Below are positions 1 through 64,000 of a stretch of DNA of 64,000 nt, in pieces (position 1 is the first letter of the stretch; the number at the start of each line of letters is the position of its first letter). Source of the DNA: Winogradskyella litoriviva. GTDB lineage: Bacteria > Bacteroidota > Bacteroidia > Flavobacteriales > Flavobacteriaceae. The position numbers and the translations under genes were made by a program. The notes beneath the pieces are model-generated. The model was not told the DNA's origin and did no database searches. It was given only the letters and a program-made list of their open reading frames with translations. Location of the stretch: positions 62,001-126,000 of the forward strand of contig NZ_JABRWQ010000007.1 in assembly GCF_013249065.1 (NCBI RefSeq), read 5' to 3'.

Positions 1-73
1 ATATCAGCACTATAATGCTTTAGAATTTAAAACACTTATTTTAAGCCAATAGCAACATAATTATTAAGTTAAA

Positions 74-610
74 ATGAAGAATACACAGCTTTTAATAATT
101 TCCATATTATTATTTTGCAATTTTGGCTTTGCTCAAACTGGAGAAACTAAATCATCAAAAGAATCAACTAAATTAGAATTCATTTTTTCGCCAGGCGTTC
201 TAGTTCAGAAAGAAATTTTTACTGAATTTAATATTATTCTTGGAGAAGTAAGTGATATATTTCCTCCTAAATTTTTTCCTGTAGTAGGCGTTCAAGGTTA
301 TAGAATCGGATTAGAAACTAATTTAAAAAGTAACGAAGATTTTATAATTGCTCCAAAATTAGGTTACGAAATATCTATTACTTTTTTCTCTATGAGATTA
401 AGTGCATTAAACTATTTTCAGAATAACAAATCAGAATTTAGAATTTTACCAGAGTTAGGTGCAAGCTTTGGTGGTATGTTTAACCTTACTTATGGTTATG
501 GCATTAGCTTCAACAACACTATAAGTGGAATATCGAATCATCGATTATCCTTTAGCATTAATTTAAATAAAAGATTATCTAAAGCAAATTCTAGACTTCG
601 AAATCATTAA
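74..610 (+). CDS. Secreted or outer-membrane beta-rich hypothetical protein
   Basis: This is a 178-residue protein that I cannot place in a named family. Residues 1-20 form a clear signal peptide (Lys, hydrophobic core, ending GFAQ before TGET), so it is exported. The mature part has alternating hydrophobic and polar residues and many Gly, Tyr and Phe, and a C-terminal stretch (SFSINLNKRL) that looks like beta strands of a small outer-membrane barrel or a periplasmic beta protein. The ATG at 74 follows an A-rich leader and gives the signal peptide directly, so the start is secure. It stands alone: the next gene is on the other strand. No export-sorting tail is visible. Confidence 0.6.
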   Translation: MKNTQLLIISILLFCNFGFAQTGETKSSKESTKLEFIFSPGVLVQKEIFTEFNIILGEVSDIFPPKFFPVVGVQGYRIGLETNLKSNEDFIIAPKLGYEISITFFSMRLSALNYFQNNKSEFRILPELGASFGGMFNLTYGYGISFNNTISGISNHRLSFSINLNKRLSKANSRLRNH

Positions 611-837
611 TATTTATGAAAAACCAATTTTAAAAAAGACCAGCTACTTTAGAGTATATTACTGAATTTACTTCGATTTATTGAAATACAATTACGCTAT
701 AAATTCTGAGCACTTTTCCAAAAAAATTTAAAGTTTATTCCACTGTTGCTATAATATTGAAACTTAGGAAGAAAAATTTACACTTTTTACTTTACACTTC
801 TTACTAATTATTTTTTACTGAAATCTGAGACTACTAA

Positions 838-1206
838 CTAACCTTTCTTATAAAACCCTTTTCCTTTTAGTCCTTCCACCTCTTTTAATATTGAAATAAA
901 AACAGCATCATCTATATCCTTTAGCGTTTTATAACGCAAAGATTTTACCACCTTCCGTTTTTCTGTTACCAAATAAGCATCCCATTTTTTAGATAAATGT
1001 GCCGAGTGCCAAAAGCCAACATCTACATAATCTTTACTTTGATTAATGTAGCAAATTGGGCGTTTATCTATGTAATAACATGGCAGTTTCCATTTGTATA
1101 ATAATTCTGCATCTGGCAACGTGTGCTCAATTAACATCTGTAAATGCAAATAAATAGATTTATAAGGTTCTGGTTGTTTAAGAATGTGTACTTCAGCCGG
1201 ATTCAA
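838..1206 (-). CDS. DUF1801 family protein (YdhG-like)
   Basis: The protein has 122 residues and fits the DUF1801 fold. It has the typical N-terminal helical part followed by a strand block with the hallmark 'YKWKLPCYY' segment (Trp, Pro, aromatic pair) around residues 38-46, then 'VDVGFWHSAHL' and a basic C-terminal half. DUF1801 proteins are small cytosolic proteins of unknown biochemical function. There is no signal peptide or membrane segment. The gene is monocistronic and faces the small membrane-protein gene at 1395 divergently. The family call is by sequence feel and is fairly safe; any more specific role would be invention. Confidence 0.7.
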   Translation of the reverse strand: MNPAEVHILKQPEPYKSIYLHLQMLIEHTLPDAELLYKWKLPCYYIDKRPICYINQSKDYVDVGFWHSAHLSKKWDAYLVTEKRKVVKSLRYKTLKDIDDAVFISILKEVEGLKGKGFYKKG

Positions 1207-1394
1207 GTCTTTTGATATTAATTTATGTTGTTAACGCTTTATTGGATAATCTTAAAATGCGTATTAAAATAATATCTAAAATACTGATTTTGAATTAATA
1301 ATTGTCATTAAAAATCTTTTTAACTGATCGGCATCATTTAGCACATATCAACTATAAAGTACTTTTATGTATTAGTAATTTAAACATTAATGTT

Positions 1395-1718
1395 ATGCTT
1401 AAAATTAAAAATAATACAACTAAAACAATTTATTGGATGTTATTGATTCTATCACTAATTATCGGTTTTGTTTTTTATGGAAGCTTACAAAACGACTTTA
1501 GTTTAAGATTTCGTGTTTTATTCTCAGGTATTCCGTTTCTACTATTTGTTACAGGTATTTTTGGATTGTTATGGCCAAAAATTAAACCAGAAGGTGATGA
1601 AGTTTACATTGTTCATTCACTATTAATAGGTCTTTTTTTTATTATACTATTTTTTATTCATGTTTGGATTTTACTACCTAGTATCTGTCCAGATTTTGGT
1701 AATTGTTTAGGCGTTTAA
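1395..1718 (+). CDS. Small integral membrane protein, unknown
   Basis: The protein has 107 residues and three predicted membrane helices (roughly residues 10-32, 42-62 and 76-98), with a short charged cytosolic N-terminus (MLKIKNNTTK). An in-frame TTG at 1302 would add 31 residues without hydrophobic or domain character, so I chose the ATG at 1395. The last residues contain two cysteines (ICPDFGNC), which would lie just outside the third helix. I do not recognise a family. It is convergent with the methyltransferase gene ending at 1757, with no obvious terminator in the 38-bp gap. Confidence 0.5.
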   Translation: MLKIKNNTTKTIYWMLLILSLIIGFVFYGSLQNDFSLRFRVLFSGIPFLLFVTGIFGLLWPKIKPEGDEVYIVHSLLIGLFFIILFFIHVWILLPSICPDFGNCLGV

Positions 1719-1756
1719 TTAACAGTACAGAATAATAACATGCAAATAATTTGTTT

Positions 1757-2200
1757 CTAAAAAACAAAAGGAATAATACGTTTTACCTTTTTAGAATATT
1801 GAGCATAATCCTTAAAGGCAATCAATAACTCTTTTTCTTCTAATAACATTCTAACATAGGTACAAATTACTATGACAATTACTGCTATTAACGTTTTTAT
1901 ATTTGGGTAAGCAATTAAACAGCCTATAAAAAAATAAATAATTGCTGCATAAATAGGATGTCTCAACCATTTATATGGTCCATTTGTAACCAGTTTCTCT
2001 TTTATGGTATTTGATGATGCATTAAAGCTTTTAATCCCAAATGTTATTCTCGACCAAATCATTAATACAACGGATGCACTTTGAATGGCTATTGCCAGAA
2101 GATTTTTAGATATAATTAAATTGTTTTTAATTAAATAGAATAGACCTAAAAGTGACAATACAAATGCAATTATTGAAGCATATTTTGTTATGTTTTTCAA
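1757..2200 (-). CDS. Isoprenylcysteine carboxyl methyltransferase (ICMT/PEMT)-family membrane methyltransferase
   Basis: The protein has 147 residues and four to five membrane helices. The family signature is the block 'NGPYKWLRHPIYAAI' near residues 75-90: 'GPY' followed by 'RHPiY', the SAM-binding RHP motif. A second conserved element, Glu-Glu (LLEEKELL) near residue 120, lies close to the C-terminus. Bacterial members methylate small molecules or lipids at the inner membrane; their substrates are mostly unknown because bacteria lack prenylated CaaX proteins. The gene starts 20 bp past the terminator that ends the nrdJ transcript, so it probably has its own promoter within or beyond that hairpin, or depends on read-through. 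Confidence 0.75.
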   Translation of the reverse strand: MKNITKYASIIAFVLSLLGLFYLIKNNLIISKNLLAIAIQSASVVLMIWSRITFGIKSFNASSNTIKEKLVTNGPYKWLRHPIYAAIIYFFIGCLIAYPNIKTLIAVIVIVICTYVRMLLEEKELLIAFKDYAQYSKKVKRIIPFVF

Positions 2201-2219
2201 GATTATACTTTTTATAAAA

Positions 2220-2256
2220 AAGACCTCTATGGTTTTATAAAAACCATAGAGGTCTT
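2220..2256 (-). terminator. Strong intrinsic terminator of nrdJ
   Basis: A perfect 16-bp stem (AAGACCTCTATGGTTT pairing with AAACCATAGAGGTCTT) closes a TATA tetraloop. Read on the minus strand it is followed by a T-rich run, so it ends the ribonucleotide reductase transcript about 85 bp after its stop. On the plus strand the run is followed by CGG, so it is not an efficient bidirectional terminator. Confidence 0.85.
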
Positions 2257-2338
2257 CGGTTTATTATATAGGTTAACTCATCTTATAAATGAGATTAACT
2301 ATGCTTAATCTGCAATACTCTGCGTTGGCAGTTTAGTT

Positions 2339-4885
2339 TTACCCACATTTAGAATAGCCACAGCTTTTACATTTTAAACAACCTTCTTCAAAAATTAAAC
2401 CTTCAGGATCACCACAATTGGTACACTTTTTATCTATTGCTTCGGTTCCTTCTGGCACAAAACGTTTTAAAGCTCTAGCTACACCATTTTTCCATGTATT
2501 AATATGATCATCGTATAGATTTAAATTCTGAATTAAATCTACCACATACGGAATTGGCATGCCATGACGCAACACACCAGAAATCAATTTTGCGTAGTTC
2601 CAAAATTCTTTATTAAACGAGCGCGATAAGCCTTCTATAGTAATTTTATAGCCTTCGCTATCTATGTATTGAAAATCATAGCGCGAAGAACCATCTTCAT
2701 TTCGGCCCTTTATTACCCAACCTTTTTCTACCCATTGAGGTAAATTAAAGGCATCTTTCATTTTACCTGTAAAAATCTCATATGGTCGTCCATCTACCAA
2801 ACCTATAACAGCAAGCCATTTTTCAGATTCATTATGAAAACGAACCAATTCTGCTTCAATTCTATCAGGACGCTTGGCAATTAAAGTTTCAGTAGACGTT
2901 ACTGTTTCTTCTTTCGTTTTTTCATTTGTTGAAATTAAAACACCACTTCTTGATCCATCTCTATATACTGTAATTCCTTTTAATCCTTTTTTCCAAGAAT
3001 CTACATAAATATCACCTACCAAATCTACGGTAACATCAGAAGCCAAGTTAATGGTTGAACTAATAGAATGCGTAGTATATTTTTGAACTAAAGCTTGCAT
3101 TTCTACACGCTTTTTCCAGTCGATTTCTGGTGCTGTGGCTCCAGCATACGGACTGTCTGCTATTTCAGTTTTACCAGTTGTATTCATCCAAGTTTCATAC
3201 TTTTTATGATACACGGTAAATTCTTCAAAGCCATCTCCTAAATCATCAATAAAATCAACTTTTGAGTTCTCATCATTAGTATTTACTTTTCTTCGTCTTA
3301 CGTAAGACAATAAAAACACAGGTTCAATACCAGAAGAGACTTGTGCCAACATACTTAATGATCCTGTAGGAGCTACAGTGCTTATAGAAATATTTCTACG
3401 TCCATGCTCCATCATTCTTTTATAAATATCGGGAAACTCCACTGCCAACATTTGAACAAATTCTGAGGTATCTTCTACATTTCTATTAAACACTTGAAAC
3501 TGACCTCTGGTGATTGCCATGTCTATACTACTATCAAATTCGGCCGTCATTTTGGTTTTCATCACTTCATCAACAACCGTTAAGGCTTCATCTGTATCAA
3601 ATTTAATTCCCAAAGCTGCAATAGCATCTGCTAAAGCGGTGAAACCTAAACCTGTCCGTCTTCCCTTTTTTCCTGTTTCTGCCAATAAATTCCAGATTTC
3701 TTTTTCCGTTCTTTTAATAAAATCTGGTTCTGGATCAGAATTAATTTTATCTAAAATTCTACCTACAGCCTCTAATTCTAAATCTACCAAATCGTCCATA
3801 AGGCGCTGTGTTTCATAGACAACTTCGTAGAATTTTTTAAAATTGAATTTTGCTTTTTTAGTAAAAGGTTGTTCAACAAAACTGAATAAATTAACCGCAA
3901 TTAAACGGCAACTGTCACCTCCTTGCATAGCTATTTCAGAACAAGGGTTGGTAGAACTATTTTTAAATTCAGGATAAACCGAAGATGTAGAATAGTGATG
4001 CTGTCTATCCCAAAAAATTAATCCTGGTTCTGCAGTATTATGAGCACACGTAATAATTTTCTCCCAAAGATCTTTAGCATCAATTTCCTTAGTGTATTTT
4101 GGGTCTTTACTTTCTATAGGCCATTGTAGAGTAAATTTAGTATCATTAACTACGGCATGCATAAATTCATCTGACAATCGAATAGAAATATTGGCTCCTG
4201 TAATTTTAGTTAAATCTTGTTTTATAGTAATAAAGTCTTCAATATCTGGATGTTTTACATCTAGCGTTAACATTAATGCGCCTCGTCTTCCGTTCTGGGC
4301 AACTTCTCGGGTTGTATTAGAAAAACGATTCATAAAAGAAACTGCTCCAGTAGTAGAACCTGCAGCATTAGAAACCAACGCGTCTTTAGGCCTTAACTCT
4401 GATAAATCTACGCCTACACCACAGCGTCTTTTAAATAATTGTGCCAGTTGCTCGTCCGTGTAACAAACGCCTCCATAAGAATCTAAAACAGATGGTACCA
4501 CAATACAATTAGACAAAGAAGCGATAACTTGATCATTACCTAAACCAAACATTACACTGCCTTGCGGAATAACATATTTAAAATCTTTAAAAAGTTTGTA
4601 AATTTTAGTTTCGTCTAACGATTTTCTTTTTTTTCCGTAAGCTGAAAGGTTATCTAAAACCGTCTGTCTTAATTCATATTTTTGCTCAACACGAGCAAAT
4701 TGTTTTGCCATGCGTAAATGCATGTCATCTGGTGATTTTTCAAGAAAATTACCTTGCCTATCCTTTAAACAATACTTGTTAATCCATGTGGTTGCAGCGA
4801 GTTCATCGTTATTAAAATAATGTAAACACTCTTCTAACACAGCGTTATAAGTATATGATTTTAAGGGCGAAACAGTTTGGCTCAT
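2339..4885 (-). CDS. nrdJ: Adenosylcobalamin-dependent (class II) ribonucleoside-diphosphate reductase
   Basis: The 848-residue enzyme makes deoxyribonucleotides with a B12-generated thiyl radical and therefore needs no oxygen, unlike class Ia RNR. Visible signatures: an N-terminal RNR helical domain; the 'SNCIVVPS' cysteine near residue 130 (one of the active-site disulfide pair); 'NPCSEIAMQ' with the radical-site cysteine at about residue 315; the barrel segment 'GLGFTALADA'; the 'APTGSLS' loop; and a C-terminal zinc-ribbon-like tail with paired cysteines (CTNC, CLKCKSC, YSKCG) that re-reduces the active site. There is no ATP-cone at the N-terminus. An FNR-like box at 4951-4964 and a TAATTTTG -7 element at 4922-4929 suggest induction when oxygen is low. 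No cobalamin riboswitch is visible in the short leader. The gene is monocistronic and ends at the hairpin 2220-2256. Confidence 0.95.
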   Translation of the reverse strand: MSQTVSPLKSYTYNAVLEECLHYFNNDELAATTWINKYCLKDRQGNFLEKSPDDMHLRMAKQFARVEQKYELRQTVLDNLSAYGKKRKSLDETKIYKLFKDFKYVIPQGSVMFGLGNDQVIASLSNCIVVPSVLDSYGGVCYTDEQLAQLFKRRCGVGVDLSELRPKDALVSNAAGSTTGAVSFMNRFSNTTREVAQNGRRGALMLTLDVKHPDIEDFITIKQDLTKITGANISIRLSDEFMHAVVNDTKFTLQWPIESKDPKYTKEIDAKDLWEKIITCAHNTAEPGLIFWDRQHHYSTSSVYPEFKNSSTNPCSEIAMQGGDSCRLIAVNLFSFVEQPFTKKAKFNFKKFYEVVYETQRLMDDLVDLELEAVGRILDKINSDPEPDFIKRTEKEIWNLLAETGKKGRRTGLGFTALADAIAALGIKFDTDEALTVVDEVMKTKMTAEFDSSIDMAITRGQFQVFNRNVEDTSEFVQMLAVEFPDIYKRMMEHGRRNISISTVAPTGSLSMLAQVSSGIEPVFLLSYVRRRKVNTNDENSKVDFIDDLGDGFEEFTVYHKKYETWMNTTGKTEIADSPYAGATAPEIDWKKRVEMQALVQKYTTHSISSTINLASDVTVDLVGDIYVDSWKKGLKGITVYRDGSRSGVLISTNEKTKEETVTSTETLIAKRPDRIEAELVRFHNESEKWLAVIGLVDGRPYEIFTGKMKDAFNLPQWVEKGWVIKGRNEDGSSRYDFQYIDSEGYKITIEGLSRSFNKEFWNYAKLISGVLRHGMPIPYVVDLIQNLNLYDDHINTWKNGVARALKRFVPEGTEAIDKKCTNCGDPEGLIFEEGCLKCKSCGYSKCG

Positions 4886-4950
4886 ATCGAAAATAGATTT
4901 TAAATAATTAATAGTGAACTACAAAATTAATGTTCAAGGTACCCTAAAAG

Positions 4951-4964
4951 ATGACAAATATCAT
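4951..4964 (-). promoter_or_regulatory. FNR-like box upstream of nrdJ
   Basis: The palindrome ATGACAAATATCAT (core TGAC-N4-ATCA) lies 66-79 bp upstream of the nrdJ ATG. On the minus strand a TAATTTTG element (4922-4929) fits the Bacteroidota -7 consensus, with its centre 32 bp from the box centre. That places the box near -41.5, the class II activator position. Confidence 0.75.
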
Positions 4965-5058
4965 GTTTGTTAATAAGTCAAAACGATTGTTGATTTCTAA
5001 TTTTAGAGTCTCACTTTTAACATAAATTAATGGTACTATTTTTGATTACTTTAGCTTT

Positions 5059-6027
5059 ATGAAAAACGTCTTACTGCTCCTATTTTTATGTTTTGCGCAT
5101 TTATGTAATGCTCAAGACTACCATAAGGTAGATTCTATTGTGAAGCTTTATCCTTCAAAATTTAAGTCCATTGAAAGTTTTGCAAAAAAAATTGATAGTG
5201 ATTTTAAAACTGAAATTGAAAAAACAAGAGCTGCTTATTATTGGATAGCTAATCATATTTCTTATGATTATGAAATGTTTCAAAAAAACGAATCTGCCTA
5301 TAAAGGCATAAAATATGATAACCAAAGTGAATACGAAGAAAAACAACTAAAACAAGAGATTAAATATGCCGAACAATGCCTTAAAAAGAAAAAAGCAGTA
5401 TGTGAAGGGTATTCACAATTATTAAAATTTACATTAAACGAATTAGGTATTACCTGCGAAGTTATAAGTGGCTCATCAAAGCAATCTTATAGAGAAATAG
5501 GAAGAATTAGAAACTCATCTAACCATGCTTGGAATGCCGTAAAGATTGAAAACCAATGGCAACTCATTGATGCTACTTGGTCTACTGGCAACCTTTTAAA
5601 TTCTCCCAATACATTTAATTTTAATGACACTTATTTTTTCACAAATCCCGAAGTTTTTATATTAAGTCATTTTCCTGAAAAGGAAAAATGGCAATTAATA
5701 GACAAGCCAATGGATAGATCTACTTTTTTTCACTTGCCAATAATCTATCATACATTTATAGATAGTGAAATAAAGCTAAGTAAAAAAACAAATGGTTTAT
5801 TAAAAGTGAAAGAAAAGGGTACTATTCAGCTGAAATTCAATGATATTAATGAAGATAAATTTTATTCATATGCCTTTAAAGGACAAAAAACTACAAGGTT
5901 CTTATTTGAGAAAATCGGAAATGAATTTATAGTAAATATACCTTACTTAAATAAGCGACCAACCTCACTGATTCTCTACTATGAAGGCAAATCAATACTT
6001 AAATACAAAATTGTCCTAGAAAAATAA
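5059..6027 (+). CDS. Secreted transglutaminase-like cysteine protease/peptidase superfamily protein
   Basis: The protein has 322 residues with a signal peptide (residues 1-18, ending LCNAQ). Residues about 50-200 form a transglutaminase core. The papain-like triad is in order: C115 in 'AVCEGYSQ', H156 in 'NHAWNAV' and D171 in 'LIDATWS'. The C-terminal third is beta-rich and has no named domain. Secreted flavobacterial proteins of this type are cell-envelope or periplasmic proteins whose substrates are unknown. The gene is monocistronic and divergent from nrdJ. A TATTTTTG element at 5037-5044 could be its -7 box, but it would leave a leader of only a few bases. The FNR-like box in the shared intergenic region faces nrdJ, not this gene. 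Confidence 0.8.
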   Translation: MKNVLLLLFLCFAHLCNAQDYHKVDSIVKLYPSKFKSIESFAKKIDSDFKTEIEKTRAAYYWIANHISYDYEMFQKNESAYKGIKYDNQSEYEEKQLKQEIKYAEQCLKKKKAVCEGYSQLLKFTLNELGITCEVISGSSKQSYREIGRIRNSSNHAWNAVKIENQWQLIDATWSTGNLLNSPNTFNFNDTYFFTNPEVFILSHFPEKEKWQLIDKPMDRSTFFHLPIIYHTFIDSEIKLSKKTNGLLKVKEKGTIQLKFNDINEDKFYSYAFKGQKTTRFLFEKIGNEFIVNIPYLNKRPTSLILYYEGKSILKYKIVLEK

Positions 6028-6065
6028 ATTCTTAATTTATTGTAAATAATTAAAATATTTTATTT

Positions 6066-6084
6066 TACTTTGTATCTCAAAGTA
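6066..6084 (+). promoter_or_regulatory. Palindromic operator TACTTTG-N5-CAAAGTA, first copy
   Basis: A perfect 7-bp inverted repeat with a 5-bp spacer (TATCT) lies 9 bp upstream of the ATG at 6093. The left arm resembles the -7 element, so a protein bound here would block RNA polymerase. The same palindrome with the same spacer length recurs at 8244-8262, and CTTTAA follows both. The winged-helix protein encoded at 7113 is the obvious candidate ligand. Confidence 0.65.
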
Positions 6085-6092
6085 CTTTAATT

Positions 6093-6701
6093 ATGAGTGA
6101 CAAAGATTATCTAAAAGACATTAGTGAGATTAAAAATTTGATGAATAAATCGTCAAGATTTATTTCGTTAAGTGGTTTATCTGGCGTTCTCGCTGGTATA
6201 TATGCTTTAGTTGGTGCAGCTGCAACATATTGGTTAGTTACAACTTATAGTTATGGTACATTAAAATTAGATGGTTGGGTATTTGAAACCGTTATACTTA
6301 TATTATTCTTGGTTGCTTTTTTTAGTGCAGCTACTGGCATATTTTTAACCACAAGAAAAGCCAAGAAGAATGGCGATAAAATGTGGGACAACTCCTCTAA
6401 ACGACTTCTAGTAAATTTCTTAATTCCTTTAGTGGTTGGCGGTATTTATTGCATGATAATTTTAAATCAAGGAAGATACGGACAAACTGGTGGCTTAATG
6501 CTAATATTTTATGGTTTGGCTTTAGTAAGCGCTTCAAAATATAGTATTGGAGACATTCAATATTTAGGTTATATTCAAATTATACTAGGTTTAATAGCAA
6601 GTTTATATCCTGGTTATGGATTTTGGCTTTGGGTTGTAGGTTTTGGATTTATGCACATTATTTATGGCACTTGGATGCATTTTAAATACGACACAAAATA
6701 A
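6093..6701 (+). CDS. Six-helix integral membrane protein, unknown
   Basis: The 202-residue protein has a charged N-terminal helix (SDKDYLKDISEIKNLM) and about six hydrophobic helices from residue 25 on (GLSGVLAGIYALVGAAATYW, then FETVILILFLVAFF and so on). I do not recognise a named family, although proteins of this type are common in flavobacteria next to a small winged-helix regulator, as here. It is the first gene of the operon 6093-8187 and lies directly behind the palindromic operator at 6066-6084. A role in envelope or stress physiology is inference from its neighbours only. Confidence 0.6.
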   Translation: MSDKDYLKDISEIKNLMNKSSRFISLSGLSGVLAGIYALVGAAATYWLVTTYSYGTLKLDGWVFETVILILFLVAFFSAATGIFLTTRKAKKNGDKMWDNSSKRLLVNFLIPLVVGGIYCMIILNQGRYGQTGGLMLIFYGLALVSASKYSIGDIQYLGYIQIILGLIASLYPGYGFWLWVVGFGFMHIIYGTWMHFKYDTK

Positions 6702-6708
6702 AAAGTAA

Positions 6709-7086
6709 ATGATGAAACCATTTCAAAAATTAGCTTTTTACGTAGTTACAGTAACGCTTTGTTTTTCTTGTCATTTTAACAAAGGCAAATTTGTTATTAC
6801 CAATAAAAGCGATTTTAATATAGATTCTCTAACTATTAATCCAGATTCAAGAAAACAGATTATTAAATTAGATAAAGGAGAACATATTGAGCATAGTATT
6901 GTAATGAATGAAGCAAAAACAGATGGCAGTTATTTCATTACATTTAAAAACTCTGATAATAACACCATTGTTTCTAAATCATTTGGATATTACACTAACG
7001 GTTATCAAATTGAGGATGAAATAAACATAACGGTTTTAAATGATACTATTTTAATTGAAAGTACATTTAATAAACCTTACAAATAA
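6709..7086 (+). CDS. Small exported lipoprotein-like protein, unknown
   Basis: The protein has 125 residues. The N-terminus (MMKPFQKLAFYVVTVTLCFSC) has a basic start, a hydrophobic core and a lipobox ending in Cys at about residue 21, so it is probably a lipoprotein. The mature part is a short beta-rich domain with repeated Asn/Asp/Thr, without cysteines. The start could be the ATG at 6709 or the adjacent one at 6712; both give the same signal. It lies 7 bp after the membrane-protein gene and 26 bp before the winged-helix regulator, so the three form one transcript. Confidence 0.55.
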   Translation: MMKPFQKLAFYVVTVTLCFSCHFNKGKFVITNKSDFNIDSLTINPDSRKQIIKLDKGEHIEHSIVMNEAKTDGSYFITFKNSDNNTIVSKSFGYYTNGYQIEDEINITVLNDTILIESTFNKPYK

Positions 7087-7112
7087 GATTCCTGATTTTT
7101 ACAGGAAACAAC

Positions 7113-7406
7113 ATGAGCATAATAACAAACATAAATAAACTCTTTGACCACAGAATTCGACTAGGCATTATGTCTGTACTTATGGTTAATGAGCATGCCG
7201 ATTTTAAAATGCTAAAGGAATTGTTAGGCGCCACAGATGGCAACTTGGCAAGCCATACAAAAGCTTTAGAAAAAGCAGACTATATTTTGGTTGAAAAACA
7301 ATTTATTGGAAGAAAACCAAACACCAGATATAGTGCTACTAAACTGGGCAAATTAGAATTTAAAAAACATATTGAAGCGCTTGAAAAATTAATTAAAAAG
7401 ACTTAA
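7113..7406 (+). CDS. Winged-helix transcriptional regulator (HTH_34 / MarR-ArsR-like)
   Basis: This 97-residue protein is a single winged-helix domain. It has 'RLGIMSVLMVNEHADFKMLKELLGATDGNLASHTKALEKADY' in segments typical of the HTH_34 group: recognition helix 'DGNLASHTKALE', then the wing 'YILVEKQFIGRKPNTRYSATKLG'. Such proteins act as dimers and are commonly autorepressors. There is no ligand domain or cysteine sensor. It is the third gene of an operon whose first gene has a perfect palindrome (6066-6084) on its promoter; the next operon carries the same palindrome at 8244-8262. I infer that this protein binds both sites. Confidence 0.85.
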   Translation: MSIITNINKLFDHRIRLGIMSVLMVNEHADFKMLKELLGATDGNLASHTKALEKADYILVEKQFIGRKPNTRYSATKLGKLEFKKHIEALEKLIKKT

Positions 7407-7422
7407 TAAGTCACTCAAAAAA

Positions 7423-8187
7423 ATGGAAAACTTTGTACATAACAACTCCATAGTTAGAGAAATCTGGGAAACTAGCGACACCATTCTTTTGGTTTTTGCT
7501 GGTGCTTCTGCTGAGTTTGCTACAAACAAAGCAGTCGATTGGCTTTATTTTACAGGCAAATTACCATCTGACCCTTTGGGACGGTTATTTTCTACGGTTA
7601 ATTATGCTAAAGCCATTGTGTTTTCTAAAAAAGATGAAGCCATTAATGCTATAAATCGTATCAATAAAATTCATACTTCAGTTGAAAATAATCGAGGTGC
7701 AAAAATTCCGGAATGGGCTTATAAAGATGTTTTGTACATGCTAATTGATTATTCTATTCGATCTTATGAAATTTTAGAAAGAGAACTTCAACCTGAAGAA
7801 AAACAAGACGTTTTAAACGTTTTTGGTAATGTTGGCTCTAAAATGGGAATTAAAAATCTACCACTTACCTACTCTGATTTTGAAATTGAAAGACATAAAC
7901 ATTTAAACGAAAATTTAAAAAACGGAAACTATACTAAAGACTTATACAAGCAATACCGAAAACATTTAGGCCTTTTTAGGTATCGTTTATTATTAGAGTC
8001 GCAGATTCTATTATTACCAAATTCAGTAAGAACATTACTTAATTTGAGAAAAGTATCGCTATTAAAACCATTAATTTCAATCTATAAAATTTTTAGAAGC
8101 CTTAAACTCGATTGGATTTTAAAAGACATCATTTTACCAACAGCCTATAAACAAGACATAAAACAATTAAACATTACAACCACATAA
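7423..8187 (+). CDS. Oxygenase MpaB/rubber-oxygenase family protein (DUF2236)
   Basis: The 254-residue protein matches the DUF2236/MpaB family in its N-terminal layout. It has 'SIVREIWETSDTILLVFAGASAEFATNKAV' in pieces, then the characteristic 'DPLGRLFSTVNYAKAIVF', 'IHTSVE' and 'PEWAYKDVLYMLIDYSIRSYEIL' (family His often replaced). Family members include latex-clearing protein and fungal MpaB, haem-dependent oxygenases, but the bacterial cytosolic ones are uncharacterised. The protein is shorter than the ~350-residue Lcp enzymes and has no signal peptide. It is the last gene of the operon starting at 6093, 17 bp after the regulator. The catalytic role is inference. Confidence 0.7.
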   Translation: MENFVHNNSIVREIWETSDTILLVFAGASAEFATNKAVDWLYFTGKLPSDPLGRLFSTVNYAKAIVFSKKDEAINAINRINKIHTSVENNRGAKIPEWAYKDVLYMLIDYSIRSYEILERELQPEEKQDVLNVFGNVGSKMGIKNLPLTYSDFEIERHKHLNENLKNGNYTKDLYKQYRKHLGLFRYRLLLESQILLLPNSVRTLLNLRKVSLLKPLISIYKIFRSLKLDWILKDIILPTAYKQDIKQLNITTT

Positions 8188-8243
8188 ATTAACGAAACCC
8201 AATATTTCGACTACAATTAGTATGTCGCTTTTTTTTAATCATT

Positions 8244-8262
8244 TACTTTGAAAAACAAAGTA
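8244..8262 (+). promoter_or_regulatory. Palindromic operator TACTTTG-N5-CAAAGTA, second copy
   Basis: The same 7-bp inverted repeat as at 6066-6084, with spacer AAAAA, lies 17 bp upstream of the ATG at 8280. It is followed by the same CTTTAA. The spacer sequence differs while both arms are identical, which points to selection on a dimeric protein site rather than to a copied stretch. Confidence 0.65.
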
Positions 8263-8279
8263 CTTTAAAATAATTAAAC

Positions 8280-9674
8280 ATGAAAAAATTAGCACTCTTT
8301 ATCGCAGCCTTATTATTTAGCACCTTCTTCTATGACCAATCTATAGGACTTAACCTATTTCTATTTAGTATTCTTACCGTCGCAATTCTGTTTATTAATA
8401 ATCAAACGCATTTTAAAAACAGAAAAACTCAAATCTATTCGGCTGCGTATCTTATTACTGGTTTAACCATATTTTTTCATAGCTCTACTCTTTCTGTCAT
8501 TGCAAACTTGGTTGCTTTTTTTACTTTAATTGGCCATCTATCAGAAACTAAATCTTCAATATATATTAATTGGCTTAATGGTTTATATACAACCATTGCG
8601 GGTTTGTTTCATCGGAATTTTGCAATTACAGAATCAAAACATATTGAAAAGGAGAATGTACAAAAACCACCTATAGACTATTTACATTGGGCAAAAATCA
8701 CCATTATACCTGCTGTTATTCTTATAACATTTATAGCACTTTACAAAGAAGGCAATCCCGTTTTTAGTAATATTATTGAACAAATAGATTTTGGATTCAT
8801 TAATTTTCAATGGATACTTATGGCTGGTTTAGGGTATTATTTATTCCACAATATTTATGCTCCAATTGAAGTAGAACCTGCGACAGAAATAGACTTAAAA
8901 ACCGAAAACAGTTTACAAAAAACAAATGCATTTTCAATTCCTAAATTAAAACAAGAAAACCAACTTGGCGTTATTCTTATTTCGTTATTAAACGCTTTAA
9001 TTGTATTGTATCTCATTACTGATGTTGCTTTTTTAACATCAGACTTAGACTTAAGAGCTTCTGTTTTTTCGGCTCAAGTACACAGTGGCATCAATGCTTT
9101 AATCGGCTCAATTGTTATTGCTATTATGATTTTACTTTATGTCTTTAGAGGTAACCTTAATTTTTACGAACAAAACATAACCTTAAAACGACTAGCCTAT
9201 ACTTGGATAATTTTAAACATTCTACTTGTAATAAGCATCGCTTTTAAAAACAGCCAATACATTTATTATTTTGGATTAACGTATAAAAGAATTGGCGTTT
9301 TAGTGTATTTAATCTTAGCTACAATTGGTCTTGTTTCTACACTTTTAAAAATTAGCTCACTAAAAAACAACTGGTACTTATTTAGAGTAAATACACAAGC
9401 TGCTTTTATTATTCTGGTTGCTTCTAGTACAGTAAACTGGGACTATCATATCACCAATTACAACTTTAATTATGCACAATCAATGGACTTTAACTATCTA
9501 TATAATTTATCTAATAACAATACCATTCTGCTAAATGAACAACTGGCTTCAAAAACCTTGGATTACAATTCTGAACAGAAGATAAAAGATAAATACAACA
9601 AGTATGTCTATCAATTAAGAACAAACAATTGGCAAGAACTACAATACGATAATTTTAAACTTAATTACAAATAA
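8280..9674 (+). CDS. DUF4173-type polytopic membrane protein
   Basis: The protein has 464 residues and roughly ten to twelve hydrophobic helices. It opens with 'LALFIAALLFSTFFYDQSIG' and contains 'INALIGSIVIAIMILLYVFRG' and 'LTYKRIGVLVYL', the latter typical of the DUF4173 family. The C-terminal 100 residues after 'WDYHITNYNF' are soluble. Family function is unknown. It opens a six-gene operon (8280-12201) with spacings from -4 to +15 bp, behind the second copy of the operator palindrome. A membrane-remodelling or stress role is plausible only by association with SanA-like and COQ4-like neighbours. Confidence 0.7.
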   Translation: MKKLALFIAALLFSTFFYDQSIGLNLFLFSILTVAILFINNQTHFKNRKTQIYSAAYLITGLTIFFHSSTLSVIANLVAFFTLIGHLSETKSSIYINWLNGLYTTIAGLFHRNFAITESKHIEKENVQKPPIDYLHWAKITIIPAVILITFIALYKEGNPVFSNIIEQIDFGFINFQWILMAGLGYYLFHNIYAPIEVEPATEIDLKTENSLQKTNAFSIPKLKQENQLGVILISLLNALIVLYLITDVAFLTSDLDLRASVFSAQVHSGINALIGSIVIAIMILLYVFRGNLNFYEQNITLKRLAYTWIILNILLVISIAFKNSQYIYYFGLTYKRIGVLVYLILATIGLVSTLLKISSLKNNWYLFRVNTQAAFIILVASSTVNWDYHITNYNFNYAQSMDFNYLYNLSNNNTILLNEQLASKTLDYNSEQKIKDKYNKYVYQLRTNNWQELQYDNFKLNYK

Positions 9675-9675
9675 G

Positions 9676-10008
9676 ATGGTTGCGTTACTAGTTATTGCCT
9701 TTTTACTTGGTGGTGGAATTACCTTTTTCTTTTTAAGATTTAGTATCTCTTGTATGTTTTGGTTTTCTAAATATCCAAATGACAAACCCTACGTATTTCA
9801 GACTAAATTTCCATATTACATCATTTCACTTTTTAGCATTAGTATAACATTGGTAATAGCTTCAGATATGGCATATTTCGCTATGTATTATTTTATAACT
9901 GTACACTTCTTATCGCTTCTTATTTGGTACTATAAATTACATCATTGTAAAAAAAAGTATAGTACAGTCTCTAATACAATTGAACAATCTCAACCCAAAT
10001 TACCATGA
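9676..10008 (+). CDS. Small membrane protein, unknown
   Basis: The 110-residue protein has three hydrophobic segments (residues 3-20, 38-56, 62-84) and a polar tail rich in Lys, Ser and Gln. It starts one base after the preceding stop and overlaps the next gene by 4 bp, so it is translationally coupled within the operon. I do not recognise a family, and no conserved motif stands out. Confidence 0.5.
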   Translation: MVALLVIAFLLGGGITFFFLRFSISCMFWFSKYPNDKPYVFQTKFPYYIISLFSISITLVIASDMAYFAMYYFITVHFLSLLIWYYKLHHCKKKYSTVSNTIEQSQPKLP

Positions 10009-10523
10009 ATAACCTATTGAAAATATTTAAAGACAAGCGGAAACAACTCATCGTTTGGCTATTTGAACATTCGCAACGTATCTATACCTCTATGTTTAAA
10101 AATCATCAACCTTGGCAAGTTTCTAAAGCCGATTTATTAAAGTATCCAAAACCATCATTTGGAAGACATTTAGGCGATTTTTTAGATGAAAATAATTTTG
10201 AACTCATCCCAAAAGTAGAACGACACGATTGCTACCATGTACTTTGTGGTTACAGCACTAAAGTAGAAGATGAAATTGCACTACAATGCCTCTGCTATGG
10301 CAACGGAAAACGCAGTCCGTATTTGTATGGCGCGATAATTTTGGGCATCGCTATTTTACCAGATTATTATAAATATTACTACAAATCTTTTAAAACAGGA
10401 AAGACTGCAAATGCATTTCATCATTACGATTATCAGAAATTATTACATGTTTCAATTTCAGATTTTAGAAATGCCATTTTTACAAAACACGAATTATTAA
10501 CCCTCAACCTCAACATAGCATGA
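10005..10523 (+). CDS. COQ4-like protein with intact HDxxHx11E metal motif
   Basis: The 172-residue protein carries the COQ4 zinc/metal signature HDxxH-x11-E: H74, D75 and H78 in 'RHDCYHVLCGY', and E90 in 'VEDEIALQC'. The flanking context (D-x-YHVL-x-G-Y, then 'E.ALQ.F/L..GN') is also family-like. COQ4 in mitochondria acts in coenzyme Q biosynthesis and has recently been linked to C1 decarboxylation/hydroxylation of the ring. Flavobacteria use menaquinone, so here the protein probably acts on another lipid or quinone precursor. A hydrophobic segment near residues 105-125 could touch the membrane. It overlaps its neighbours by 4 bp on each side, so it is a core operon member. Confidence 0.75.
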   Translation: MNNLLKIFKDKRKQLIVWLFEHSQRIYTSMFKNHQPWQVSKADLLKYPKPSFGRHLGDFLDENNFELIPKVERHDCYHVLCGYSTKVEDEIALQCLCYGNGKRSPYLYGAIILGIAILPDYYKYYYKSFKTGKTANAFHHYDYQKLLHVSISDFRNAIFTKHELLTLNLNIA

Positions 10524-11134
10524 AGAAACTAAAACTAATAATTTTTGCAAGTATTTTAGTTGCCGTTGGTGTCTTAGCTACCTTTCATTGGATTACTTAC
10601 AAAGCCAAAGGACTTACTTATAATGATGTGGACAGCATTCCAAAAAATAAAGTTGGGCTCGTACTTGGTGCAAGCCGTTTGGCTCCTAGTGGTAACATTA
10701 ATCTATTTTATAAACACAGAGTTGAAGCAGCTGTTGCTCTATACAAAGCAGGAAAAATTGAATACATATTAGTAAGTGGAGACAATAGCCATAAAGACTA
10801 TGATGAACCTACGGATTTTAAAAACGATTTAATTGAAAAAGGCATTCCAGCAGAACGTATATTTTTAGATTATGCTGGTTTTAGAACGCTTGATTCTATG
10901 GTGAGAGCTAAAGAAATATTTGGCCAAGATGCGCTTACCATTATTTCTCAAAAATTTCATAACGAACGCGCTATTTACATTGCACAACACTTTGGTATTG
11001 ATGCCATTGCTTATAACGCAAAAGACGTATATAAACGACCAGCAAGAGAATATTTAGCTCGTACAAAGGCGAGTTTAGATTTATTATTTAATGTAGAACC
11101 AAAATTTTTAGGCGATAAAATAGCCATCAAATAA
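10520..11134 (+). CDS. SanA/YdcF-like DUF218 protein
   Basis: The 204-residue protein has an N-terminal membrane anchor (residues 4-24) and a periplasmic DUF218 domain. Typical motifs are visible: 'VGLVLGAS', 'YKHRVEAAVALYKAGK', 'ILVSGDN', 'EPTDFKNDLIEKGIP..RIFLDYAGFRTLDSM' in parts, and 'IISQKFHNERAIYIA'. SanA (E. coli) affects vancomycin exclusion at high temperature and envelope integrity; ElyC and YdcF are relatives. The reaction is not established. The gene overlaps the COQ4-like gene by 4 bp and is followed by the DUF2809 gene after 15 bp. Confidence 0.85.
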   Translation: MKKLKLIIFASILVAVGVLATFHWITYKAKGLTYNDVDSIPKNKVGLVLGASRLAPSGNINLFYKHRVEAAVALYKAGKIEYILVSGDNSHKDYDEPTDFKNDLIEKGIPAERIFLDYAGFRTLDSMVRAKEIFGQDALTIISQKFHNERAIYIAQHFGIDAIAYNAKDVYKRPAREYLARTKASLDLLFNVEPKFLGDKIAIK

Positions 11135-11149
11135 AGCACACATCACATC

Positions 11150-11548
11150 ATGAAAATTCAATTTAACAAATACTATATAGGCATAGCACACTTTCTTTTT
11201 CTGGTTGAATTAGCTATTGCTTTTACATTAAAAACAGGATTTATTCGTCATACGTTTGGCGATTATCTCGTGGTTATTTTATTATATGCAATTATTAGAG
11301 GATGCACTAACATGAGTGTTTGGGCCTCTAGCGTAGTCGTCCTCATAATTGCTTTTGGTATTGAATTTCTCCAACTCACACCCTTCTTAGCCTATTTTAA
11401 CTTACAAGATAGTTATACTGCAAAACTCATTTTTGGTAGTACGTTTCAATTTACTGATTTGGTAGCTTACACCTTAGGTATTGTAACGGTTTTAATGGTT
11501 GAGAAATCTATTAAGAGATATAATTCACTTCAAAATATTACATTATGA
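11150..11548 (+). CDS. DUF2809 family membrane protein
   Basis: The 132-residue protein has four membrane helices and the family's 'GFIRHTFGDYLVVILLY' and 'FGIEFLQL' / 'GSTFQFTDLVAYTLG' elements, including the Asp near 'GDYL' and the 'F...D..AY..G' C-terminal pair. Function is unknown, and small size is normal for the family. It overlaps the following DUF1361 gene by 4 bp. Confidence 0.8.
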   Translation: MKIQFNKYYIGIAHFLFLVELAIAFTLKTGFIRHTFGDYLVVILLYAIIRGCTNMSVWASSVVVLIIAFGIEFLQLTPFLAYFNLQDSYTAKLIFGSTFQFTDLVAYTLGIVTVLMVEKSIKRYNSLQNITL

Positions 11549-12201
11549 ATATGATAAAAAACAGTATTCAATCGCAATTTAAAACCTTATCATTAATAAG
11601 TGTGGCATTATTATTTAGTGGTATTTCATTATTGGTAAGAATAAAATTGAATAAGTCTTTTTTCTACTTATTTTTAATTTGGAATGTTTTCTTAGCTATC
11701 ATTCCTTATGCAATAACTATGTATCTCAGCACCAAAAAGAATGTTAGTAAACTCACGCTTGGATTTGGCCTTTTGGTTTGGTTAGCCTTTTTACCAAATG
11801 CGCCATATATTGTTACCGATTTAATTCATTTAAGAACCGCTAACAATACTTTTTTATGGTTAGATATTTTAGTGGTTTTATCTTTTGCTTTGAGTGGATT
11901 GTTTTTATTTTACTTATCGTTAATTGATATGCAAAATCTTATATTGTCTAAATTTGAAAAACTTCCAGTAAAAACAATTACAACTACTATTTTATTTTTA
12001 TGTGGATTTGGAGTTTATTTAGGTCGCTTCTTAAGGTACAATTCTTGGGAAATTATAAGTGGTCCTCAAATACTTTTTATGGATATAATAAACATAATTA
12101 TAGCGCCATTTCAACACTCTGAAGCTTGGCTGTTTACTATGGGATTTGGAATGTTCTTGGTTGTTGGCTTTTGGATGTTTAAGAAAATTACAAATAGCTA
12201 A
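11545..12201 (+). CDS. DUF1361 family membrane protein
   Basis: The 218-residue protein has six to seven hydrophobic helices and the characteristic 'WLAFLPNAPYIVTDLIHL' segment near residues 72-89, followed by 'LSFALSGLFLFYLSL' and 'GRFLRYNSWEI'. Members occur widely in Bacteroidota and Firmicutes without assigned function. It is the last gene of the 8280-12201 operon and converges on the SDR gene 30 bp away; no strong hairpin separates them. Confidence 0.8.
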   Translation: MNMIKNSIQSQFKTLSLISVALLFSGISLLVRIKLNKSFFYLFLIWNVFLAIIPYAITMYLSTKKNVSKLTLGFGLLVWLAFLPNAPYIVTDLIHLRTANNTFLWLDILVVLSFALSGLFLFYLSLIDMQNLILSKFEKLPVKTITTTILFLCGFGVYLGRFLRYNSWEIISGPQILFMDIINIIIAPFQHSEAWLFTMGFGMFLVVGFWMFKKITNS

Positions 12202-12231
12202 TTTTCTTTATGTGATTTTAGATTAAACCAA

Positions 12232-13026
12232 TTAAGAATCCCTATTCTTATCCTGAATTTTTCGCACTATTTTAGTCGTTCTATTACGCGTTAAAATTCG
12301 TGGTAATACAGATAAAAACTTATTAATTGTGCCTGGTATAGCAACAACCTTTCCTCTATTCATGGCATTATAACCATATAAAGCGACTTCTTTTGGGCAA
12401 GCCATATTAAAAGCAATCTTGTTTTCAGAAGTGTCCTCTGAAACCACATTCTGAAATTCTGTTTTTGTTGGACCAGGACATAAAGCCGTAACAGTAACGC
12501 CTGTACCTTTTAATTCATTAGAAATAGCTTCTGAAAAGGACAAAATATAACCTTTAGACGCATAATACAAAGCCATTAATGGACCTGGCTGAAATGCAGC
12601 CAATGATGATAAATTCAATATTTTTCCAGAACCACGTTTTACCATATCTGGCAATAACAATTTTAATAAATGTGTTGAAGTTAATATATGAAGATTTAGC
12701 ATTTTAGATTCTCGTTCCCAATCTGTATCGCAAAATGTGCCAAACAACCCAAAGCCTGCATTATTTATTACCACTTCAATTTCAATATCGCTAATTTCAT
12801 TAAAAATTTCTTCGGCAATATTTACAATGCTTAAATCTTTTACCATTAAGGTAATTTCTGGCTGGTAGTTTTTTAAGATATTTTTTCTTGCTTCCTCTAG
12901 CTTTTTAGCATTAATATCAATTAATATTAGATTATAGTTATCTTCAGCTAAAAGCAAAGCTAGTTCATATCCCAAACCAGAAGCTGCGCCTGTTACTAAA
13001 GCTGTATTTTGCTTATTATTTTTCAT
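12232..13026 (-). CDS. Short-chain dehydrogenase/reductase (classical SDR)
   Basis: The 264-residue protein has a complete classical SDR core. The cofactor loop TGxxxGxG is 'TGAASGLG' (residues 12-19). An acidic D37 at the end of the second strand favours NAD(H). 'NNAG' is at 88-91. The catalytic set is S141, Y154 and K158 in 'LYYASKG'. The 'CPGPTKTEF' segment is present, and the C-terminal tail resembles acyl-CoA/ketoacyl-type SDRs of the DltE/YqjQ group. The substrate cannot be told from sequence. Its start overlaps the end of the upstream dehydrogenase gene by 11 bp, so the two are co-translated. Confidence 0.85.
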   Translation of the reverse strand: MKNNKQNTALVTGAASGLGYELALLLAEDNYNLILIDINAKKLEEARKNILKNYQPEITLMVKDLSIVNIAEEIFNEISDIEIEVVINNAGFGLFGTFCDTDWERESKMLNLHILTSTHLLKLLLPDMVKRGSGKILNLSSLAAFQPGPLMALYYASKGYILSFSEAISNELKGTGVTVTALCPGPTKTEFQNVVSEDTSENKIAFNMACPKEVALYGYNAMNRGKVVAIPGTINKFLSVLPRILTRNRTTKIVRKIQDKNRDS

Positions 13027-14218
13027 CTATATAATCTTGTAAATAACTAAAGCGTTTAGTTAATTTACCTTTTTCCGTAATCTTAGCACGTTTTAGAACT
13101 TCATCTTCATCATTATTAAAAAATGCCGGAATTACATATTTTAAAAATGTTTCTCCAAAACCTTCACTTGCGTCCTTTGGTAATTCGCAAGGCAAATTAT
13201 CTACAGCCATTACAGTTATTACATGTTCTGCATTAAAAGCTACTTCTTTTTCCGTTTGTGCATCATAGCCATAAAATGGATCTGCAATTGTAGAAGGTCT
13301 AATTGTACTAGCTACAGGACCGTCAATATCACAAGATATATCTGCTACTAGATTTATTCTAAAATCTGGATGTTTTGCATCTTCTCTTGTAAATAAATAT
13401 GGTGCATTATTTCCATAAAAATGACCTGCAATAAAATAATCTGTTTCTTTTGCGTAAGGCATAAAATTACTTTCGTAACCAGTTGGGTCATTATAAAACT
13501 TAAACCTATCGCCTACTTTACCATCTATACGCTTGGCATATTCCATAACATCTGCCATTACATAAACAGGTTCTGTAAACTGACTTGTTAAGTATAACGC
13601 ATCACTAATCTGTTTAATACCCAAATGGTCTAAAATTTCTTTTGCACCATAGGCTACTTTACCCGTTCCGGTTAATAATATTTTTATATTTGGTAATGTT
13701 ATTTTATCAAGTTCTGCTTTTAATGCCTCTAAATCTGCTAAAGTTTCTACTTTAGGCAATGTAAATAAACCATCTCGTAAACCTAGAGCTCTAAAACCAT
13801 TATATGCGCCAACCAAACCTGCATAACGACCAAAACCTATGAGTCTCGCTCCATTATTTTTTATGATGGTTTCATGATCAAACATTTCAATATTTTTCTC
13901 TAGCATAGCAACCAATAACTTTCTATTATAAGGCTGCTTTTTAATAGTATGAGAGAAATAAAAGTATTTTTTATTAGGAATTAAATTTTCTATTGGCACC
14001 TCTTTTACACCAATCATTACATCTGCATGAGAGACATCATCTAAAACTTCAAAACCTAATTTAGCATACGCTTCATCCGGAAAAATCCTTATATCCGAAG
14101 ATTCTACAATAAAAGTTGCTTCTGGAAATTGAGCTCTAGCTTCTGCTAAATGTTGTGGCGAAAACACCACACGCCTGTCTGGCGGATTTTTACGTTCTTT
14201 AATAATGGCAAATGTCAT
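13016..14218 (-). CDS. Saccharopine dehydrogenase (lysine-forming)/alanine dehydrogenase-like oxidoreductase
   Basis: The 400-residue protein belongs to the alanine dehydrogenase/PNT superfamily. The N-terminal domain starts 'IIKERKNPPDRRVVFSP' (family K and R). It continues with 'ADVMIGVKEVP', 'YFYFSHTIKKQPYNRKLL' and 'FDHETI', and the Rossmann part 'ILLTGTGKVAYGAKEIL' (residues 181-197). The pattern is closest to fungal Lys1 saccharopine dehydrogenases and to flavobacterial 'NAD(P)-dependent' homologues, not to true Ald. A role in lysine metabolism is therefore likely but not shown. It forms an operon with the SDR gene at 12232. The promoter is probably in the 130 bp shared with ssrA. Confidence 0.75.
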   Translation of the reverse strand: MTFAIIKERKNPPDRRVVFSPQHLAEARAQFPEATFIVESSDIRIFPDEAYAKLGFEVLDDVSHADVMIGVKEVPIENLIPNKKYFYFSHTIKKQPYNRKLLVAMLEKNIEMFDHETIIKNNGARLIGFGRYAGLVGAYNGFRALGLRDGLFTLPKVETLADLEALKAELDKITLPNIKILLTGTGKVAYGAKEILDHLGIKQISDALYLTSQFTEPVYVMADVMEYAKRIDGKVGDRFKFYNDPTGYESNFMPYAKETDYFIAGHFYGNNAPYLFTREDAKHPDFRINLVADISCDIDGPVASTIRPSTIADPFYGYDAQTEKEVAFNAEHVITVMAVDNLPCELPKDASEGFGETFLKYVIPAFFNNDEDEVLKRAKITEKGKLTKRFSYLQDYIDEK

Positions 14219-14350
14219 GCTAAACTGTGTTTAAGAAACTGACAAAACGTGTCAATATTTATTATGGAATAATTATTGTACGAAAGTAAAAGGATTTATG
14301 AGGTTGCGCAACTTTTTTCGTAACTTCGCCATCCATTTATTTAAAATTTT

Positions 14351-14744
14351 GGGGTCGACTGGTTTTGACAGCGAGATTAATTAGATGGTAAGCACGTGGT
14401 GTAATGGCATTGAAACACCTTAAAGGCTAGACCAAATTTTAAACGGCGAGAATAACTACGCTTTAGCTGCATAATCTGAATTATAGTAAGATTTCGTGCT
14501 CATTTCTACTAGGTAGAAAGGCTAAATGTCTCCAGAAAGCCTTGGTTAATGGCGTTCTTTTTTGAGGCATCGTAAATATTAACTAAGATTAGGTAGCGCT
14601 TTGATGCCTTTTCGAGATTAAAAAGCTAAGTTGTAAGTGGGTTGTCTTTAACCAGCTTGCAATCTAAAACCCAAGAAAAGAATAAACGTGTAGAAAGCCC
14701 TTTGGTTACTTGTTTGGACGAGAGTTCGATTCTCTCCGACTCCA
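14351..14744 (+). ncRNA. ssrA: tmRNA (ssrA), tag (A)GENNYALAA
   Basis: The 5' end GGGGTCG and 3' end CGACTCC pair as the alanyl acceptor stem with a G-U wobble. The 3' part holds the T-arm (GAGAGTTCGATTCTCTC). The tag frame reads GENNYALAA then TAA at 14445-14474, the usual Bacteroidota tag. CCA is not encoded (the sequence continues CAA), so it is added after transcription. tmRNA with SmpB rescues stalled ribosomes. The length (~394 nt) is normal for a one-piece tmRNA with pseudoknots. Confidence 0.95.
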
Positions 14745-14784
14745 CAACACACACATTTACTGAGTATTACACTCGGTTAAAACT

Positions 14785-14819
14785 AAAAATCCGTACAAGT
14801 AAGCTTGGCGGATTTTTTT
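14785..14819 (+). terminator. Intrinsic terminator downstream of ssrA
   Basis: The stem AAAATCCG / CGGATTTT closes a loop of about 15 bases and is followed by a T-run, about 40 bp after the tmRNA 3' end. Confidence 0.75.
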
Positions 14820-14863
14820 ATTAATGACTAAACTTACAAGATGTTTGTGCTTTTAAAAACAAA

Positions 14864-15367
14864 CTAATCTTCTATACCAACAGAAAGTGAAACCATACCA
14901 TCTCCACCCATAACAACAACTATTAAGTCATTATTTTCACCAGTTATTTGAGTATTAGTTCCTCCCATTGTAATACTACTTACTTTAAAGCCGTTTTCTT
15001 TTAATTTTGTTTTATAATCACTTAGTGCTTTATCACCCACTTCTTCAAAAAGTAAATTCCAGTTTTTACTCGCTCCTAATTCTCTTGTTGAAATATTTAC
15101 AATCTTACCATCTAAAAATTCTGGAACGCTTTTAGGTATTTCATCTGGCCAACTATGATTTGCTGTGTCAGAAGTAAAAGTTCCTTCTTTCGTTTCAATT
15201 ACAATTTTTTCATCTTCCAAATCAACATCAGCATCATTACCAATGGTAGATTCAATAAGCGCTTCACCTGTTTTTTCTGATGTGTTTTTACAACAATTTA
15301 ATACAACCAAAACTGCAAATGCAAGTATAAACACGTGCATTTTTTTAATTAAACTCATAGTTTTCAT
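14864..15367 (-). CDS. Exported lipoprotein, DUF6591-like
   Basis: The 167-residue protein has a lipoprotein signal: a basic start, a hydrophobic stretch and 'VVLNCC', with the modified Cys near residue 26. The mature domain has the pattern 'GEALIESTIG…VDLEDEKIVIETKEGTF…WPDEIPKSVPEFLDGKI', then a compact alpha/beta end 'DYKTKLKENGFKV'. I have seen this arrangement in a widespread lipoprotein domain (DUF6591-type) of unknown function. The start is the ATG at 15367 or 15358. The FNR-like box at 15444-15457 has a good -7 element (TATATTTA, 15414-15421) facing this gene, so I place it in the same regulon as nrdJ and the Usp genes. Confidence 0.65.
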   Translation of the reverse strand: MKTMSLIKKMHVFILAFAVLVVLNCCKNTSEKTGEALIESTIGNDADVDLEDEKIVIETKEGTFTSDTANHSWPDEIPKSVPEFLDGKIVNISTRELGASKNWNLLFEEVGDKALSDYKTKLKENGFKVSSITMGGTNTQITGENNDLIVVVMGGDGMVSLSVGIED

Positions 15368-15443
15368 TTGTTATAATATTTTATTTTTTATAATTCAAAA
15401 ATTTACACAGTGATAAATATAAATTAGCTTCATTATTAAAAAA

Positions 15444-15457
15444 ATGATACTAATCAT
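15444..15457 (-). promoter_or_regulatory. FNR-like box between the lipoprotein gene and ldhA
   Basis: ATGATACTAATCAT lies within the longer palindrome AAAATGATACTAATCATTTT (15441-15460). The minus-strand -7 element TATATTTA (15414-15421) is centred exactly 33 bp away and points to the lipoprotein at 15367. Towards ldhA no element sits at 33 bp, so action on ldhA is possible but not supported by spacing. Confidence 0.75.
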
Positions 15458-15514
15458 TTTAATTAACTGCTATTCTGGTTTGTTTTTTAAAGGTTAATTT
15501 CTAGTGTTAAAATT

Positions 15515-15531
15515 AGTATCTAATTGATACT
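15515..15531. promoter_or_regulatory. Inverted repeat AGTATC-N5-GATACT upstream of ldhA
   Basis: A 6-bp perfect inverted repeat with spacer TAATT, flanked outward by TTA and TACTAA, lies 80-97 bp before the ldhA ATG. It may be an operator (for example of a redox or NADH-responsive repressor) or a leader hairpin. No family assignment can be made. Confidence 0.4.
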
Positions 15532-15611
15532 GTGTACTAACATGAGCAATATCATTGGGCACTAGCTCTATTTTATATAGATTTATACGTAATCATTTGA
15601 AAAAACAAATC

Positions 15612-16619
15612 ATGAAAGTACTTGTATATAGCGCCAAAGAATTTGAAATTCCCTATTTAAAAACGGCCAATAATAATAAACATCAACTCACCTTTATTAA
15701 CGATGCTTTATCTTCTAAAACAGCAATGTTGTCAGTTGGTTTTGATGCTATATCTATTTTTTCAGCAGACGAAGCTTGTTTTATTACAATAGAAAAACTC
15801 AAAGATTTTGGTATAAAATATATAGGGTTAAGATCGGTCGGTCATGACAATGTTAACTTAAGAGCTGCTTTAAGATTAAATATAAAAGTTGCCAACGTGC
15901 CAGCATACTCTCCTTATGCCATTGCTGAACATGCCACTGCCTTATTATTAGCTATAAACAGAAAGATTATTGCATCTAATTGGCGCGTAAAACAATATAA
16001 TTTTAATCTTAACAACCTTGTTGGTTTTGACTTAAACAAAAAGACTGTTGGCATCATTGGTACTGGTAAAATTGGTAATGTAATGTGTAAAATAATGAAT
16101 GGCTTTGGATGCAACCTTTTGGGTTATGATATTGAAGAAGATGAAGATTTAAGAAACCATTATAATGTTAATTATACATCGCTTGAAGACTTATGTGAAA
16201 AGTCAGACATCATTTCATTACACGTTCCATTAAATACAGATACACATCAGCTTATAAATGAGGATTTAATATCTAATATGAAAGATGGAGTTATTATTAT
16301 TAATACAGCTAGAGGATCCATACTTAACACAGAACACATCATTGACGGTCTTAGAAGTGGCAAGATTGGCGCTTTAGGTATTGATGTCTATGAAAACGAA
16401 AAAGAAATTTTCTTTAAAGACCACTCCCTAGATATTCCAGACGATGATATTCTAATGCGTTTAAATTCTTTCCCAAATGTATTAATTACAGGACATCATG
16501 CGTTTTTAACCGAAGAAGCATTAACTAATATTGCAGAAACTACTATTCATAATTTTAATTGCTGGAGCAAAGGTGAAGAAACAGAAAATGAATTAACTAA
16601 TCTCATTGAAAGCGTATAA
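15612..16619 (+). CDS. ldhA: Fermentative D-lactate dehydrogenase (D-2-hydroxyacid dehydrogenase)
   Basis: The 335-residue enzyme reduces pyruvate to D-lactate with NADH. Motifs: Rossmann GxGxxG 'GTGKIG' at 150-155; the catalytic arginine R234 in 'NTARGS'; the glutamate in 'GIDVYENE'; and the catalytic histidine H295 in 'TGHHAFLTEEAL', almost the same as the E. coli LdhA block. The overall length also matches LdhA. An in-frame TTG at 15555 would add 19 residues that do not align with the family, so I use the ATG at 15612. Upstream lie the FNR-like box at 15444 and the inverted repeat at 15515. It is convergent with the L,D-transpeptidase gene, 5 bp apart. It would regenerate NAD+ when respiration stops. 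Confidence 0.9.
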   Translation: MKVLVYSAKEFEIPYLKTANNNKHQLTFINDALSSKTAMLSVGFDAISIFSADEACFITIEKLKDFGIKYIGLRSVGHDNVNLRAALRLNIKVANVPAYSPYAIAEHATALLLAINRKIIASNWRVKQYNFNLNNLVGFDLNKKTVGIIGTGKIGNVMCKIMNGFGCNLLGYDIEEDEDLRNHYNVNYTSLEDLCEKSDIISLHVPLNTDTHQLINEDLISNMKDGVIIINTARGSILNTEHIIDGLRSGKIGALGIDVYENEKEIFFKDHSLDIPDDDILMRLNSFPNVLITGHHAFLTEEALTNIAETTIHNFNCWSKGEETENELTNLIESV

Positions 16620-16624
16620 ATCTA

Positions 16625-17560
16625 CTATTCACCTTTACCATAAATATCCTCTAAAACAATGGTTTCACCTTCTTTATTAACAACCATTAATTGGTATCTT
16701 ATTTCTATTTTAGTAGCAATTGGTGCGTAATAATAAATTACCCAAGCATCGCCTTCATTGGTTCCAATACAGCCATTTGAATAGGCTTTTCGCAAAGTTA
16801 TAGGGTTTGTTGTAGGATGAATTAATTGTCCATAACGCAAACCATTGATTACTGTTTCAATAAAAGGAATCTGTGGCAATCTAGTTACTTCACCATCATC
16901 GCGTTTTGTTACAAAATATTGATGATTATTAACCGGATTAACATATCTTGGATTACGTACATGATTTACAATGTGTCCTTCACCAGTTTTAGTTTTTAAA
17001 TCTTGAATTCTTCCAGACATTTTAAGATACTTAGATTGATTTTTACCAACTCTTACCGGAAATTCATAAAGCAGAACAGAATCTTCATAAATACGAAGTT
17101 TATATTCTGGGATATTAATATCAATTCGAGTTTTATTAAATGCGTTTTTAAGCTGATTAACTTGCAGTGAATCTGGAATATTTATGGTATTACCTTCTCT
17201 TAAAACTATTAAATCTTTCTGGTTATAAACAAAAGAATCTCTAGCTTTCATTCTGTAATAATCTGTATTTTTAAGGGTGTCTATAATCCATGGATTAGCC
17301 CTTACTAAAATATGTTCGGTCAGCGTATAAGGTGTTAAAGAATCATAGTGACTTACTAAGGAATCTATATAATGAAAGTAGCCTGAAATTTTAACAGGTT
17401 GCTTTACTAAAATGCCCTTAAAATCATCAATAGCAACTAAAGCTTTGTCACTCTTGTTATCTAACAACCCAAGCGTATTTTGCGCTTTTAGGCAACAAAG
17501 CTTTAGTGATAGTATTAGTGCTACTAAAAAAAACAGTTGATGATTTAGTTTAATGAGCAT
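16625..17560 (-). CDS. L,D-transpeptidase (YkuD domain)
   Basis: The 311-residue protein has a signal peptide (residues 1-26, ending CLKAQ). The YkuD catalytic domain lies at about 140-290: 'IDINIPEYKLRIYED' opens it, and the active-site block is 'H-P-T-T-N-P … SNGCIGTNEGD' with the nucleophile C264 and the conserved His about 20 residues before. The canonical 'HGCIR' is 'NGCIG' here, a common variation in Bacteroidota. Such enzymes make 3-3 peptidoglycan crosslinks or attach proteins to the wall. The gene starts 17 bp after the peroxiredoxin gene and belongs to the operon 18562-16625. 3-3 crosslinking would fit non-growing cells. Confidence 0.88.
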   Translation of the reverse strand: MLIKLNHQLFFLVALILSLKLCCLKAQNTLGLLDNKSDKALVAIDDFKGILVKQPVKISGYFHYIDSLVSHYDSLTPYTLTEHILVRANPWIIDTLKNTDYYRMKARDSFVYNQKDLIVLREGNTINIPDSLQVNQLKNAFNKTRIDINIPEYKLRIYEDSVLLYEFPVRVGKNQSKYLKMSGRIQDLKTKTGEGHIVNHVRNPRYVNPVNNHQYFVTKRDDGEVTRLPQIPFIETVINGLRYGQLIHPTTNPITLRKAYSNGCIGTNEGDAWVIYYYAPIATKIEIRYQLMVVNKEGETIVLEDIYGKGE

Positions 17561-17576
17561 GGTTAGTGTTTTGAAC

Positions 17577-18296
17577 CTAAGTTTTTATGATGGCTTTTAG
17601 TACTTCTTCTTTATCAAGTTTTTTAGTACAGAAAAACCAATCTTCACATTCTAACTCATCTGTAGCTGTCATTCGCTCTTCGGCAACACCACAAGAACCT
17701 GCAGGCGAAACAATAACATCATCGCCTGGATACCAATCTGCAGGTGTAGCGATTGCAAATTTATCTGCCGCTTGCATAGCAATTAATGCTCTATAAATTT
17801 CATCAAAATTTCTACCTAAGCTTAATGGATAATAGATTAAGGCTCTTATTATTCCTTTTGGATCAATGAAGAAGACAGCTCTTACAGCCTGTGTTTTACT
17901 TTCACCAGGTTGTATCATGCCATATTTTTTAGCAACTTCCATTGAAATATCTTCTATCAATGGAAATTTAACCTCAATATCCTTCATTCCTTTAAATTTA
18001 ATCTTTTCTTTTATGGTGCGTAACCATGCAATATGGCTATATAATCCATCAATAGATAAGCCAACTAATTTACAATTAGCTTTAGCAAACTTATCTTCAA
18101 GATGTGCAAACGTCATAAATTCAGAGGTACAAACAGGTGTAAAATCTGCAGGATGACTAAATAAAATTACCCATTCACCAGAATAATCTTCAGGGAAATT
18201 AATTTCGCCTTGCGTAGTTATGGCATTAAATGCTGGTGCATTATCTCCAATTCTTGGCATACCAATAATCTTTTCTTGTTCTTGTATTGTTTCCAT
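17577..18296 (-). CDS. Peroxiredoxin, 1-Cys Prx6 type
   Basis: The 239-residue protein is a Prx6-group thiol peroxidase. The peroxidatic C56 is in 'DFTPVCTSEFMTF'. The family Arg is in 'QAVRAVFFIDP', and the C-terminal extension contains 'PADWYPGDDVIV' typical of Prx6. Two extra cysteines in the C-terminus (ELECEDWFFC) and one in 'GSCGVAEE' could act in resolution. It reduces hydrogen peroxide and alkyl hydroperoxides in the cytosol. It is preceded by a small HMA-fold gene (41-bp gap) and followed by the L,D-transpeptidase gene; all three would be read from the FNR-like box at 18614-18627. Confidence 0.92.
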   Translation of the reverse strand: METIQEQEKIIGMPRIGDNAPAFNAITTQGEINFPEDYSGEWVILFSHPADFTPVCTSEFMTFAHLEDKFAKANCKLVGLSIDGLYSHIAWLRTIKEKIKFKGMKDIEVKFPLIEDISMEVAKKYGMIQPGESKTQAVRAVFFIDPKGIIRALIYYPLSLGRNFDEIYRALIAMQAADKFAIATPADWYPGDDVIVSPAGSCGVAEERMTATDELECEDWFFCTKKLDKEEVLKAIIKT

Positions 18297-18337
18297 TATT
18301 TTTAAGTTTAAGAAATACCAATAGCATTTCAGTAGTA

Positions 18338-18562
18338 TTACATTTTCAATTTATTTTCTGCTCCACGTATTGGGTAACCCAACATTTCTAAAACATGTTT
18401 AGCATGCTCAAAGTCGTGTTTTGTATGAAAATTAAAGGCAACTGTTTCATTTTTAAAATCAACAACTACTTCCGAAATATTTTTCAATTTAGAAAGTGCA
18501 TTTTCAATAATGGATGCATTACCACAACTTTCTAGATTTCTAAGGTGTACCGTTGATCGCAT
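18338..18562 (-). CDS. HMA-fold small protein with a single cysteine
   Basis: The 74-residue protein has the beta-alpha-beta-beta-alpha-beta layout of a heavy-metal-associated domain: 'STVHLRNL', helix 'NASIIENALSKLKN', 'ISEVVVDFKNETVAFNF', helix 'DFEHAKHVLEMLGYP'. The metal loop that normally reads MxCxxC is 'LESCGNAS', with only C13, so two-thiol copper binding is lost or a different ligand is used. It could bind haem or metal with one Cys, or be a redox-sensing adaptor. It is the first gene of the hma-prx-ldt operon behind an FNR-like box. Confidence 0.65.
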   Translation of the reverse strand: MRSTVHLRNLESCGNASIIENALSKLKNISEVVVDFKNETVAFNFHTKHDFEHAKHVLEMLGYPIRGAENKLKM

Positions 18563-18613
18563 TTCATAAGTATTTATGATTTCTAAAATTAAATCATCCC
18601 CTAAAAATGTAAA

Positions 18614-18627
18614 ATGATGGTTATCAG
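18614..18627 (-). promoter_or_regulatory. FNR-like box upstream of the HMA-peroxiredoxin-L,D-transpeptidase operon
   Basis: ATGATGGTTATCAG. A minus-strand TAATTTTA (18584-18591) is centred 33 bp away, and the ATG follows about 20 bp further on. A separate box for the divergent mlaE operon lies 88 bp away, so each direction has its own site. Confidence 0.75.
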
Positions 18628-18701
18628 TTTTACTTTGTTAATTAAGAAAAAATAGTATCTAAATCACCCTTATTTGCTACGATAAAAGTCAATTTAACAG
18701 A

Positions 18702-18715
18702 ATGATGATTATCAT
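18702..18715 (+). promoter_or_regulatory. FNR-like box upstream of mlaEFD
   Basis: ATGATGATTATCAT. A consensus -7 element, TAAATTTG (18738-18745), is centred exactly 33 bp downstream, with the mlaE ATG at 18768. This is one of the clearest examples of the arrangement. Confidence 0.8.
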
Positions 18716-18767
18716 TTCAAGAACGGCTTTATTGCTCTAAATTTGAGTAATAACAAGATAAGCAAGC

Positions 18768-19550
18768 ATGTCTGGCATTAAAAGTATAGAGAATCAATTT
18801 AATTCTTTTCTTAAGGAAATTGGAGAATTATCTTATTTCGCTGGTCGTTATTTTAAAGAGGCCTTAAAACCACCTTTTGAATTTAAAGAATTGTTGCGCC
18901 AATGTTATAGTATGGGTAATCGCTCTTTGTTACTTGTTGCAATTACTGGTTTTATTATTGGTTTAGTATTGACTTTACAAACCCGACCAACATTATTAGA
19001 ATTTGGTGCTGTTTCTTGGATGCCATCTATGGTTGGGATTTCTATTGTGAGAGAAATTGGCCCAATGATAATGGCTTTGGTATGTGCAGGTAGAATTGGC
19101 TCTGGTATTGGTGCCGAATTAGGCTCTATGCGTGTTACTGAGCAGATTGATGCTATGGAAGTTTCTGGTACTAATCCATTTAAGTATTTGGTGGTAACTA
19201 GAATTTTAGCAACCACATTAATGATTCCTTTATTGATTATTATTGGTGATGCAATTGCATTATACGGTTCTTTTTTAGTCGAAAATTTAAAAGGAAATGT
19301 GTCTTTTACCCTGTATTTTAATCAGGTTTTTGATTCGTTAGAGTTTGGTGACATTCTGCCTGCAACTATTAAATCTTTCTTTTTCGGATTTGCTATTGGG
19401 CTTGTAGGATGTTTTAAAGGTTACTACTGTAAAAAAGGAACAGCAGGTGTTGGTAAGGCAGCAAATTCTGCTGTAGTTTTTACTTCCTTACTATTATTTG
19501 TTATTGATTTTATCGCTGTTTTTGTTGCAGATATTTTTTATGAATTATGA
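18768..19550 (+). CDS. mlaE: MlaE-type ABC transporter permease
   Basis: The 260-residue permease has five to six membrane helices. It has the family hallmarks 'GFIIGLVLTLQTRPTL', 'VREIGPMIMALVCAGRIGSGIGAELGSM' (the coupling region with 'AGRIG' and 'AELG') and 'EQIDAMEVSGTNPFKYLVVTR' in parts. It moves glycerophospholipids between inner and outer membrane with an ATPase and an MCE-domain protein. The stop overlaps the mlaF ATG by 4 bp. The operon has an FNR-like box with a consensus -7 element. Confidence 0.92.
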   Translation: MSGIKSIENQFNSFLKEIGELSYFAGRYFKEALKPPFEFKELLRQCYSMGNRSLLLVAITGFIIGLVLTLQTRPTLLEFGAVSWMPSMVGISIVREIGPMIMALVCAGRIGSGIGAELGSMRVTEQIDAMEVSGTNPFKYLVVTRILATTLMIPLLIIIGDAIALYGSFLVENLKGNVSFTLYFNQVFDSLEFGDILPATIKSFFFGFAIGLVGCFKGYYCKKGTAGVGKAANSAVVFTSLLLFVIDFIAVFVADIFYEL

Positions 19551-20329
19551 AAGAAACACAAGATATAGCAAATCAACCTAAAAACTTAGAACGACCTCCA
19601 ATTGTTCTTCAAATTAAAGATTTGTACAAAAGTTTTGGAGAGAACAATGTTCTCAATGGATTTAATATGACTTTGTATAAAGGTGAGAATTTGGTGATTA
19701 TGGGAAAATCTGGTTCTGGCAAATCCGTAATGATAAAATGTTTAGTGGGTTTAATGGAAGCAGATAGTGGCTCTATTACAGTAATGGATAAGGATATTAC
19801 AACCTTAAACCAAGAAACCTTAGATATTTTACGAGCAGATATTGGTTTCTTGTTTCAAGGAAGTGCTTTATATGATTCTATGACAGTACGCGAAAATTTA
19901 GAGTTTCCATTACGTCGCCATTCCGAAAAATTTGACCATAAAACAGACACTAATACTATGGTGATAGAAGCACTAAAAAATGTAGGACTGGAAAGTGCTA
20001 TAGACTTAATGCCTTCAGAATTGTCTGGCGGCATGAAACGACGTGTGGCTTTAGCACGCACCTTGATATTACAACCAAAAATCATTTTATACGATGAACC
20101 TACAAGTGGCTTGGATCCTATTACATCAAAAGAAATTATTCTATTAATGAAAGATATACAGACAAAATATAATACCTCATCACTTATTATAACACACGAT
20201 GTGGATTGTGCTAGATATATTTCGGACCGAATGATATTATTGATTGATGGTGTCGATTACACCGTTGGGACTTTTAAAGAATTGTCTGCTTCAAATGACC
20301 CAAAAATTAGAGCATTTTTTAAACAGTAA
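19547..20329 (+). CDS. mlaF: MlaF-type ABC transporter ATPase
   Basis: This is a 260-residue ATP-binding subunit. Walker A 'GKSGSGKSV' is near residue 53, the signature 'LSGGMKRRVALAR' near 160, and Walker B 'ILYDEPTSGLDP' near 180. 'TSGLDPITSKEI' and the 'LSGGMKRRV' form are typical of the Mla/Ttg2 group. It powers the permease encoded 4 bp upstream. The N-terminal 20 residues are a polar extension with no domain. Confidence 0.92.
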   Translation: MKETQDIANQPKNLERPPIVLQIKDLYKSFGENNVLNGFNMTLYKGENLVIMGKSGSGKSVMIKCLVGLMEADSGSITVMDKDITTLNQETLDILRADIGFLFQGSALYDSMTVRENLEFPLRRHSEKFDHKTDTNTMVIEALKNVGLESAIDLMPSELSGGMKRRVALARTLILQPKIILYDEPTSGLDPITSKEIILLMKDIQTKYNTSSLIITHDVDCARYISDRMILLIDGVDYTVGTFKELSASNDPKIRAFFKQ

Positions 20330-20342
20330 ATAAACTAGGCAG

Positions 20343-21362
20343 ATGAAAACTACAGAAACTCAAAAAATTCGGTTAGGCATCTTTGTCTTATTAGGCACAT
20401 TGCTATTTGTAACAGCTGTCTACTTTATAGGACAACGCCAAAATATGTTTGAAAAAACATTTACCATTAGTGCCCATTTTCAAAATATAAATGGCTTACA
20501 AAAAGGAAACAACGTGCGTTATTCTGGCATTCATATTGGCACGGTAAAAGACATATCCATGCTTAATGATTCTGTAATAAAAGTAGACATGGCCATTGAA
20601 GAAAAGATAATTGAACACATAAAAACTGATGCTATTGCAGCTATTGGATCCGATGGTTTAGTAGGAAATATGATTATAAATATTGTACCTGGTAATAACA
20701 TTGGCGCACCAGTTGTTAGAAATGGTGATACTATTGAATCTTACAGTAAGATAGGTGCTGATGATATTCTAAGCACCTTAGGTTCTAGCTCTGAAAATAT
20801 CGCCATCTTATCCTCAGATTTACTCAAAATAACCAATGCTGTAATTAAAGGAAAAGGAACTATAGGTGTATTACTCAATGATACTCTAATGGCCAAAGAT
20901 TTAAAACAGTCTGTTACCAACCTTAGGCAAGTAAGTTATAATGCAACGCAATCTATTAACGAACTCAATACCATTCTCTCTAATATTAAAACCAATGATA
21001 ACTCTGTTTTAGGATTATTAATTAATGATACAATTTCTAACCATAAATTAAAAACCGTTATAAAAAACCTTGAAATCTCTAGCCAAGAAATTGAAAATCT
21101 AGTTAAAAATGCAAATACTGTTGTTACAGATATTCAGTCTAATAAAGGTGCATTAAATTATGTACTAAATGATACATCATTGGTAAATAACTTAAAGCAT
21201 ACGCTTAAAAACATCAATGAAGGCACAAGTAAATTCAACGAAAATATGGAAGCCCTAAAGCACAACTTTTTAACACGTGGTTATTTTAAAAAATTAGAAC
21301 GACAAGAAGAGAAAGCAAAAAAGAAAGGGAATGACTCTAACAAATTAACTAATCAGCAATAG
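20343..21362 (+). CDS. mlaD: MlaD-type MCE-domain substrate-binding protein
   Basis: The 339-residue protein has one N-terminal membrane helix (residues 12-29), an MCE domain (about 38-115, with 'FQNINGLQKGNNVRYSGIHIG' in parts and 'DGLVGNMIINIVPG'), and a long helical tail (about 130-320) with repeated 'LLNDT' segments. The tail would form a periplasmic coiled tube or bundle, as in other MCE proteins with no separate MlaC. No MlaB or MlaC gene is present here. The gene overlaps the convergent DUF6544 gene by 14 bp. Confidence 0.9.
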   Translation: MKTTETQKIRLGIFVLLGTLLFVTAVYFIGQRQNMFEKTFTISAHFQNINGLQKGNNVRYSGIHIGTVKDISMLNDSVIKVDMAIEEKIIEHIKTDAIAAIGSDGLVGNMIINIVPGNNIGAPVVRNGDTIESYSKIGADDILSTLGSSSENIAILSSDLLKITNAVIKGKGTIGVLLNDTLMAKDLKQSVTNLRQVSYNATQSINELNTILSNIKTNDNSVLGLLINDTISNHKLKTVIKNLEISSQEIENLVKNANTVVTDIQSNKGALNYVLNDTSLVNNLKHTLKNINEGTSKFNENMEALKHNFLTRGYFKKLERQEEKAKKKGNDSNKLTNQQ

Positions 21363-22446
21363 GTAGATTATATTTTATATCCGTTATTTCAACATTTAAC
21401 CAATTGAAATCACCTTCTGGTAATTTCCAGGTTACTTTGCTTTTATTTGGTAGTCTAACTCCATCAAACATTTTATAAGATATTGCTTCAACAAACCATA
21501 CCTCTTTAGTAGATTTTATATCTCCTCCATAAAAACGATTTGCTGTAAATGAGACAAAATCACCTGTTGTACTGAATGAAAATACTCCTGAAACTGATTG
21601 ATCTTTATATGTTAATGTCGCTTTTACTGAAGATTCATCAATATAATTCCAAGTTATATATTCATTTAAAGCTGCGCTAGGAAACCAACAGATTTCAGCC
21701 AAATATCTTACCATGGCGCCTTGATTAATTTTTGAATTTTTAGATTCATTTACTACAGGCAACAATCCTGCAAGTTTAATTAGCATTTCGCCATTACCAT
21801 TTACCAACTTATCTCGACCAATCATTTGAATTAATGGTATTACCTCGATTTTAGTCTGCCATACAAATGCAGGTTCTTCAACATTAAAATTTTGTTTTGC
21901 TTTAAAAGGCATCCAATTACCATTTGGTTTTATTCGCATAGTACCAATCTGTTGTAACCATACAGAGAATACTTTTTGGTTTCCAATGACTCCAGAATTT
22001 ATCATCCATTTCTGCACAATTGGTGGCAAATGCTCAATATCCTTATTGGCAATTATTGTACGATTATTAACCGTAATTGATTTAAGTATTTGTCTATTTT
22101 CTTGTACAACCATTTTATTAAAACGATTTGTCATCAATGCAGAAAAACTTACTAAAAGAATTATAACGTTTATGACTGACCCATATTTGGCATCTTCCCA
22201 ATGTAAAATGATTAATACTTGAGAAATAAAAGCTGCAATCAAAGCCATATAAAACCAAGTTCTATTGGTTATTAATTCAAATACTGTAATTAAAAACAAC
22301 ATGCACGAAATCAACCAAATTAATCCCATGGGTTTTGAAATGCTTTGAGATAATTGCGAAATTTCTACAATTTTAAAAGGCTTTGCAAAACCCATAAGGT
22401 GAATAAATCCGTGAATCGATAATACAATACTAAAAACTAGATTCAT
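21349..22446 (-). CDS. DUF6544-type membrane protein
   Basis: The protein has 365 residues: four membrane helices in the first 130 residues, then a soluble domain. 'LPPIVQKWMINSGVIG' and 'GTMRIKPNGNWMPFKAKQ' open it, and 'EICWFPSAAL' with 'RFYGG' near its end are characteristic of the DUF6544 family. Function is unknown. A TTG at 22476 would add ten residues; the ATG at 22446 starts directly with a hydrophobic segment and is preferred. The gene converges on mlaD with a 14-bp overlap, so both transcripts run into each other. Confidence 0.7.
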   Translation of the reverse strand: MNLVFSIVLSIHGFIHLMGFAKPFKIVEISQLSQSISKPMGLIWLISCMLFLITVFELITNRTWFYMALIAAFISQVLIILHWEDAKYGSVINVIILLVSFSALMTNRFNKMVVQENRQILKSITVNNRTIIANKDIEHLPPIVQKWMINSGVIGNQKVFSVWLQQIGTMRIKPNGNWMPFKAKQNFNVEEPAFVWQTKIEVIPLIQMIGRDKLVNGNGEMLIKLAGLLPVVNESKNSKINQGAMVRYLAEICWFPSAALNEYITWNYIDESSVKATLTYKDQSVSGVFSFSTTGDFVSFTANRFYGGDIKSTKEVWFVEAISYKMFDGVRLPNKSKVTWKLPEGDFNWLNVEITDIKYNLPIAD

Positions 22447-22599
22447 AGTTGTTCTAAGAACATTTAATGTTTCCAAAAATCATAATAGAAAAATGGTAAA
22501 TAAGAACAGAATAAATACCACGACAAAAAGTTTGATAAAGATTTTCATAATAGCAAATGATTTATGCTCTTAAGTTAAAATCTAATACCATTTCTCGCA

Positions 22600-22613
22600 A
22601 TGACCATGGTCAT
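22600..22613. promoter_or_regulatory. Perfect palindrome ATGACCATGGTCAT, divergent relative of the FNR-like box
   Basis: It is a 14-bp perfect palindrome with the TGAC-N4-GTCA arrangement, between the phosphoesterase stop and the DUF6544 gene. No convincing -7 element lies at the expected distance, and the DUF6544 start is about 150 bp away. It may be a related site or chance. Confidence 0.25.
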
Positions 22614-22636
22614 TTAGAAGTGTAATATGCATAAAT

Positions 22637-23851
22637 TTAATTAAGCAATTCTATTAAAGTAATTTCTGGGCGCATACCCAATCTACCAGGAAAGCCTAAC
22701 CAACCCAAACCACGATTTACATACAAATACTGTTGGCCAGTTTTATAAAGCCCTGCCCAATGCAAAAATTTATATTTAATTGGGCTCCATTGTTTTTTAC
22801 CAATATTTAAGGCCGCTTGCATTCCATGTGTGTGCCCAGAAAATGTAAGCGCAATATCGGTTTGCTTTACTACTTCTGCTTGCCAGTGGCTTGGGTCATG
22901 GGTTAGTAAAATTTTAAACTCAATAGCCACTGCAGATGCTAACGTTTTTTTAAGGTTACCATATTGTTTAAAAGGTGGATTTCCCCAATTTTCTACACCT
23001 AATATGGCTATATGTTCTTTATTTATTTCAATCTTCTCAGCTTCATTAAGTAGTAGTTTAAAATTTATAGTTGAGAAGAAGTTTTTAATTGCTTCAAAAT
23101 TATCTTTTTTATCTTTTAAAGTGTCCCATTCACTGTAGTCACCATAATCATGGTTTCCTAATACAGCATATTTTCCATGCTTAGCTTCTAGCTTTTCAAA
23201 TACTTTTTTCCAACCTCTTAATTCCCACGCATAATTATTTACCAAATCACCTGTAAAAAAAATCAAGTCAGGTTTTAAGTCATTAATCAGCTTTACAGCG
23301 CGTTTTAAAATCTTGTATCGGTAATTAAAATTACCCAAATGCAAGTCTGAAATCTGAACAATTCTCAAACCATTAAATAAAGCAGGTAAGTGCTTAAACT
23401 TTATTTTATGATGATAAATTTTAAAATGATAAACCGCTTTAAAAATCGCATAAACAATAACAAAAAACGGTAAAAACCCAGAAAATAAACCAATTACAGG
23501 AATGATAATTAACGATTCTGTATTTGAAATCATATAATTAGTGAAGTACAAAACACTAATAATTATAATAAAAATTAATTTAGGAATAAAAGAAGATACT
23601 GTTAACCCATAAAAGGAAGAAATAAGTAAATGTTTACGCGTTGCACTAATTTCATCTAACTTTAATTTAAGTATAATTATAGAAGTAATGAGTCCGAATG
23701 TAAATACCCAAAAGACAACATTTATAATAATTTTGAGACCTTTAGATGGTATAAGTTGTGTAATGGATTGTAGCCAATAAAATGCAGCAATGTCAACCAA
23801 TAAAATGGACAAACATAACAGCAAAATTGTAAATAAAGAATAACTTCTCAT
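22637..23851 (-). CDS. Membrane-anchored calcineurin-like metallophosphoesterase (YkuE-type)
   Basis: The 404-residue protein has four N-terminal membrane helices (first ~140 residues) and a metallophosphoesterase domain. All metal motifs are present in order: 'QISDLHLGNF' (D, H), 'FFTGDLVNN' (D), 'VLGNHDYGDYSEW' (N, H), 'ILLTHDPSHW' (H) and 'TFSGHTHGMQ' (H). Relatives are inner-membrane phosphoesterases acting on lipid or nucleotide phosphates; substrate cannot be deduced. It sits 80 bp behind the CDP-alcohol transferase gene in the same direction and may share its FNR-box transcript. Confidence 0.88.
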   Translation of the reverse strand: MRSYSLFTILLLCLSILLVDIAAFYWLQSITQLIPSKGLKIIINVVFWVFTFGLITSIIILKLKLDEISATRKHLLISSFYGLTVSSFIPKLIFIIIISVLYFTNYMISNTESLIIIPVIGLFSGFLPFFVIVYAIFKAVYHFKIYHHKIKFKHLPALFNGLRIVQISDLHLGNFNYRYKILKRAVKLINDLKPDLIFFTGDLVNNYAWELRGWKKVFEKLEAKHGKYAVLGNHDYGDYSEWDTLKDKKDNFEAIKNFFSTINFKLLLNEAEKIEINKEHIAILGVENWGNPPFKQYGNLKKTLASAVAIEFKILLTHDPSHWQAEVVKQTDIALTFSGHTHGMQAALNIGKKQWSPIKYKFLHWAGLYKTGQQYLYVNRGLGWLGFPGRLGMRPEITLIELLN

Positions 23852-23931
23852 TAGTTATGGCGAAATTGGTTTATTCACTTAATTATTGATTATATCTACA
23901 TTAATTATTATCCTATCACTTACAAATCCTC

Positions 23932-24516
23932 TTATTTTTTTAATCGTCTCTTATCCTTTAATGCCATAAAAATGCCTTTTACGTCAGATACCCAATTGTC
24001 GTACATAAAAATGAGTGTGATTTCTTCAATTGTTTCTAAAACGCCAACAATTATCATTATATAAAACAATGTGTTTTCTGGTTTAAAAAATAGTGAAGTG
24101 AGAATAAAAATACTTTGCAATATGGCAGATAACTTAGCTAAGTAGGTATGGAATGCTGTAGCTTTCCCGTATTTAAAGTAAGCAATAAGCATTTGTACAA
24201 TGTATGGTATAAATGCAATAAGAATTAATATAAGATTGATTTTAATAAATTCTTTTTCGAAAAAAAATAGTCCTATTAATCCAACAATGAGCGTAATTTG
24301 ATCACCAAACGAGTCTAGTTGAGAACCTCTTGGACTTGCTATTTTTAACTTTCTGGCTAAATATCCATCAATAGCATCTGTAGAGTAACTTAATAGTAAA
24401 AGCCATGTAAAAATTAAGCGTTGGTCTAACCAAACTAAGACTAATAAAAAAGGTGCAGCAAAAATTCTGTAAAATGAAAACCAATCTGCAACGTTGAAAT
24501 TTTTAAAGGTTAGCAT
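23932..24516 (-). CDS. CDP-alcohol phosphatidyltransferase
   Basis: The 194-residue integral membrane enzyme has the complete catalytic signature D-x2-D-G-x2-A-R-x8-G-x3-D-x3-D: 'DAIDGYLARK…PRGSQLDSFGD' near residues 48-73. It makes a phospholipid from CDP-diacylglycerol and an alcohol. It is of PgsA size, but the alcohol (glycerol phosphate or other) cannot be told. The TTG at 24519 directly before the ATG at 24516 is not needed. It is divergent from a small lipoprotein gene, with an FNR-like box between. Confidence 0.88.
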   Translation of the reverse strand: MLTFKNFNVADWFSFYRIFAAPFLLVLVWLDQRLIFTWLLLLSYSTDAIDGYLARKLKIASPRGSQLDSFGDQITLIVGLIGLFFFEKEFIKINLILILIAFIPYIVQMLIAYFKYGKATAFHTYLAKLSAILQSIFILTSLFFKPENTLFYIMIIVGVLETIEEITLIFMYDNWVSDVKGIFMALKDKRRLKK

Positions 24517-24561
24517 CAAAATTACTTTTATGCAATTTAGTTTATGATTTCAATATTTGAA

Positions 24562-24575
24562 ATGATTAATATCAT
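24562..24575. promoter_or_regulatory. FNR-like box between the CDP-alcohol transferase and lipoprotein genes
   Basis: ATGATTAATATCAT, within the longer palindrome GAAATGATTAATATCATTTC. On the minus strand TAAATTG (24533-24539) and on the plus strand TAATTTAT (24599-24606) lie 32-34 bp from the centre. One box may therefore serve both divergent genes; both -7 elements are below consensus. Confidence 0.7.
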
Positions 24576-24624
24576 TTCAAAATAGTGAATTTGGTTGTTA
24601 ATTTATAACTAAAACAATACACTC

Positions 24625-25011
24625 ATGAAATCACTTAAGTTTATCGTTATAATAGTAGGTTCATTATTAAGTTTTGAAAGTTGTGGACCCGTAATTATTT
24701 CCTCTAGACCATCACATCCTACACCTGCTTGGTTTTATCCTAATCGTGTGGTTAATGTGCGTTATATTTATTTTCCAGAATATTATTTGTACTATGATTT
24801 AACGTTACGTCAATATATCTATCTAAATAATAATACTTGGGTTTCGGTAAAAGTATTACCGCAACGCTTTAATACTATTAATTTAAGACGTGCCAAACAA
24901 GAAAGAATTAATAACTATTATGGTGATAATATTAGAGAATATCATTCTACTAGAAGAACTAACAACAGTAGCACAAGAAGTAAATTAGACAATAGAAGTA
25001 GACGTGGCTAA
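24625..25011 (+). CDS. Small basic lipoprotein, unknown
   Basis: The 128-residue protein has a lipobox ending at about C20 ('SLLSFESCG'). The mature part is rich in Tyr and Asn ('YFPEYYLYYDLTLRQYIYLN'), followed by a strongly basic low-complexity tail of Arg, Ser, Thr and Asn. This composition suggests an envelope protein that touches acidic surface polymers, but that is inference. I recognise no family. It is monocistronic, with the FNR-like box 50-63 bp upstream. Confidence 0.55.
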   Translation: MKSLKFIVIIVGSLLSFESCGPVIISSRPSHPTPAWFYPNRVVNVRYIYFPEYYLYYDLTLRQYIYLNNNTWVSVKVLPQRFNTINLRRAKQERINNYYGDNIREYHSTRRTNNSSTRSKLDNRSRRG

Positions 25012-25103
25012 AAAAGCTAGACTATAAGATATTTCTTATGTCAGTTTTATAGACTTTACAATTCTCTCTTTGTGTTTTTAAGGTAATTAGAATAATATTA
25101 TTG

Positions 25104-25571
25104 CTATTGAAGCTCTTTATGTATTCTTAATTTACCTGTAAGTTCTTCAATTTTAATAATAAAAATCACAGGTAAATCATCATTATAAATTTTACTAGAA
25201 AAATCACTTATAAAATCTAATTCTCTATGTTCATTTTTTATAATCAAATCTTTTACGCCTAAAGAAAATATATGAAGTTGTGATTTAGCTTCACTTCCTT
25301 TGAGTTCATAAAAATCGCCTTGAGCTAAAACAGACATCCAAGAATTAACAGAATCTATTTCTGAAACATTTAGGCTTACGCTCGCGTTTTTACGCATGGC
25401 TCTTATCTTTTGACCTTCTGCAGAGTATCCAATAATTACATTATTCTTTTTATCATAAAAATAAGTTATTGGTACCACAAATGGTCTACATCTGTATATG
25501 TAAGCTAAATTGCCAATATAATTATCTTCAAGAATACTTTTACACTCTATTTCATTTAAGGTTCTAATCAT
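25104..25571 (-). CDS. Pyridoxamine 5'-phosphate oxidase-like flavoprotein (NimA-like)
   Basis: The 155-residue protein is a split-barrel FMN protein of the NimA/PNPOx-like group. It opens with 'LNEIECKSILEDNYIGNLAYIYRCRPFVVPITY' in parts; then 'VIIGYSAEGQKIRAMRKNASVSLNVSEID' (flavin-binding strand and the K-x2-x-M-R segment) and 'WMSVLAQGDFYEL'. Such proteins reduce nitroimidazoles or act as general flavin reductases, and are common in low-oxygen regulons. It has its own FNR-like box at 25626-25639. Confidence 0.85.
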   Translation of the reverse strand: MIRTLNEIECKSILEDNYIGNLAYIYRCRPFVVPITYFYDKKNNVIIGYSAEGQKIRAMRKNASVSLNVSEIDSVNSWMSVLAQGDFYELKGSEAKSQLHIFSLGVKDLIIKNEHRELDFISDFSSKIYNDDLPVIFIIKIEELTGKLRIHKELQ

Positions 25572-25625
25572 TGTCTTAGCCGTTATGTGTTTCTACTAAG
25601 TTATTCATAATTAAAATATTAAAAT

Positions 25626-25639
25626 ATGATATTAATCAG
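25626..25639 (-). promoter_or_regulatory. FNR-like box upstream of the PNPOx-like gene
   Basis: ATGATATTAATCAG. The minus-strand TAACTTAG (25596-25603) is centred 33 bp away; the ATG at 25571 follows about 25 bp further. Confidence 0.75.
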
Positions 25640-25695
25640 TAATCTATAAAATGAAATCGATAATTTATGTTTTTAAAAAAATAATTGGCAAGCAA

Positions 25696-27663
25696 TTAAT
25701 CTAATTTGTACCGTAATAATCTTAAAGCATTTAAGACTACAACGATGGTAGACCCTTCATGAAAAGCAACCGCCAAACCAATATTTGTAAGTCCTAAAAT
25801 AGTTACAGGAACAAGCAGTGCCACAACACCCAAACTTATAAATATGTTTTGTTTTATTGTGCGCTTAGATTGTCTACTTAAACCAATTAAAAAAGGTAAG
25901 TTTTCAATTTTATCAGACATTAAAGCAACGTCAGCCGTTTCTAGAGCCACATCACTTCCTGCTGCTCCCATGGCAATACTTACAGTACTTAACGCCATAG
26001 CTGGCGCATCATTTACGCCATCGCCTACCATTGCTATTTTCTTGTAACGATGAATAAGTTTTTTCACTTCAGAAACCTTGTCCTCTGGCAATAAATTCCC
26101 TTTTGCATCAGACAATCCGATTTGTTTGGCAATAGCATCACCAACATTTTGGTGGTCTCCAGTGAGCATCACCATATGTTTAATCCCAATATTTTTTAAT
26201 TGTTTTAATGTATTTGCAGCTGTTTCTCTTGGCAAATCCATAACACTTATTAAGCCTATAATTTCATGCTTAAAAGCAACAATCATTACTGTTTGCCCTA
26301 ATTGTAATAGATTATGCATCTTACTAATAATATCTTCATTTACTTTAATGCCTGCAGTCTCCATTAATTTTACATTTCCTATATATACTTTATCACCATT
26401 AAATGATGCTTCAATCCCTTTGCCTTGTACTGCAATTACGTTAGTAGCTTTGTTTTGTAACTCAATATTATATTGTTTTGTAATATCATTAGAAATTGCT
26501 TTGGCTAGTGGATGATTGCTTAAACCTTCTACTTCTAAAACTAATTTTACAAATTCAATTTCATTAAAATTATTGACAGGAATGACATTAGCCAGCTTAG
26601 GTTTGCCTTCAGTTAAAGTACCTGTTTTATCAAACGCAATAGTTGAAATTTCTCCGAGATCCTCAAGTGCTTTTCCTCCTTTAATGAGAACGCCTTTTTG
26701 AGCCGCTCTTGCAATACCACTTAAAACAGCACTTGGTGTAGAAATAGCCAATGCACAAGGGCTTGCAGCCACCAAAACGGTGATAGCTCTATACAAACTT
26801 GTATTAAAACTCTCATCAATTACCAAATATGCGAAGCATAATAAGAAAACGGTTAAAATCACAAAAGGAACGTACCATTTTTCGAATTTCTTGGTAATTC
26901 TTTGTGTTGGTGATTTTTGAGTTTCAACTTCACTCACCATTTTTATTAATCGCGCAACAGTTGAATCTTTATTTAACTTAAGTACCAGAACCTCAAGACT
27001 ACCATCACCATTAATACTTCCAGTAAATACAATATGTTTTTTGTTTATATGTTTAAACTCAGGTAAATTGTCCTTGTTTTCTATGTAAGTTTTGTCGACT
27101 GGTATACTTTCTCCCGTTATTGGCGCCTGATTAATACTACTATTCCCGCTTATTATTACTCCATCTGCTGCAATTTTAGAATTAGGCTTAACAACGATAA
27201 TATCATTTATTTTTAAGTCTTCTATAGCTATTTCAGTTAGCTTACCATCCTTTTTTGTAAGTGCTGTTTTAGGTGACAATTTGTTTAAAGCTTCAATTGA
27301 TTTTTTTGCTTTATTCATTGCATAATGCTCTAACGCATGGCCTAAACTAAAAAGAAATAAGAGCAATGCTCCTTCTGCCCAACTACCAATATATGCAGCA
27401 CCTACAGCTGCTGCAATCATTAAAAAATCAATATCAAAACTTCCTTTAGGGATTTTTTTTGAAGCTTCAATAGTAATAAAATAACCACCAAAAAAATAGG
27501 AAATCAGATAACTTGATAGAGAATACCATTCGTTTAACGCTGTAAATTTTTCAATAAAAAAACCAATGATTAAAAAACTGCCACAGAAAACGGCAAACAT
27601 AAGTTCTGATGGGTTTCTATTAATCTTACTCTGGTTATGGCCTTTTCTTGTATTTTTTTCCAT
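25696..27663 (-). CDS. P1B-4-type metal-exporting P-type ATPase
   Basis: The 655-residue pump has no N-terminal HMA domain, and its membrane metal site reads SPC (C303 in 'ASPCALAIST') with HEGST at about residues 635-639 near the C-terminus. This SPC plus HEGGT-like pair defines the P1B-4 group, which exports Co2+, Fe2+ or Zn2+, unlike CopA or ZntA. Other motifs: 'TGES' actuator, phosphorylated D345 in 'DKTGTLTEG', 'SNHPLAKAI', and 'MVGDGVNDAPA'. P1B-4 pumps such as PfeT and FrvA protect from ferrous iron, which rises when oxygen falls. It is the last gene of the operon from 30045, 55 bp after the MscS gene. Confidence 0.9.
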   Translation of the reverse strand: MEKNTRKGHNQSKINRNPSELMFAVFCGSFLIIGFFIEKFTALNEWYSLSSYLISYFFGGYFITIEASKKIPKGSFDIDFLMIAAAVGAAYIGSWAEGALLLFLFSLGHALEHYAMNKAKKSIEALNKLSPKTALTKKDGKLTEIAIEDLKINDIIVVKPNSKIAADGVIISGNSSINQAPITGESIPVDKTYIENKDNLPEFKHINKKHIVFTGSINGDGSLEVLVLKLNKDSTVARLIKMVSEVETQKSPTQRITKKFEKWYVPFVILTVFLLCFAYLVIDESFNTSLYRAITVLVAASPCALAISTPSAVLSGIARAAQKGVLIKGGKALEDLGEISTIAFDKTGTLTEGKPKLANVIPVNNFNEIEFVKLVLEVEGLSNHPLAKAISNDITKQYNIELQNKATNVIAVQGKGIEASFNGDKVYIGNVKLMETAGIKVNEDIISKMHNLLQLGQTVMIVAFKHEIIGLISVMDLPRETAANTLKQLKNIGIKHMVMLTGDHQNVGDAIAKQIGLSDAKGNLLPEDKVSEVKKLIHRYKKIAMVGDGVNDAPAMALSTVSIAMGAAGSDVALETADVALMSDKIENLPFLIGLSRQSKRTIKQNIFISLGVVALLVPVTILGLTNIGLAVAFHEGSTIVVVLNALRLLRYKLD

Positions 27664-27718
27664 AAAAAAGCATAAGTTATATACTGAGTTATTTATAAAA
27701 AGTAATATACTTTTTAAA

Positions 27719-28639
27719 TCAAGTTATATTATCCTTATTTAGGTTAATCTTTATGTCTGGAATTTTAACCAGTTCTATGGTTGTAGATGCCAAAATAATT
27801 TTTCCTTTTGTGTTTTCAAACTCAACTCTAATCTTATCATTAAGGTGATGCTTAATATACCGACGCTTTTTAAAATCTACGATGTATCTTAAATTAAATT
27901 GAATCCAATTGTCTGTTATTGAAATCGCCAACGTTGGGTCTATTTGTGCATCTTCTATATAGTATTTATTTACTACACTTTTCCATTGGGCTTTTGAATT
28001 TGCAGTATATTCTGAGAGTGTTTCTGAAGCGATTTTGATAATAATTGATTTTGCTAATTCTACATCAGAACCATAACGAATTGGTAAGTTAAATTCGTCC
28101 CAGATAAACGGAAAGTCTTTAGAGTAATTATAAATTGGCCCTTTAAAAACAAAGGCATTACTTAACTTTACTATACGTCCACTATAATTATCGCTGCTTA
28201 CCCATTCGCCAATTTCCATCATGGTTGTGTAAATGCTATCAACATCAATAACATCACCTTTTATACCGTTAATTTCAATGCGATCTCCTGGTTTGTAAAC
28301 TTTCACCAAAAAGATATATAAAGAGCCTGCAATACTAAGTATTAGCTCTTGTAAGGTAAAAGCCAATCCTGCTGTAAACAACCCAATAATAATGGTAAAA
28401 TCTTTAATAGAACCCGAAAAATACGTTATTGCCAAAATAACTAACAAAACATACCCCAATATTTCAATACCTTTTTGAGCTTTGTAACGGACAACTGTAT
28501 TAGATATTTTTCGTTTTAAATAGCCTCTTATAATTTGAATAACGGACAAAACAATGACCAGAACTATAATAAACTTGACAATACTCCATATAAAAGTATT
28601 GTCTTTAATCCATTCTTTTATAAGTTCTAATGTGGTCAC
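27719..28639 (-). CDS. MscS-family small-conductance mechanosensitive channel
   Basis: The 306-residue protein has three helices before the MscS beta domain. The pore helix region is 'FTIIIGLFTAGLAFTLQELILSIAGSLYIFL' in parts (Gly/Ala packing), followed by the conserved 'YKPGDRIEINGIKGDVIDVDSIYT' segments. The C-terminal domain is longer than in the smallest MscS and ends 'IPDIKINLN'. It opens under membrane tension and releases solutes. It is co-transcribed with CbpM/CbpA and the P1B-4 pump. Confidence 0.9.
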   Translation of the reverse strand: MTTLELIKEWIKDNTFIWSIVKFIIVLVIVLSVIQIIRGYLKRKISNTVVRYKAQKGIEILGYVLLVILAITYFSGSIKDFTIIIGLFTAGLAFTLQELILSIAGSLYIFLVKVYKPGDRIEINGIKGDVIDVDSIYTTMMEIGEWVSSDNYSGRIVKLSNAFVFKGPIYNYSKDFPFIWDEFNLPIRYGSDVELAKSIIIKIASETLSEYTANSKAQWKSVVNKYYIEDAQIDPTLAISITDNWIQFNLRYIVDFKKRRYIKHHLNDKIRVEFENTKGKIILASTTIELVKIPDIKINLNKDNIT

Positions 28640-28650
28640 AAATAATCTAT

Positions 28651-28947
28651 TTATAAGTTCTCGTAAATTTTTAATTTATTTCTAAGTGTTACTACTTGAT
28701 TTTGGAGAGCTTCTACTTGTTTTAACAAATTATAAATCGCATCAATACCTTCTAAATTAATGTCTAAATCATAATGCAACCGCATCATTTTTTCAATATC
28801 ATTTAGCTGATTTGTTTTTATATAATTCTCATTGTCAGTAATAGTAATTTCAACTAAGTCGTACTCATGCAAAGCATTAATAAACGTTTTTGGAACATTG
28901 TAATGTGTACAAAATTGCTGAATTGAGATGAGATGAGTTGTTTCCAT
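28651..28947 (-). CDS. cbpM: Chaperone modulator CbpM-like (MerR-type HTH)
   Basis: The 98-residue protein is a MerR-like winged helix plus a C-terminal coiled helix, as in CbpM: 'LISIQQFCTHYNVPKTFINALHEYDLVEI' in parts, then 'NQLNDIEKMMRLHYDLDINLEGIDAIYNLLKQVEALQ'. CbpM binds the J domain of CbpA and controls its activity and DNA binding. It starts one base after the cbpA stop, which fits the usual cbpA-cbpM pair. There is no effector domain. Confidence 0.88.
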   Translation of the reverse strand: METTHLISIQQFCTHYNVPKTFINALHEYDLVEITITDNENYIKTNQLNDIEKMMRLHYDLDINLEGIDAIYNLLKQVEALQNQVVTLRNKLKIYENL

Positions 28948-28948
28948 G

Positions 28949-29833
28949 TTATCTTAATTTTGATAATTCTGTAAAGAGTTCTTTTTCTTTTGCAGACAGT
29001 TTTGTTGGCATTTTTATAGTGTAAGTGATAAACAAATCGCCAAACTGCCCTTCTTTTTTATACTTCGGAAATCCTTTTCCTTTTAGTTTAACTTTGGTTC
29101 CGTTTTGGGTTTCTGGTTTTACATTTAGTTTTACTTTTCCGTCAAAAGTATTCACCATTATATCACCACCTAAAAGGGCTTTGTATAAATCTAAATCTAC
29201 CGAAGCAAATAAGCTATCTCCATCTCTTTTAAATTGGGTATTATTAATAATAGAAAACTCAATATACAAATCGCCATTTGGTCCTCCATTAACACCTTTG
29301 CCTCCATGGCCTTTTATTTTAATAATCTGACCATTTTCTACACCAGCAGGTATAGTAATTCTTATATTCTTACCATTAACAGTGAGCGTTCGCTTATGTG
29401 TGGTGTAAACATCGTTAAGATTGAGTTGTAATTGTGCATTAAAATCTTGGCCTTTAAATCTTACTTGTTGACCACGAGATTGTCCCGTACGACCGCCAAA
29501 CATAGAACCAAAGAAATCTGAAAAATCTTCTTCAGAATAACCACCATATTGGCTACTTGTACTTCGTTGGTATTGCTCTTGTTGTTTTGCTTTTTCGTAT
29601 TCTTCTGCGTGTTGCCAATGTTCTCCGTATTCGTCGTACTTTTTTCGATTTTCAGGATTACTCAATACTTCATTGGCTTCATTTACTTCCTTAAATTTTT
29701 GCTCAGCCTCTTTATCGTTTGGATTAAGATCTGGATGATATTTGCGAGCGAGCTTACGATACGCTTTTTTTATATCGTTTTCAGTAGCTTTTTTTGAGAC
29801 TCCCAATATTTTGTAATAATCTATGTATGCCAT
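28949..29833 (-). CDS. cbpA: Curved DNA-binding protein / DnaJ-class co-chaperone CbpA
   Basis: The 294-residue protein has a J domain (residues 1-70) with 'RKYHPDLNP' (HPD motif), a Gly/Ser/Gln linker (residues 75-130), and the DnaJ C-terminal substrate-binding domain ('[19 protein letters not shown]'). It lacks the zinc-finger region of DnaJ, which marks CbpA. It stimulates DnaK and in stationary cells can bind DNA. The stop/start with the upstream 70-residue gene overlaps by 1 bp. Confidence 0.92.
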
Positions 29834-30045
29834 TACGTTTTATTATGAGTTTTGGTGTATTGTCTTAATATCTGTTTTAAACTTTCTAAATATTCTTCCA
29901 TAATTTTAGTATCCATATCTGGATGAATCTCTGAAGGCAACGTTATTGGATTTTCATCTAGTTTTGCATAGAGTTCTGGGTAATTAATTTCTATGCTCAG
30001 TGTGAGTCTCATAATTTGATCTTCTATATCTTGTAGCGTTTTCAT
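29833..30045 (-). CDS. Small helical protein, unknown
   Basis: The 70-residue soluble, acidic, mostly helical protein is of unknown family, with '[30 protein letters not shown]' in parts and '[15 protein letters not shown]'. It is the promoter-proximal gene of the operon cbpA-cbpM-mscS-P1B-4, behind an FNR-like box with 53-bp spacing. A small co-chaperone or adaptor role would be inference from position. Confidence 0.55.
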
Positions 30046-30097
30046 GGAATCAATTTTAATTATAAACTAAAGTTAGCTCTAATTAGAATCAAATAAA

Positions 30098-30111
30098 ATG
30101 ATTAATATCAT
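30098..30111 (-). promoter_or_regulatory. FNR-like box upstream of the CbpA/MscS/P1B-4 operon
   Basis: ATGATTAATATCAT. The minus-strand -7 element TAACTTTA (30068-30075) is centred exactly 33 bp away. Only the stop of the ABC ATPase operon lies on the other side, so it serves the 30045-25696 operon. Confidence 0.8.
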
Positions 30112-30123
30112 TATCTAAAAAGC

Positions 30124-30798
30124 TTATAGAATTATCTTCCCATCTTCCATTTGAATGGTTCTATCGGTTTTATTTGCAAAATCTTCATCATGTGTTACAA
30201 CTAGTAAAGACAATCCTTCTTCATCGCTCAATCGCTTAAAAATATTGAATACATTTTCTGCATTATGGCTATCCAAATTCCCAGTAGGTTCATCACCCAT
30301 AATTATAGAAGGGTTATTTATTAATGCACGTGCAATGGCAACACGCTGCTTTTCACCACCAGAAACCTGAGAGGCGCGTTTTTTCGCCAGATGCTCAATA
30401 TTTAGCATTTTTAGTTTTTCTATAGCATTGTACTCAATCTCTTGATATGATTTTTCTGCTAACTTTTTAGCTGGAAGCATTACGTTTTCTAAAACTGAAA
30501 ATTCTGATAATAAATAATGAAATTGAAACACAAAACCAATATGTTTATTTCTCATATATGATAAATGATCTCTATCTTGCCCAGTGATTAACTTATTATC
30601 TAAAAATAATTCACCTTCATAGTCTGTATCCATTGTGGAAAGAATGTATAGCAAAGTCGATTTTCCACAACCTGATTTTCCCATAATAGAAACAAACTCT
30701 CCTTGACTTATTTGAAAGTTGATATCCTTTAGCACATGAAACAGAACGGGCTTCTTAAAGTATTTATTAATATGTTTTGCTTCTAATACAACACGCAT
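30124..30798 (-). CDS. ABC transporter ATPase (LolD/MacB type)
   Basis: The 224-residue ATPase has Walker A 'GKSGCGKST' near 38, signature 'VSGGEKQRVAIARAL' near 143, and Walker B 'IIMGDEPTGNLD' near 165, the 'DEPTGNLD' form typical of LolD/MacB/FtsE. It pairs with the FtsX-like permease encoded just upstream. The transporter belongs to the MacB-like mechanotransmission group rather than to importers. It is last in the operon from 34851. Confidence 0.9.
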   Translation of the reverse strand: MRVVLEAKHINKYFKKPVLFHVLKDINFQISQGEFVSIMGKSGCGKSTLLYILSTMDTDYEGELFLDNKLITGQDRDHLSYMRNKHIGFVFQFHYLLSEFSVLENVMLPAKKLAEKSYQEIEYNAIEKLKMLNIEHLAKKRASQVSGGEKQRVAIARALINNPSIIMGDEPTGNLDSHNAENVFNIFKRLSDEEGLSLLVVTHDEDFANKTDRTIQMEDGKIIL

Positions 30799-30799
30799 A

Positions 30800-32062
30800 C
30801 TACTGGCCTCTTATAATTTTTACTGGATCAATTTTTTTAGCTTTTTTAGACGGTAAATAACCTGCAAGACATGTTGAAATCATTGCAAAAGTAAAACCGA
30901 TAATAAAAAATAAAGGATTCATATTTATAGGATATGTATCTACCGTTGGTAAGGCTTCTGTTTGAAATGGAATAGTAGCAATTAAACTGGCTAAACCAAA
31001 ACCTAAAAGCAAGCCTAGAATACCACCTGCAAAGCCAATTATCATAGCTTGACTCATAAAAATAAGTTGCACATCCTTACCAGAAAATCCTGTTGCTTTT
31101 AAAATAGCGATATCATTCATTTTTTCATAGATAAGCATATTTAGAATATTGTATATTCCAAATCCAGCAACAATGAGTAATGTTATAGATACAGCGTAAG
31201 TAATAAGATTACGTACAGAAGTACCTGTCTCAAACTGTGCATTTGCGGTTTTAATGTCTATGGCTTTTAAATTAAACTGCTGTTCAATTTTTTTAGCTAA
31301 AGGTGTTGCTTTTTCAATATCAAATAATTTTATATTAATATCTGTGATATAATTATTAGCTTCTCCTAAAATACGCTGTATCGTTTTAATATTTGTAAAG
31401 CTCTGTATGGCATCTATTTCTGCAATACCACTTTGATAAAACCCAACAATTTTAAGTGGAAAAGTTCCACCATTTATTGGACTCACTTGCACCCTATCGC
31501 CTAATTTTAGAGTCATTTTTTCGGCAATTCCAATACCTAAGAGAATACCATTATCTGTATTTTGTAATGCTTCTGCAGATCCTTCAACAATATAGTCACT
31601 CATATTAAAAAGATTAGCTTCATCAATAGGATTTATGCCTGTAAGGTTACCACCCAACTCTATAGATCCTGCGATATAAAAAATTTGTGTTTTTATCTGT
31701 GGCAACGCACCACGTACAGCTTCGTTTCGCTCTAAATAACTTATAATTGGTAAAGCATTATGTATTTTTTTCTGACTTAATTTTGGCTTAATGGAATGTA
31801 CAACATTAAGGCTTTCCTTAAAATCATCGTATAATGAAACAGGTTGAGCTTTTGAAGGTTCAATTTCATTGTAAACATGTATATGTGGTGTCTGGTTTAA
31901 GATTAAATCATCTAACATGGTATTTAAACCCGTCATAAAACTAACTAAAGTAATATAAGACCCAATACCAAATGTAACACCAAGTGCAGCAATAGAGGTT
32001 TGCTTTATTTTAGTGAGTAAATGCGTTTTTGCAATACTTAATATAACCTTCCAATTTGCCAT
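30800..32062 (-). CDS. FtsX/MacB-type ABC permease
   Basis: The 420-residue protein has one N-terminal helix (residues 15-40), a large periplasmic MacB-core domain (about 45-270) and three C-terminal helices (about 275-415), with 'YEKMNDIAILKATGFSGKDVQ' and 'PSKKAKKIDPVKIIRG' as family markers. It couples cytoplasmic ATP hydrolysis to a periplasmic partner, here probably the adaptor encoded at 32062. The neighbouring genes overlap or abut (2-bp and 1-bp junctions). Confidence 0.9.
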   Translation of the reverse strand: MANWKVILSIAKTHLLTKIKQTSIAALGVTFGIGSYITLVSFMTGLNTMLDDLILNQTPHIHVYNEIEPSKAQPVSLYDDFKESLNVVHSIKPKLSQKKIHNALPIISYLERNEAVRGALPQIKTQIFYIAGSIELGGNLTGINPIDEANLFNMSDYIVEGSAEALQNTDNGILLGIGIAEKMTLKLGDRVQVSPINGGTFPLKIVGFYQSGIAEIDAIQSFTNIKTIQRILGEANNYITDINIKLFDIEKATPLAKKIEQQFNLKAIDIKTANAQFETGTSVRNLITYAVSITLLIVAGFGIYNILNMLIYEKMNDIAILKATGFSGKDVQLIFMSQAMIIGFAGGILGLLLGFGLASLIATIPFQTEALPTVDTYPINMNPLFFIIGFTFAMISTCLAGYLPSKKAKKIDPVKIIRGQ

Positions 32063-33141
32063 TAGTCTGGTTTATAAATGTATGTATCTTTAGTTATACC
32101 AGATAAGATTTCAATATCATCCATATTTTGCAATCCAGTAGATACGGTTACGATACCATTTTCTGTTTTAACCTTGTCATCTTCAATTAAATAGGTTTTT
32201 GGTATAGTTAATACGTTTTCTTTTTGGGCTATAACTATGTTAGCTTCACCAGATAATCCAGGATAAAGAACTTTAGGTTGCTTTACAAACACAGCTTCTA
32301 CAAGAAAAGTTTGGTTGCGCTCGTCTTTTTTAGGATATATTTTAGAAATTTTAGCTTCAAAAATAGTGTCTTTATAAGCATCGAGATTAATGAGTACTTT
32401 TTGTGATTTTTCAACATTAACAATATCTACCTCATCAACTAAAAGTTCAATAATAAATCGGTTGGCACTACCAATTGTTGCTAAAGGCTCCATGCTGGTT
32501 ACAATTTCACCAGGTTCCTTATTTACCGCATATACTTTACCATTTATTTTACTTTTTACTGTAAAATCGTTTGTGTTAATAGTAGCAGATTGATAATTAT
32601 TTTGTGCTTGATTTAATGCTGTGTGTAATTCGTTTTTTGTTCGGCTTAATTTATTTTGTAATACATTTAATTGATTAGATGCCAACTGGTAATTAAGTTT
32701 TTGAGTATCGTATTGCGCTTTAGAACCTATATGTTGATCCCAAAGTCTTTTTTGTCTAAAATAATTAATGGAGTCATTTTTAAATTTTAATTCGGCCGCT
32801 TCAATCTCACTTTCAATACTATTTAAAAGCGTTGCATTTCCTTTATAGTTTTCTTGTGCTAAGTTTAAGGCAAATTGCGCATTTTGAGTATTTAGTTTTG
32901 GCGTATTATTTATAATTTGAAACAGGTCTTGATTTACAGTTACCAAATCGCCTTCTTCTACCAAATTATTATCTATAATACCCGAAACTATGGCATAAAC
33001 TTGATAAAGACTGTCTGGTTGAATGGTTACTGAAGAATAAACAGATTCTGACAATGAACGCTCTACAGGCAACACTTTATCTTGTTTATTTGTACAAGAT
33101 AACACAAGTAAAACAAGGCTTAAATAATAACAAATTTTCAT
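32062..33141 (-). CDS. RND/MacA-type periplasmic adaptor lipoprotein
   Basis: The 359-residue protein has a lipobox at about C16 ('VLLVLSCTNK'), a lipoyl-like half ('YAIVSGIIDNNLVEEGDLVTVNQDL' in parts), a long alpha hairpin (about 75-170), and barrel and membrane-proximal domains ('VNKEPGEIVTSMEPLATIGS'). With the FtsX-like permease and ATPase it would form a MacAB-like exporter or tension-sensing complex; no outer-membrane TolC gene is adjacent. It overlaps the site-2 protease gene by 4 bp and the permease gene by 1 bp. Confidence 0.85.
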   Translation of the reverse strand: MKICYYLSLVLLVLSCTNKQDKVLPVERSLSESVYSSVTIQPDSLYQVYAIVSGIIDNNLVEEGDLVTVNQDLFQIINNTPKLNTQNAQFALNLAQENYKGNATLLNSIESEIEAAELKFKNDSINYFRQKRLWDQHIGSKAQYDTQKLNYQLASNQLNVLQNKLSRTKNELHTALNQAQNNYQSATINTNDFTVKSKINGKVYAVNKEPGEIVTSMEPLATIGSANRFIIELLVDEVDIVNVEKSQKVLINLDAYKDTIFEAKISKIYPKKDERNQTFLVEAVFVKQPKVLYPGLSGEANIVIAQKENVLTIPKTYLIEDDKVKTENGIVTVSTGLQNMDDIEILSGITKDTYIYKPD

Positions 33142-34229
33142 GTTTTATAATCTAGTTTTAATTGCAACATAATATACTCATTTAAATTTGTAGAATCAAT
33201 AGCACCTACAAGCTTACCATTATCTATTACAGGAAAAAACTCTTGCTTATTATTATAAATAAGTTGATACACAGTTTTGAGATTATCAGAACTTTTAACG
33301 GTTTTAAAATTGGTATCCATAAGAGTCTCCACTAAAATCGATTTGTTTGAATTGTCTATTATTGTTTTATGATGCAATATTCCTTTTACCGTATTATCCT
33401 CTACTACCACAAAATTAGTTTCTGTACCAGAAATTATTTTATTAACCACAAGATCTAATGAATCTTGAGGTTTAAAAGTTGTGATATTTAGCAACATTGC
33501 TTCTTCTACACTATGGCCATCTAATAAAGATAAATGTTTTACAAACCGATTTTCACCAAAAGCACCTAAAAAAATAAACAACGCTATAAAAACTAAAAAC
33601 GGATTATAAAGCAAACCAACTAATAAAAACACAACCGCAAACATTAGCCCTATTCGCGATGCGATGTCAGTAGCTTTTACACGTCCAATTTTCATTGCCA
33701 ATAATGCTCTAAGCATACGACCTCCATCCATAGGAAAAGCCGGAATAAGATTAAAAATAACCAAACCAACATTAACAACAAATAAGAAAAACAAAAAACT
33801 CTGTACATCAAAACGCATTAAAGCTTCAAAAGTTTCGGTAAAATTTAATTGTATATAAGCTTTAACAGGAACAATAAAATATAACAAAATAGCAATTACA
33901 ACATTTACCATTGGACCAGCAATAACCACTAAAAATTCTTGTTTAGGTGACTCAGGAAGCTTTTCTAAACTTGCCATTCCTCCAATAGGAAGCAGTGTTA
34001 TTTTTTCGGTTTTAATGCCAAAATGCTTTGCCATTAAAGCATGCCCTAACTCATGTAAAACAACACATGCAAAAACGGCCAAAATAAAAGTAACATTGAA
34101 GAGTGTACTTTCTAGGTTTCCGCCTTGTCTTAATTCCTCAATTACAACCCAAGCAATTAAAAAGAAAAACGTCCAATGGACAATAATCTTAATTCCAGAA
34201 ACACGACCTATGCTAAAATTTGCTTTCAT
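33138..34229 (-). CDS. Site-2 protease (M50) with two CBS domains
   Basis: The 363-residue intramembrane metalloprotease has zinc motif H59-E60-x2-H63 in 'VVLHELGHALMAKHFG'. The third ligand is in 'LIPAFPMDGGRML' (near residue 165). About five to six helices precede a cytosolic pair of CBS domains (about 240-363), which bind adenosine nucleotides in other proteins. It resembles the mycobacterial Rip3/Rv2625c type. Such proteases cut membrane-bound regulators. It is co-transcribed with an ABC exporter and adaptor; the substrate could be a lipoprotein or a membrane anti-regulator. Confidence 0.88.
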   Translation of the reverse strand: MKANFSIGRVSGIKIIVHWTFFFLIAWVVIEELRQGGNLESTLFNVTFILAVFACVVLHELGHALMAKHFGIKTEKITLLPIGGMASLEKLPESPKQEFLVVIAGPMVNVVIAILLYFIVPVKAYIQLNFTETFEALMRFDVQSFLFFLFVVNVGLVIFNLIPAFPMDGGRMLRALLAMKIGRVKATDIASRIGLMFAVVFLLVGLLYNPFLVFIALFIFLGAFGENRFVKHLSLLDGHSVEEAMLLNITTFKPQDSLDLVVNKIISGTETNFVVVEDNTVKGILHHKTIIDNSNKSILVETLMDTNFKTVKSSDNLKTVYQLIYNNKQEFFPVIDNGKLVGAIDSTNLNEYIMLQLKLDYKT

Positions 34230-34236
34230 TTTAAGA

Positions 34237-34851
34237 CTAATAGTTTACCTTAATAATCTCCCATAAGTCTTTTTTGTTTTTAACAACGTAAAGATCTTCT
34301 GAAATTTGTTTTGAAGTGATTGGTGGTACTGCTCTTAAAAAATCTTTATCTAAAACAACATTTACACCATCTTGAGTAAGGTAATACAGAATCTTTCCGT
34401 TAGTGTCAATAATAACTTCGTAATATCTATAATTAACAATATCTTTATCTAATGCTGTGTTTTTGCCGATGACTTTTTTAATGACTTCTAATGCAATTGC
34501 GGTACCATTCTTAAAATCACTACTATTTAAAAACTTTGGCTCAATAACTGTTTTACCAGATTTATCAATAAACCCAAAATATGATATTCCGGCTTTTTCC
34601 TCTACAATAGGACATCTATCATTATTAAACATAGGATATTCACCTTCTTCTGTACTTGTAGTAACTAAATCGGTTCTAAAATCTATAACAAGCTGTCCAT
34701 CTCTATTAATAAATGCCCATTTTCCATCTTTTTTTATCGCTGCCATATCATTATGAAATGGAGAGACAAACTCTATATTTTCGATAGTTTGAGCAAATCC
34801 AAATATCGAAAAGGTAATTAGTGCTAAAAATAAAACTGCTGACTTTTTCAT
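34237..34851 (-). CDS. Secreted WG-repeat protein
   Basis: The 204-residue protein has a signal peptide (ending FGFAQ, about residue 21) and WG-type repeats: 'AIKKDGKWAFINRDGQLVID', 'YFGFIDKSGKTVIEPKF' and a degenerate third. WG repeats form beta-propeller-like or solenoid surfaces and are of unknown function. It is the first gene of the operon that encodes the M50 protease, adaptor and ABC transporter. The FNR-like box at 34910-34923 lies 59 bp upstream of its ATG. Confidence 0.75.
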   Translation of the reverse strand: MKKSAVLFLALITFSIFGFAQTIENIEFVSPFHNDMAAIKKDGKWAFINRDGQLVIDFRTDLVTTSTEEGEYPMFNNDRCPIVEEKAGISYFGFIDKSGKTVIEPKFLNSSDFKNGTAIALEVIKKVIGKNTALDKDIVNYRYYEVIIDTNGKILYYLTQDGVNVVLDKDFLRAVPPITSKQISEDLYVVKNKKDLWEIIKVNY

Positions 34852-34909
34852 AATTTCTTAATTTAAAAAGTTAATACTTCAAAATTAGCGTTAGACCAAT
34901 GAAATCTAA

Positions 34910-34923
34910 ATGATATTGATCAG
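34910..34923 (-). promoter_or_regulatory. FNR-like box upstream of the WG/M50/ABC operon
   Basis: ATGATATTGATCAG. The minus-strand -7 element TAATTTTG (34880-34887, consensus) is centred exactly 33 bp away. Confidence 0.8.
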
Positions 34924-34956
34924 ACTTAACCATAATGATAACTTAGATTAATAGAT

Positions 34957-35373
34957 TTATGTATTTAGTTTCTTTAATTCAATATTAAGTTTAGCTAGCA
35001 AAATAAGTTCGGATTTGTTCTGACCAGAGAAACTAGATGATATTTTACCAACCGTTTTTATAATCAGCTTTTTAATATCTTCCGTAAAAATAAAATTGTT
35101 CTGTTTTTTAAAATTAATGAAGCTATTGTAGCACGTTTGGGCATCGTACTCCATATCCTTACACAGCCAATTAAAAGTATCTATTATGGCATTTTTTGCG
35201 TCATTTTGAGAGCAAGACACAATTAAATCTTGTTGCAACCAATATTTTTCTACCAATCTTTTTACTGTAGAAATCTCTTCGTCGTTAACAGATTTATCAA
35301 CAGCAGCAAAAGCATAAAAAAGCTTACCTAAGTTTTGGCAAAATTGAAGCGCTATATGTTTACTAACTTTCAT
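34957..35373 (-). CDS. TerB-like helical protein
   Basis: The 138-residue all-helical soluble protein contains the pattern 'YAFAAVDKSVNDEEISTVKRLVEKYW', close to the acidic metal-binding helix pair of TerB/DjlA-like domains (an Asp-x-x-Val-x-x-x-Glu). No other domain is seen. TerB-like proteins are linked to stress and phage defence but their role is not understood. Single gene with its own FNR-like box at 35424-35437. Confidence 0.55.
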   Translation of the reverse strand: MKVSKHIALQFCQNLGKLFYAFAAVDKSVNDEEISTVKRLVEKYWLQQDLIVSCSQNDAKNAIIDTFNWLCKDMEYDAQTCYNSFINFKKQNNFIFTEDIKKLIIKTVGKISSSFSGQNKSELILLAKLNIELKKLNT

Positions 35374-35423
35374 AATACCATGTGGTTTAAGTTTAAAAAT
35401 ACAATACAGCTTCTATTTTTGCT

Positions 35424-35437
35424 ATGATATAGATCAG
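35424..35437 (-). promoter_or_regulatory. FNR-like box upstream of the TerB-like gene
   Basis: ATGATATAGATCAG. The minus-strand TATTTTTA (35394-35401) is centred exactly 33 bp away. In the plus direction no -7 element sits at the same distance, so the divergent kinase gene is not an evident target. Confidence 0.75.
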
Positions 35438-35532
35438 TTCTAAATATTTACAAAAAACTTAACTAATTAGAATTAGGCAATTCTTATAAAAATAGTTAAC
35501 TTTAATTTTACCTTTTATTAAAACTCCCATCC

Positions 35533-37413
35533 ATGCTTCAACAAGATCAAGAAGTATTCAACATTTTATTAGAAGCCGTTTCTGAAGGCGTTATTATTGT
35601 TGACAACAACCAACTTATAGTGGATATTAATACTACTGCTGAATCTATATTTGGGTACGAGAAAAATGAATTAATAAATAAAAAACTAAACCTACTTATA
35701 CCTTCAAAATATCATCATAAACACAAACAACACTTTATAGATTTTATTAAAGAGGATAAAAAAAGAAGTATGGTTGATGCCATAGATATTTATGGTTTAA
35801 AAAAATCTGGTGATGTTATTAATATTGAAATAGAACTCAATCCATTTAAAATTTACGATAAGAATTATGTGATGGCACTTATTAAGGACGTTTCTGCAAT
35901 AAAAGAGACCGAAAAGAACTTAATGCTAAAAAGTAGTGCTCTGCAATCTGCAATTAATGGTATTGTAATTACAGATGCCCAAAAACCAGACAATCCTATA
36001 ATTTATTTTAATGCTGCTTTTCAAAATCTCACAGGATATTCTAGCGAAGAAATCCTTAACCATAATTGTAGATTTTTACAAGGCAAAGACAGAAATCAAG
36101 AACCGTTAAAAGAATTAAGGCAAGCCGTTAAAAAAGGGAAAAGTTGCCAAGTGACGTTACGCAACTATAAAAAAGATGGTACATTATTTTGGAATGACCT
36201 CTACATTATGCCAATTATAGATAATAAAGGTGTTGTGACTAATTTTATTGGTATTCAGAATGATGTAACGCTTAGGAAAAAAACAGAAGCTGAACGTAAC
36301 CATTTAGCAACAATTTTTGATGAATCTTTAAATGAAATTTATGTATTTGATGCCAAAACTTTAAAATTTATAAATGCTAATTATGGAGCTCAAAAGAATT
36401 TAGGTTATACAATTGAAGAGTTAAAAACTATGACTCCATTAGATCTAAAAACCGAAATACATCAAATAGAATTTAAAAAACATGTAGAAAAACTTCTTAA
36501 AAAAAACGTAGAAAAATTAGAATTTGAAAATGTTCACCAACGCAAAGATGGCACAACATATCCTGTAGAAGTACACATGCAACTCTCTAGTTTAGGAGAA
36601 AGAGATGTTATTGTTGTTATTATTTTAGATATTACAGAACGTAAAAACTATACCGAAAGACTTGAAAAGAAAGTAGAAGAACGTACAGAACAACTTAAAA
36701 TTGCACTTTCTAAAGAAAAAGAACTTAATGAACTGAAAACAAAATTTTTATCTCTGGTTTCACACGAGTTTAAAACGCCTTTAAGCGGTATATTAACCTC
36801 TTCTGTTTTATTAAGTAAATATCAACTCACCAAAGATCAAGAAAAGCGCAATAAACATATAAAAACAATATCTGACAAGGTACATTATCTAAACAATATT
36901 CTTAACGACTTTTTATCGCTAGAAAAACTAGAAACTGGTAAAATGAATTATAACTATAATCATTTTAAAATCAGTAAAGTTATAGACGAAGTAGTTTATA
37001 ACGCTAACATGCTATTAAAAAAGAACCAGAATATTAAATATCCAGATCATATAGATGACCTATCCCTTTACCAAGATGAAAAAGTTATAGAACTCATATT
37101 AACTAACTTAGTTAATAATGCTATTAAATATTCCCCAGAAGATACAGATATTACTATTACCATTGAACAAAATAACACTATTACAACTATACAAGTTATA
37201 GATAGTGGAATTGGGATTCCTTTAAATGACCAGAAACATATTTTTGAGCGTTACTTTAGAGCCGAAAATGTAATTAATACCCAAGGTACAGGTATTGGTT
37301 TAAATATTGCTAAAAACCATTTAGAAAACATAGGTGGCACTATTAGTTTTATTAGTGAAGAACAGAAAGGAACGACGTTTACTATAAAAATTCCTAATAC
37401 AGCAAATCCATGA
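35533..37413 (+). CDS. PAS-LOV-PAS sensor histidine kinase
   Basis: The 626-residue soluble kinase has no membrane segment. PAS-1 covers about 5-125. PAS-2 (about 131-250) is a LOV domain: the photoactive C179 lies in 'NCRFLQGKD', with the flavin-contacting N211 ('LRNYKKDG'), N221 ('TLFWNDL') and the signal Gln Q242 ('FIGIQNDVT') all present. PAS-3 covers about 255-372. A HisKA domain has the phosphorylated H411 in 'SLVSHEFKTPL', and HATPase boxes N, G1 and G2 follow ('NLVNNAIKYSP', 'VIDSGIGIP', 'GTGIGLNIAKNH'). It should phosphorylate the REC-CRP regulator encoded 4 bp downstream (overlapping). The combination suggests blue-light plus redox or ligand input. No transmembrane or haem motif is evident. 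Confidence 0.92.
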   Translation: MLQQDQEVFNILLEAVSEGVIIVDNNQLIVDINTTAESIFGYEKNELINKKLNLLIPSKYHHKHKQHFIDFIKEDKKRSMVDAIDIYGLKKSGDVINIEIELNPFKIYDKNYVMALIKDVSAIKETEKNLMLKSSALQSAINGIVITDAQKPDNPIIYFNAAFQNLTGYSSEEILNHNCRFLQGKDRNQEPLKELRQAVKKGKSCQVTLRNYKKDGTLFWNDLYIMPIIDNKGVVTNFIGIQNDVTLRKKTEAERNHLATIFDESLNEIYVFDAKTLKFINANYGAQKNLGYTIEELKTMTPLDLKTEIHQIEFKKHVEKLLKKNVEKLEFENVHQRKDGTTYPVEVHMQLSSLGERDVIVVIILDITERKNYTERLEKKVEERTEQLKIALSKEKELNELKTKFLSLVSHEFKTPLSGILTSSVLLSKYQLTKDQEKRNKHIKTISDKVHYLNNILNDFLSLEKLETGKMNYNYNHFKISKVIDEVVYNANMLLKKNQNIKYPDHIDDLSLYQDEKVIELILTNLVNNAIKYSPEDTDITITIEQNNTITTIQVIDSGIGIPLNDQKHIFERYFRAENVINTQGTGIGLNIAKNHLENIGGTISFISEEQKGTTFTIKIPNTANP

Positions 37414-38477
37414 AGACAATTTTAATTATTGAAGACGATAGTGTATTAAGAGACAATACTGCAGAATTATTAGAACTTTCTAACTACAAAGTTATTACTG
37501 CATCTAATGGTAAAATTGGTGTTGATATGGCAAAAAAACACAATCCAGATATTATTGTTTGTGATATAATGATGCCAGAATTAGATGGTTATGACACACT
37601 TAAAATCTTATCTAAAAATAAATCAACCAAGTATATTCCTTTTATCTTTTTATCTGCAAAAACAGAACATAGAGATGTAAGAAAAGGAATGAATTTAGGA
37701 GCCGATGATTACATCACAAAACCCTTTAGCGAAGACGAATTAATTAGCGCTATAGAAAGTAGACTTGCAAAAGCAGCCATCCTTAAAGATGCTTGGGTAA
37801 GTAAAAAAAACATTAAACAAATTAAAGAAGAAGATCCTAATGAAATAAAAACAATTAACGAATTAAAGATTTTTTTTGATGATAATGGCACTAATTTTAA
37901 ATATGAAAAAGACTGTGTTATCTACCGAGAAGGTGATCACTCTAATTTTATATATCTAATAAATAAAGGTACTGTAAAGTGCTACCAAATTGACGAGCAA
38001 GGAAAAGAACTTGTTACTGCATTATATAAAGAGGATGATTTATTTGGTTATTCTTCTTTTACAAACAATAAACCACATAAAGAAACCGCTACAGCAATTG
38101 AAGATGTAGAACTCGTTGGTGTTTCTACAATACAGTTTAATGAAATACTAAATGATAACCATCATTTGTCTATAGAGCTTATGCAATTATTGTCTGATGA
38201 TTTACTACAAATTAAAAATCAGCTGTTAGAAATGGCCTATGGATCTGTAAATAAAAAGACAGCTGGCACCATTTTAAAATTTGCAGAAAAAATTAATAGA
38301 AAACCAGAAGATCCTATTAAAATTTCTAGAAGTGATTTGGCAAGTGTTGCTGGCATTGCCACAGAAACTTTAATAAGAGCATTAACCAGTTTTAAAAAGC
38401 AAGGAATTATAACGGCTGACGGCAGAAATATTAAAGTGATAGACTTAGAAAAACTAAAAGAAATTTGTAGGTCGTAA
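37410..38477 (+). CDS. Response regulator with REC and CRP/FNR DNA-binding domains
   Basis: The protein has 355 residues. The receiver domain (1-120) has the acidic pocket D9/D10, the phosphorylated D52 ('IIVCDIMMP') and K in 'ITKPF'. A linker is followed by a cyclic-nucleotide-binding fold (about 160-275: 'IYREGDHSNFIYLINKGTVKCYQ') and a CRP-type helix-turn-helix ('SDLASVAGIATETLIRALTSFKKQGII'). In the recognition helix the E-x3-R spacing (TETLIR) matches the E209/R213 contacts of FNR to TGA. It lacks FNR's N-terminal iron-sulfur cysteines, so it cannot itself sense oxygen that way. It is the best candidate to bind the window's TGAT-N4-ATCA boxes. The gene overlaps the kinase gene by 4 bp. 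Confidence 0.9.
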   Translation: MKTILIIEDDSVLRDNTAELLELSNYKVITASNGKIGVDMAKKHNPDIIVCDIMMPELDGYDTLKILSKNKSTKYIPFIFLSAKTEHRDVRKGMNLGADDYITKPFSEDELISAIESRLAKAAILKDAWVSKKNIKQIKEEDPNEIKTINELKIFFDDNGTNFKYEKDCVIYREGDHSNFIYLINKGTVKCYQIDEQGKELVTALYKEDDLFGYSSFTNNKPHKETATAIEDVELVGVSTIQFNEILNDNHHLSIELMQLLSDDLLQIKNQLLEMAYGSVNKKTAGTILKFAEKINRKPEDPIKISRSDLASVAGIATETLIRALTSFKKQGIITADGRNIKVIDLEKLKEICRS

Positions 38478-38492
38478 AAGGATCAATTCTAA

Positions 38493-38506
38493 ATGATATA
38501 TATCAT
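38493..38506 (+). promoter_or_regulatory. FNR-like box upstream of the first usp gene
   Basis: ATGATATATATCAT (perfect, palindromic centre). The consensus -7 element TAAATTTG (38529-38536) is centred exactly 33 bp downstream and the ATG is at 38557. It lies only 15 bp after the response regulator's stop. Confidence 0.85.
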
Positions 38507-38556
38507 TTTAATTACAACATCTTAACTCTAAATTTGTTAGATTAAGATTTTGTTCA

Positions 38557-39417
38557 ATGAAAAATATACTATTACCTACGGATTTTTCAGAAAATTCATG
38601 GAATGCTATTAAGTATGCTATTCATTTTTTTGAAAACACAGAATGTCACTTTTATTTACTGCATGTTAATAGATTTGAGAATATCGCAGTAAACGATTCT
38701 GCTTTAATGTTAGATGCAGAAGTTATAGATAAACTATACATAAAGCCTTCTAAACAAAAATTACGAGATCTACTAAGACAAATTTCTAAATTAAATATAG
38801 AACACAAAAATCATAAATTTTACACACTTACAGATTTTGGATTTTTTATAGAATCTATTCGTAAACAGGTAGATGAAAAAGAAATTGATTGTATTGTGAT
38901 GGGAACAAAAGGAGCCTCTGGATTAGAAAAAATTATTCTAGGCTCTAACACAGCAGATGTAATTACTAAAGTAAAATGTAATATGATAGCTGTACCAGAA
39001 AATGCAGAATTTGTAAAGCCTAAAGAAATAGCATTCCCTACCGATTTTTCGTTATCTCATGGCTTACAAGTATTACAACCTATTTCAGAAATTTTAGAAA
39101 ATTTTAATTCTACTCTAAGAATTCTTCATATTAAGAAAACTAAAGTTGAATTAAACAATGATCAAAAAGCCAGTAAAGAATTATTAGAGGACTATTTTAA
39201 CCATAACCCATATACGTTTCATTTTTTATCTAACAAAAAAGTAGAAGATGCCATTCAATGTTTTGTAGAAAGCAGAGATATAGATATGATATGTATGGTA
39301 GCTAAGAATCTAAATTATTTTCAACAAATATTATTTCATTCAAAAGTTGAAGAAATAAGTTATCATACAGATATACCTGTTATGGTATTACACGAAAAAA
39401 ATAAATATTATGGATAA
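38557..39417 (+). CDS. Universal stress protein, tandem-domain (copy 1)
   Basis: The 286-residue protein contains two UspA domains (about 1-145 and 150-286). The first has 'ILLPTDFSENSWNAIKYA' and the ATP motif G-x2-G-x9-GS ('GTKGASGLEKIILGSN'). The second keeps the start ('EIAFPTDFS') but has no ATP motif. Tandem Usp proteins serve as ATP-dependent stress adaptors, often in low-oxygen survival. It is followed with an 8-bp overlap by a small membrane protein gene. It is one of seven related genes in this window. Confidence 0.92.
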   Translation: MKNILLPTDFSENSWNAIKYAIHFFENTECHFYLLHVNRFENIAVNDSALMLDAEVIDKLYIKPSKQKLRDLLRQISKLNIEHKNHKFYTLTDFGFFIESIRKQVDEKEIDCIVMGTKGASGLEKIILGSNTADVITKVKCNMIAVPENAEFVKPKEIAFPTDFSLSHGLQVLQPISEILENFNSTLRILHIKKTKVELNNDQKASKELLEDYFNHNPYTFHFLSNKKVEDAIQCFVESRDIDMICMVAKNLNYFQQILFHSKVEEISYHTDIPVMVLHEKNKYYG

Positions 39418-39796
39418 TTCAATGTTATTTGCAAAATTTTGGGGATGGTATCTAATTATATTTTTTTTAATTTTAAGTCTCAACCCAAAACGAATAAAAC
39501 AAATATTCTCAGATCTAAACGACGAAAAATTTTTAATCCTATCTGCGTTTATTGCCATTATTATTGGCTTAATCAATATTATATTTCATAATATCTGGGA
39601 ACTTAATTATAAACTAATTATAACCTTAATCGGATGGTTGTCTTTGTTTATTGGTTTGGCATTATTTGTACTACCCAAACAAACCGTATCTTTTTTAGAA
39701 TTGGTAAATATTAAGCTTGTACAAGTCATTTACATGCTTTTATTTTTTGTAGGCCTTTATTTACTTAACACAACGTATGGCATTGTGCTTATTTAA
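39410..39796 (+). CDS. Small membrane protein co-transcribed with usp copy 1
   Basis: The 128-residue protein has four hydrophobic helices (about 8-22, 42-60, 68-88, 103-125) and short basic loops ('LNPKRIKQIFSD'). No family recognised. The start codon lies inside the last codons of the Usp gene, so translation is coupled. It could anchor the Usp protein or sense membrane state, but that is inference from the operon alone. Confidence 0.55.
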   Translation: MDNSMLFAKFWGWYLIIFFLILSLNPKRIKQIFSDLNDEKFLILSAFIAIIIGLINIIFHNIWELNYKLIITLIGWLSLFIGLALFVLPKQTVSFLELVNIKLVQVIYMLLFFVGLYLLNTTYGIVLI

Positions 39797-39813
39797 CCAA
39801 AAATAAGTACCAA

Positions 39814-39827
39814 CTGATATATATCAG
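39814..39827 (+). promoter_or_regulatory. FNR-like box of a predicted small RNA
   Basis: CTGATATATATCAG. The -7 element TATTTTTA (39850-39857) is centred exactly 33 bp downstream. No credible reading frame follows: the next 90 bases lead to an intrinsic terminator at 39908-39946. Confidence 0.7.
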
Positions 39828-39861
39828 TGACAGTATCTAATTATGTCTTTATTTTTATCAC

Positions 39862-39946
39862 ATCTGATTCAAAGAAATTAAAATTTTCTTTAAAAATGCT
39901 ATTAATCAAAAAAGAGAGTCGTAGAATAAAACTCGACTCTCTTTTT
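39862..39946 (+). ncRNA. Predicted ~85-nt FNR-box-driven small RNA
   Basis: An FNR-like box and -7 element place a start site at about 39862, and a strong terminator ends at 39946. This makes an ~85-nt transcript without a usable ORF. The 5' part is A/T-rich and unstructured by eye (a possible seed), and the 3' end is the hairpin. Exact ends are estimates. A GTG-started 64-codon frame that overlaps the box and runs past the terminator is not credible. It is an attractive candidate for a low-oxygen small RNA. Confidence 0.55.
39908..39946 (+). terminator. Intrinsic terminator (small RNA 1), nearly bidirectional
   Basis: The stem GAGAGTCG / CGACTCTC, flanked by A6 and T5 runs, closes a 12-base loop. 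The A-run before and T-run after make it work in both directions. Confidence 0.8.
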
Positions 39947-39982
39947 AGTAAAAATCAATTAATATCATATTATTTTCAAAAA

Positions 39983-39996
39983 CTGATATCCATCAT
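39983..39996 (+). promoter_or_regulatory. FNR-like box at the head of the tandem RNA-repeat array
   Basis: CTGATATCCATCAT. The -7-like element TAATTTAG (40019-40026) is centred exactly 33 bp downstream, placing a start site at about 40030. The array of four ~183-bp hairpin units follows, with no protein gene for 1 kb. Confidence 0.65.
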
Positions 39997-40029
39997 TTAC
40001 AGTACTGTATTTAGATTGTAATTTAGTGA

Positions 40030-40215
40030 AACATAAAAAATGTTCTTTTCTATACTGAAAACTTAAAAATATAAAGTTTTAAATTTTTTAAAAGCTATTG
40101 TTTAATTATAATATATGGTTTTCTAATTACTTTAAGAATGAAGATTTCTTAGAGAAACCAAAAATTAAATAATAAACTAAAATGGATTTAGAACAAGAGG
40201 TTTCAACATCTTGTT
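40030..40215 (+). repeat. Array unit 1 (most diverged), hairpin AACAAGA…TCTTGTT
   Basis: The hairpin at 40192-40215 has a 7-bp stem and the loop GGTTTCAACA. It matches unit 2's terminator hairpin (same GAGGTTTC loop edge) in 19 of 24 positions. It lacks a long T-run, so it terminates weakly at best. A tiny frame of 11 codons (40182-40217, MDLEQEVSTSC) overlaps it and is probably coincidental. Confidence 0.5.
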
Positions 40216-40402
40216 AATTTAAAACTTGCAGATTTTGCATTGTAAGATGTAAAGTCTAACGCAGAAGTATTTAAAATTAAAATTTTGCTTAAATGTATTT
40301 TTAATAAACTTTATTTATATCGTTTTATTAAGAGTTTCATATGGTTGGTTTTAAAATTGAATACTCTGAGGAAACAGGAGGTTTCGACTTCCTGTTTTTT
40401 TT
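40216..40402 (+). repeat. Array unit 2 with terminator
   Basis: The unit begins near CAGATTTT (40229) and contains ATTGAATACT at 40357-40366. It ends with the terminator hairpin AAACAGGA/TCCTGTTT and a T-run. The 5' half is alignable with unit 3. Confidence 0.6.
40372..40402 (+). terminator. Terminator of array unit 2
   Basis: The stem AAACAGGA/TCCTGTTT, extended by weaker pairs around a TTTC loop, is followed by a run of eight T. Confidence 0.8.
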
Positions 40403-40589
40403 AAAAAAATTATACAGATTTTATATTGTTAAATATTAAGTCTGCTGAGAGGCGTTTAAAAATATGATTTAGTTGTAAATACTTTCAGTTTTTCTTAAGA
40501 CCTAAAGAGTTCTTTAAACTGCTATGAAAACTAAATTATAAAATTGAACGCTTTGCGGAAACAGGAAGGTAAAACTTCCTGTTTCTTTT
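40403..40589 (+). repeat. Array unit 3 with terminator
   Basis: The unit begins near CAGATTTT (40415) and shares with unit 2 the order ATTGT, AAGTCT and GTTTAAAA-type segments over about 45 bp. ATTGAACGCT precedes the hairpin. The spacing of the shared start segments (186 bp) equals the hairpin spacing. Confidence 0.6.
40559..40589 (+). terminator. Terminator of array unit 3
   Basis: The 10-bp stem AAACAGGAAG/CTTCCTGTTT has the loop GTAAAA, then CTTTT. Confidence 0.85.
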
Positions 40590-40773
40590 ATAACACTCAT
40601 AATCTCAGAGTAAAATGGGAGAAAATTTGCCAAATAGTATTTAATTCTAAAGTTTATTTAAGGGACATTAATTATTTGAAACAAGCATAGGTTTTAATGA
40701 TTGCATAAACCAGACTATAGCATTGAATACTATTAATTTGAAACAGGAAGTTATTCGCTTCCTGTTTCTTTTT
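40590..40773 (+). repeat. Array unit 4 with terminator
   Basis: The 5' half has diverged more from units 2 and 3. ATTGAATACT precedes the hairpin, whose 10-bp stem is the same as in unit 3 with a different loop (TTATTCG). The identical stem with different loops indicates selection on the stem, not recent copying. Confidence 0.55.
40741..40773 (+). terminator. Terminator of array unit 4
   Basis: The stem AAACAGGAAG/CTTCCTGTTT with a 7-base loop is followed by CTTTTT. Confidence 0.85.
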
Positions 40774-40964
40774 GTATTAAGTTTTAATAAATTTTATTAA
40801 AAATAAGGCACAAAACACCACTACTATTACGTACTACAGCTAAACATAAGTTACAAACAAGTAGCTGTTTTACTTTCTAATTTTTAAATTTTCAATATGT
40901 AAAATTCAATTAGCCATACACAAAGACTAACTAAATAAGAGTTAATTGCGAACAAACTTTTTAC
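40774..40964. other. AT-rich gap between the RNA array and the second usp gene
   Basis: I see no gene, hairpin or repeat here apart from the promoter box at its right edge. Confidence 0.6.
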
Positions 40965-40978
40965 ATGACATATATCAT
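40965..40978 (+). promoter_or_regulatory. FNR-like box upstream of usp copy 2
   Basis: ATGACATATATCAT. The -7 element TAATTTTA (41001-41008) is centred exactly 33 bp downstream, and the ATG is at 41031. Confidence 0.8.
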
Positions 40979-41030
40979 TGTAATACTTGGTTTTAAGATC
41001 TAATTTTAAAACAATATAAATCTTTAAGCC

Positions 41031-41879
41031 ATGGAAAGCATACTTATACCAACCGATTTTTCAGAAAATGCAATGAATGCTGTTAAATATGCTTTAGAAT
41101 TTTTTAAGTATCAAAAAACAGTATTTTATTTTATGCATGCTTACCAAAATGAATTCTATGACCACGAAGAACTAGTCTCACGCGAGAAGTCTGAGGAAGT
41201 ATTAAATAAAATAAAAACCGCATCACAAAAGAATTTAGAAAAACTACTAGAAGACGTTAAAAAAATAGCGCCAAATCCTAGATATACCTATCATACTATT
41301 TCTGCAAATAACACACTTGTAGAAGAGGCAAACGCTATTGCAGATGAAAAGAATATAGATTTAATTGTAATGGGCACAAAAGGTAAATCTAACGAACGTC
41401 ACATAGTATTTGGAAGTCAAACATTCCAGGTTTTAAAATATGTACAATGTCCGGTTTTAGCAATACCAACCAATTATACTAACACACAACCTAAGCATAT
41501 TGTTTTCCCTACCAATTATTTAATTCCATATAAACGCAGAGAATTAAAACTGTTATCAGATTTAGCAAAATCTTACAGAAGTGTCATAGACGTCATATAC
41601 ATTTCAACAAGCAAAAAATTATCTATAAGACAAGAAGACAACAAAGATTTTATAAAAGATACGTTACGCAACAACACAGTGAATTTTAAAATTATAGATA
41701 GCAAAAAATTAGATGAAGCTATTAAGAATTATATCCAAGAAAACAATATTGATATGATTACTATGGTAAACACCCAACATTCATTTTTAGAGGATATGCT
41801 ATTCCCTTCGGCTATCGATAAAGTGAGTCTTGGATTAGAAATACCATTGTTAGCTATGCAAAACACAAAGCGAAATTGA
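41031..41879 (+). CDS. Universal stress protein, tandem-domain (copy 2)
   Basis: The 282-residue tandem UspA protein begins with 'ILIPTDFSENAMNAVKYALEF'-type segments. The first domain carries the ATP motif G-x2-G-x9-GS ('GTKGKSNERHIVFGSQ'); the second lacks it and begins 'HIVFPTNY' where the others have PTD(F/Y/L). It differs from the other copies in its N-terminal helix and long basic loop. It is the first gene of a head-to-tail run; copy 3 starts 25 bp after the stop without its own box. Confidence 0.92.
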   Translation: MESILIPTDFSENAMNAVKYALEFFKYQKTVFYFMHAYQNEFYDHEELVSREKSEEVLNKIKTASQKNLEKLLEDVKKIAPNPRYTYHTISANNTLVEEANAIADEKNIDLIVMGTKGKSNERHIVFGSQTFQVLKYVQCPVLAIPTNYTNTQPKHIVFPTNYLIPYKRRELKLLSDLAKSYRSVIDVIYISTSKKLSIRQEDNKDFIKDTLRNNTVNFKIIDSKKLDEAIKNYIQENNIDMITMVNTQHSFLEDMLFPSAIDKVSLGLEIPLLAMQNTKRN

Positions 41880-41903
41880 CAAAAATATAAAACACACAAA
41901 GTC

Positions 41904-42749
41904 ATGAAACACGTACTCTTACCTACCGATTTTTCAGACAATTCATGGAATGCCATAGTTTATGCTATTAAACTTTTTAAAAAGGAAACTTGTACATTTC
42001 ATATATTAAACACGTATACACCTATAATCTATAATGTTGAATACGTTTTAGGATATCCTGCTCAGTTTGGTTTAGCAGATGCTATTAGAAATACAGCGCA
42101 AGAAAACCTTAAAGAAATTGTTGAAAAAATATCTGAAACCTTCGACGATAATTCTAAACACACATTTACAACCTTAGCAAGATTTAACACCTTAGTTTCT
42201 GGCATTAGAGAATTTTTATCAGAAAATAAAACGGATCTTATAATCATGGGAACCAAAGGTGCAACTGGTGCCAAAGAGGTGCTATTTGGATCCAATACTG
42301 TACATGTTTTTAAAGACATAAAATGTCCGGTTTTGGCGATTCCTTCAGATTTTGATTTTGAAAAACCACACGAAATACTTTTCCCTACTGATCTTGAGGT
42401 GAACTATAATGACTTTCAGTTAGATATCTTAAAAGACATAGCAAAAACTAATATTGCACGGATTAACGCACTGCACGTATCTACAGGCTACGATTTAACA
42501 GAAAAACAAAAAAATAACCAATTAGAACTTGAAAAACAGTTTAAAACTTTATCCTATTTATTTCATCATTACAAAAGCATGAATGTTACTGAGGCTATTG
42601 ATCAATTTCAAATAAAATCTAAAATTAATCTATTGGCAATGGTAAACAACAAACACTCTTTCTTTGAAAATCTATTCTTTAAATCGACACTCAACCAAAT
42701 CGGATTTAATTTGAATGTGCCTTTTTTAGTACTTCCTTCTAAGCATTGA
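41904..42749 (+). CDS. Universal stress protein, tandem-domain (copy 3)
   Basis: The 281-residue protein has two UspA domains, with 'LLPTDFSDNSWNAIVYAIKLF' in parts and the ATP motif 'GTKGATGAKEVLFGSN' in domain 1. Domain 2 begins 'EILFPTDL' and lacks the ATP motif. It has no box of its own and should be read with copy 2. It is closer to copies 4 and 5 than to copy 2. Confidence 0.92.
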   Translation: MKHVLLPTDFSDNSWNAIVYAIKLFKKETCTFHILNTYTPIIYNVEYVLGYPAQFGLADAIRNTAQENLKEIVEKISETFDDNSKHTFTTLARFNTLVSGIREFLSENKTDLIIMGTKGATGAKEVLFGSNTVHVFKDIKCPVLAIPSDFDFEKPHEILFPTDLEVNYNDFQLDILKDIAKTNIARINALHVSTGYDLTEKQKNNQLELEKQFKTLSYLFHHYKSMNVTEAIDQFQIKSKINLLAMVNNKHSFFENLFFKSTLNQIGFNLNVPFLVLPSKH

Positions 42750-42813
42750 TTTATATGATTTAAAAATAGCGTTTTAAACGCATCTCCTCAGTATTAATAT
42801 TAAGATTTACAAC

Positions 42814-43647
42814 ATGACAAAACACATCCTATTACCAACAGATTTCTCAGATAACGCATGGAGTGCTGCAGTATATGCATTAAAGTTATATCAAGATGAA
42901 GTGTGTACGTTTCACTTTCTACATTCATCGAAAATGAAAATTTCTACAATGTCAAACATGTCTAATAAATTAATACGTGTTTTGAAAGAAAATGCCATGA
43001 AAGAACTCTCAGAATTGAGAGAAATGGCAGAAAAAGCCAATGCAAATGCCAATCATAATTTCGAAATTATTTTATCTTCCCATGATCTACAATCTACCAT
43101 GGAAGTGGTTATAGAAAAGGAGAATATTGATCTTGTTGTAATGGGCACAAAAGGAGCTACAAAGGCCAAAGAAATCGTTTTTGGTAGTAATACAGTACAT
43201 ATTATAAAAAAGGTAAAAAGCTGCCCTATATTGGTAGTACCAGATGAATACGACTTTGTTAAACCAGAGCAAATTGCTTTCCCTACAGACTTCAACCGCT
43301 TTTATGGTGAAGAAATTTCACCATTAACACGCTTAGCAGACCTTTATAATTCTACAATTAGAATTGTTCACATAAATAAAGAAGACGAGCTAACAGAATT
43401 ACAAGAACATAATTTAAATCAGCTAAAAATAGCTTTAAAGGATTATCCAAATAGTTTTCATTGGATGCCAGATTATGGAAAAAAAACAGAGGCCATCAAT
43501 GATTTTATTGAAGAGCTACAAATAAATATTTTGGCCATGATTAACTATAAACATAGTTTTATTGAAGGTATAATAAAAGAACCTGTAATAAAAAAACTAG
43601 GTTTTAAACCCAATACTCCTTTTATGGTTATTCCATGTACAAACTGA
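42814..43647 (+). CDS. Universal stress protein, tandem-domain (copy 4)
   Basis: The 277-residue tandem Usp protein has the ATP motif 'GTKGATKAKEIVFGSN' in domain 1, a Cys before the domain boundary ('VKSCPILVVP') and 'QIAFPTDFN' opening domain 2. The 64-bp gap before it contains only the half-site ATGAT-TTAA-AAATA at 42755, so it is probably expressed from the copy 2/3 promoter. It has about the same length and layout as copy 5, suggesting tandem duplication. Its TGA stop is part of the box that serves copy 5. Confidence 0.92.
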   Translation: MTKHILLPTDFSDNAWSAAVYALKLYQDEVCTFHFLHSSKMKISTMSNMSNKLIRVLKENAMKELSELREMAEKANANANHNFEIILSSHDLQSTMEVVIEKENIDLVVMGTKGATKAKEIVFGSNTVHIIKKVKSCPILVVPDEYDFVKPEQIAFPTDFNRFYGEEISPLTRLADLYNSTIRIVHINKEDELTELQEHNLNQLKIALKDYPNSFHWMPDYGKKTEAINDFIEELQINILAMINYKHSFIEGIIKEPVIKKLGFKPNTPFMVIPCTN

Positions 43648-43657
43648 TATAAATCAT
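43644..43657 (+). promoter_or_regulatory. FNR-like box overlapping the stop of usp copy 4
   Basis: CTGATATAAATCAT. The TGA in its left arm is the stop codon of copy 4. The -7 element TATTTTTA (43680-43687) is centred exactly 33 bp downstream, and the ATG of copy 5 is at 43713. Confidence 0.75.
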
Positions 43658-43712
43658 ATTTTTTAGTTAGGCTATCAAGTATTTTTAATATAGAATTATA
43701 AAATAACTAATA

Positions 43713-44549
43713 ATGGAACATCATATATTATTACCAACAGATTTTTCCGATAACGCATGGAGTGCAGCTATTTATGCATTTCAATTTTACAAGGAAGAGC
43801 CATGTACATTTTACTTTTTACATGCATGGAAATTTTCTAATTCTTTATCTAGAACTTACATAACATCTAATTACATTGAAACCTTAAAAAAAGATGCAAA
43901 TATTCATTTAAAAGAGCTTTTAGATTTGGCAGAAGTAAGTAAGACCAATCCTAAACACATTTTTAAATCTATTTTAAGTACTGAACCTCTTTTAGATGCT
44001 GTTGAAACAACCGTTAAAGACCAAAACATAGACTTGGTAATTATGGGAACCAAAGGAGCTTCTGGTGTTAGCGAATTTCTATATGGAAGTAATACGGTTA
44101 ACATTGTAAGTAAAATGAAGCTTTGTCCATTATTAATTATACCAGCTGGATACGAGTATGTTAAACCAAATCAAGTTGCATTCCCAACAGATTATAATCA
44201 TTTTTACGGTGAAGAATTAGATCAAATAAAACAGGTTTGTAAACTACATAATTCTAAAATTAGAGTATTCCATATTAATAAAAAAAGTAATCTTAGCGAA
44301 AAGCAAAATTACAATTTGGCCATGTTAAAAGCCTATTTAGAAGACCATAAACACAGTTGCCATTGGATGATTGATTACGACAATAAAGAACATGCTATAA
44401 AAGATTTTATTAAAGAATTTGATATTAATATGCTTACTATGATAAGCTACAAGCATAGTTTTTTTGAAGATATCATTAAAGAACCTGTTGTAAAGAAAAT
44501 AGGACTACATCCTACAATACCTTTTCTAGTGGTTCCTAGTAGTGACTGA
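43713..44549 (+). CDS. Universal stress protein, tandem-domain (copy 5)
   Basis: The 278-residue protein has the ATP motif 'GTKGASGVSEFLYGSN' in domain 1 and 'QVAFPTDYN' opening domain 2. It shares 'FYGEE' and 'IIKEPVVKKIGL'-type segments with copy 4, so the two are the closest pair. It has its own FNR-like box, and its TGA stop again forms part of the box of the next gene. Confidence 0.92.
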   Translation: MEHHILLPTDFSDNAWSAAIYAFQFYKEEPCTFYFLHAWKFSNSLSRTYITSNYIETLKKDANIHLKELLDLAEVSKTNPKHIFKSILSTEPLLDAVETTVKDQNIDLVIMGTKGASGVSEFLYGSNTVNIVSKMKLCPLLIIPAGYEYVKPNQVAFPTDYNHFYGEELDQIKQVCKLHNSKIRVFHINKKSNLSEKQNYNLAMLKAYLEDHKHSCHWMIDYDNKEHAIKDFIKEFDINMLTMISYKHSFFEDIIKEPVVKKIGLHPTIPFLVVPSSD

Positions 44550-44559
44550 TGGATATCAT
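44546..44559 (+). promoter_or_regulatory. FNR-like box overlapping the stop of usp copy 5
   Basis: CTGATGGATATCAT. The left-arm TGA is the stop codon of copy 5. The -7 element TAATTTTA (44582-44589) is centred exactly 33 bp downstream, and the ATG of copy 6 is at 44615. Confidence 0.75.
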
Positions 44560-44614
44560 TTCAAAAAGCCCATGAAAAAGCTAATTTTAATAGAAGCGTT
44601 AAAATTACACCATC

Positions 44615-45469
44615 ATGAGACATCAAATATTATTACCGACCGATTTTTCTAAAAGCTCAATTAAAGCAATTAATTACGCTAGAGAATTATACAAAAATGA
44701 TTATTGCGATTTTTATTTACTAAATGTATTTTCTGGAACAAGCAATATCCTAGAAAGCTTAATGAATATGGAACCTGGTAGCGAGCTTTTTGAAAGCGCA
44801 AAACTAAATTCCGAAAATGGTTTAGCCAAGGTTTTTGATATGATTACCATGAGTGACCATCATAATCCTAAACACAATTTTGAAGTCATCTCAAAGTATA
44901 ACCATGTTGTTGAAGCTATTAAAAATGTTGTAGCACAAAAGGATATTGAAATTGTAATTATGGGTACCAAAGGCAAAACAAATGCTAGCAATTCTGCATT
45001 TGGAAGTGTTGCTGTAGATGTGATGGAAAAAGTTAGAAATTGCCCAATACTTGTAGTACCATTAAACGCTAATTTAGAATTACCTAAAGAAATTGTTTTT
45101 CCTACAGACTTTAAAACTAATTACAAAAGAAGAGAACTTACCTATTTAATTGACATTGCAAATAAATGCGATGCAACCATTGTTGTACTCCATATTCTTG
45201 AAACAACAGAACTAGATTCTAGTCAAAAAGAAAACAAGGAATTGCTTGAAAAAATCTTAAAAGGTACGCGCTATAAATTCCATAATTTATCTCATAATTC
45301 CGTAATGCCTGCAGTAAATATTTTTGTAGAGAGTAGAACTAGTGATATGGTTGCGTTTATAAATAAAAAGCATGCGTTTTTTGGAAGTATATTGACCAAT
45401 CCAATGGTTAAGAAAATTTCATTTCATCTTAAGGTTCCGATATTAACCATGCACGACTTAAGAAACTAA
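44615..45469 (+). CDS. Universal stress protein, tandem-domain (copy 6)
   Basis: The 284-residue protein has the ATP motif 'GTKGKTNASNSAFGSV' in domain 1 and 'EIVFPTDFKTNYKRREL' opening domain 2, in pattern closest to copy 2. It heads a transcript that can continue into the eRF1/host-attachment-like protein (57 bp on), the ATP-cone nuclease and the MBL nuclease, since no terminator or box separates them. Confidence 0.92.
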   Translation: MRHQILLPTDFSKSSIKAINYARELYKNDYCDFYLLNVFSGTSNILESLMNMEPGSELFESAKLNSENGLAKVFDMITMSDHHNPKHNFEVISKYNHVVEAIKNVVAQKDIEIVIMGTKGKTNASNSAFGSVAVDVMEKVRNCPILVVPLNANLELPKEIVFPTDFKTNYKRRELTYLIDIANKCDATIVVLHILETTELDSSQKENKELLEKILKGTRYKFHNLSHNSVMPAVNIFVESRTSDMVAFINKKHAFFGSILTNPMVKKISFHLKVPILTMHDLRN

Positions 45470-45526
45470 TTCAAAGATTTTGTTAACAATATTCTCTTTT
45501 GTAAGAGGACTAAATATAAATTTTCA

Positions 45527-45934
45527 ATGAAAAATACAGGTATTTGGCTAGATAAAAAGAAAGCTATAATCGTAAGTATTGAAAACAACAAGGAAACGTT
45601 ACATACGATTACATCTAATATCAATCGTTACAATCCTCATGGTGGTTCTGGCACAAAAATAAAAGGTGGTCCACAAGATGTTGTGCATGATAGTAAATAT
45701 TTAGATCGCGAAAAACATGAGTTAAAGCAATATTTTAACGCTATTGCCTCTCAAATTAATGACACTGATGCTTTGGTGATTTTTGGACCTGCTGGTACCA
45801 ATGAACAGTTTAATAAAGAGCTTCATAAAAATTACAAAAAATTGAGTACTAAAATAAAGGCTGTAAAAAAAGCAGATAGTATGACGGATAACCAAGTTAA
45901 AGCATTTATAAGAGACTTTTTTAAATCGAAGTAG
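45527..45934 (+). CDS. Small protein resembling bacterial eRF1-like / host-attachment domain
   Basis: The 135-residue soluble protein has 'GIWLDKKKAIIVSIE' at the start, 'DREKHELKQYFNAIASQI' in the middle and 'ALVIFGPAGTNEQFNKEL … ADSMTDNQVKAFIRDFF' at the end. The GPA-type strand-loop and 'MTDNQ' ending recall the eRF1-like/host-attachment superfamily (BaeRF). That superfamily contains Dom34-like ribosome-rescue domains, but it is too short to hold the whole set. A ribosome role in starved cells is inference. Confidence 0.45.
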   Translation: MKNTGIWLDKKKAIIVSIENNKETLHTITSNINRYNPHGGSGTKIKGGPQDVVHDSKYLDREKHELKQYFNAIASQINDTDALVIFGPAGTNEQFNKELHKNYKKLSTKIKAVKKADSMTDNQVKAFIRDFFKSK

Positions 45935-45959
45935 TTGTTATACTTAAACCAGAAAAATA

Positions 45960-46811
45960 ATGAATAACGAGTCAATTAATATTATTAAATCCTCGGGAGA
46001 AAAAGTAAGATTTTCTTTAGATAAATTGCGAAGTTCTTTAAAAAATACAGGAGCCGACAAAGAAACTATAGATGGTATTATTGATAATGTAAGAGACGAG
46101 TTATACCAAGGTATTTCCACCAAAGAAATCTATAATAGAGCATTTGCACTTTTAAAAAAGAAGAAAAGTTATTTCGCCTCAAAATACAAACTAAAAAAAG
46201 CTATTTATGAGTTAGGTCCAACTGGCTTTCCTTTTGAGCGTTTTATAAGTGAACTTTTAAAGTATTCTGGCTACAAAACAGAAGTAGGCCAAATTTTACA
46301 AGGAAAATGTGTTAAGCATGAGATTGATGTCTTAGCACATAAAAAAAATAAAACAACGATTATAGAATGTAAATACCATAGTGAACAAGGCTTAAATTGT
46401 AATGTAAAAATTCCCTTATATATTAACTCAAGATATCAAGATGTAAAATCATTTTGGAATGCTAACCTTAAAAATGGCACGTTGCTAGACCAAGGTTGGG
46501 TGGTTACCAATACACGTTTTACAGAAGATGCCTTACTATATGGCAAATGTTGCGGTCTCTATTTATTGAGTTGGGACTATCCTAAAAATGACGCATTAAA
46601 AGACAGAATAGATAGATTAGGCCTATATCCAATTACGGTTTCTACCTTGCTATCTAAACGAGAAAAACAATTTTTATTAAGTAGAGATGTGGTAATGTGC
46701 AGACAATTGCTGCACGACAAATTTTACTTAGACCATTTAGGTATTTCTGAATCTAGAAAAAATAAAATACTGAATGAAATCGCACAATTATGTCCAAACA
46801 CTAATCACTAA
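45960..46811 (+). CDS. ATP-cone domain fused to Mrr-like PD-(D/E)xK nuclease domain
   Basis: The protein has 283 residues. The first ~95 form an ATP-cone ('INIIKSSGEKVRFSLDKL', 'ISTKEIYNRAFALL', 'ASKYKLKKAI'), the nucleotide-sensing domain of ribonucleotide reductase and NrdR, with the N-terminal strand intact. Residues about 95-200 form a restriction-endonuclease-like core: D123 in 'HEIDVLAH' and E136-x-K138 in 'IIECKYH' give the PD-(D/E)xK triad. The C-terminus adds a helical domain. The ATP-cone senses the ATP/dATP ratio, so the nuclease may be nucleotide-gated. It sits 26 bp from its upstream neighbour and 4 bp before the MBL nuclease gene. Confidence 0.8.
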   Translation: MNNESINIIKSSGEKVRFSLDKLRSSLKNTGADKETIDGIIDNVRDELYQGISTKEIYNRAFALLKKKKSYFASKYKLKKAIYELGPTGFPFERFISELLKYSGYKTEVGQILQGKCVKHEIDVLAHKKNKTTIIECKYHSEQGLNCNVKIPLYINSRYQDVKSFWNANLKNGTLLDQGWVVTNTRFTEDALLYGKCCGLYLLSWDYPKNDALKDRIDRLGLYPITVSTLLSKREKQFLLSRDVVMCRQLLHDKFYLDHLGISESRKNKILNEIAQLCPNTNH

Positions 46812-46814
46812 ATC

Positions 46815-48188
46815 ATGGAAAAATTCGCAAAAATTAACTTCTTAGGTGCTTCTGGTATTGTCACAGGATCCAAGTTTCTTATTGAAACTTCTGAGAAAAA
46901 TATTATGATAGATTGTGGTATGTTTCAAGGGTTAAAAGAGTTGCGACAGCTTAATTGGAGTAATCTCCCTATAGATGTTAATGCCATTGATATTGTGCTA
47001 CTAACTCATGGACATTTAGATCATGTTGGCTATTTACCTCGTTTATTACAACAAGGATTCTCAGGAAAGATAGTTGGTACTGCACCAACAATGGCTATTA
47101 CAGAAATAATATTAAAAGACAGTGCCAAAATACAAGAGGAAGAAGCAGAACAAGCCAACAAAGAAAAATACAGCAAACATAAACCAGCATTACCGTTCTA
47201 CACAGTTAAAGAAGCAGAAGAAACTATTAAATTATTTGAAACACAAGTACCAGACAAATGGATAAATTTGTCCGAGCATATTAAATATCGTTTTCAATAT
47301 AACGGTCATATCATTGGTGCTACATTTATAGAAATAGACATTAATAATAAACGTTTTGTTTTTTCTGGAGATATAGGAAGATATAATGATTATTTGCTAT
47401 ACCAACCTAAACAACCAGAATGGGCAGATTTTCTATTTATAGAAAGTACGTATGGAAACAAACTACATCCTAAAGAAGACGTTGAAGAAAAATTAACCTC
47501 AATTATTTTAGAGACGTTGCAAAAAAAAGGCAATTTAATCATTCCTAGCTTTGCCGTAGAACGCTTACAAACCTTAATGTATATTTTATGGCAACTTTAT
47601 AAAAAGAACAAAATCCCTAATATTCCTATTTTTATAGACAGTCCTATGGGCTACAATGTATTAAATGTCTTTAAACGTTTTCCACAATGGCATAAATTAT
47701 CTGATTCAGAATATAAGGACATGTGCAACCATGTAAATATAGTAGAATCGTATAGAGAAACATGGGAAACCATTGATGATAAAAGGTCTAAAATAGTCAT
47801 TGCTGGTAGTGGGATGGTTACAGGAGGCCGTGTCCTTACCTATTTAAAACAACTTATAGATGAACCTTCTACAACCGTACTATTAGTTGGTTACCAAGCA
47901 GAAGGAACTCGTGGAAGACTACTATTAGATGGTGCGCACGAAATAAGATTTTTTGGAAAATACTATCCCGTAAAAGCGACTATAGATAGTATAGAAAGTT
48001 TATCTGCACATGCCGATCAAAACGATTTATTAAATTGGATGAGCTCTATTAAAAACATTCCTGAAAAAGTATATTTAATTCATGGAGAACCTACCGCTTT
48101 AGATGCGTTTAGAGTAAAAATACAAGACCAACATCATTGGAATGTTATAATCCCAAAATTAACCGATGTTGACAAAGTAATAATTTAA
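46815..48188 (+). CDS. MBL/beta-CASP/RMMBL ribonuclease (CPSF/RNase J-like)
   Basis: The 457-residue protein has metallo-beta-lactamase motif HxHxDH at 65-70 in 'LLTHGHLDHVGYL', motif 1 Asp at 33 ('MIDCGMFQG'), a beta-CASP insertion with 'IPSFAVERLQTLMYIL', and RMMBL 'SLSAHADQNDLL' and 'YLIHGEP' near the C-terminus. It belongs to the archaeal aCPSF/bacterial 'RNA specificity' MBL group, which cuts or trims RNA. Together with the small RNAs it could contribute to RNA turnover in quiescent cells. It is last in its transcript, followed by the Hsp20 gene's box. Confidence 0.88.
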   Translation: MEKFAKINFLGASGIVTGSKFLIETSEKNIMIDCGMFQGLKELRQLNWSNLPIDVNAIDIVLLTHGHLDHVGYLPRLLQQGFSGKIVGTAPTMAITEIILKDSAKIQEEEAEQANKEKYSKHKPALPFYTVKEAEETIKLFETQVPDKWINLSEHIKYRFQYNGHIIGATFIEIDINNKRFVFSGDIGRYNDYLLYQPKQPEWADFLFIESTYGNKLHPKEDVEEKLTSIILETLQKKGNLIIPSFAVERLQTLMYILWQLYKKNKIPNIPIFIDSPMGYNVLNVFKRFPQWHKLSDSEYKDMCNHVNIVESYRETWETIDDKRSKIVIAGSGMVTGGRVLTYLKQLIDEPSTTVLLVGYQAEGTRGRLLLDGAHEIRFFGKYYPVKATIDSIESLSAHADQNDLLNWMSSIKNIPEKVYLIHGEPTALDAFRVKIQDQHHWNVIIPKLTDVDKVII

Positions 48189-48207
48189 GATGTTTTAACA
48201 TTCTAAA

Positions 48208-48221
48208 CTGATGGATATCAT
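48208..48221 (+). promoter_or_regulatory. FNR-like box upstream of hsp20
   Basis: CTGATGGATATCAT. The -7 element TAATTTAG (48244-48251) is centred exactly 33 bp downstream; the ATG is at 48289. Confidence 0.75.
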
Positions 48222-48288
48222 TTACATAGAGGTAATTCTTAAGTAATTTAGGGTTATTAAAATTAGTTTAATTTAAATACAAAAGATT

Positions 48289-48741
48289 ATGTCACTTATT
48301 AAATTTAACAACAGAAACAGATTATTCCCATCATGGAATAATGACAGCTTAAAAAATTTTTTAAGCAGCGACGATTTTTTTAACAATGACTTTTTTGAAG
48401 AAGATAGCTTAATGCCAGCAATGAATGTTAAGGAACATGAAAATGATTTTGAAATTGAATTTGCTGCTCCAGGTTTTTCTAAAAAAGATTTTGAAGTAAC
48501 TATAAAAGACAATGTGCTTAATGTTTGTGGTGAGAAAAAATTAGAAAAAGAAGAAAAAGAAGAAGACTATACACGCAAAGAGTTTAGTTACAATTCTTTT
48601 AAAAGATCTTTGAGCTTACCAAAAACTGTTAATGCAGATCAAGATGTTAAGGCTACTTATAAAGATGGTATTTTAAAATTAAATCTTCTTAAAAAGGAAG
48701 AAGCTAAGAAACAACCTAAAAAAATCATTGAAGTTTTATAA
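48289..48741 (+). CDS. Small heat-shock protein (Hsp20/alpha-crystallin)
   Basis: The 150-residue protein consists of an N-terminal arm ('NRNRLFPSWNND'), an alpha-crystallin domain (about 43-135) with 'FEIEFAAPGFSKKDFEVTIKD' in parts, the 'SLPKTVNADQDVKATYKDGILKLNL' edge, and a short basic tail. As an ATP-independent holdase it keeps unfolding proteins soluble, like HspX/Acr in dormant mycobacteria. A strong terminator follows at once, and the FNR-like box precedes the gene. Confidence 0.95.
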   Translation: MSLIKFNNRNRLFPSWNNDSLKNFLSSDDFFNNDFFEEDSLMPAMNVKEHENDFEIEFAAPGFSKKDFEVTIKDNVLNVCGEKKLEKEEKEEDYTRKEFSYNSFKRSLSLPKTVNADQDVKATYKDGILKLNLLKKEEAKKQPKKIIEVL

Positions 48742-48748
48742 GAAACTT

Positions 48749-48785
48749 AAAACAGAAAGCAGTTAGTTTAACTGCTTTCTGTTTT
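48749..48785 (+). terminator. Strong intrinsic terminator after hsp20
   Basis: The perfect 16-bp stem AAAACAGAAAGCAGTT/AACTGCTTTCTGTTTT has the 5-base loop AGTTT and an A/T-symmetrical base, so it works in both directions. Confidence 0.9.
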
Positions 48786-48801
48786 ACTAAAAACTAGTAT
48801 T

Positions 48802-49251
48802 ATGGAAACAATACAAACACACGCAAGATATGTAGAATGGTTGAGTGCAGATGAGATGCACAATCATTCTAAAGAATGGTTATCTCAATTAGAATTTATA
48901 AGAGATGAACATTTATTTTTTGAAGATTTAATTAAATCAAACACGCTGCAACTTATTAATCCAGAAAAATTTGCACATAATAAAGAAATTATTGATGCCA
49001 TTAATAGATCACAGAAGCACAACAATTTATTAATTGAGGCCATTCAAACACATGAAAATGAACTTAAAATTTTAGTTGATGGTATAAATCAACCAAAAGA
49101 AGAAGAGGCGTATAAAAAAGAGCATAGAGGTTTAATAGTTAAAATTAGCGAGTTTCTTAAGTACTATAGAACTTTAAAAGTGCAATTATTTGATATTGTT
49201 AAAGCAATTAAAAAAGAAGAGAAAATAAGGCTCTTAATTGATGGTAAATAA
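48802..49251 (+). CDS. All-helical soluble protein, unknown
   Basis: The 149-residue protein is made of four or five amphipathic helices and is rich in Glu, Lys, His and Ile. It has the look of a helical-bundle domain ('EWLSQLEFIRDEHLFFEDLIKS') but no recognised motif. The start is only 17 bp after the Hsp20 terminator, and no box precedes it, so expression depends on read-through or a promoter inside the hairpin region. It is 14 bp from the lipoprotein gene downstream. Confidence 0.55.
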   Translation: METIQTHARYVEWLSADEMHNHSKEWLSQLEFIRDEHLFFEDLIKSNTLQLINPEKFAHNKEIIDAINRSQKHNNLLIEAIQTHENELKILVDGINQPKEEEAYKKEHRGLIVKISEFLKYYRTLKVQLFDIVKAIKKEEKIRLLIDGK

Positions 49252-49265
49252 AATCTAATTAAATT

Positions 49266-49925
49266 ATGAAACGTTTCATTCTAGTCATTATAGTTATAGT
49301 ATTATTTAGTTGTAATTCTACACAACTCATAGAAACTTGGAAAAACCCAGAAGTAACAACTTACGAACCTTCTAAAGTATTGGTTGTTGGGTTAACATCT
49401 AATTTAGAGGCAAGACGAAATTTTGAAAATCAACTTAAATCTGAATTACAATTGCGTGGTATAGAAGCCATAAGTAGTTTAGAAATTTTTAAGCCTGAAA
49501 AAATGACCGAGAATGATCTTAAAACATTAGAAAACAATTTAATTGATAGTGGTTTTGATACCATTCTGTTTTCTAAAATTATAGGCGTAGAAGATAAAAT
49601 TGTTTACAAGAAAAACTACGATGGTTATGATGAAACGTACTCAAAATTTAGAGAAGACTATTTAAAATACCAAGATGTATACTATAATCCAGATTATTAT
49701 AATGAATACACTGTTTACCATGCAGAAACAGCACTATATTGTATTTGCCCAACAAAAGATAGATCGCTTCTCTGGAAAGGTTATATTGATATAGTAGAAC
49801 CAGAATCTGCAGAAAGAACAATAACTAATTATGTAAATTTGGTTATTCTTGCCTTAGAACAAGAGCAATTAATTAACCCTGAATTACTGATTAATGACCC
49901 AATTGACGATGAGTTAATTAACTAA
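49266..49925 (+). CDS. Exported lipoprotein, unknown
   Basis: The 219-residue protein has a lipobox at about C16 ('VIVLFSCNST') and a soluble domain of mixed alpha/beta type: 'SKVLVVGLTSNLEARRNFENQLKSEL' recalls the strand-helix start of outer-membrane-linked tandem-Rossmann lipoproteins, and 'GFDTILFSKIIG' follows. No named family. It converges on the last usp gene, 12 bp apart. Confidence 0.55.
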   Translation: MKRFILVIIVIVLFSCNSTQLIETWKNPEVTTYEPSKVLVVGLTSNLEARRNFENQLKSELQLRGIEAISSLEIFKPEKMTENDLKTLENNLIDSGFDTILFSKIIGVEDKIVYKKNYDGYDETYSKFREDYLKYQDVYYNPDYYNEYTVYHAETALYCICPTKDRSLLWKGYIDIVEPESAERTITNYVNLVILALEQEQLINPELLINDPIDDELIN

Positions 49926-49937
49926 ACTATTTATGCT

Positions 49938-50771
49938 CTAAGTATGAAAGATTAATAACGGCACTCTTAAATTCTTACTTATTTGCGTCGTTGTTGAACC
50001 TATAATAAAGCGCTCAAATAGGCTTTCCTTTTGCACTAATAATGTTATTAAATCTATGGAATGCGATTGAGTATAATTATCAACAGCATAATTCATTGGC
50101 ACATTATTAATGTTATGATATTCATGTTTTATATCTTTTAATAAAGAATTAATGTTATCCATATCCTTTAATGCTTCTTCAGAAGCTTCATTATTAGGCA
50201 TTATTCTTAAAACGTGTAATTTCTTACCAAAACGTTTGGTAAATTTTAAAACATCCGTAAATACTTTACCACTTAGAGTATCCTTTATATCTAAAGGCAA
50301 TAATATTTCTTCTGGAATTTTATAAGCAAATCCTTCCGGAATTACCAAAGTTGGGACATGTACTTTTCTAATAACATTAATAGTATTGCTTCCAAAAACA
50401 ACTTCTTTAGCACCTGTTACACCATTAGTTCCCATTACAACAAGATCTATAGATTTCGATTTTTTAATTTGATTTATGGCTTCTGGTAGTGCATCATAAT
50501 CTACCAATATTTCATAGCTAAATTTTTCGTTTTTAAATTCGCTATCTAATTGAACTATGAGTTTTGCTAACTTGCGTTTAGTTTTTGCTACCATAGAATT
50601 ATAAATACTCTCGTTGCCAGCTAACAATAAATCATCACTCATGTAAGTTGCAGGACTTTGGGCATGTAACAAAAAGAAATTACATATATCATCTTCAAAT
50701 AATTGAAGCGCATAATGGATAGCATTAATAGAATTTTTAGAAAAGTCTGTAAGTAAGAGTATGTTTTTCAT
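49938..50771 (-). CDS. Universal stress protein, tandem-domain (copy 7)
   Basis: The 277-residue protein begins 'MKNILLLTDFSKNSINAIHYA', with the ATP motif 'GTNGVTGAKEVVFGSN' in domain 1 and 'EEILLPLDI' opening domain 2. An upstream TTG (50798) would only add nine residues, so the ATG at 50771 is used. It is the only copy on the minus strand and is the most diverged. It carries two FNR-like boxes upstream. Confidence 0.9.
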   Translation of the reverse strand: MKNILLLTDFSKNSINAIHYALQLFEDDICNFFLLHAQSPATYMSDDLLLAGNESIYNSMVAKTKRKLAKLIVQLDSEFKNEKFSYEILVDYDALPEAINQIKKSKSIDLVVMGTNGVTGAKEVVFGSNTINVIRKVHVPTLVIPEGFAYKIPEEILLPLDIKDTLSGKVFTDVLKFTKRFGKKLHVLRIMPNNEASEEALKDMDNINSLLKDIKHEYHNINNVPMNYAVDNYTQSHSIDLITLLVQKESLFERFIIGSTTTQISKNLRVPLLIFHT

Positions 50772-50816
50772 GTTCTTCTGTTTCCTTAAAAATAACAAAA
50801 GTCCACTAAAAATAAA

Positions 50817-50830
50817 ATGATATAAATCAA
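50817..50830 (-). promoter_or_regulatory. FNR-like box upstream of usp copy 7 (proximal)
   Basis: ATGATATAAATCAA. The minus-strand TATTTTTA (50787-50794) is centred exactly 33 bp away. A second box lies 34 bp further out. Confidence 0.75.
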
Positions 50831-50850
50831 CAATCTCAGTATATCATAGA

Positions 50851-50864
50851 ATGATTTAAATCAA
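50851..50864. promoter_or_regulatory. FNR-like box, distal tandem copy
   Basis: ATGATTTAAATCAA. It is spaced 34 bp from the proximal box, about three helical turns. No -7 element at 33 bp fits it in either direction, so it probably assists or represses from an upstream position. Confidence 0.55.
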
Positions 50865-50949
50865 AAGTATTCCGTATGCGTTCTTATACAAAGACATCTT
50901 TATACACTTGTAAGAGTGTCTAAAAGCTACTTCTTAATTGAAATATACT

Positions 50950-52917
50950 CTATTTAAAATTTCCAACACCTTCTGAAAGCCAATTATAGTATTCATCTAC
51001 ATCTGGAGTATAAGCTACAGGTTTAATGAGGTTATCTTCATTATGATCCATAATAACATAAAGCGGCTGTGTATTGGTTTTGTATTTAATTGTTTGCAAT
51101 TCGCTCCATTTTTGACCAATGTATTTTAGCTTTTTACCTGGTTTTAATTTAGAGTCTACAATCTCATCATCTTTTAATTTTCGTTTATCATCAACATAAA
51201 GTGAAATTAGTACCACGTCATTTTTTAGAATATCTAAGACTTTAGGTTTTACCCAAACGTTTTGTTCCATTTTACGGCAATTAACGCAAGCTTTTCCTGT
51301 AAAATCTATCATTACAGGCTTACCAACTTTTTTAGCATAAGCTAAACCTTTATAGTAATCATTAAACGCTAAAATATCATGTGGAGCCATTAAATGTGCA
51401 CCTTCGGGTACGTCTGTATGTACAGATGAACCTCCTCCTTTAGAATTTCCTACACCATATGGCGACTCGCTATAATGTTGTGGTGGCGGAAAAGCACTTA
51501 TTAAATTTAATGGTGCTCCCCAAAGTCCAGGTATCATATAGATTGTAAACGACAAAACCAACAGTCCTAATCCTAATCGACCAACTGAAATATGTGTTAA
51601 TGGCGAATCATGAGGTAACTGAATTTTCCCAAAAAGATAAAATGCCAAAGCTCCAAATATGGCAATCCATACTGCTATAAAAACTTCGCGCTCAAACAAA
51701 TGTAAATCTAAAACCAAATCTGCATTAGACAAGAATTTAAATGCTAATGCTAACTCTAAAAATCCTAAAACTACCTTCACCGTATTTAACCAACCACCAG
51801 ATTTTGGTAATGAGTTTAACCAACCAGGAAATGCAGCAAATAAAGCAAATGGCAAGGCAATAGCTAGAGAAAACCCTAACATACCGACAATAGGTCCTAC
51901 TTGGCTTCCACCAGCAGCTGCTTCAACCAATAGTGTACCAACAATTGGACCTGTACAAGAAAACGAAACAATAGCTAAAGCTAAAGCCATAAAAAATATA
52001 CCAACTAAACCACCTCTATCTGCTTGAGAATCTACCTTGTTTGCCCAAGAGTTTGGCAACATAATTTCAAAAGCACCTAAAAATGAAGCTGCAAATACGA
52101 GGAGTAAAACGAAAAATATAAGATTAAACCAAACATTTGTAGATAGCGCATTTAAGGCATCTGCACCAAATATTAAACTTACTAAAATGCCTAATAAGAC
52201 ATAAATTACAATAATAGAAAGTCCGTAAATAATTGCATTTCTAATTCCTGCTGCTTTGGTTTTACTCTGTTTAGTAAAGAAACTTACGGTCATAGGAATC
52301 ATAGGAAACACACATGGTGTTAATAAGGCTGCAAAACCAGAGAAAAAAGCTATAAAGAATATAGACCATAAACCTTTATTAGAGTCATCAGTGTTAGTTG
52401 AACTTGAATCTGTATCTAAGACTTTTGAATCTTGGTCTGTTGAATCGTTTGAAGCAGACATGGCTTCATTAGATAAATTAAAAACCAAATCTACTTCGGT
52501 TGGTGGCGTACAATTTTTATCGTTACAAGCCATAAACTCTACAAAAGCATCAATGCTTTTTACTTCGCCTTCAACAACAATTTTCTGTTTAAAAACGGCC
52601 GTTTCATCAAAGAACTTAATCTTCATTTCAAAAACAGGATCATCTACAATATGCCCTTTAGGTTCAGAAGTATTACCAGAAAGTGTAAAATTCCCAGCGC
52701 TATTATCATAAATAAACGATGTTGGTATTGGACCATCTTCTGGCACATCTTGCGAATATAGATGCCAACCAGAATCTATGGTTGCTTTTGCTATTAAGAT
52801 ATAATCAGTATCAGATATTTTTTCTACTGAAGTTGACCACTTAACTGGTTCAAAAATCTGGGAATTTGCTGTAAGACCAACTATTAATCCAATAAAAACA
52901 AAAAGGAATTTTCTCAT
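50950..52917 (-). CDS. dsbD: Thiol:disulfide interchange protein DsbD
   Basis: The 655-residue protein has three parts. A signal peptide leads into a periplasmic alpha-type domain (about 20-145) with the Cys pair C-x4-C in '[10 protein letters not shown]'. The membrane CcdA-like core (about 180-455) has '[12 protein letters not shown]' and '[10 protein letters not shown]'. A C-terminal thioredoxin-like domain (about 510-655) has C-V-N-C in 'KACVNCRKM'. It carries reducing power from cytosol to periplasm for cytochrome c maturation and disulfide isomerases. The gene follows the paralogue of its N-terminal domain by 13 bp. Confidence 0.93.
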
Positions 52918-52930
52918 TTTAAATCACTAA

Positions 52931-53380
52931 CTATTTAACATCAAAAACTAAATCTACTTCGGTTGGTGGCAAACATCTACTATCGTCACAAACCATAAAT
53001 TCTACTGTAGCTTCAACTTTAAAAGGAACTTTTGATTTTAATTTTATACGTTGTTTAAATGTAGCTTTGTGTTCAAAATACTTAATTTCCATTTCAAAGA
53101 CTGGATCATTAACCGTATGTCCTTTATCTTCTTTAGTATTTCCTTTTTTAAGGTAATCTCCACTACTCTTAAAAGTGAAACTTGTTGGCACAGGACCATC
53201 TTCTGGAACACTTTGAGAATATAAATGCCACTTATCATCAACAGCTGCTGTGGCAACTAATTCGTATTCTGTCTCAGAAATTTTTGTAACCGAAGTAGAC
53301 CATGTTACAGGTTCTAAAATTTGAGCTTGTACAAAACTTGATACAAGTATCATTACGACTATAAAAAGTGATTTTTTCAT
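52931..53380 (-). CDS. Stand-alone paralogue of the DsbD N-terminal domain
   Basis: The 149-residue secreted protein (signal peptide to about residue 19) is a free copy of the DsbD N-terminal domain encoded immediately downstream. 'EPVTWSTSVTKISETEYELVA' parallels '[21 protein letters not shown]', and 'WHLYSQSVPEDGPVPTSF' is nearly identical. The Cys pair is kept as C-D-D-S-R-C ('VCDDSRCLPPTEVD'). It probably shuttles electrons from DsbD to periplasmic targets. It lies in one operon with dsbD. Confidence 0.88.
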   Translation of the reverse strand: MKKSLFIVVMILVSSFVQAQILEPVTWSTSVTKISETEYELVATAAVDDKWHLYSQSVPEDGPVPTSFTFKSSGDYLKKGNTKEDKGHTVNDPVFEMEIKYFEHKATFKQRIKLKSKVPFKVEATVEFMVCDDSRCLPPTEVDLVFDVK

Positions 53381-53632
53381 AAATATTTAGAATTAAAAAT
53401 AATTAGTGCTCCAATAAAGTAAAATATTAGTTTATGCAATATTAGCAAAACATTTTTTATCAATTATTGTTTTTATTAAAGAGATATGTTAATTCCTGTT
53501 ACAATTGCATTATTATGCTATAAACTGCTCTGCATGTAAATGAGCTTAATAGTATGCATTAAAACGTAAAACGCTAAACTACTTTACAGCTATTTTAAAA
53601 GGCTTTTTTATTTGGCTTTGCGTAATAGCGGA

Positions 53633-54496
53633 TTAATTTAAAATAAGTTCAGTATACACAGGAAAGTGATCTGAGGGAAACCTAGAATCAATTATACTTG
53701 ATAACACACTATATTTTTGAACATTAGGCTTCAATTCTTTTGAAACAAAAATATAATCAATTCTGCGTGAAATAGGTTCATTGTACTTAAAACCGTTAAA
53801 AGTTCCGTTTGCCCCAAACTGTAATGCAGCAATCTGTTTAGAATCTAACATAGTATTAGATATTTCTTTAATAACCTCACTGTTAGGTTCAGCATTAAAA
53901 TCTCCCATTACTATAACAGGATAATTTTGTTTATTTAAGAAAGAAATTTTATTGAGTATTAGTTTTACACTTTCTTTCCTCGCCTCTACTCCAACATGAT
54001 CAAAGTGTGTATTAAACACCCAAAATTTTGATAGGTTATTCTGTTGTGAAAACAAACCATATGTACATATTCTAGGCAATGCAGCATCCCATCCTATAGA
54101 AACCTGATTAGGTTTAGGAGACAACCAAAATGTACCGTTGGTTTCTACATTTAATTTTTTTGAATTATAGAATATAGCAGAATATTCACCATTATCACCT
54201 CCATCTCTACCATGACCAATTAATTTATAATCTTTAAGTAAATTGTTTAAATCTTTAATTTGGTGTGATAAAGCTTCTTGAACACCCATAACATCTGGAC
54301 CTAAAAATAATACTTGAGAGCTTAAAAACTCTTTTCGATTTGGCCATGCGTTATCACCATCAGAGGCAACATCTAAACGGATGTTGTACGTCATAACTTT
54401 AAGATTAGATTTAAAATCTAGACATCTCGAGTTATTATGATTAGTTTTACAACTACTGATAAAAAGAAAAAAAAATAATATTTGAATTGGTTTCAT
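53633..54496 (-). CDS. Exported endonuclease/exonuclease/phosphatase (EEP) family lipoprotein
   Basis: The 287-residue protein has a lipobox at about C16 ('LFISSCKTN'), then an EEP domain: 'LKVMTYNIRLD' (N), 'VMGVQEALSHQ' (E), 'GRDGGDNGE', 'FNTHFDHVG' (H, D), 'VIMGDFNAEPNS' (D, N), 'RIDYIFVSK' and 'SDHFPVYTEL' (DH). All catalytic residues are present. Secreted flavobacterial members act on phosphodiesters such as nucleic acids or lipid head groups. It is next to a GDPD and a SusCD pair, suggesting organic-phosphate use. Confidence 0.88.
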   Translation of the reverse strand: MKPIQILFFFLFISSCKTNHNNSRCLDFKSNLKVMTYNIRLDVASDGDNAWPNRKEFLSSQVLFLGPDVMGVQEALSHQIKDLNNLLKDYKLIGHGRDGGDNGEYSAIFYNSKKLNVETNGTFWLSPKPNQVSIGWDAALPRICTYGLFSQQNNLSKFWVFNTHFDHVGVEARKESVKLILNKISFLNKQNYPVIVMGDFNAEPNSEVIKEISNTMLDSKQIAALQFGANGTFNGFKYNEPISRRIDYIFVSKELKPNVQKYSVLSSIIDSRFPSDHFPVYTELILN

Positions 54497-54574
54497 TTAT
54501 GATATCTATTACGTTTCTAAAGAAATAAAACTTTAGAAATAATTTTGATATTTTACTTAACACACTGATTCTTT

Positions 54575-55381
54575 TTATTCTGTTTTACTAGAAATTGTAT
54601 TAATTCTTTTAAAAGTTAGTTCTGGCTCATCTGTGGTTATATAATCGAAACCTTGTTGTAGTAGCCAATCTATATCTTCCTCTTTATTGGCTGTCCAAGC
54701 ATTTAATTTAAGACCTAAGTCTTTAGCTTCAGCAATCCATTCTGGTTTTTGTTTTAGTTTCCATACTAGATAATCTAAACCTGTAATACTATCTCTCTTT
54801 AATTCTTGTGGTGTTTTAGAACCATTAAGATATAAAACTTTGGCTTTGGAATCAATCTTCTTAATGTGTTTAATAATTTCATATCCAAAACTAATGTAGT
54901 AGGCAATGTAAGCTTCAGCTTTTAATTCTTTTACTAAAGCTACTACTTTATCTGCCATTAATATATTACGTCCTTCAATATTTGAAGTTTTTATTTCGCA
55001 AACCAAACCAGTAGAAGTGTTATTTGACATTCCGGCTAAAATAAAATCTTTTAATGTTGGCAGAGTTTCACCATTTGCTAATTTATGTTTAGCCAATTCT
55101 GTATACGTATTAGACTCTATATCTAATCCTCCAAAATCAGCATCATGAGTTACAATTAGTACTTCATCTTTAGTCATCCGTACATCAAATTCTGATCCAG
55201 TACATTTTAAATTGATTGCTTCTTTTAAGGCAGCAATTGAATTTTTTGGCAGGTCTTTTGTTTTCCACGCACCTCTATGTGCAATAACAGCGTTATCTGC
55301 ATAGACAATTTGAGGTTTAGTAGTTGTTGTATTGCACGAAATAAATCCAATACATAAAAACAAAACAATTAAATATCGCAT
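54575..55381 (-). CDS. Glycerophosphodiester phosphodiesterase (exported lipoprotein)
   Basis: The 268-residue protein uses the ATG at 55381: from there a lipobox ('CIGFISCNT') is followed by the GDPD core. Catalytic elements: 'IAHRGAW' (H, R), 'NSIAALKEAINLKCTGSEFDVRMTKDEVLIVTHD' in parts (E, D, H), 'EIKTS' (E, K), and 'LNAWTANKEED' (W). It cleaves glycerophosphodiesters to glycerol 3-phosphate and alcohol. The 34-residue extension from 55483 would run into the SusD gene end and is rejected. It lies downstream of the susCD terminator. Confidence 0.88.
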   Translation of the reverse strand: MRYLIVLFLCIGFISCNTTTTKPQIVYADNAVIAHRGAWKTKDLPKNSIAALKEAINLKCTGSEFDVRMTKDEVLIVTHDADFGGLDIESNTYTELAKHKLANGETLPTLKDFILAGMSNNTSTGLVCEIKTSNIEGRNILMADKVVALVKELKAEAYIAYYISFGYEIIKHIKKIDSKAKVLYLNGSKTPQELKRDSITGLDYLVWKLKQKPEWIAEAKDLGLKLNAWTANKEEDIDWLLQQGFDYITTDEPELTFKRINTISSKTE

Positions 55382-55431
55382 AAAAAATGAGATTTTAAAA
55401 ATAGAGCTAATCTCTCTGATTGTAATGTAAA

Positions 55432-55459
55432 AAAAAGGGCAAATTAGTTTGCCCTTTTT
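55432..55459 (-). terminator. Intrinsic terminator after susCD
   Basis: The 12-bp stem AAAAAGGGCAAA/TTTGCCCTTTTT has the loop TTAG and U-runs on both sides. It lies 17 bp after the SusD stop and 50 bp before the GDPD start, so it ends the susCD message or attenuates read-through into the GDPD gene. Confidence 0.85.
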
Positions 55460-55475
55460 AAAAACTAATAAATAA

Positions 55476-57089
55476 TTATTCATACCCTAGATTCTGAGGA
55501 TAATCTGGTCCCAATAAATCTAAGTCTCTTTGAGCAATAGGCCAGTTAATAAAATGTGACTGCCAGTTTTCTCTAGGATCCTTAGAACCAAGATTAGCCG
55601 GAAAATATTCACCATCTCCTGCATAGGTAGTCATTTGTGTGTCTATTACACTTTGCCCCATTCTTTTTAATGTAAACCAACGTTGACCTTCAAAAGATAA
55701 TTCTCTTGCACGCTCATCTAAAATTGTTTGCTGGTTAACACTAGATACTGGTGCAGCACCTGCTCTTTCTCTTACAGCGTTAATATAAGGTAAAGGATCA
55801 CCTGAAGATCTCATTATTGCTTCTGCTGCAATTAAATAAGTTTCTGCCAATCTATAAACCGTTATGTTACTTCTATTTAAATAAGAATCTGGGTTATCAT
55901 CTTCTTGAGCGAACTTAATACAAGAAGGGTGCATTCTCTTATAGTAATTAGAATAAGTTGAAGATGGGTTGTCTAAATCTGTTATAGGCTCATAGTTATC
56001 TACCTCCTCTCCAACTCTATCTCCAGACGTATAATAATATTTTAATCTAAAATAAGTATTATCATCTCTTGTATCATTTGGGTCTTCTGCTAAAAGATTT
56101 AACAAATATAAATTTGGAAGAATTCTAGAAAAACCTCTACCGCCTTGTTCTATATTAGCTTCAATCCCAGAAATCTGAAAATATTGTGTTACATAATTAG
56201 CATTCATCATAGTTGTACCTCCTCCTCCAAGCAAATCATCTTGCGATTGTATAACAAACAGAGATTCAGAGTTATTTCTATCGCCTGCAAATACATCTGC
56301 AGTACTAGCCACTAAACTATGAGGACTATCAGGCCCTTCTATAACATCTAAGGCTTGATTTTTAGCTTCTGTCCAATTACCTTGCCACATGGCTACTTTT
56401 GCTTTTACATGTTTAGCTGTTCCTTTTGTAACGCGTCCAAAAGTATCTGTCCATTCTAAATTTTCAATAGCATAATCTAGGTCATTATTAATAAGCTCAA
56501 ATATTTCTTCTTCAGAAGATCTATCATTAACCACATTAAATGCATTATCAACTGTTACTGTTTCTGTAGTTACAAAGATATTATTATACATTCTGTATAA
56601 ATAGAAATAAGAATGTGCTCTAAAATACTTGGCCTCAGCTAACACTTTCTTTCTTACAGCTTCATCAATACCTTCTATTTCATCAGCAGCATTAATTATA
56701 GCGGTTGCCTTATTGGTCATATTATAAAAATGTTTCCAGAATAATGTGGAGGCAAAAACAGAACCATAATCTCCAGAAGAAATACCTCTTTCGTATCTTC
56801 CCATTAGACCAGTATATCCTGTTCTAGCAAAAACCAAATCACTTCTTGAAGACATTAAAACCGCTCCCATATAATCTTCCGTACCATTATCGTAACGGTC
56901 TCTTTCAAATTTATATAAACTTACTACACCAGATTTTAAACCTTCTTCTGTTGTAAATATATAATCTGCATCTATTAATGAACTAGGTTGCTCTTCTAAG
57001 TAATCTTCACAAGAAGTTACAACGAAGAATAATGCCATGGTAAGCAATAAACCACCTGTTAGTTTTGAATAAAAAAACTTCGTTTTCAT
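55476..57089 (-). CDS. SusD/RagB-family nutrient-binding outer-membrane lipoprotein
   Basis: The 537-residue lipoprotein (lipobox 'FFVVTSCEDYLEEQPSS') has the RagB/SusD helix pairs: 'FRAHSYFYLYRMYNNIF', 'AKVAMWQGNWTEAKNQAL', and the C-terminal 'NVRERAGAAPV'-type and 'ILDERARELSFEGQRWFTLKRM' segments, in parts. It caps the SusC barrel on the cell surface and captures the substrate. It follows susC by 21 bp. The substrate is not deducible from sequence; the neighbouring phosphodiesterases hint at phosphate esters. Confidence 0.95.
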   Translation of the reverse strand: MKTKFFYSKLTGGLLLTMALFFVVTSCEDYLEEQPSSLIDADYIFTTEEGLKSGVVSLYKFERDRYDNGTEDYMGAVLMSSRSDLVFARTGYTGLMGRYERGISSGDYGSVFASTLFWKHFYNMTNKATAIINAADEIEGIDEAVRKKVLAEAKYFRAHSYFYLYRMYNNIFVTTETVTVDNAFNVVNDRSSEEEIFELINNDLDYAIENLEWTDTFGRVTKGTAKHVKAKVAMWQGNWTEAKNQALDVIEGPDSPHSLVASTADVFAGDRNNSESLFVIQSQDDLLGGGGTTMMNANYVTQYFQISGIEANIEQGGRGFSRILPNLYLLNLLAEDPNDTRDDNTYFRLKYYYTSGDRVGEEVDNYEPITDLDNPSSTYSNYYKRMHPSCIKFAQEDDNPDSYLNRSNITVYRLAETYLIAAEAIMRSSGDPLPYINAVRERAGAAPVSSVNQQTILDERARELSFEGQRWFTLKRMGQSVIDTQMTTYAGDGEYFPANLGSKDPRENWQSHFINWPIAQRDLDLLGPDYPQNLGYE

Positions 57090-57110
57090 AATATTATTCT
57101 TTTTTTTTAA

Positions 57111-60100
57111 TTAAAATTTAACTCTTACTCCAAATGTGAATGATCTTGCATCTGGATATCCAGTATCTGCACTAGAATAAGTGTCTCTAATATTTACCTC
57201 TGGACTATAACCAATATAATCTGTATCTGTAAACACATTAGTTGCCGTTATGTAAAATCTTATTTGATCAAAACTTAATTTTGAAACTATCTTATCAGAT
57301 AATGTATAGCCTAAACTTACCGTTCTTAATCTAATATAAGACGCATCTTTAACAGCCAGTGCATTTAAATATTGATCTGGTGCATCAAAATTTGGTCTTG
57401 GAAATGTATTTGATGGATTCTCTGGCGTATAATAATTTACCTTAACACCATTTAATTTACCTTGCAATGTTCCTCCATTATTGTAGGTATTTAAAAATGG
57501 ATTAATTTTTGTCGCACCTTCTACCATATAGAAATCTAAAAGCAAATCGAATCCTTTATACTCTAACGTTGTAGATAATGACCCAAACCAATCTGGGTTA
57601 GGGTCTGTAAACACGCGATCCTCTTGCGTTATTTTACCATCTGCTCCAGGAATTATATTTCCTTCTTCATCTACACCATTGATGTCTTTAATTTTAATAT
57701 CACCTGCTCTAAGATTTGTTTGTGGTATTGCAGAATCTGGATTTGCTTGTGGTGAATTTGCAAAATCCTCTCCCTCTTGCCATATACCATCAAATGCATA
57801 TTGATAAATTACACCAACAGGTTGACCTACATAATAATTATAAGTTGTGTCGTCCGTTATAGCATCACCATTACCATCCGTGTAAAGTTCTAAAATTTCG
57901 TTTTTATTATTAGACCAATTCGTAGAAACAGACCACTTAAAATCTTCTGTATTAAAGATATTAGCTGTTAAACCTAATTCTAAACCTGTATTTTGCATTT
58001 CACCTGCATTGAAGTAACTGTACTGATAACCAGTAGTAGAAGGCACACCTCTTTTTAATAATAAATCATTAGTTCTGGCATCATACCAGTTAATATTTCC
58101 GACTAATACTCTATTAAAAACTGAAAAATCTAAACCAAGGTTAAGTGTTGTTACTCTCTCGAATTTTAAATCTGGATTTGGTAATACAACAGATGGTGAA
58201 AAGCCTGAATATGTTTGTCCATCAAAAATATATTGTTGGGTTTCGGCTGTAAATAATGACTTATAAGGAGAACCTAAATCATTAACTAATGAGCCATAAC
58301 TAACTCTTAATTTTAATTCTTGTACAGCATCTGAATCTTCTAAAAAGCTTTCATTATGAAGTTTCCATGCAAATGAACCTGCTGGATTATAACTCCATTC
58401 TTTTCCTTCACCATTTAACGAAGTACCATCTGCTCTCATAGTGGCAGTAAACAAATACTTATCCTTTAAAGTATATCTTGCCCTTGCCATATATCCCAAA
58501 TATCTAATTGTTTCATCGCCAAAACGATCTACTGTAACATTACCAATTGCACTAGCTATTCCGTTATAACCTAAATCATCTGTAGTAAAGCCTTGGCCTT
58601 CGGTAAAGGTTCTTGAGTAAGAATTCTCTTGAGTAGATTGTACTAAGGTTAAATTAAATCTATGATCATCACTAAAAGCTTTATCATAAGTTAGGATGTT
58701 CTCTATTAAATAAGCTTCGCTTAATTTGTTTTCTATTCTCGCAATACCTCTAACATCATCGCCTGCAGAACTTAATGAAGATAAATACTGTCCTCGTTCT
58801 GTAGTTCTTCTGGTAAAGTTAGTTTTTAATTGATATGTTAAGTCTTTTGTGATTTGCCACTGTGGTGTAACATTAATAACAAAATCATTCCCTTTTTCTT
58901 CATTAGTTTGCTCTCTAAGATTCCATAAAGGGTTTACAGCAGACAGCTCTTCTCCACTAGGAAAACGTGTTATGCTTCCGTCTTCGTTATAAGCACTTCC
59001 TAAAGGTGATGTGGTTATAACATTTACATTTGCTGCTCTATCAGTATCATCATTTAAAATATTTAAATCAAAATTTACAGAAAACTTATCAGATATTTTT
59101 TGATCAACATTTAAACGTAATGTCTTTCTGGTGTAATTAGAGGTTGGGATTATACCATCTTCTTTAAAATAGTTGATACTACCAAAAACTTTAGTTAAAT
59201 CGGTGCCACCACTTACACTAATGGCCTGACTATTTACAAAACCGTTTCTCATTAATTCATCTTCCCAATCTACAAAACGGTTATTAGCAATATTATCTAA
59301 TTCAATTGGAGTAAATACATCATCTAAAACATCATCGGCATAGCTATCGTCAGATCTAGTAGACCTAACAGCTTCTCTTCTTAACTGTGCAAATTCTTGG
59401 CCACTATAAACATCAAAATTTCTTTCAATAGATTTAGTAGTTAAAAAGCCATGGTAGCTGATACTTATTTTACCAGCCTTACCTCTTTTTGTAGTAATTA
59501 AAACTACACCATTTGTACCTCTAGACCCATAAATTGCTTGTGCAGAAGCATCTTTAAGAAATTCAACAGACTCAATATCATCGGCATCTATATCTTCAAT
59601 CCCATCATCTCTAATGATACCATCTACAACATATATAGCACTTACATTACCTTCAATAGAACTTTGCCCTCTAAAAATAATATCTGATGTACCACCAGGT
59701 CTTAAAGTACCGCCTCCAACATCAACTTGTAAACCAGCAATTCTACCACGTAGCATCTCATTAACATCTGATGTTGGTGATAAAATAGCCTTTTCTAAAT
59801 CAGTAGTTGCAACAGCGTTTACAATGTCACTTTTCTTTTGTGTACCATAACCAACAACTATTACCTCTGCCAAAGAAGAATCATCTAATAGTGCAATAGT
59901 CATTTCTCCGTTAGTTACATTAACATCTTGTGTTTTAAAACCCACATAAGAAACTGAAATTATTGAAGCATTACTTGAAACCTCTAATGTAAATCGTCCA
60001 TCGAAATCAGTTTGTGTTCCGTTTGTTGTTCCTTTTTCTAAAACAGAAGCACCAGGTAACGGCATATTATCTGAACTAGAAACTACCTTTCCTTTTACAA

Positions 60101-60188
60101 TAGTCTGAGCCATGACGGCAAAAGAACTACAAAATAAAAAGAGAAATAAGAATTTTTTAATTCTTAACCTTTGAAATTTTAATTTCAT
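57111..60188 (-). CDS. SusC/RagA-family TonB-linked outer-membrane transporter
   Basis: The 1025-residue protein has a signal peptide (ending AVMAQT) and a carboxypeptidase-regulatory-like domain at about 30-110 ('VKGKVVSSSDNMPLPGASV'). A TonB-box-like 'AEVIVVGYGTQKKSDIV' is followed by the plug with 'LRGRIAGLQV…DIIFRGQSSIEG', 'DASAQAIYGSRGTNGVVLITTK', and a barrel that ends in Phe. It takes up large nutrients with SusD. A typical -7 element (TAATTTTG at 60219-60226 on the minus strand) lies 30 bp upstream of the ATG. Confidence 0.95.
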   Translation of the reverse strand: MKLKFQRLRIKKFLFLFLFCSSFAVMAQTIVKGKVVSSSDNMPLPGASVLEKGTTNGTQTDFDGRFTLEVSSNASIISVSYVGFKTQDVNVTNGEMTIALLDDSSLAEVIVVGYGTQKKSDIVNAVATTDLEKAILSPTSDVNEMLRGRIAGLQVDVGGGTLRPGGTSDIIFRGQSSIEGNVSAIYVVDGIIRDDGIEDIDADDIESVEFLKDASAQAIYGSRGTNGVVLITTKRGKAGKISISYHGFLTTKSIERNFDVYSGQEFAQLRREAVRSTRSDDSYADDVLDDVFTPIELDNIANNRFVDWEDELMRNGFVNSQAISVSGGTDLTKVFGSINYFKEDGIIPTSNYTRKTLRLNVDQKISDKFSVNFDLNILNDDTDRAANVNVITTSPLGSAYNEDGSITRFPSGEELSAVNPLWNLREQTNEEKGNDFVINVTPQWQITKDLTYQLKTNFTRRTTERGQYLSSLSSAGDDVRGIARIENKLSEAYLIENILTYDKAFSDDHRFNLTLVQSTQENSYSRTFTEGQGFTTDDLGYNGIASAIGNVTVDRFGDETIRYLGYMARARYTLKDKYLFTATMRADGTSLNGEGKEWSYNPAGSFAWKLHNESFLEDSDAVQELKLRVSYGSLVNDLGSPYKSLFTAETQQYIFDGQTYSGFSPSVVLPNPDLKFERVTTLNLGLDFSVFNRVLVGNINWYDARTNDLLLKRGVPSTTGYQYSYFNAGEMQNTGLELGLTANIFNTEDFKWSVSTNWSNNKNEILELYTDGNGDAITDDTTYNYYVGQPVGVIYQYAFDGIWQEGEDFANSPQANPDSAIPQTNLRAGDIKIKDINGVDEEGNIIPGADGKITQEDRVFTDPNPDWFGSLSTTLEYKGFDLLLDFYMVEGATKINPFLNTYNNGGTLQGKLNGVKVNYYTPENPSNTFPRPNFDAPDQYLNALAVKDASYIRLRTVSLGYTLSDKIVSKLSFDQIRFYITATNVFTDTDYIGYSPEVNIRDTYSSADTGYPDARSFTFGVRVKF

Positions 60189-60491
60189 AAATATTGATTT
60201 GATTAATTATTTAGTTACCAAAATTAGAAATTACCCATATTCACTACAGGTTTTCCAATCTTATGATATTGTAAATTTAATCTTAAGAATTTGTTAATAT
60301 GATAATACATACCTCGATAAAAAACGAACATCGCAATTTTTAACATATTTTTTATGAAGACAAGCAAGCAAAAACACTACAAACACTATACTTACATAGG
60401 ATTATATTTTTTGCTATTAAATACGTGATTTTATGGCTACAAAAGTATCTGTCGTGGTAAAGTCTAGGTAAATTACACTATTGTAGAGTTA
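60189..60491. other. Intergenic region between susC and the propeller-LuxR regulator
   Basis: This ~300-bp AT-rich stretch holds the susC promoter (TAATTTTG, 60219-60226) and no gene, terminator or clear palindrome. The A-rich repeat GACAAGCAAGCAAAAACACTAC near 60360 may be part of the regulator binding site, but nothing supports it beyond position. Confidence 0.5.
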
Positions 60492-63257
60492 CTAGAATTT
60501 TAAGATATAGTTAACAAGACTATCATCATGATGTAATTGTAATCTTTTGCGCAATCTGTAACGTTTAGTTTCGACACTTTTAGTAGATATATTGAGTAAT
60601 GGCGCCATTTCTTTAGAAGATAAATTAAGCCTTAAATATGCACAAAATCTTAAATCATTTGGTGTTAAATCTGGGTGTGCAGCCTTAATTTTATCCATAA
60701 AATCTTTATCCGCATTATTAAAGGCTTGTTTAAAGAATTTCCAATCTTTTGTATTATTTAAATTATTATCAATTAAGCTAATTGCACTTGCAATATCCTC
60801 TCTATTTTTTGTAGCTTTTAATTCTTTCTTAATTTTTCTTAGCAACTCATTTTTCTTTATTATACTCATTGTTGAAATTGCCAACTCCCTATTTTTGCCT
60901 TCTATATCTTGATTTAGCTTTTCATTTTTTATTTGAATAAAAGCGCGCTCATTCTTTATTTGTTCATGCTTTAATATTCTTTCATAATAAAACTTATAAG
61001 CTCTATGAATTAAAAAGCCAGATATCACAAAAATTAATAAATAAATAAGTATTGCTAAGTTAGAAATATACCATGGTCTATTAATATTAAAATGATAGTT
61101 TACTGTATTTTCAGTAAGCTTATTACCTACTTTAGCTCTCACTTCTAAAGTATAATCCCCAAACGAAAGATTCTCAAACTGAATAGATGATTGCTTAGAC
61201 CAATTGCTCCATCGATCCATTACATCATTTAACTTATATTGATAATTTACGTCCAGAAACTTATTATACTCTGGCACTGAATATTTAAATACTAAAAGAC
61301 CTTGTTTATGTTTAAAGCTTCCTTGATCAGCTATTGGTAAAGCAACTAATGGATTATTAAAATCGCTAATTGTTGCAGAATTTAAGTATACGAAATATTC
61401 AGGTTCCTGTTGTATTGTAGATAAATCTAAAGTTAAATAACCATTAGCAGTGCCTAAAACATACTTCTCCTTATTAATGTGTTGTATATTTTCAAAGCCT
61501 AAGACCACTTTACGTAAATTAGAAGGAATGGAAATAGTGGTTATTTCTGGTTTATTGGTTAAATTATTATTATTTATAAAACTTATGTTATGCTCAGAAA
61601 ACAACCATAGTTTACCTGTTTGATCCACAACCATCTTTACAGATTTGTACGGAGAGACCTTTTCACTTAAGTCTATGTTTTTCTTAAATTTTCCTTCGCT
61701 ATTAATATAATTAAATACACCATCTTCAGAGGTATATAAAATATTACCTTTGTAGGTAATTAAGCCAGAATTCTTTCCAAGCTCTAGTTCCGATTGATGC
61801 TTAATATCTATAACCTTATGCAGCGTGCTATCTAATTGTATTCTAAATACACCCTTATACTCGTGATTAACTAAAATTTGATTATTATCGTTTATTTCAA
61901 AAAAACGAGACGAATTTTTAAAACCTTCAACTTTATTTCTTATTTCCCAAATATTGTTTAATTTTTGTAACACATACAACCCATCATAATTACCTTGAAG
62001 CAATAAATTACTATGATTTGGTATTGTTTTAAAATTCCATGCACCTAATATTGTGCTTATAGGTTTAGCACGATTGTCTTCAACCAAAAAAGTTCCTAAA
62101 TGATGACCACAAAACAGACTACCAGACTTATCTTTAAAAAGGCTCCAAACCTGGCCAGCTGTTCCATTTACAAATTCAAAATCTTGAGTTTTAGAATTTA
62201 ATGACCTATAAAATAGACCTTGATTTGTGCCAACATAAAGGTAATTATCAAAAATTAGGGTTGTATATACAGTACCTATTACACCATTATAATCTATAAA
62301 TGTTTTTATTGAAGAATTAACATTAATACAGTTTATACCATTATCTAAACCTGTCCAAACATTATTTTTATTATCCTCAAAAAGCGAAAGAACAGTATTA
62401 TTTGCCAATCCCTTTTTCTGATTTATTTCATAGTCAATTTCTCCGTTACTATCAATTTTAACTAGACCATTAGAAATTGTACCCAAAACAAAACTACCAT
62501 CCTTAAGCTGTAAACTACTAAAGATATTTAACTCTTTTAATCTACTGTTAGAATTTACTTCCCATTCTACCAATTCATTTTTATTAAATTGAAAAAAACC
62601 CGTATTTCTAGTAAGTATTATGAGTTTTTCATTATGCATAAAAATATCAATAACTCGATCTTCTAAGACTACCTTATTATCAACCAATAGTTTGGGTTCA
62701 CCTACTTCTAATACATAAATACCCTCATTAGCAACATGGTAATAAATCTTATTATTTACATTAAAAACTTTGTATATAATGTTTTGAGAATTTATAGTTC
62801 TAAACTTTCCTGAAACCTTATTATAGAAATACAGTGCGTGTCCGGCTTGAAACAGTACCCATTCATTATAATTAATAATATTCCAGATTTGGTCATCACT
62901 TAAGATTTTAGCCCCTAATTTTGGTATCAGTGAAGTATAATCTAAGTTACCAAACTCATTGCGTTCCCAATAACCAAATTCCTCATAACAACCAGAATAA
63001 ATCCTATCATCAATGACAGATACAGCCCTTAAAATTGTATTATTTGGAGAACGGTAAGGCACCCAATTAGAACCATTAAATTCTAAAAGCCCCAAATTAT
63101 TTGCAACATAAATGTAATTATTAGAATCTTGAGAAATCATCCAGTTTTGATTCTCACCATTATAATCTGTAGTTGTATAGGTCTCAATAGGAGGCAACTC
63201 TTGCGCATGAGACCATAAACATAAAAAGACTATTAAAATAGACTGTAAAGTTTTCAT
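60492..63257 (-). CDS. Membrane-bound propeller sensor with LuxR-type HTH
   Basis: The protein has 921 residues. A signal peptide is followed by an extracytoplasmic beta-propeller region (about 30-640, 'NVWTGLDNGINCIN'-type blades), a triple-tyrosine (Y_Y_Y) domain (about 660-740, ending 'GDYTLEVRAKVG'), one membrane helix (about 745-765), a coiled coil (about 770-850) and a LuxR-type HTH at the C-terminus ('MAPLLNISTKSVETKRYRLRKRL'). It has no kinase or receiver domain, so it would act as a one-component transmembrane regulator. Placed directly upstream of susCD, it is the probable sensor of the nutrient. The ATG at 63257 starts the signal peptide; an earlier GTG/TTG-type start would add 23 residues. 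Confidence 0.85.
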   Translation of the reverse strand: MKTLQSILIVFLCLWSHAQELPPIETYTTTDYNGENQNWMISQDSNNYIYVANNLGLLEFNGSNWVPYRSPNNTILRAVSVIDDRIYSGCYEEFGYWERNEFGNLDYTSLIPKLGAKILSDDQIWNIINYNEWVLFQAGHALYFYNKVSGKFRTINSQNIIYKVFNVNNKIYYHVANEGIYVLEVGEPKLLVDNKVVLEDRVIDIFMHNEKLIILTRNTGFFQFNKNELVEWEVNSNSRLKELNIFSSLQLKDGSFVLGTISNGLVKIDSNGEIDYEINQKKGLANNTVLSLFEDNKNNVWTGLDNGINCINVNSSIKTFIDYNGVIGTVYTTLIFDNYLYVGTNQGLFYRSLNSKTQDFEFVNGTAGQVWSLFKDKSGSLFCGHHLGTFLVEDNRAKPISTILGAWNFKTIPNHSNLLLQGNYDGLYVLQKLNNIWEIRNKVEGFKNSSRFFEINDNNQILVNHEYKGVFRIQLDSTLHKVIDIKHQSELELGKNSGLITYKGNILYTSEDGVFNYINSEGKFKKNIDLSEKVSPYKSVKMVVDQTGKLWLFSEHNISFINNNNLTNKPEITTISIPSNLRKVVLGFENIQHINKEKYVLGTANGYLTLDLSTIQQEPEYFVYLNSATISDFNNPLVALPIADQGSFKHKQGLLVFKYSVPEYNKFLDVNYQYKLNDVMDRWSNWSKQSSIQFENLSFGDYTLEVRAKVGNKLTENTVNYHFNINRPWYISNLAILIYLLIFVISGFLIHRAYKFYYERILKHEQIKNERAFIQIKNEKLNQDIEGKNRELAISTMSIIKKNELLRKIKKELKATKNREDIASAISLIDNNLNNTKDWKFFKQAFNNADKDFMDKIKAAHPDLTPNDLRFCAYLRLNLSSKEMAPLLNISTKSVETKRYRLRKRLQLHHDDSLVNYILKF

Positions 63258-63465
63258 TTGAGATTTAAATAAATACCATTTATGTAAATATAGTTTTAGT
63301 AAGTGAACAAACAAAATAGCCACCATCTTAGTGTAATTTAATAATTAAAAAATATTGAGATATGCAGCTTTAAAAGCTTACTAAAGTGTATATTGTAGTA
63401 AATTATTTTTAACAAATATCTAATATTTAGTTGCTTAAAATATTATAATAAGATTTCTACTAAAG

Positions 63466-64000
63466 ATGAAAAACCTCTTTGTTTTACTATTTTGTGTCTT
63501 CATATTATCTTGTAATACTGAAAAAAACAAAAATGAATCTCACCAAAAAGAAACTACTCAACAAAATGCAAAACCAAATATTTTATTAATTGTAGTTGAT
63601 GACCAAGGTTATGCTGATTTTACGCCATTTGATAATCATGATACTGCGGTTTCAACACCAAACATTACGAGGTTAGGTAATTCTGGAACAGTTTATTCTC
63701 AAGCCTATGTAACTGCACCTGTTTGCAGTCCTTCTAGAGCAGGTATAATTTCTGGTAAAAATCAATTCCGTTGGGACAAACCAGCTAGTTGGGGACCAGG
63801 ATTGCCAGATGATATAAAAACTTTACCAGAATACTTAAAAGAAGTTGGCTACCAAACTGTTCGAATTGGTAAAAACGATTTAGGAAGAAACTTCCACAAA
63901 AATGACGTGAGAGAATACCCTTTAAATCATGGTTACGATGAATTTTTAGGTTTCTCGGCACATGCGCATGATTATTGGGCAAATTCTAAAAGAATTCAAG
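63466..64000 (+). CDS. Sulfatase (S1 family) lipoprotein, N-terminal part, cut by window end
   Basis: The first ~178 codons are visible and the frame runs off the edge. A lipoprotein signal ('VLLFCVFILSCNT') leads into a sulfatase: 'NILLIVVDDQGYAD' (metal DD), then the formylglycine site C-S-P-S-R ('APVCSPSRAGI'), cysteine type. Next is 'VRIGKNDLGRNF', where the usual GKWHLG reads GKNDLG, so the His of that motif is replaced. It is divergent from the propeller regulator, and its sulfated or phosphorylated ester substrate is probably imported by the SusCD pair. Confidence 0.88.
   Translation, partial: MKNLFVLLFCVFILSCNTEKNKNESHQKETTQQNAKPNILLIVVDDQGYADFTPFDNHDTAVSTPNITRLGNSGTVYSQAYVTAPVCSPSRAGIISGKNQFRWDKPASWGPGLPDDIKTLPEYLKEVGYQTVRIGKNDLGRNFHKNDVREYPLNHGYDEFLGFSAHAHDYWANSKRIQ

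Follow-up and report, generated by a model that had tools for sequence, protein, structure and literature searches.

The locus considered here carries four related hairpins in a gap without a protein gene, which raises the question of whether it encodes several small RNAs or one longer RNA, and of how either would be transcribed. It lies ahead of a universal stress protein (Usp) gene of Winogradskyella litoriviva, within the 64,000-nucleotide stretch of DNA that was analyzed (the window, whose numbering is used throughout). The original prediction, made from the sequence alone, was a tandem array of diverged small RNA units behind one FNR-like box, induced with the Usp genes. The observation of a tandem array was confirmed, with refinements, and the interpretation as a whole was partly supported. 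Related loci and genomes are cited by L and G numbers, respectively.

Four tandem units in a gap ahead of a Usp gene

The claim that no protein gene lies between 39797 and 41030 held, since the sole open reading frame of at least 60 amino acids in the gap is a mechanical one of 64 amino acids (39827-40021), and no credible protein gene is present. The gap is flanked by the gene for a 128-amino-acid membrane-like protein ending at 39796 and by the Usp gene starting at 41031. The membrane-like protein has no Pfam match at E ≤ 0.01 and is conserved between Usp genes and array in relatives. Four tandem units occupy 40031-40774 (Table 1), so that homologous RNA units stand side by side as in a tandem multicopy small RNA locus. 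Their hairpins (AACAAGAGGTTTCAACATCTTGTT in unit 1, GAAACAGGAGGTTTCGACTTCCTGTTT in unit 2, GAAACAGGAAGGTAAAACTTCCTGTTTC in unit 3, and GAAACAGGAAGTTATTCGCTTCCTGTTTC in unit 4) have the stems and the spacing of 181, 187, and 182 bp that had been described, and a direct-repeat search independently placed units 2, 3, and 4 at intervals of 187 and 182-183. The exact inverted repeat AAACAGGA-TCCTGTTT occurs in just three places in the 3.89-Mb genome, those of units 2-4, and its backward-read control occurs in none.

Table 1. Positions of the array, its signals, and neighboring features in the window
Feature	Position	Strand	Basis or score
tmRNA gene	14351-14747		130.5 bits
Histidine kinase (PAS, HisKA, HATPase domains)	35533-37413		Pfam
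Response regulator (receiver, cNMP-binding, Crp-type HTH)	37410-38477	+	Pfam
Membrane-like protein, 128 amino acids	39410-39796		
Short RNA candidate behind FNR palindrome at 39815	39815-39950		
FNR/CRP-type palindrome TGATATCCATCA	39984-39995	+	Pattern match; place relative to -7 element as in relatives
-7 element TAATTTAG; predicted start ~40031	40019-40026	+	Flavobacterial consensus TAnnTTTG
boxA-like element GTTCTTTTCTA, ~+12 of predicted RNA	40042-40052	+	Motif comparison
Unit 1, degenerate copy	40055-40222	+	31.9 bits, E 0.004 (family model); fold z -1.95
Unit 2: P1 hairpin, P2 rod, P3 hairpin with 8-T tract	40226-40403	+	110.5 bits; fold z -6.68
Unit 3: P1, P2, P3	40408-40590	+	129.6 bits; fold z -6.95
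Unit 4: P2, P3, final T-run (P1 poorly formed)	40593-40773	+	89.4 bits; fold z -5.20
FNR-type palindrome of Usp mRNA promoter, without boxA	40966-40977	+	Pattern match

Units 2, 3, and 4 have fold energies of -50.2, -54.7, and -46.0 kcal/mol, which are 5 to 7 standard deviations better than those of dinucleotide shuffles, and none of 200 shuffles was as good for any of the three. Unit 1 folds 1.95 standard deviations better than its shuffles, 7 of 200 being equally good, and its family-model score is the lowest in the array (31.9 bits versus 89-130 bits for units 2-4, searched in the own genome). It is best seen as a degenerate copy. Mean column identity over the whole length of the four units is 66%.

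A covarying family of structured RNAs

Most units, when folded singly, share a common anatomy. It opens at the 5' end with a hairpin (P1) and continues with a long rod (P2), in which a closing helix of about 11 pairs leads into a 3x3 internal loop and then into further helices. Directly behind the rod stands a hairpin (P3) with the sequence GAAACAGGAAG-loop-CTTCCTGTTTC. The P3 arms of units 2 and 3 (40371-40585) also form inverted repeats with one another over a long range, and they are paired in the fold predicted for the entire array, so a switch between local and inter-unit folds could be possible. RNAalifold applied to a first alignment of 28 rows recovered P3 alone. Seven of these rows (w1, L008b, L036b, L019d, L039b, L023b, and L040a) were dropped as degenerate, short, or badly aligned, and the first units L033a and L037a were added, giving the 23-row alignment A3, from which the covariance model R1 was built. 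The structure in R1 came from pooled single-sequence pairing probabilities trimmed by eye and therefore leans on the same sequences.

In an alignment of 63 units fitted to the structure, 89.3% of the cells pair and 49 of the 51 pairs are changed on both sides. There were 518 double-changed cells, where shuffles gave 154 ± 13 and slid partners no more than 132. The covariation score was 0.538 versus 0.241. The unfitted MAFFT alignment of 23 rows has compensatory changes in 28 of the 51 pairs and 105 double-changed cells, versus 47 ± 6 in shuffles and 33-52 with slid partners. Compensation of stem changes, which the original prediction had named as a check, is present in both alignments. The view that the units are homologous structured RNAs of one family is supported, and the earlier claim to this effect is borne out by the shared structure and by the family-model matches. 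At gathering scores, Rfam 15 matched the tmRNA alone in the whole window, and the best match to the array region at E ≤ 10 reached 29.4 bits versus a gathering score of 60. No Rfam 15 family fits the array, in line with the earlier suggestion that it might be undescribed, and no publication on it was among the matches listed by a search of full-text literature, a coverage outside which subscription papers mostly fall.

Distribution in Flavobacteriaceae

Nothing else strong was matched by R1 in its own genome, the best other place having an E of 0.09. The covariance model search that had been proposed as a check matched at least 84 of 299 evenly drawn Flavobacteriaceae genomes at E ≤ 0.01, often in tandem, and the best E was ≤ 1e-8 in at least 35 of the 299, the own genome included. 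Default search filters missed several training members (the L036 unit, one L037 unit, and two L043 units), so the family counts are lower bounds. Four or more matches were found in 13 of the 84 genomes, some being minus-strand echoes of P3; such minus-strand matches are due to the palindromic P3 and were left out of the unit counts. G157, the only further Winogradskyella genome in the sample, had no unit. Among 296 genomes of the order, eight matched at E ≤ 1e-4, all from the same family, and among 345 genomes of the class, three matched, one of them (G584) from another family. The G584 match consists of two overlapping hits on opposite strands at 40 bits and was taken as chance. Because the family, order, and class samples overlap and some genomes contain training units, the matches are not all independent.

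Relatives were drawn from 40 loci encoding a relative of the first downstream Usp. Homologous units were present at 10 of these usp loci, so that relatives carry the repeated hairpins next to usp genes as the original prediction required; carriers include Yeosuana aromativorans, Yeosuana marina, Psychroflexus aurantiacus, Confluentibacter lentus, Algibacter luteus, and Jejuia pallidilutea. The other 30 usp loci had no unit, making the array patchy. In 11 of 40 fetched regions the 128-amino-acid membrane protein and the first downstream Usp flank the array in the same orientation, as in the window, and arrays away from Usp genes were also found (for example L098, L099, L110, and L118-L120). The 47-locus set used below comprises the window, the 10 usp loci, and 36 of the 40 fetched regions; L088 (same as L036), L102 (match apparently in coding sequence), L115, and L116 were left out. 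Eight regions without a match at E ≤ 0.001 (L092, L094, L097, L100, L106, L108, L111, and L114) were kept because they have a P3-like hairpin behind an FNR palindrome. Unit number differs among genomes, by our reading from one in L096 and L108 to five in L043, which makes dose or combination models testable. P3 identity was 0.78 within versus 0.67 between arrays in 13 hand-picked arrays, a sample too selective to use. One genome (G061) has a second array cluster (L091) near another kinase/receiver-CRP pair. Several boxA-like elements are found in this cluster, and two of these follow an FNR palindrome at 57-62 nt.

One promoter motif and its candidate activator

Array leaders share the palindrome TGA[CT]NNNN[AG]TCA, and a flavobacterial -7 element lies behind it at a nearly fixed distance. 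The consensus of this element, TAnnTTTG, is placed at -12 to -5 in the excerpted text of PMC9723704. The pattern TAnnTT[TA]G followed the first palindrome within 48 nt in 34 of 46 regions, and a search over 60 nt found it near none of the 33 internal units, the starts of which were hand-listed. A separate promoter for each copy is a trait of LhrC-type loci, and the 33 downstream units do not show it. In the window, the palindrome center lies about 41.5 bp before the predicted start by hand count. This is the class II position, and the distance from the -7 element is that of an FNR/CRP-activated promoter. The claim of one FNR-like box stands for the single promoter motif heading the array; it does not for the gap, which holds two further palindromes, at 39815 and, ahead of the Usp gene, at 40966.

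The palindrome of the array would most likely be bound by the response regulator encoded upstream, a receiver-CRP protein that we regard as the candidate activator and that has a homologue inside 25 of the 40 fetched array regions. The term FNR is used here as the name of a motif and does not imply oxygen as the signal. The histidine kinase beside the regulator gene has an NCRFLQ motif, and the same motif type is found in 17 fetched relative loci. This motif is typical of LOV blue-light domains, and light may be the trigger, either in place of oxygen or together with it.

A separate short RNA candidate lies behind the palindrome at 39815, with a motif GCTATTAATCA at 39898-39908 and a hairpin and T-run at 39909-39946. 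Short units of this kind, likewise behind an FNR palindrome, are found in L011, L014, L018, L031, L038, and L089, and elsewhere the GCTATTAATCA motif follows the last unit of the array (for example in L033, L037, L043, L083, L084, L086, and L093). As a lead to the array the motif was rejected, as the traced occurrences pointed away from it. The complement pattern YTGATTAATAGC occurs 13 times in the own genome versus about 3 expected from base composition, and also in 11 relatives, with three in tandem in G200 (L241). Nine of 12 places in the own genome are in no open frame of at least 60 codons, and several follow a -7-like element or precede a terminator. The pattern may be a shared 5' end or seed of many small RNAs.

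A boxA-like element in the leader

The best conserved element of the leader is GTTCTTT, at about +10 to +20 of the predicted RNA, a boxA-like element that is not in the original prediction. The window element GTTCTTTTCTATA matches the first seven positions of the boxA consensus GYTCTTTAANA, its A-rich end being without match; this consensus is gamma-proteobacterial according to excerpts of PMC5725501. The strict form G[CT]TC[AT]TT, searched 48-85 nt after the palindrome start, was present at 36 of 55 FNR sites not assigned to Usp, a group that still includes sites heading no array, such as 39815 in the window. Thirty-five of the 36 are 57-67 nt after the palindrome start, and 500 shuffles gave a mean of 0.84 and a maximum of 5 of 55. 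None of the 17 FNR promoters of neighboring Usp mRNAs has the strict form. Assignment of sites to Usp relied on a coding pattern for the Usp start, and three secondary palindromes (L107, L094, and L098) were dropped before this split.

Counted by locus, the strict boxA form stands between promoter and RNA body in 34 of 47. Some of the 13 loci without it have near forms (GTTCATACACA in L101, GTTCTTATACA in L095, and GTTCCTTGAA in L097 and L100), and by eye L111, L112, L117, and L121 have no recognizable form. The composite of palindrome and boxA occurs once in the own genome, exactly at the array, and 34 times in 30 genomes versus 8 times for the backward pattern, some occurrences not being at arrays. 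The element is predicted to be more open than its surroundings in 30 of 34 leaders, and in all 34 the next 200 nt are free of its exact complement. It also heads RNAs resembling single units, as at the first promoter of L105. In that region (G247, 3896-4555), two successive promoters with FNR palindrome and boxA, the first ahead of the apparent single unit, lie behind a kinase gene that looks pfkB-like by eye from its translation.

The rRNA leader of the own genome reads AAAGTTCATTAACATATTGA. The 16S gene was found in 23 of 33 relatives, and in 20 of the 23 it is preceded, at about 100-250 nt, by a box of the GTTCAT or GTTCT type, mostly followed by ACATATTG; the other three have at most 113 nt of leader. 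Different rRNA operons of G056 have GTTCATTGACATATTG and GTTCTTTAACATATTG. Within the same genomes, the array form is mostly GTTCTTT versus mostly GTTCAT for the rRNA form. In rRNA leaders (for example L124, L133, L135, L137, L138, and L045), the boxA nearest to 16S often has a second GTTCAT-type box upstream of it. This second box lies behind an upstream promoter-like element, which would suit a separate box for each of the tandem rRNA promoters.

Internal hairpins

The hairpins had been read as terminators, and in the window this fits the good U-tracts of units 2-4; across relatives, the internal U-tracts are poorer. Of 80 unit ends supplied, 78 gave a hairpin, and the mean T count in ten was 5.8 for internal hairpins (n = 32) versus 7.3 for last ones (n = 46; Mann-Whitney p ~1e-5), where last means that no further unit is listed. 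Units missing from the list, for example after L083 4031-4212, place a few internal hairpins among the last ones, so the difference is diluted. Internal P3 hairpins often have broken U-tracts, such as TTTCTTAAAA, and the end of one P3 is separated from the next P1 by about 5-15 bases only. The lack of -7 elements at internal units together with the poorer internal U-tracts makes "terminators of separate small RNAs" too simple a description. Units 2 and 3 of the window have 8 T in 10, as good as the last hairpin, and may therefore end some of the transcripts; it is here that antitermination would make a difference. boxA itself is established mainly against Rho-dependent termination, not intrinsic termination.

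Proposed mechanism and alternatives

The sequence shows the RNA family and how it is structured and conserved, a single promoter motif, and a boxA-like element that neighboring Usp promoters lack; from these we infer how the array may be transcribed, activated, antiterminated, and processed. The reading that we prefer, and consider probable, if only just, is that of a polycistronic noncoding RNA that is switched on by an FNR/CRP-family activator and makes use of boxA antitermination. The activator, most likely the receiver-CRP regulator, would bind the palindrome at its class II position and turn on one promoter with a start near 40031. The nascent RNA would show the boxA-like element at about +12. 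If the analogy with CRISPR arrays and rRNA operons holds, NusB-S10 and further Nus factors would be recruited there, and a polymerase made termination-resistant by them could cross about 740 nt of untranslated RNA and the internal hairpins. The product would be a series of ~180-nt modules, each with P1, P2, and P3, later cut or partly terminated into single modules. More speculatively, these modules might be structured protein-binding RNA, a scaffold or a titrating sponge with its dose set by copy number, and might act in a stress or low-oxygen response run with the Usp proteins, not via one shared base-pairing seed.

The proposal of target diversity and dosage through base pairing is unsupported, as no conserved unpaired run was found inside the units. 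Among the 63 aligned units, paired columns carry 0.91 bits and unpaired columns 0.51, and the four unpaired columns above 1.2 bits form no seed-like run, two of them being adjacent A's at the 5' edge of an alignment that begins after the leader. The own genome has no match to Hfq or RRM_1. Together with the missing seed, this argues against one shared base-pairing seed and weakly for protein recognition of the fold. We would therefore rank a protein-binding or titrating scaffold first among possible functions, separate mRNA targets for each unit second, and a boxA decoy third.

Each of the other readings accounts for part of these data. Tandem paralogous small RNAs with their own intrinsic terminators, made as a read-through ladder from one promoter and each pairing with its own mRNAs, are rather unlikely in our judgment; GTTCTTT would then be a conserved 5' part or seed of the first RNA. 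Such RNAs would explain why every unit ends in a hairpin, several with good U-tracts including those of units 2-4, why the window units are so strongly diverged, and why GTTCTTT is predicted to be open, but they fit poorly with the missing internal promoter motifs, the often broken internal U-tracts, the lack of a conserved unpaired seed inside units, and the match of GTTCTTT to published boxA. The genome also lacks Hfq and RRM_1 matches, though pairing without these proteins is possible. We regard as quite improbable a decoy, in which an abundant stress-induced RNA would present boxA, titrate NusB-S10, and lower rRNA transcription under stress. One boxA per transcript and none in the units speaks against a decoy, as does the promoter-proximal place, which is that of rRNA leaders, however open and well conserved the element is and even though it accompanies the apparent single unit of L105.

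The position of the array just upstream of Usp genes of the same orientation, in the 11 regions noted above, would suit a long 5' leader with attenuators that control read-through into the Usp operon. This is slightly less probable still, as in 17 cases a separate FNR palindrome and -7 element lie near the start codon of the Usp gene, the last array hairpin of the window is about 250 bp from the Usp start, and some arrays are located away from Usp genes. A chance or mobile palindromic repeat without RNA function is hardly credible: AT-rich sequence and the common terminator shape of P3, which gives minus-strand matches, could produce something like it, but not the compensatory changes, the single locus in the own genome, the conserved synteny and promoter, or the near absence of matches beyond the family.

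Beyond the preferred reading of a polycistronic RNA with boxA antitermination, the wider proposal is an undescribed, family-wide class of stress-activated polycistronic structured RNA that uses the rRNA antitermination signal, in which an FNR/CRP-type two-component regulator would fire a promoter with boxA in its transcript, and Nus factors would then carry polymerase through the tandem regulatory RNA modules. We offer this proposal tentatively, as one that falls somewhat short of probable. If true, boxA on long noncoding RNA would have a third natural setting in addition to rRNA and CRISPR arrays, and the sensing of low oxygen, stress, or light would be linked with the machinery of ribosomal antitermination. 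A functional boxA would mean that antitermination by Nus factors also serves inducible regulatory-RNA arrays, beyond rRNA, CRISPR arrays, and a small number of mRNAs. The map of regulatory RNA in Flavobacteriaceae is sparse, and a conserved, strongly covarying family beside a universal stress protein operon is a concrete starting place. Judged by its sequence, we rate the locus as a multicopy structured RNA locus with an unusual transcription signal.

Comparison with known systems

The array resembles 6S-Flavo RNA (RF01685) in being a rod-like structured RNA of similar size, and identity with it was rejected, as the array is unmatched and the only 6S-Flavo of the genome, with 91.5 bits, is at another locus (C22). 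As in the excerpted descriptions of LhrC1-5 and NgncR_162/163, several homologous RNAs are found at one stress-linked locus; unlike those systems, from which it is set apart by description and not by sequence, the array has a single promoter motif, structured units of ~180 nt, and no shared seed.

Closest in lineage are the FopS and Rfp small RNAs. The FopS/GibS small RNAs of Bacteroides thetaiotaomicron are likewise a paralogous family in Bacteroidota and, in excerpts of PMC11697453, FopS are dispersed RNAs with a single-stranded 5' seed and a terminator, bound by the RRM protein RbpB. The array differs from this description in being tandem and rod-like, in a genome without an RRM_1 match. 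The Rfp small RNAs of Flavobacterium psychrophilum share the Flavobacteriaceae origin, and 18 of 45 have strong predicted structure; the excerpted text of the Rfp paper (PMC9723704), with which the array was compared by description and not by sequence, does not have the terms boxA and FNR.

Closest in logic are rRNA leaders and boxA-led CRISPR arrays. Like rRNA leaders, the array has a promoter-proximal GTTC[AT]T element on a predicted long untranslated transcript, but its core is mostly GTTCTTT versus GTTCAT, no rRNA follows, and the promoter appears to be regulated. CRISPR arrays led by boxA (Stringer et al. 2020, as cited in excerpts of PMC7862264) are also tandem noncoding arrays with one promoter and a leader boxA. 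The near-identical short repeats and unique spacers of CRISPR are not found in the array, which instead has diverged structured modules (~180 nt, 66% mean column identity) and an FNR/CRP-type promoter. The boxA of the L. pneumophila Lens CRISPR array is GTTCTTTAAAA, and its addition to a synthetic array gave about ten-fold more precursor RNA (excerpts of PMC7862264). This same element recurs in array leaders of the family described here, for example in L011, L085, L107, and L113.
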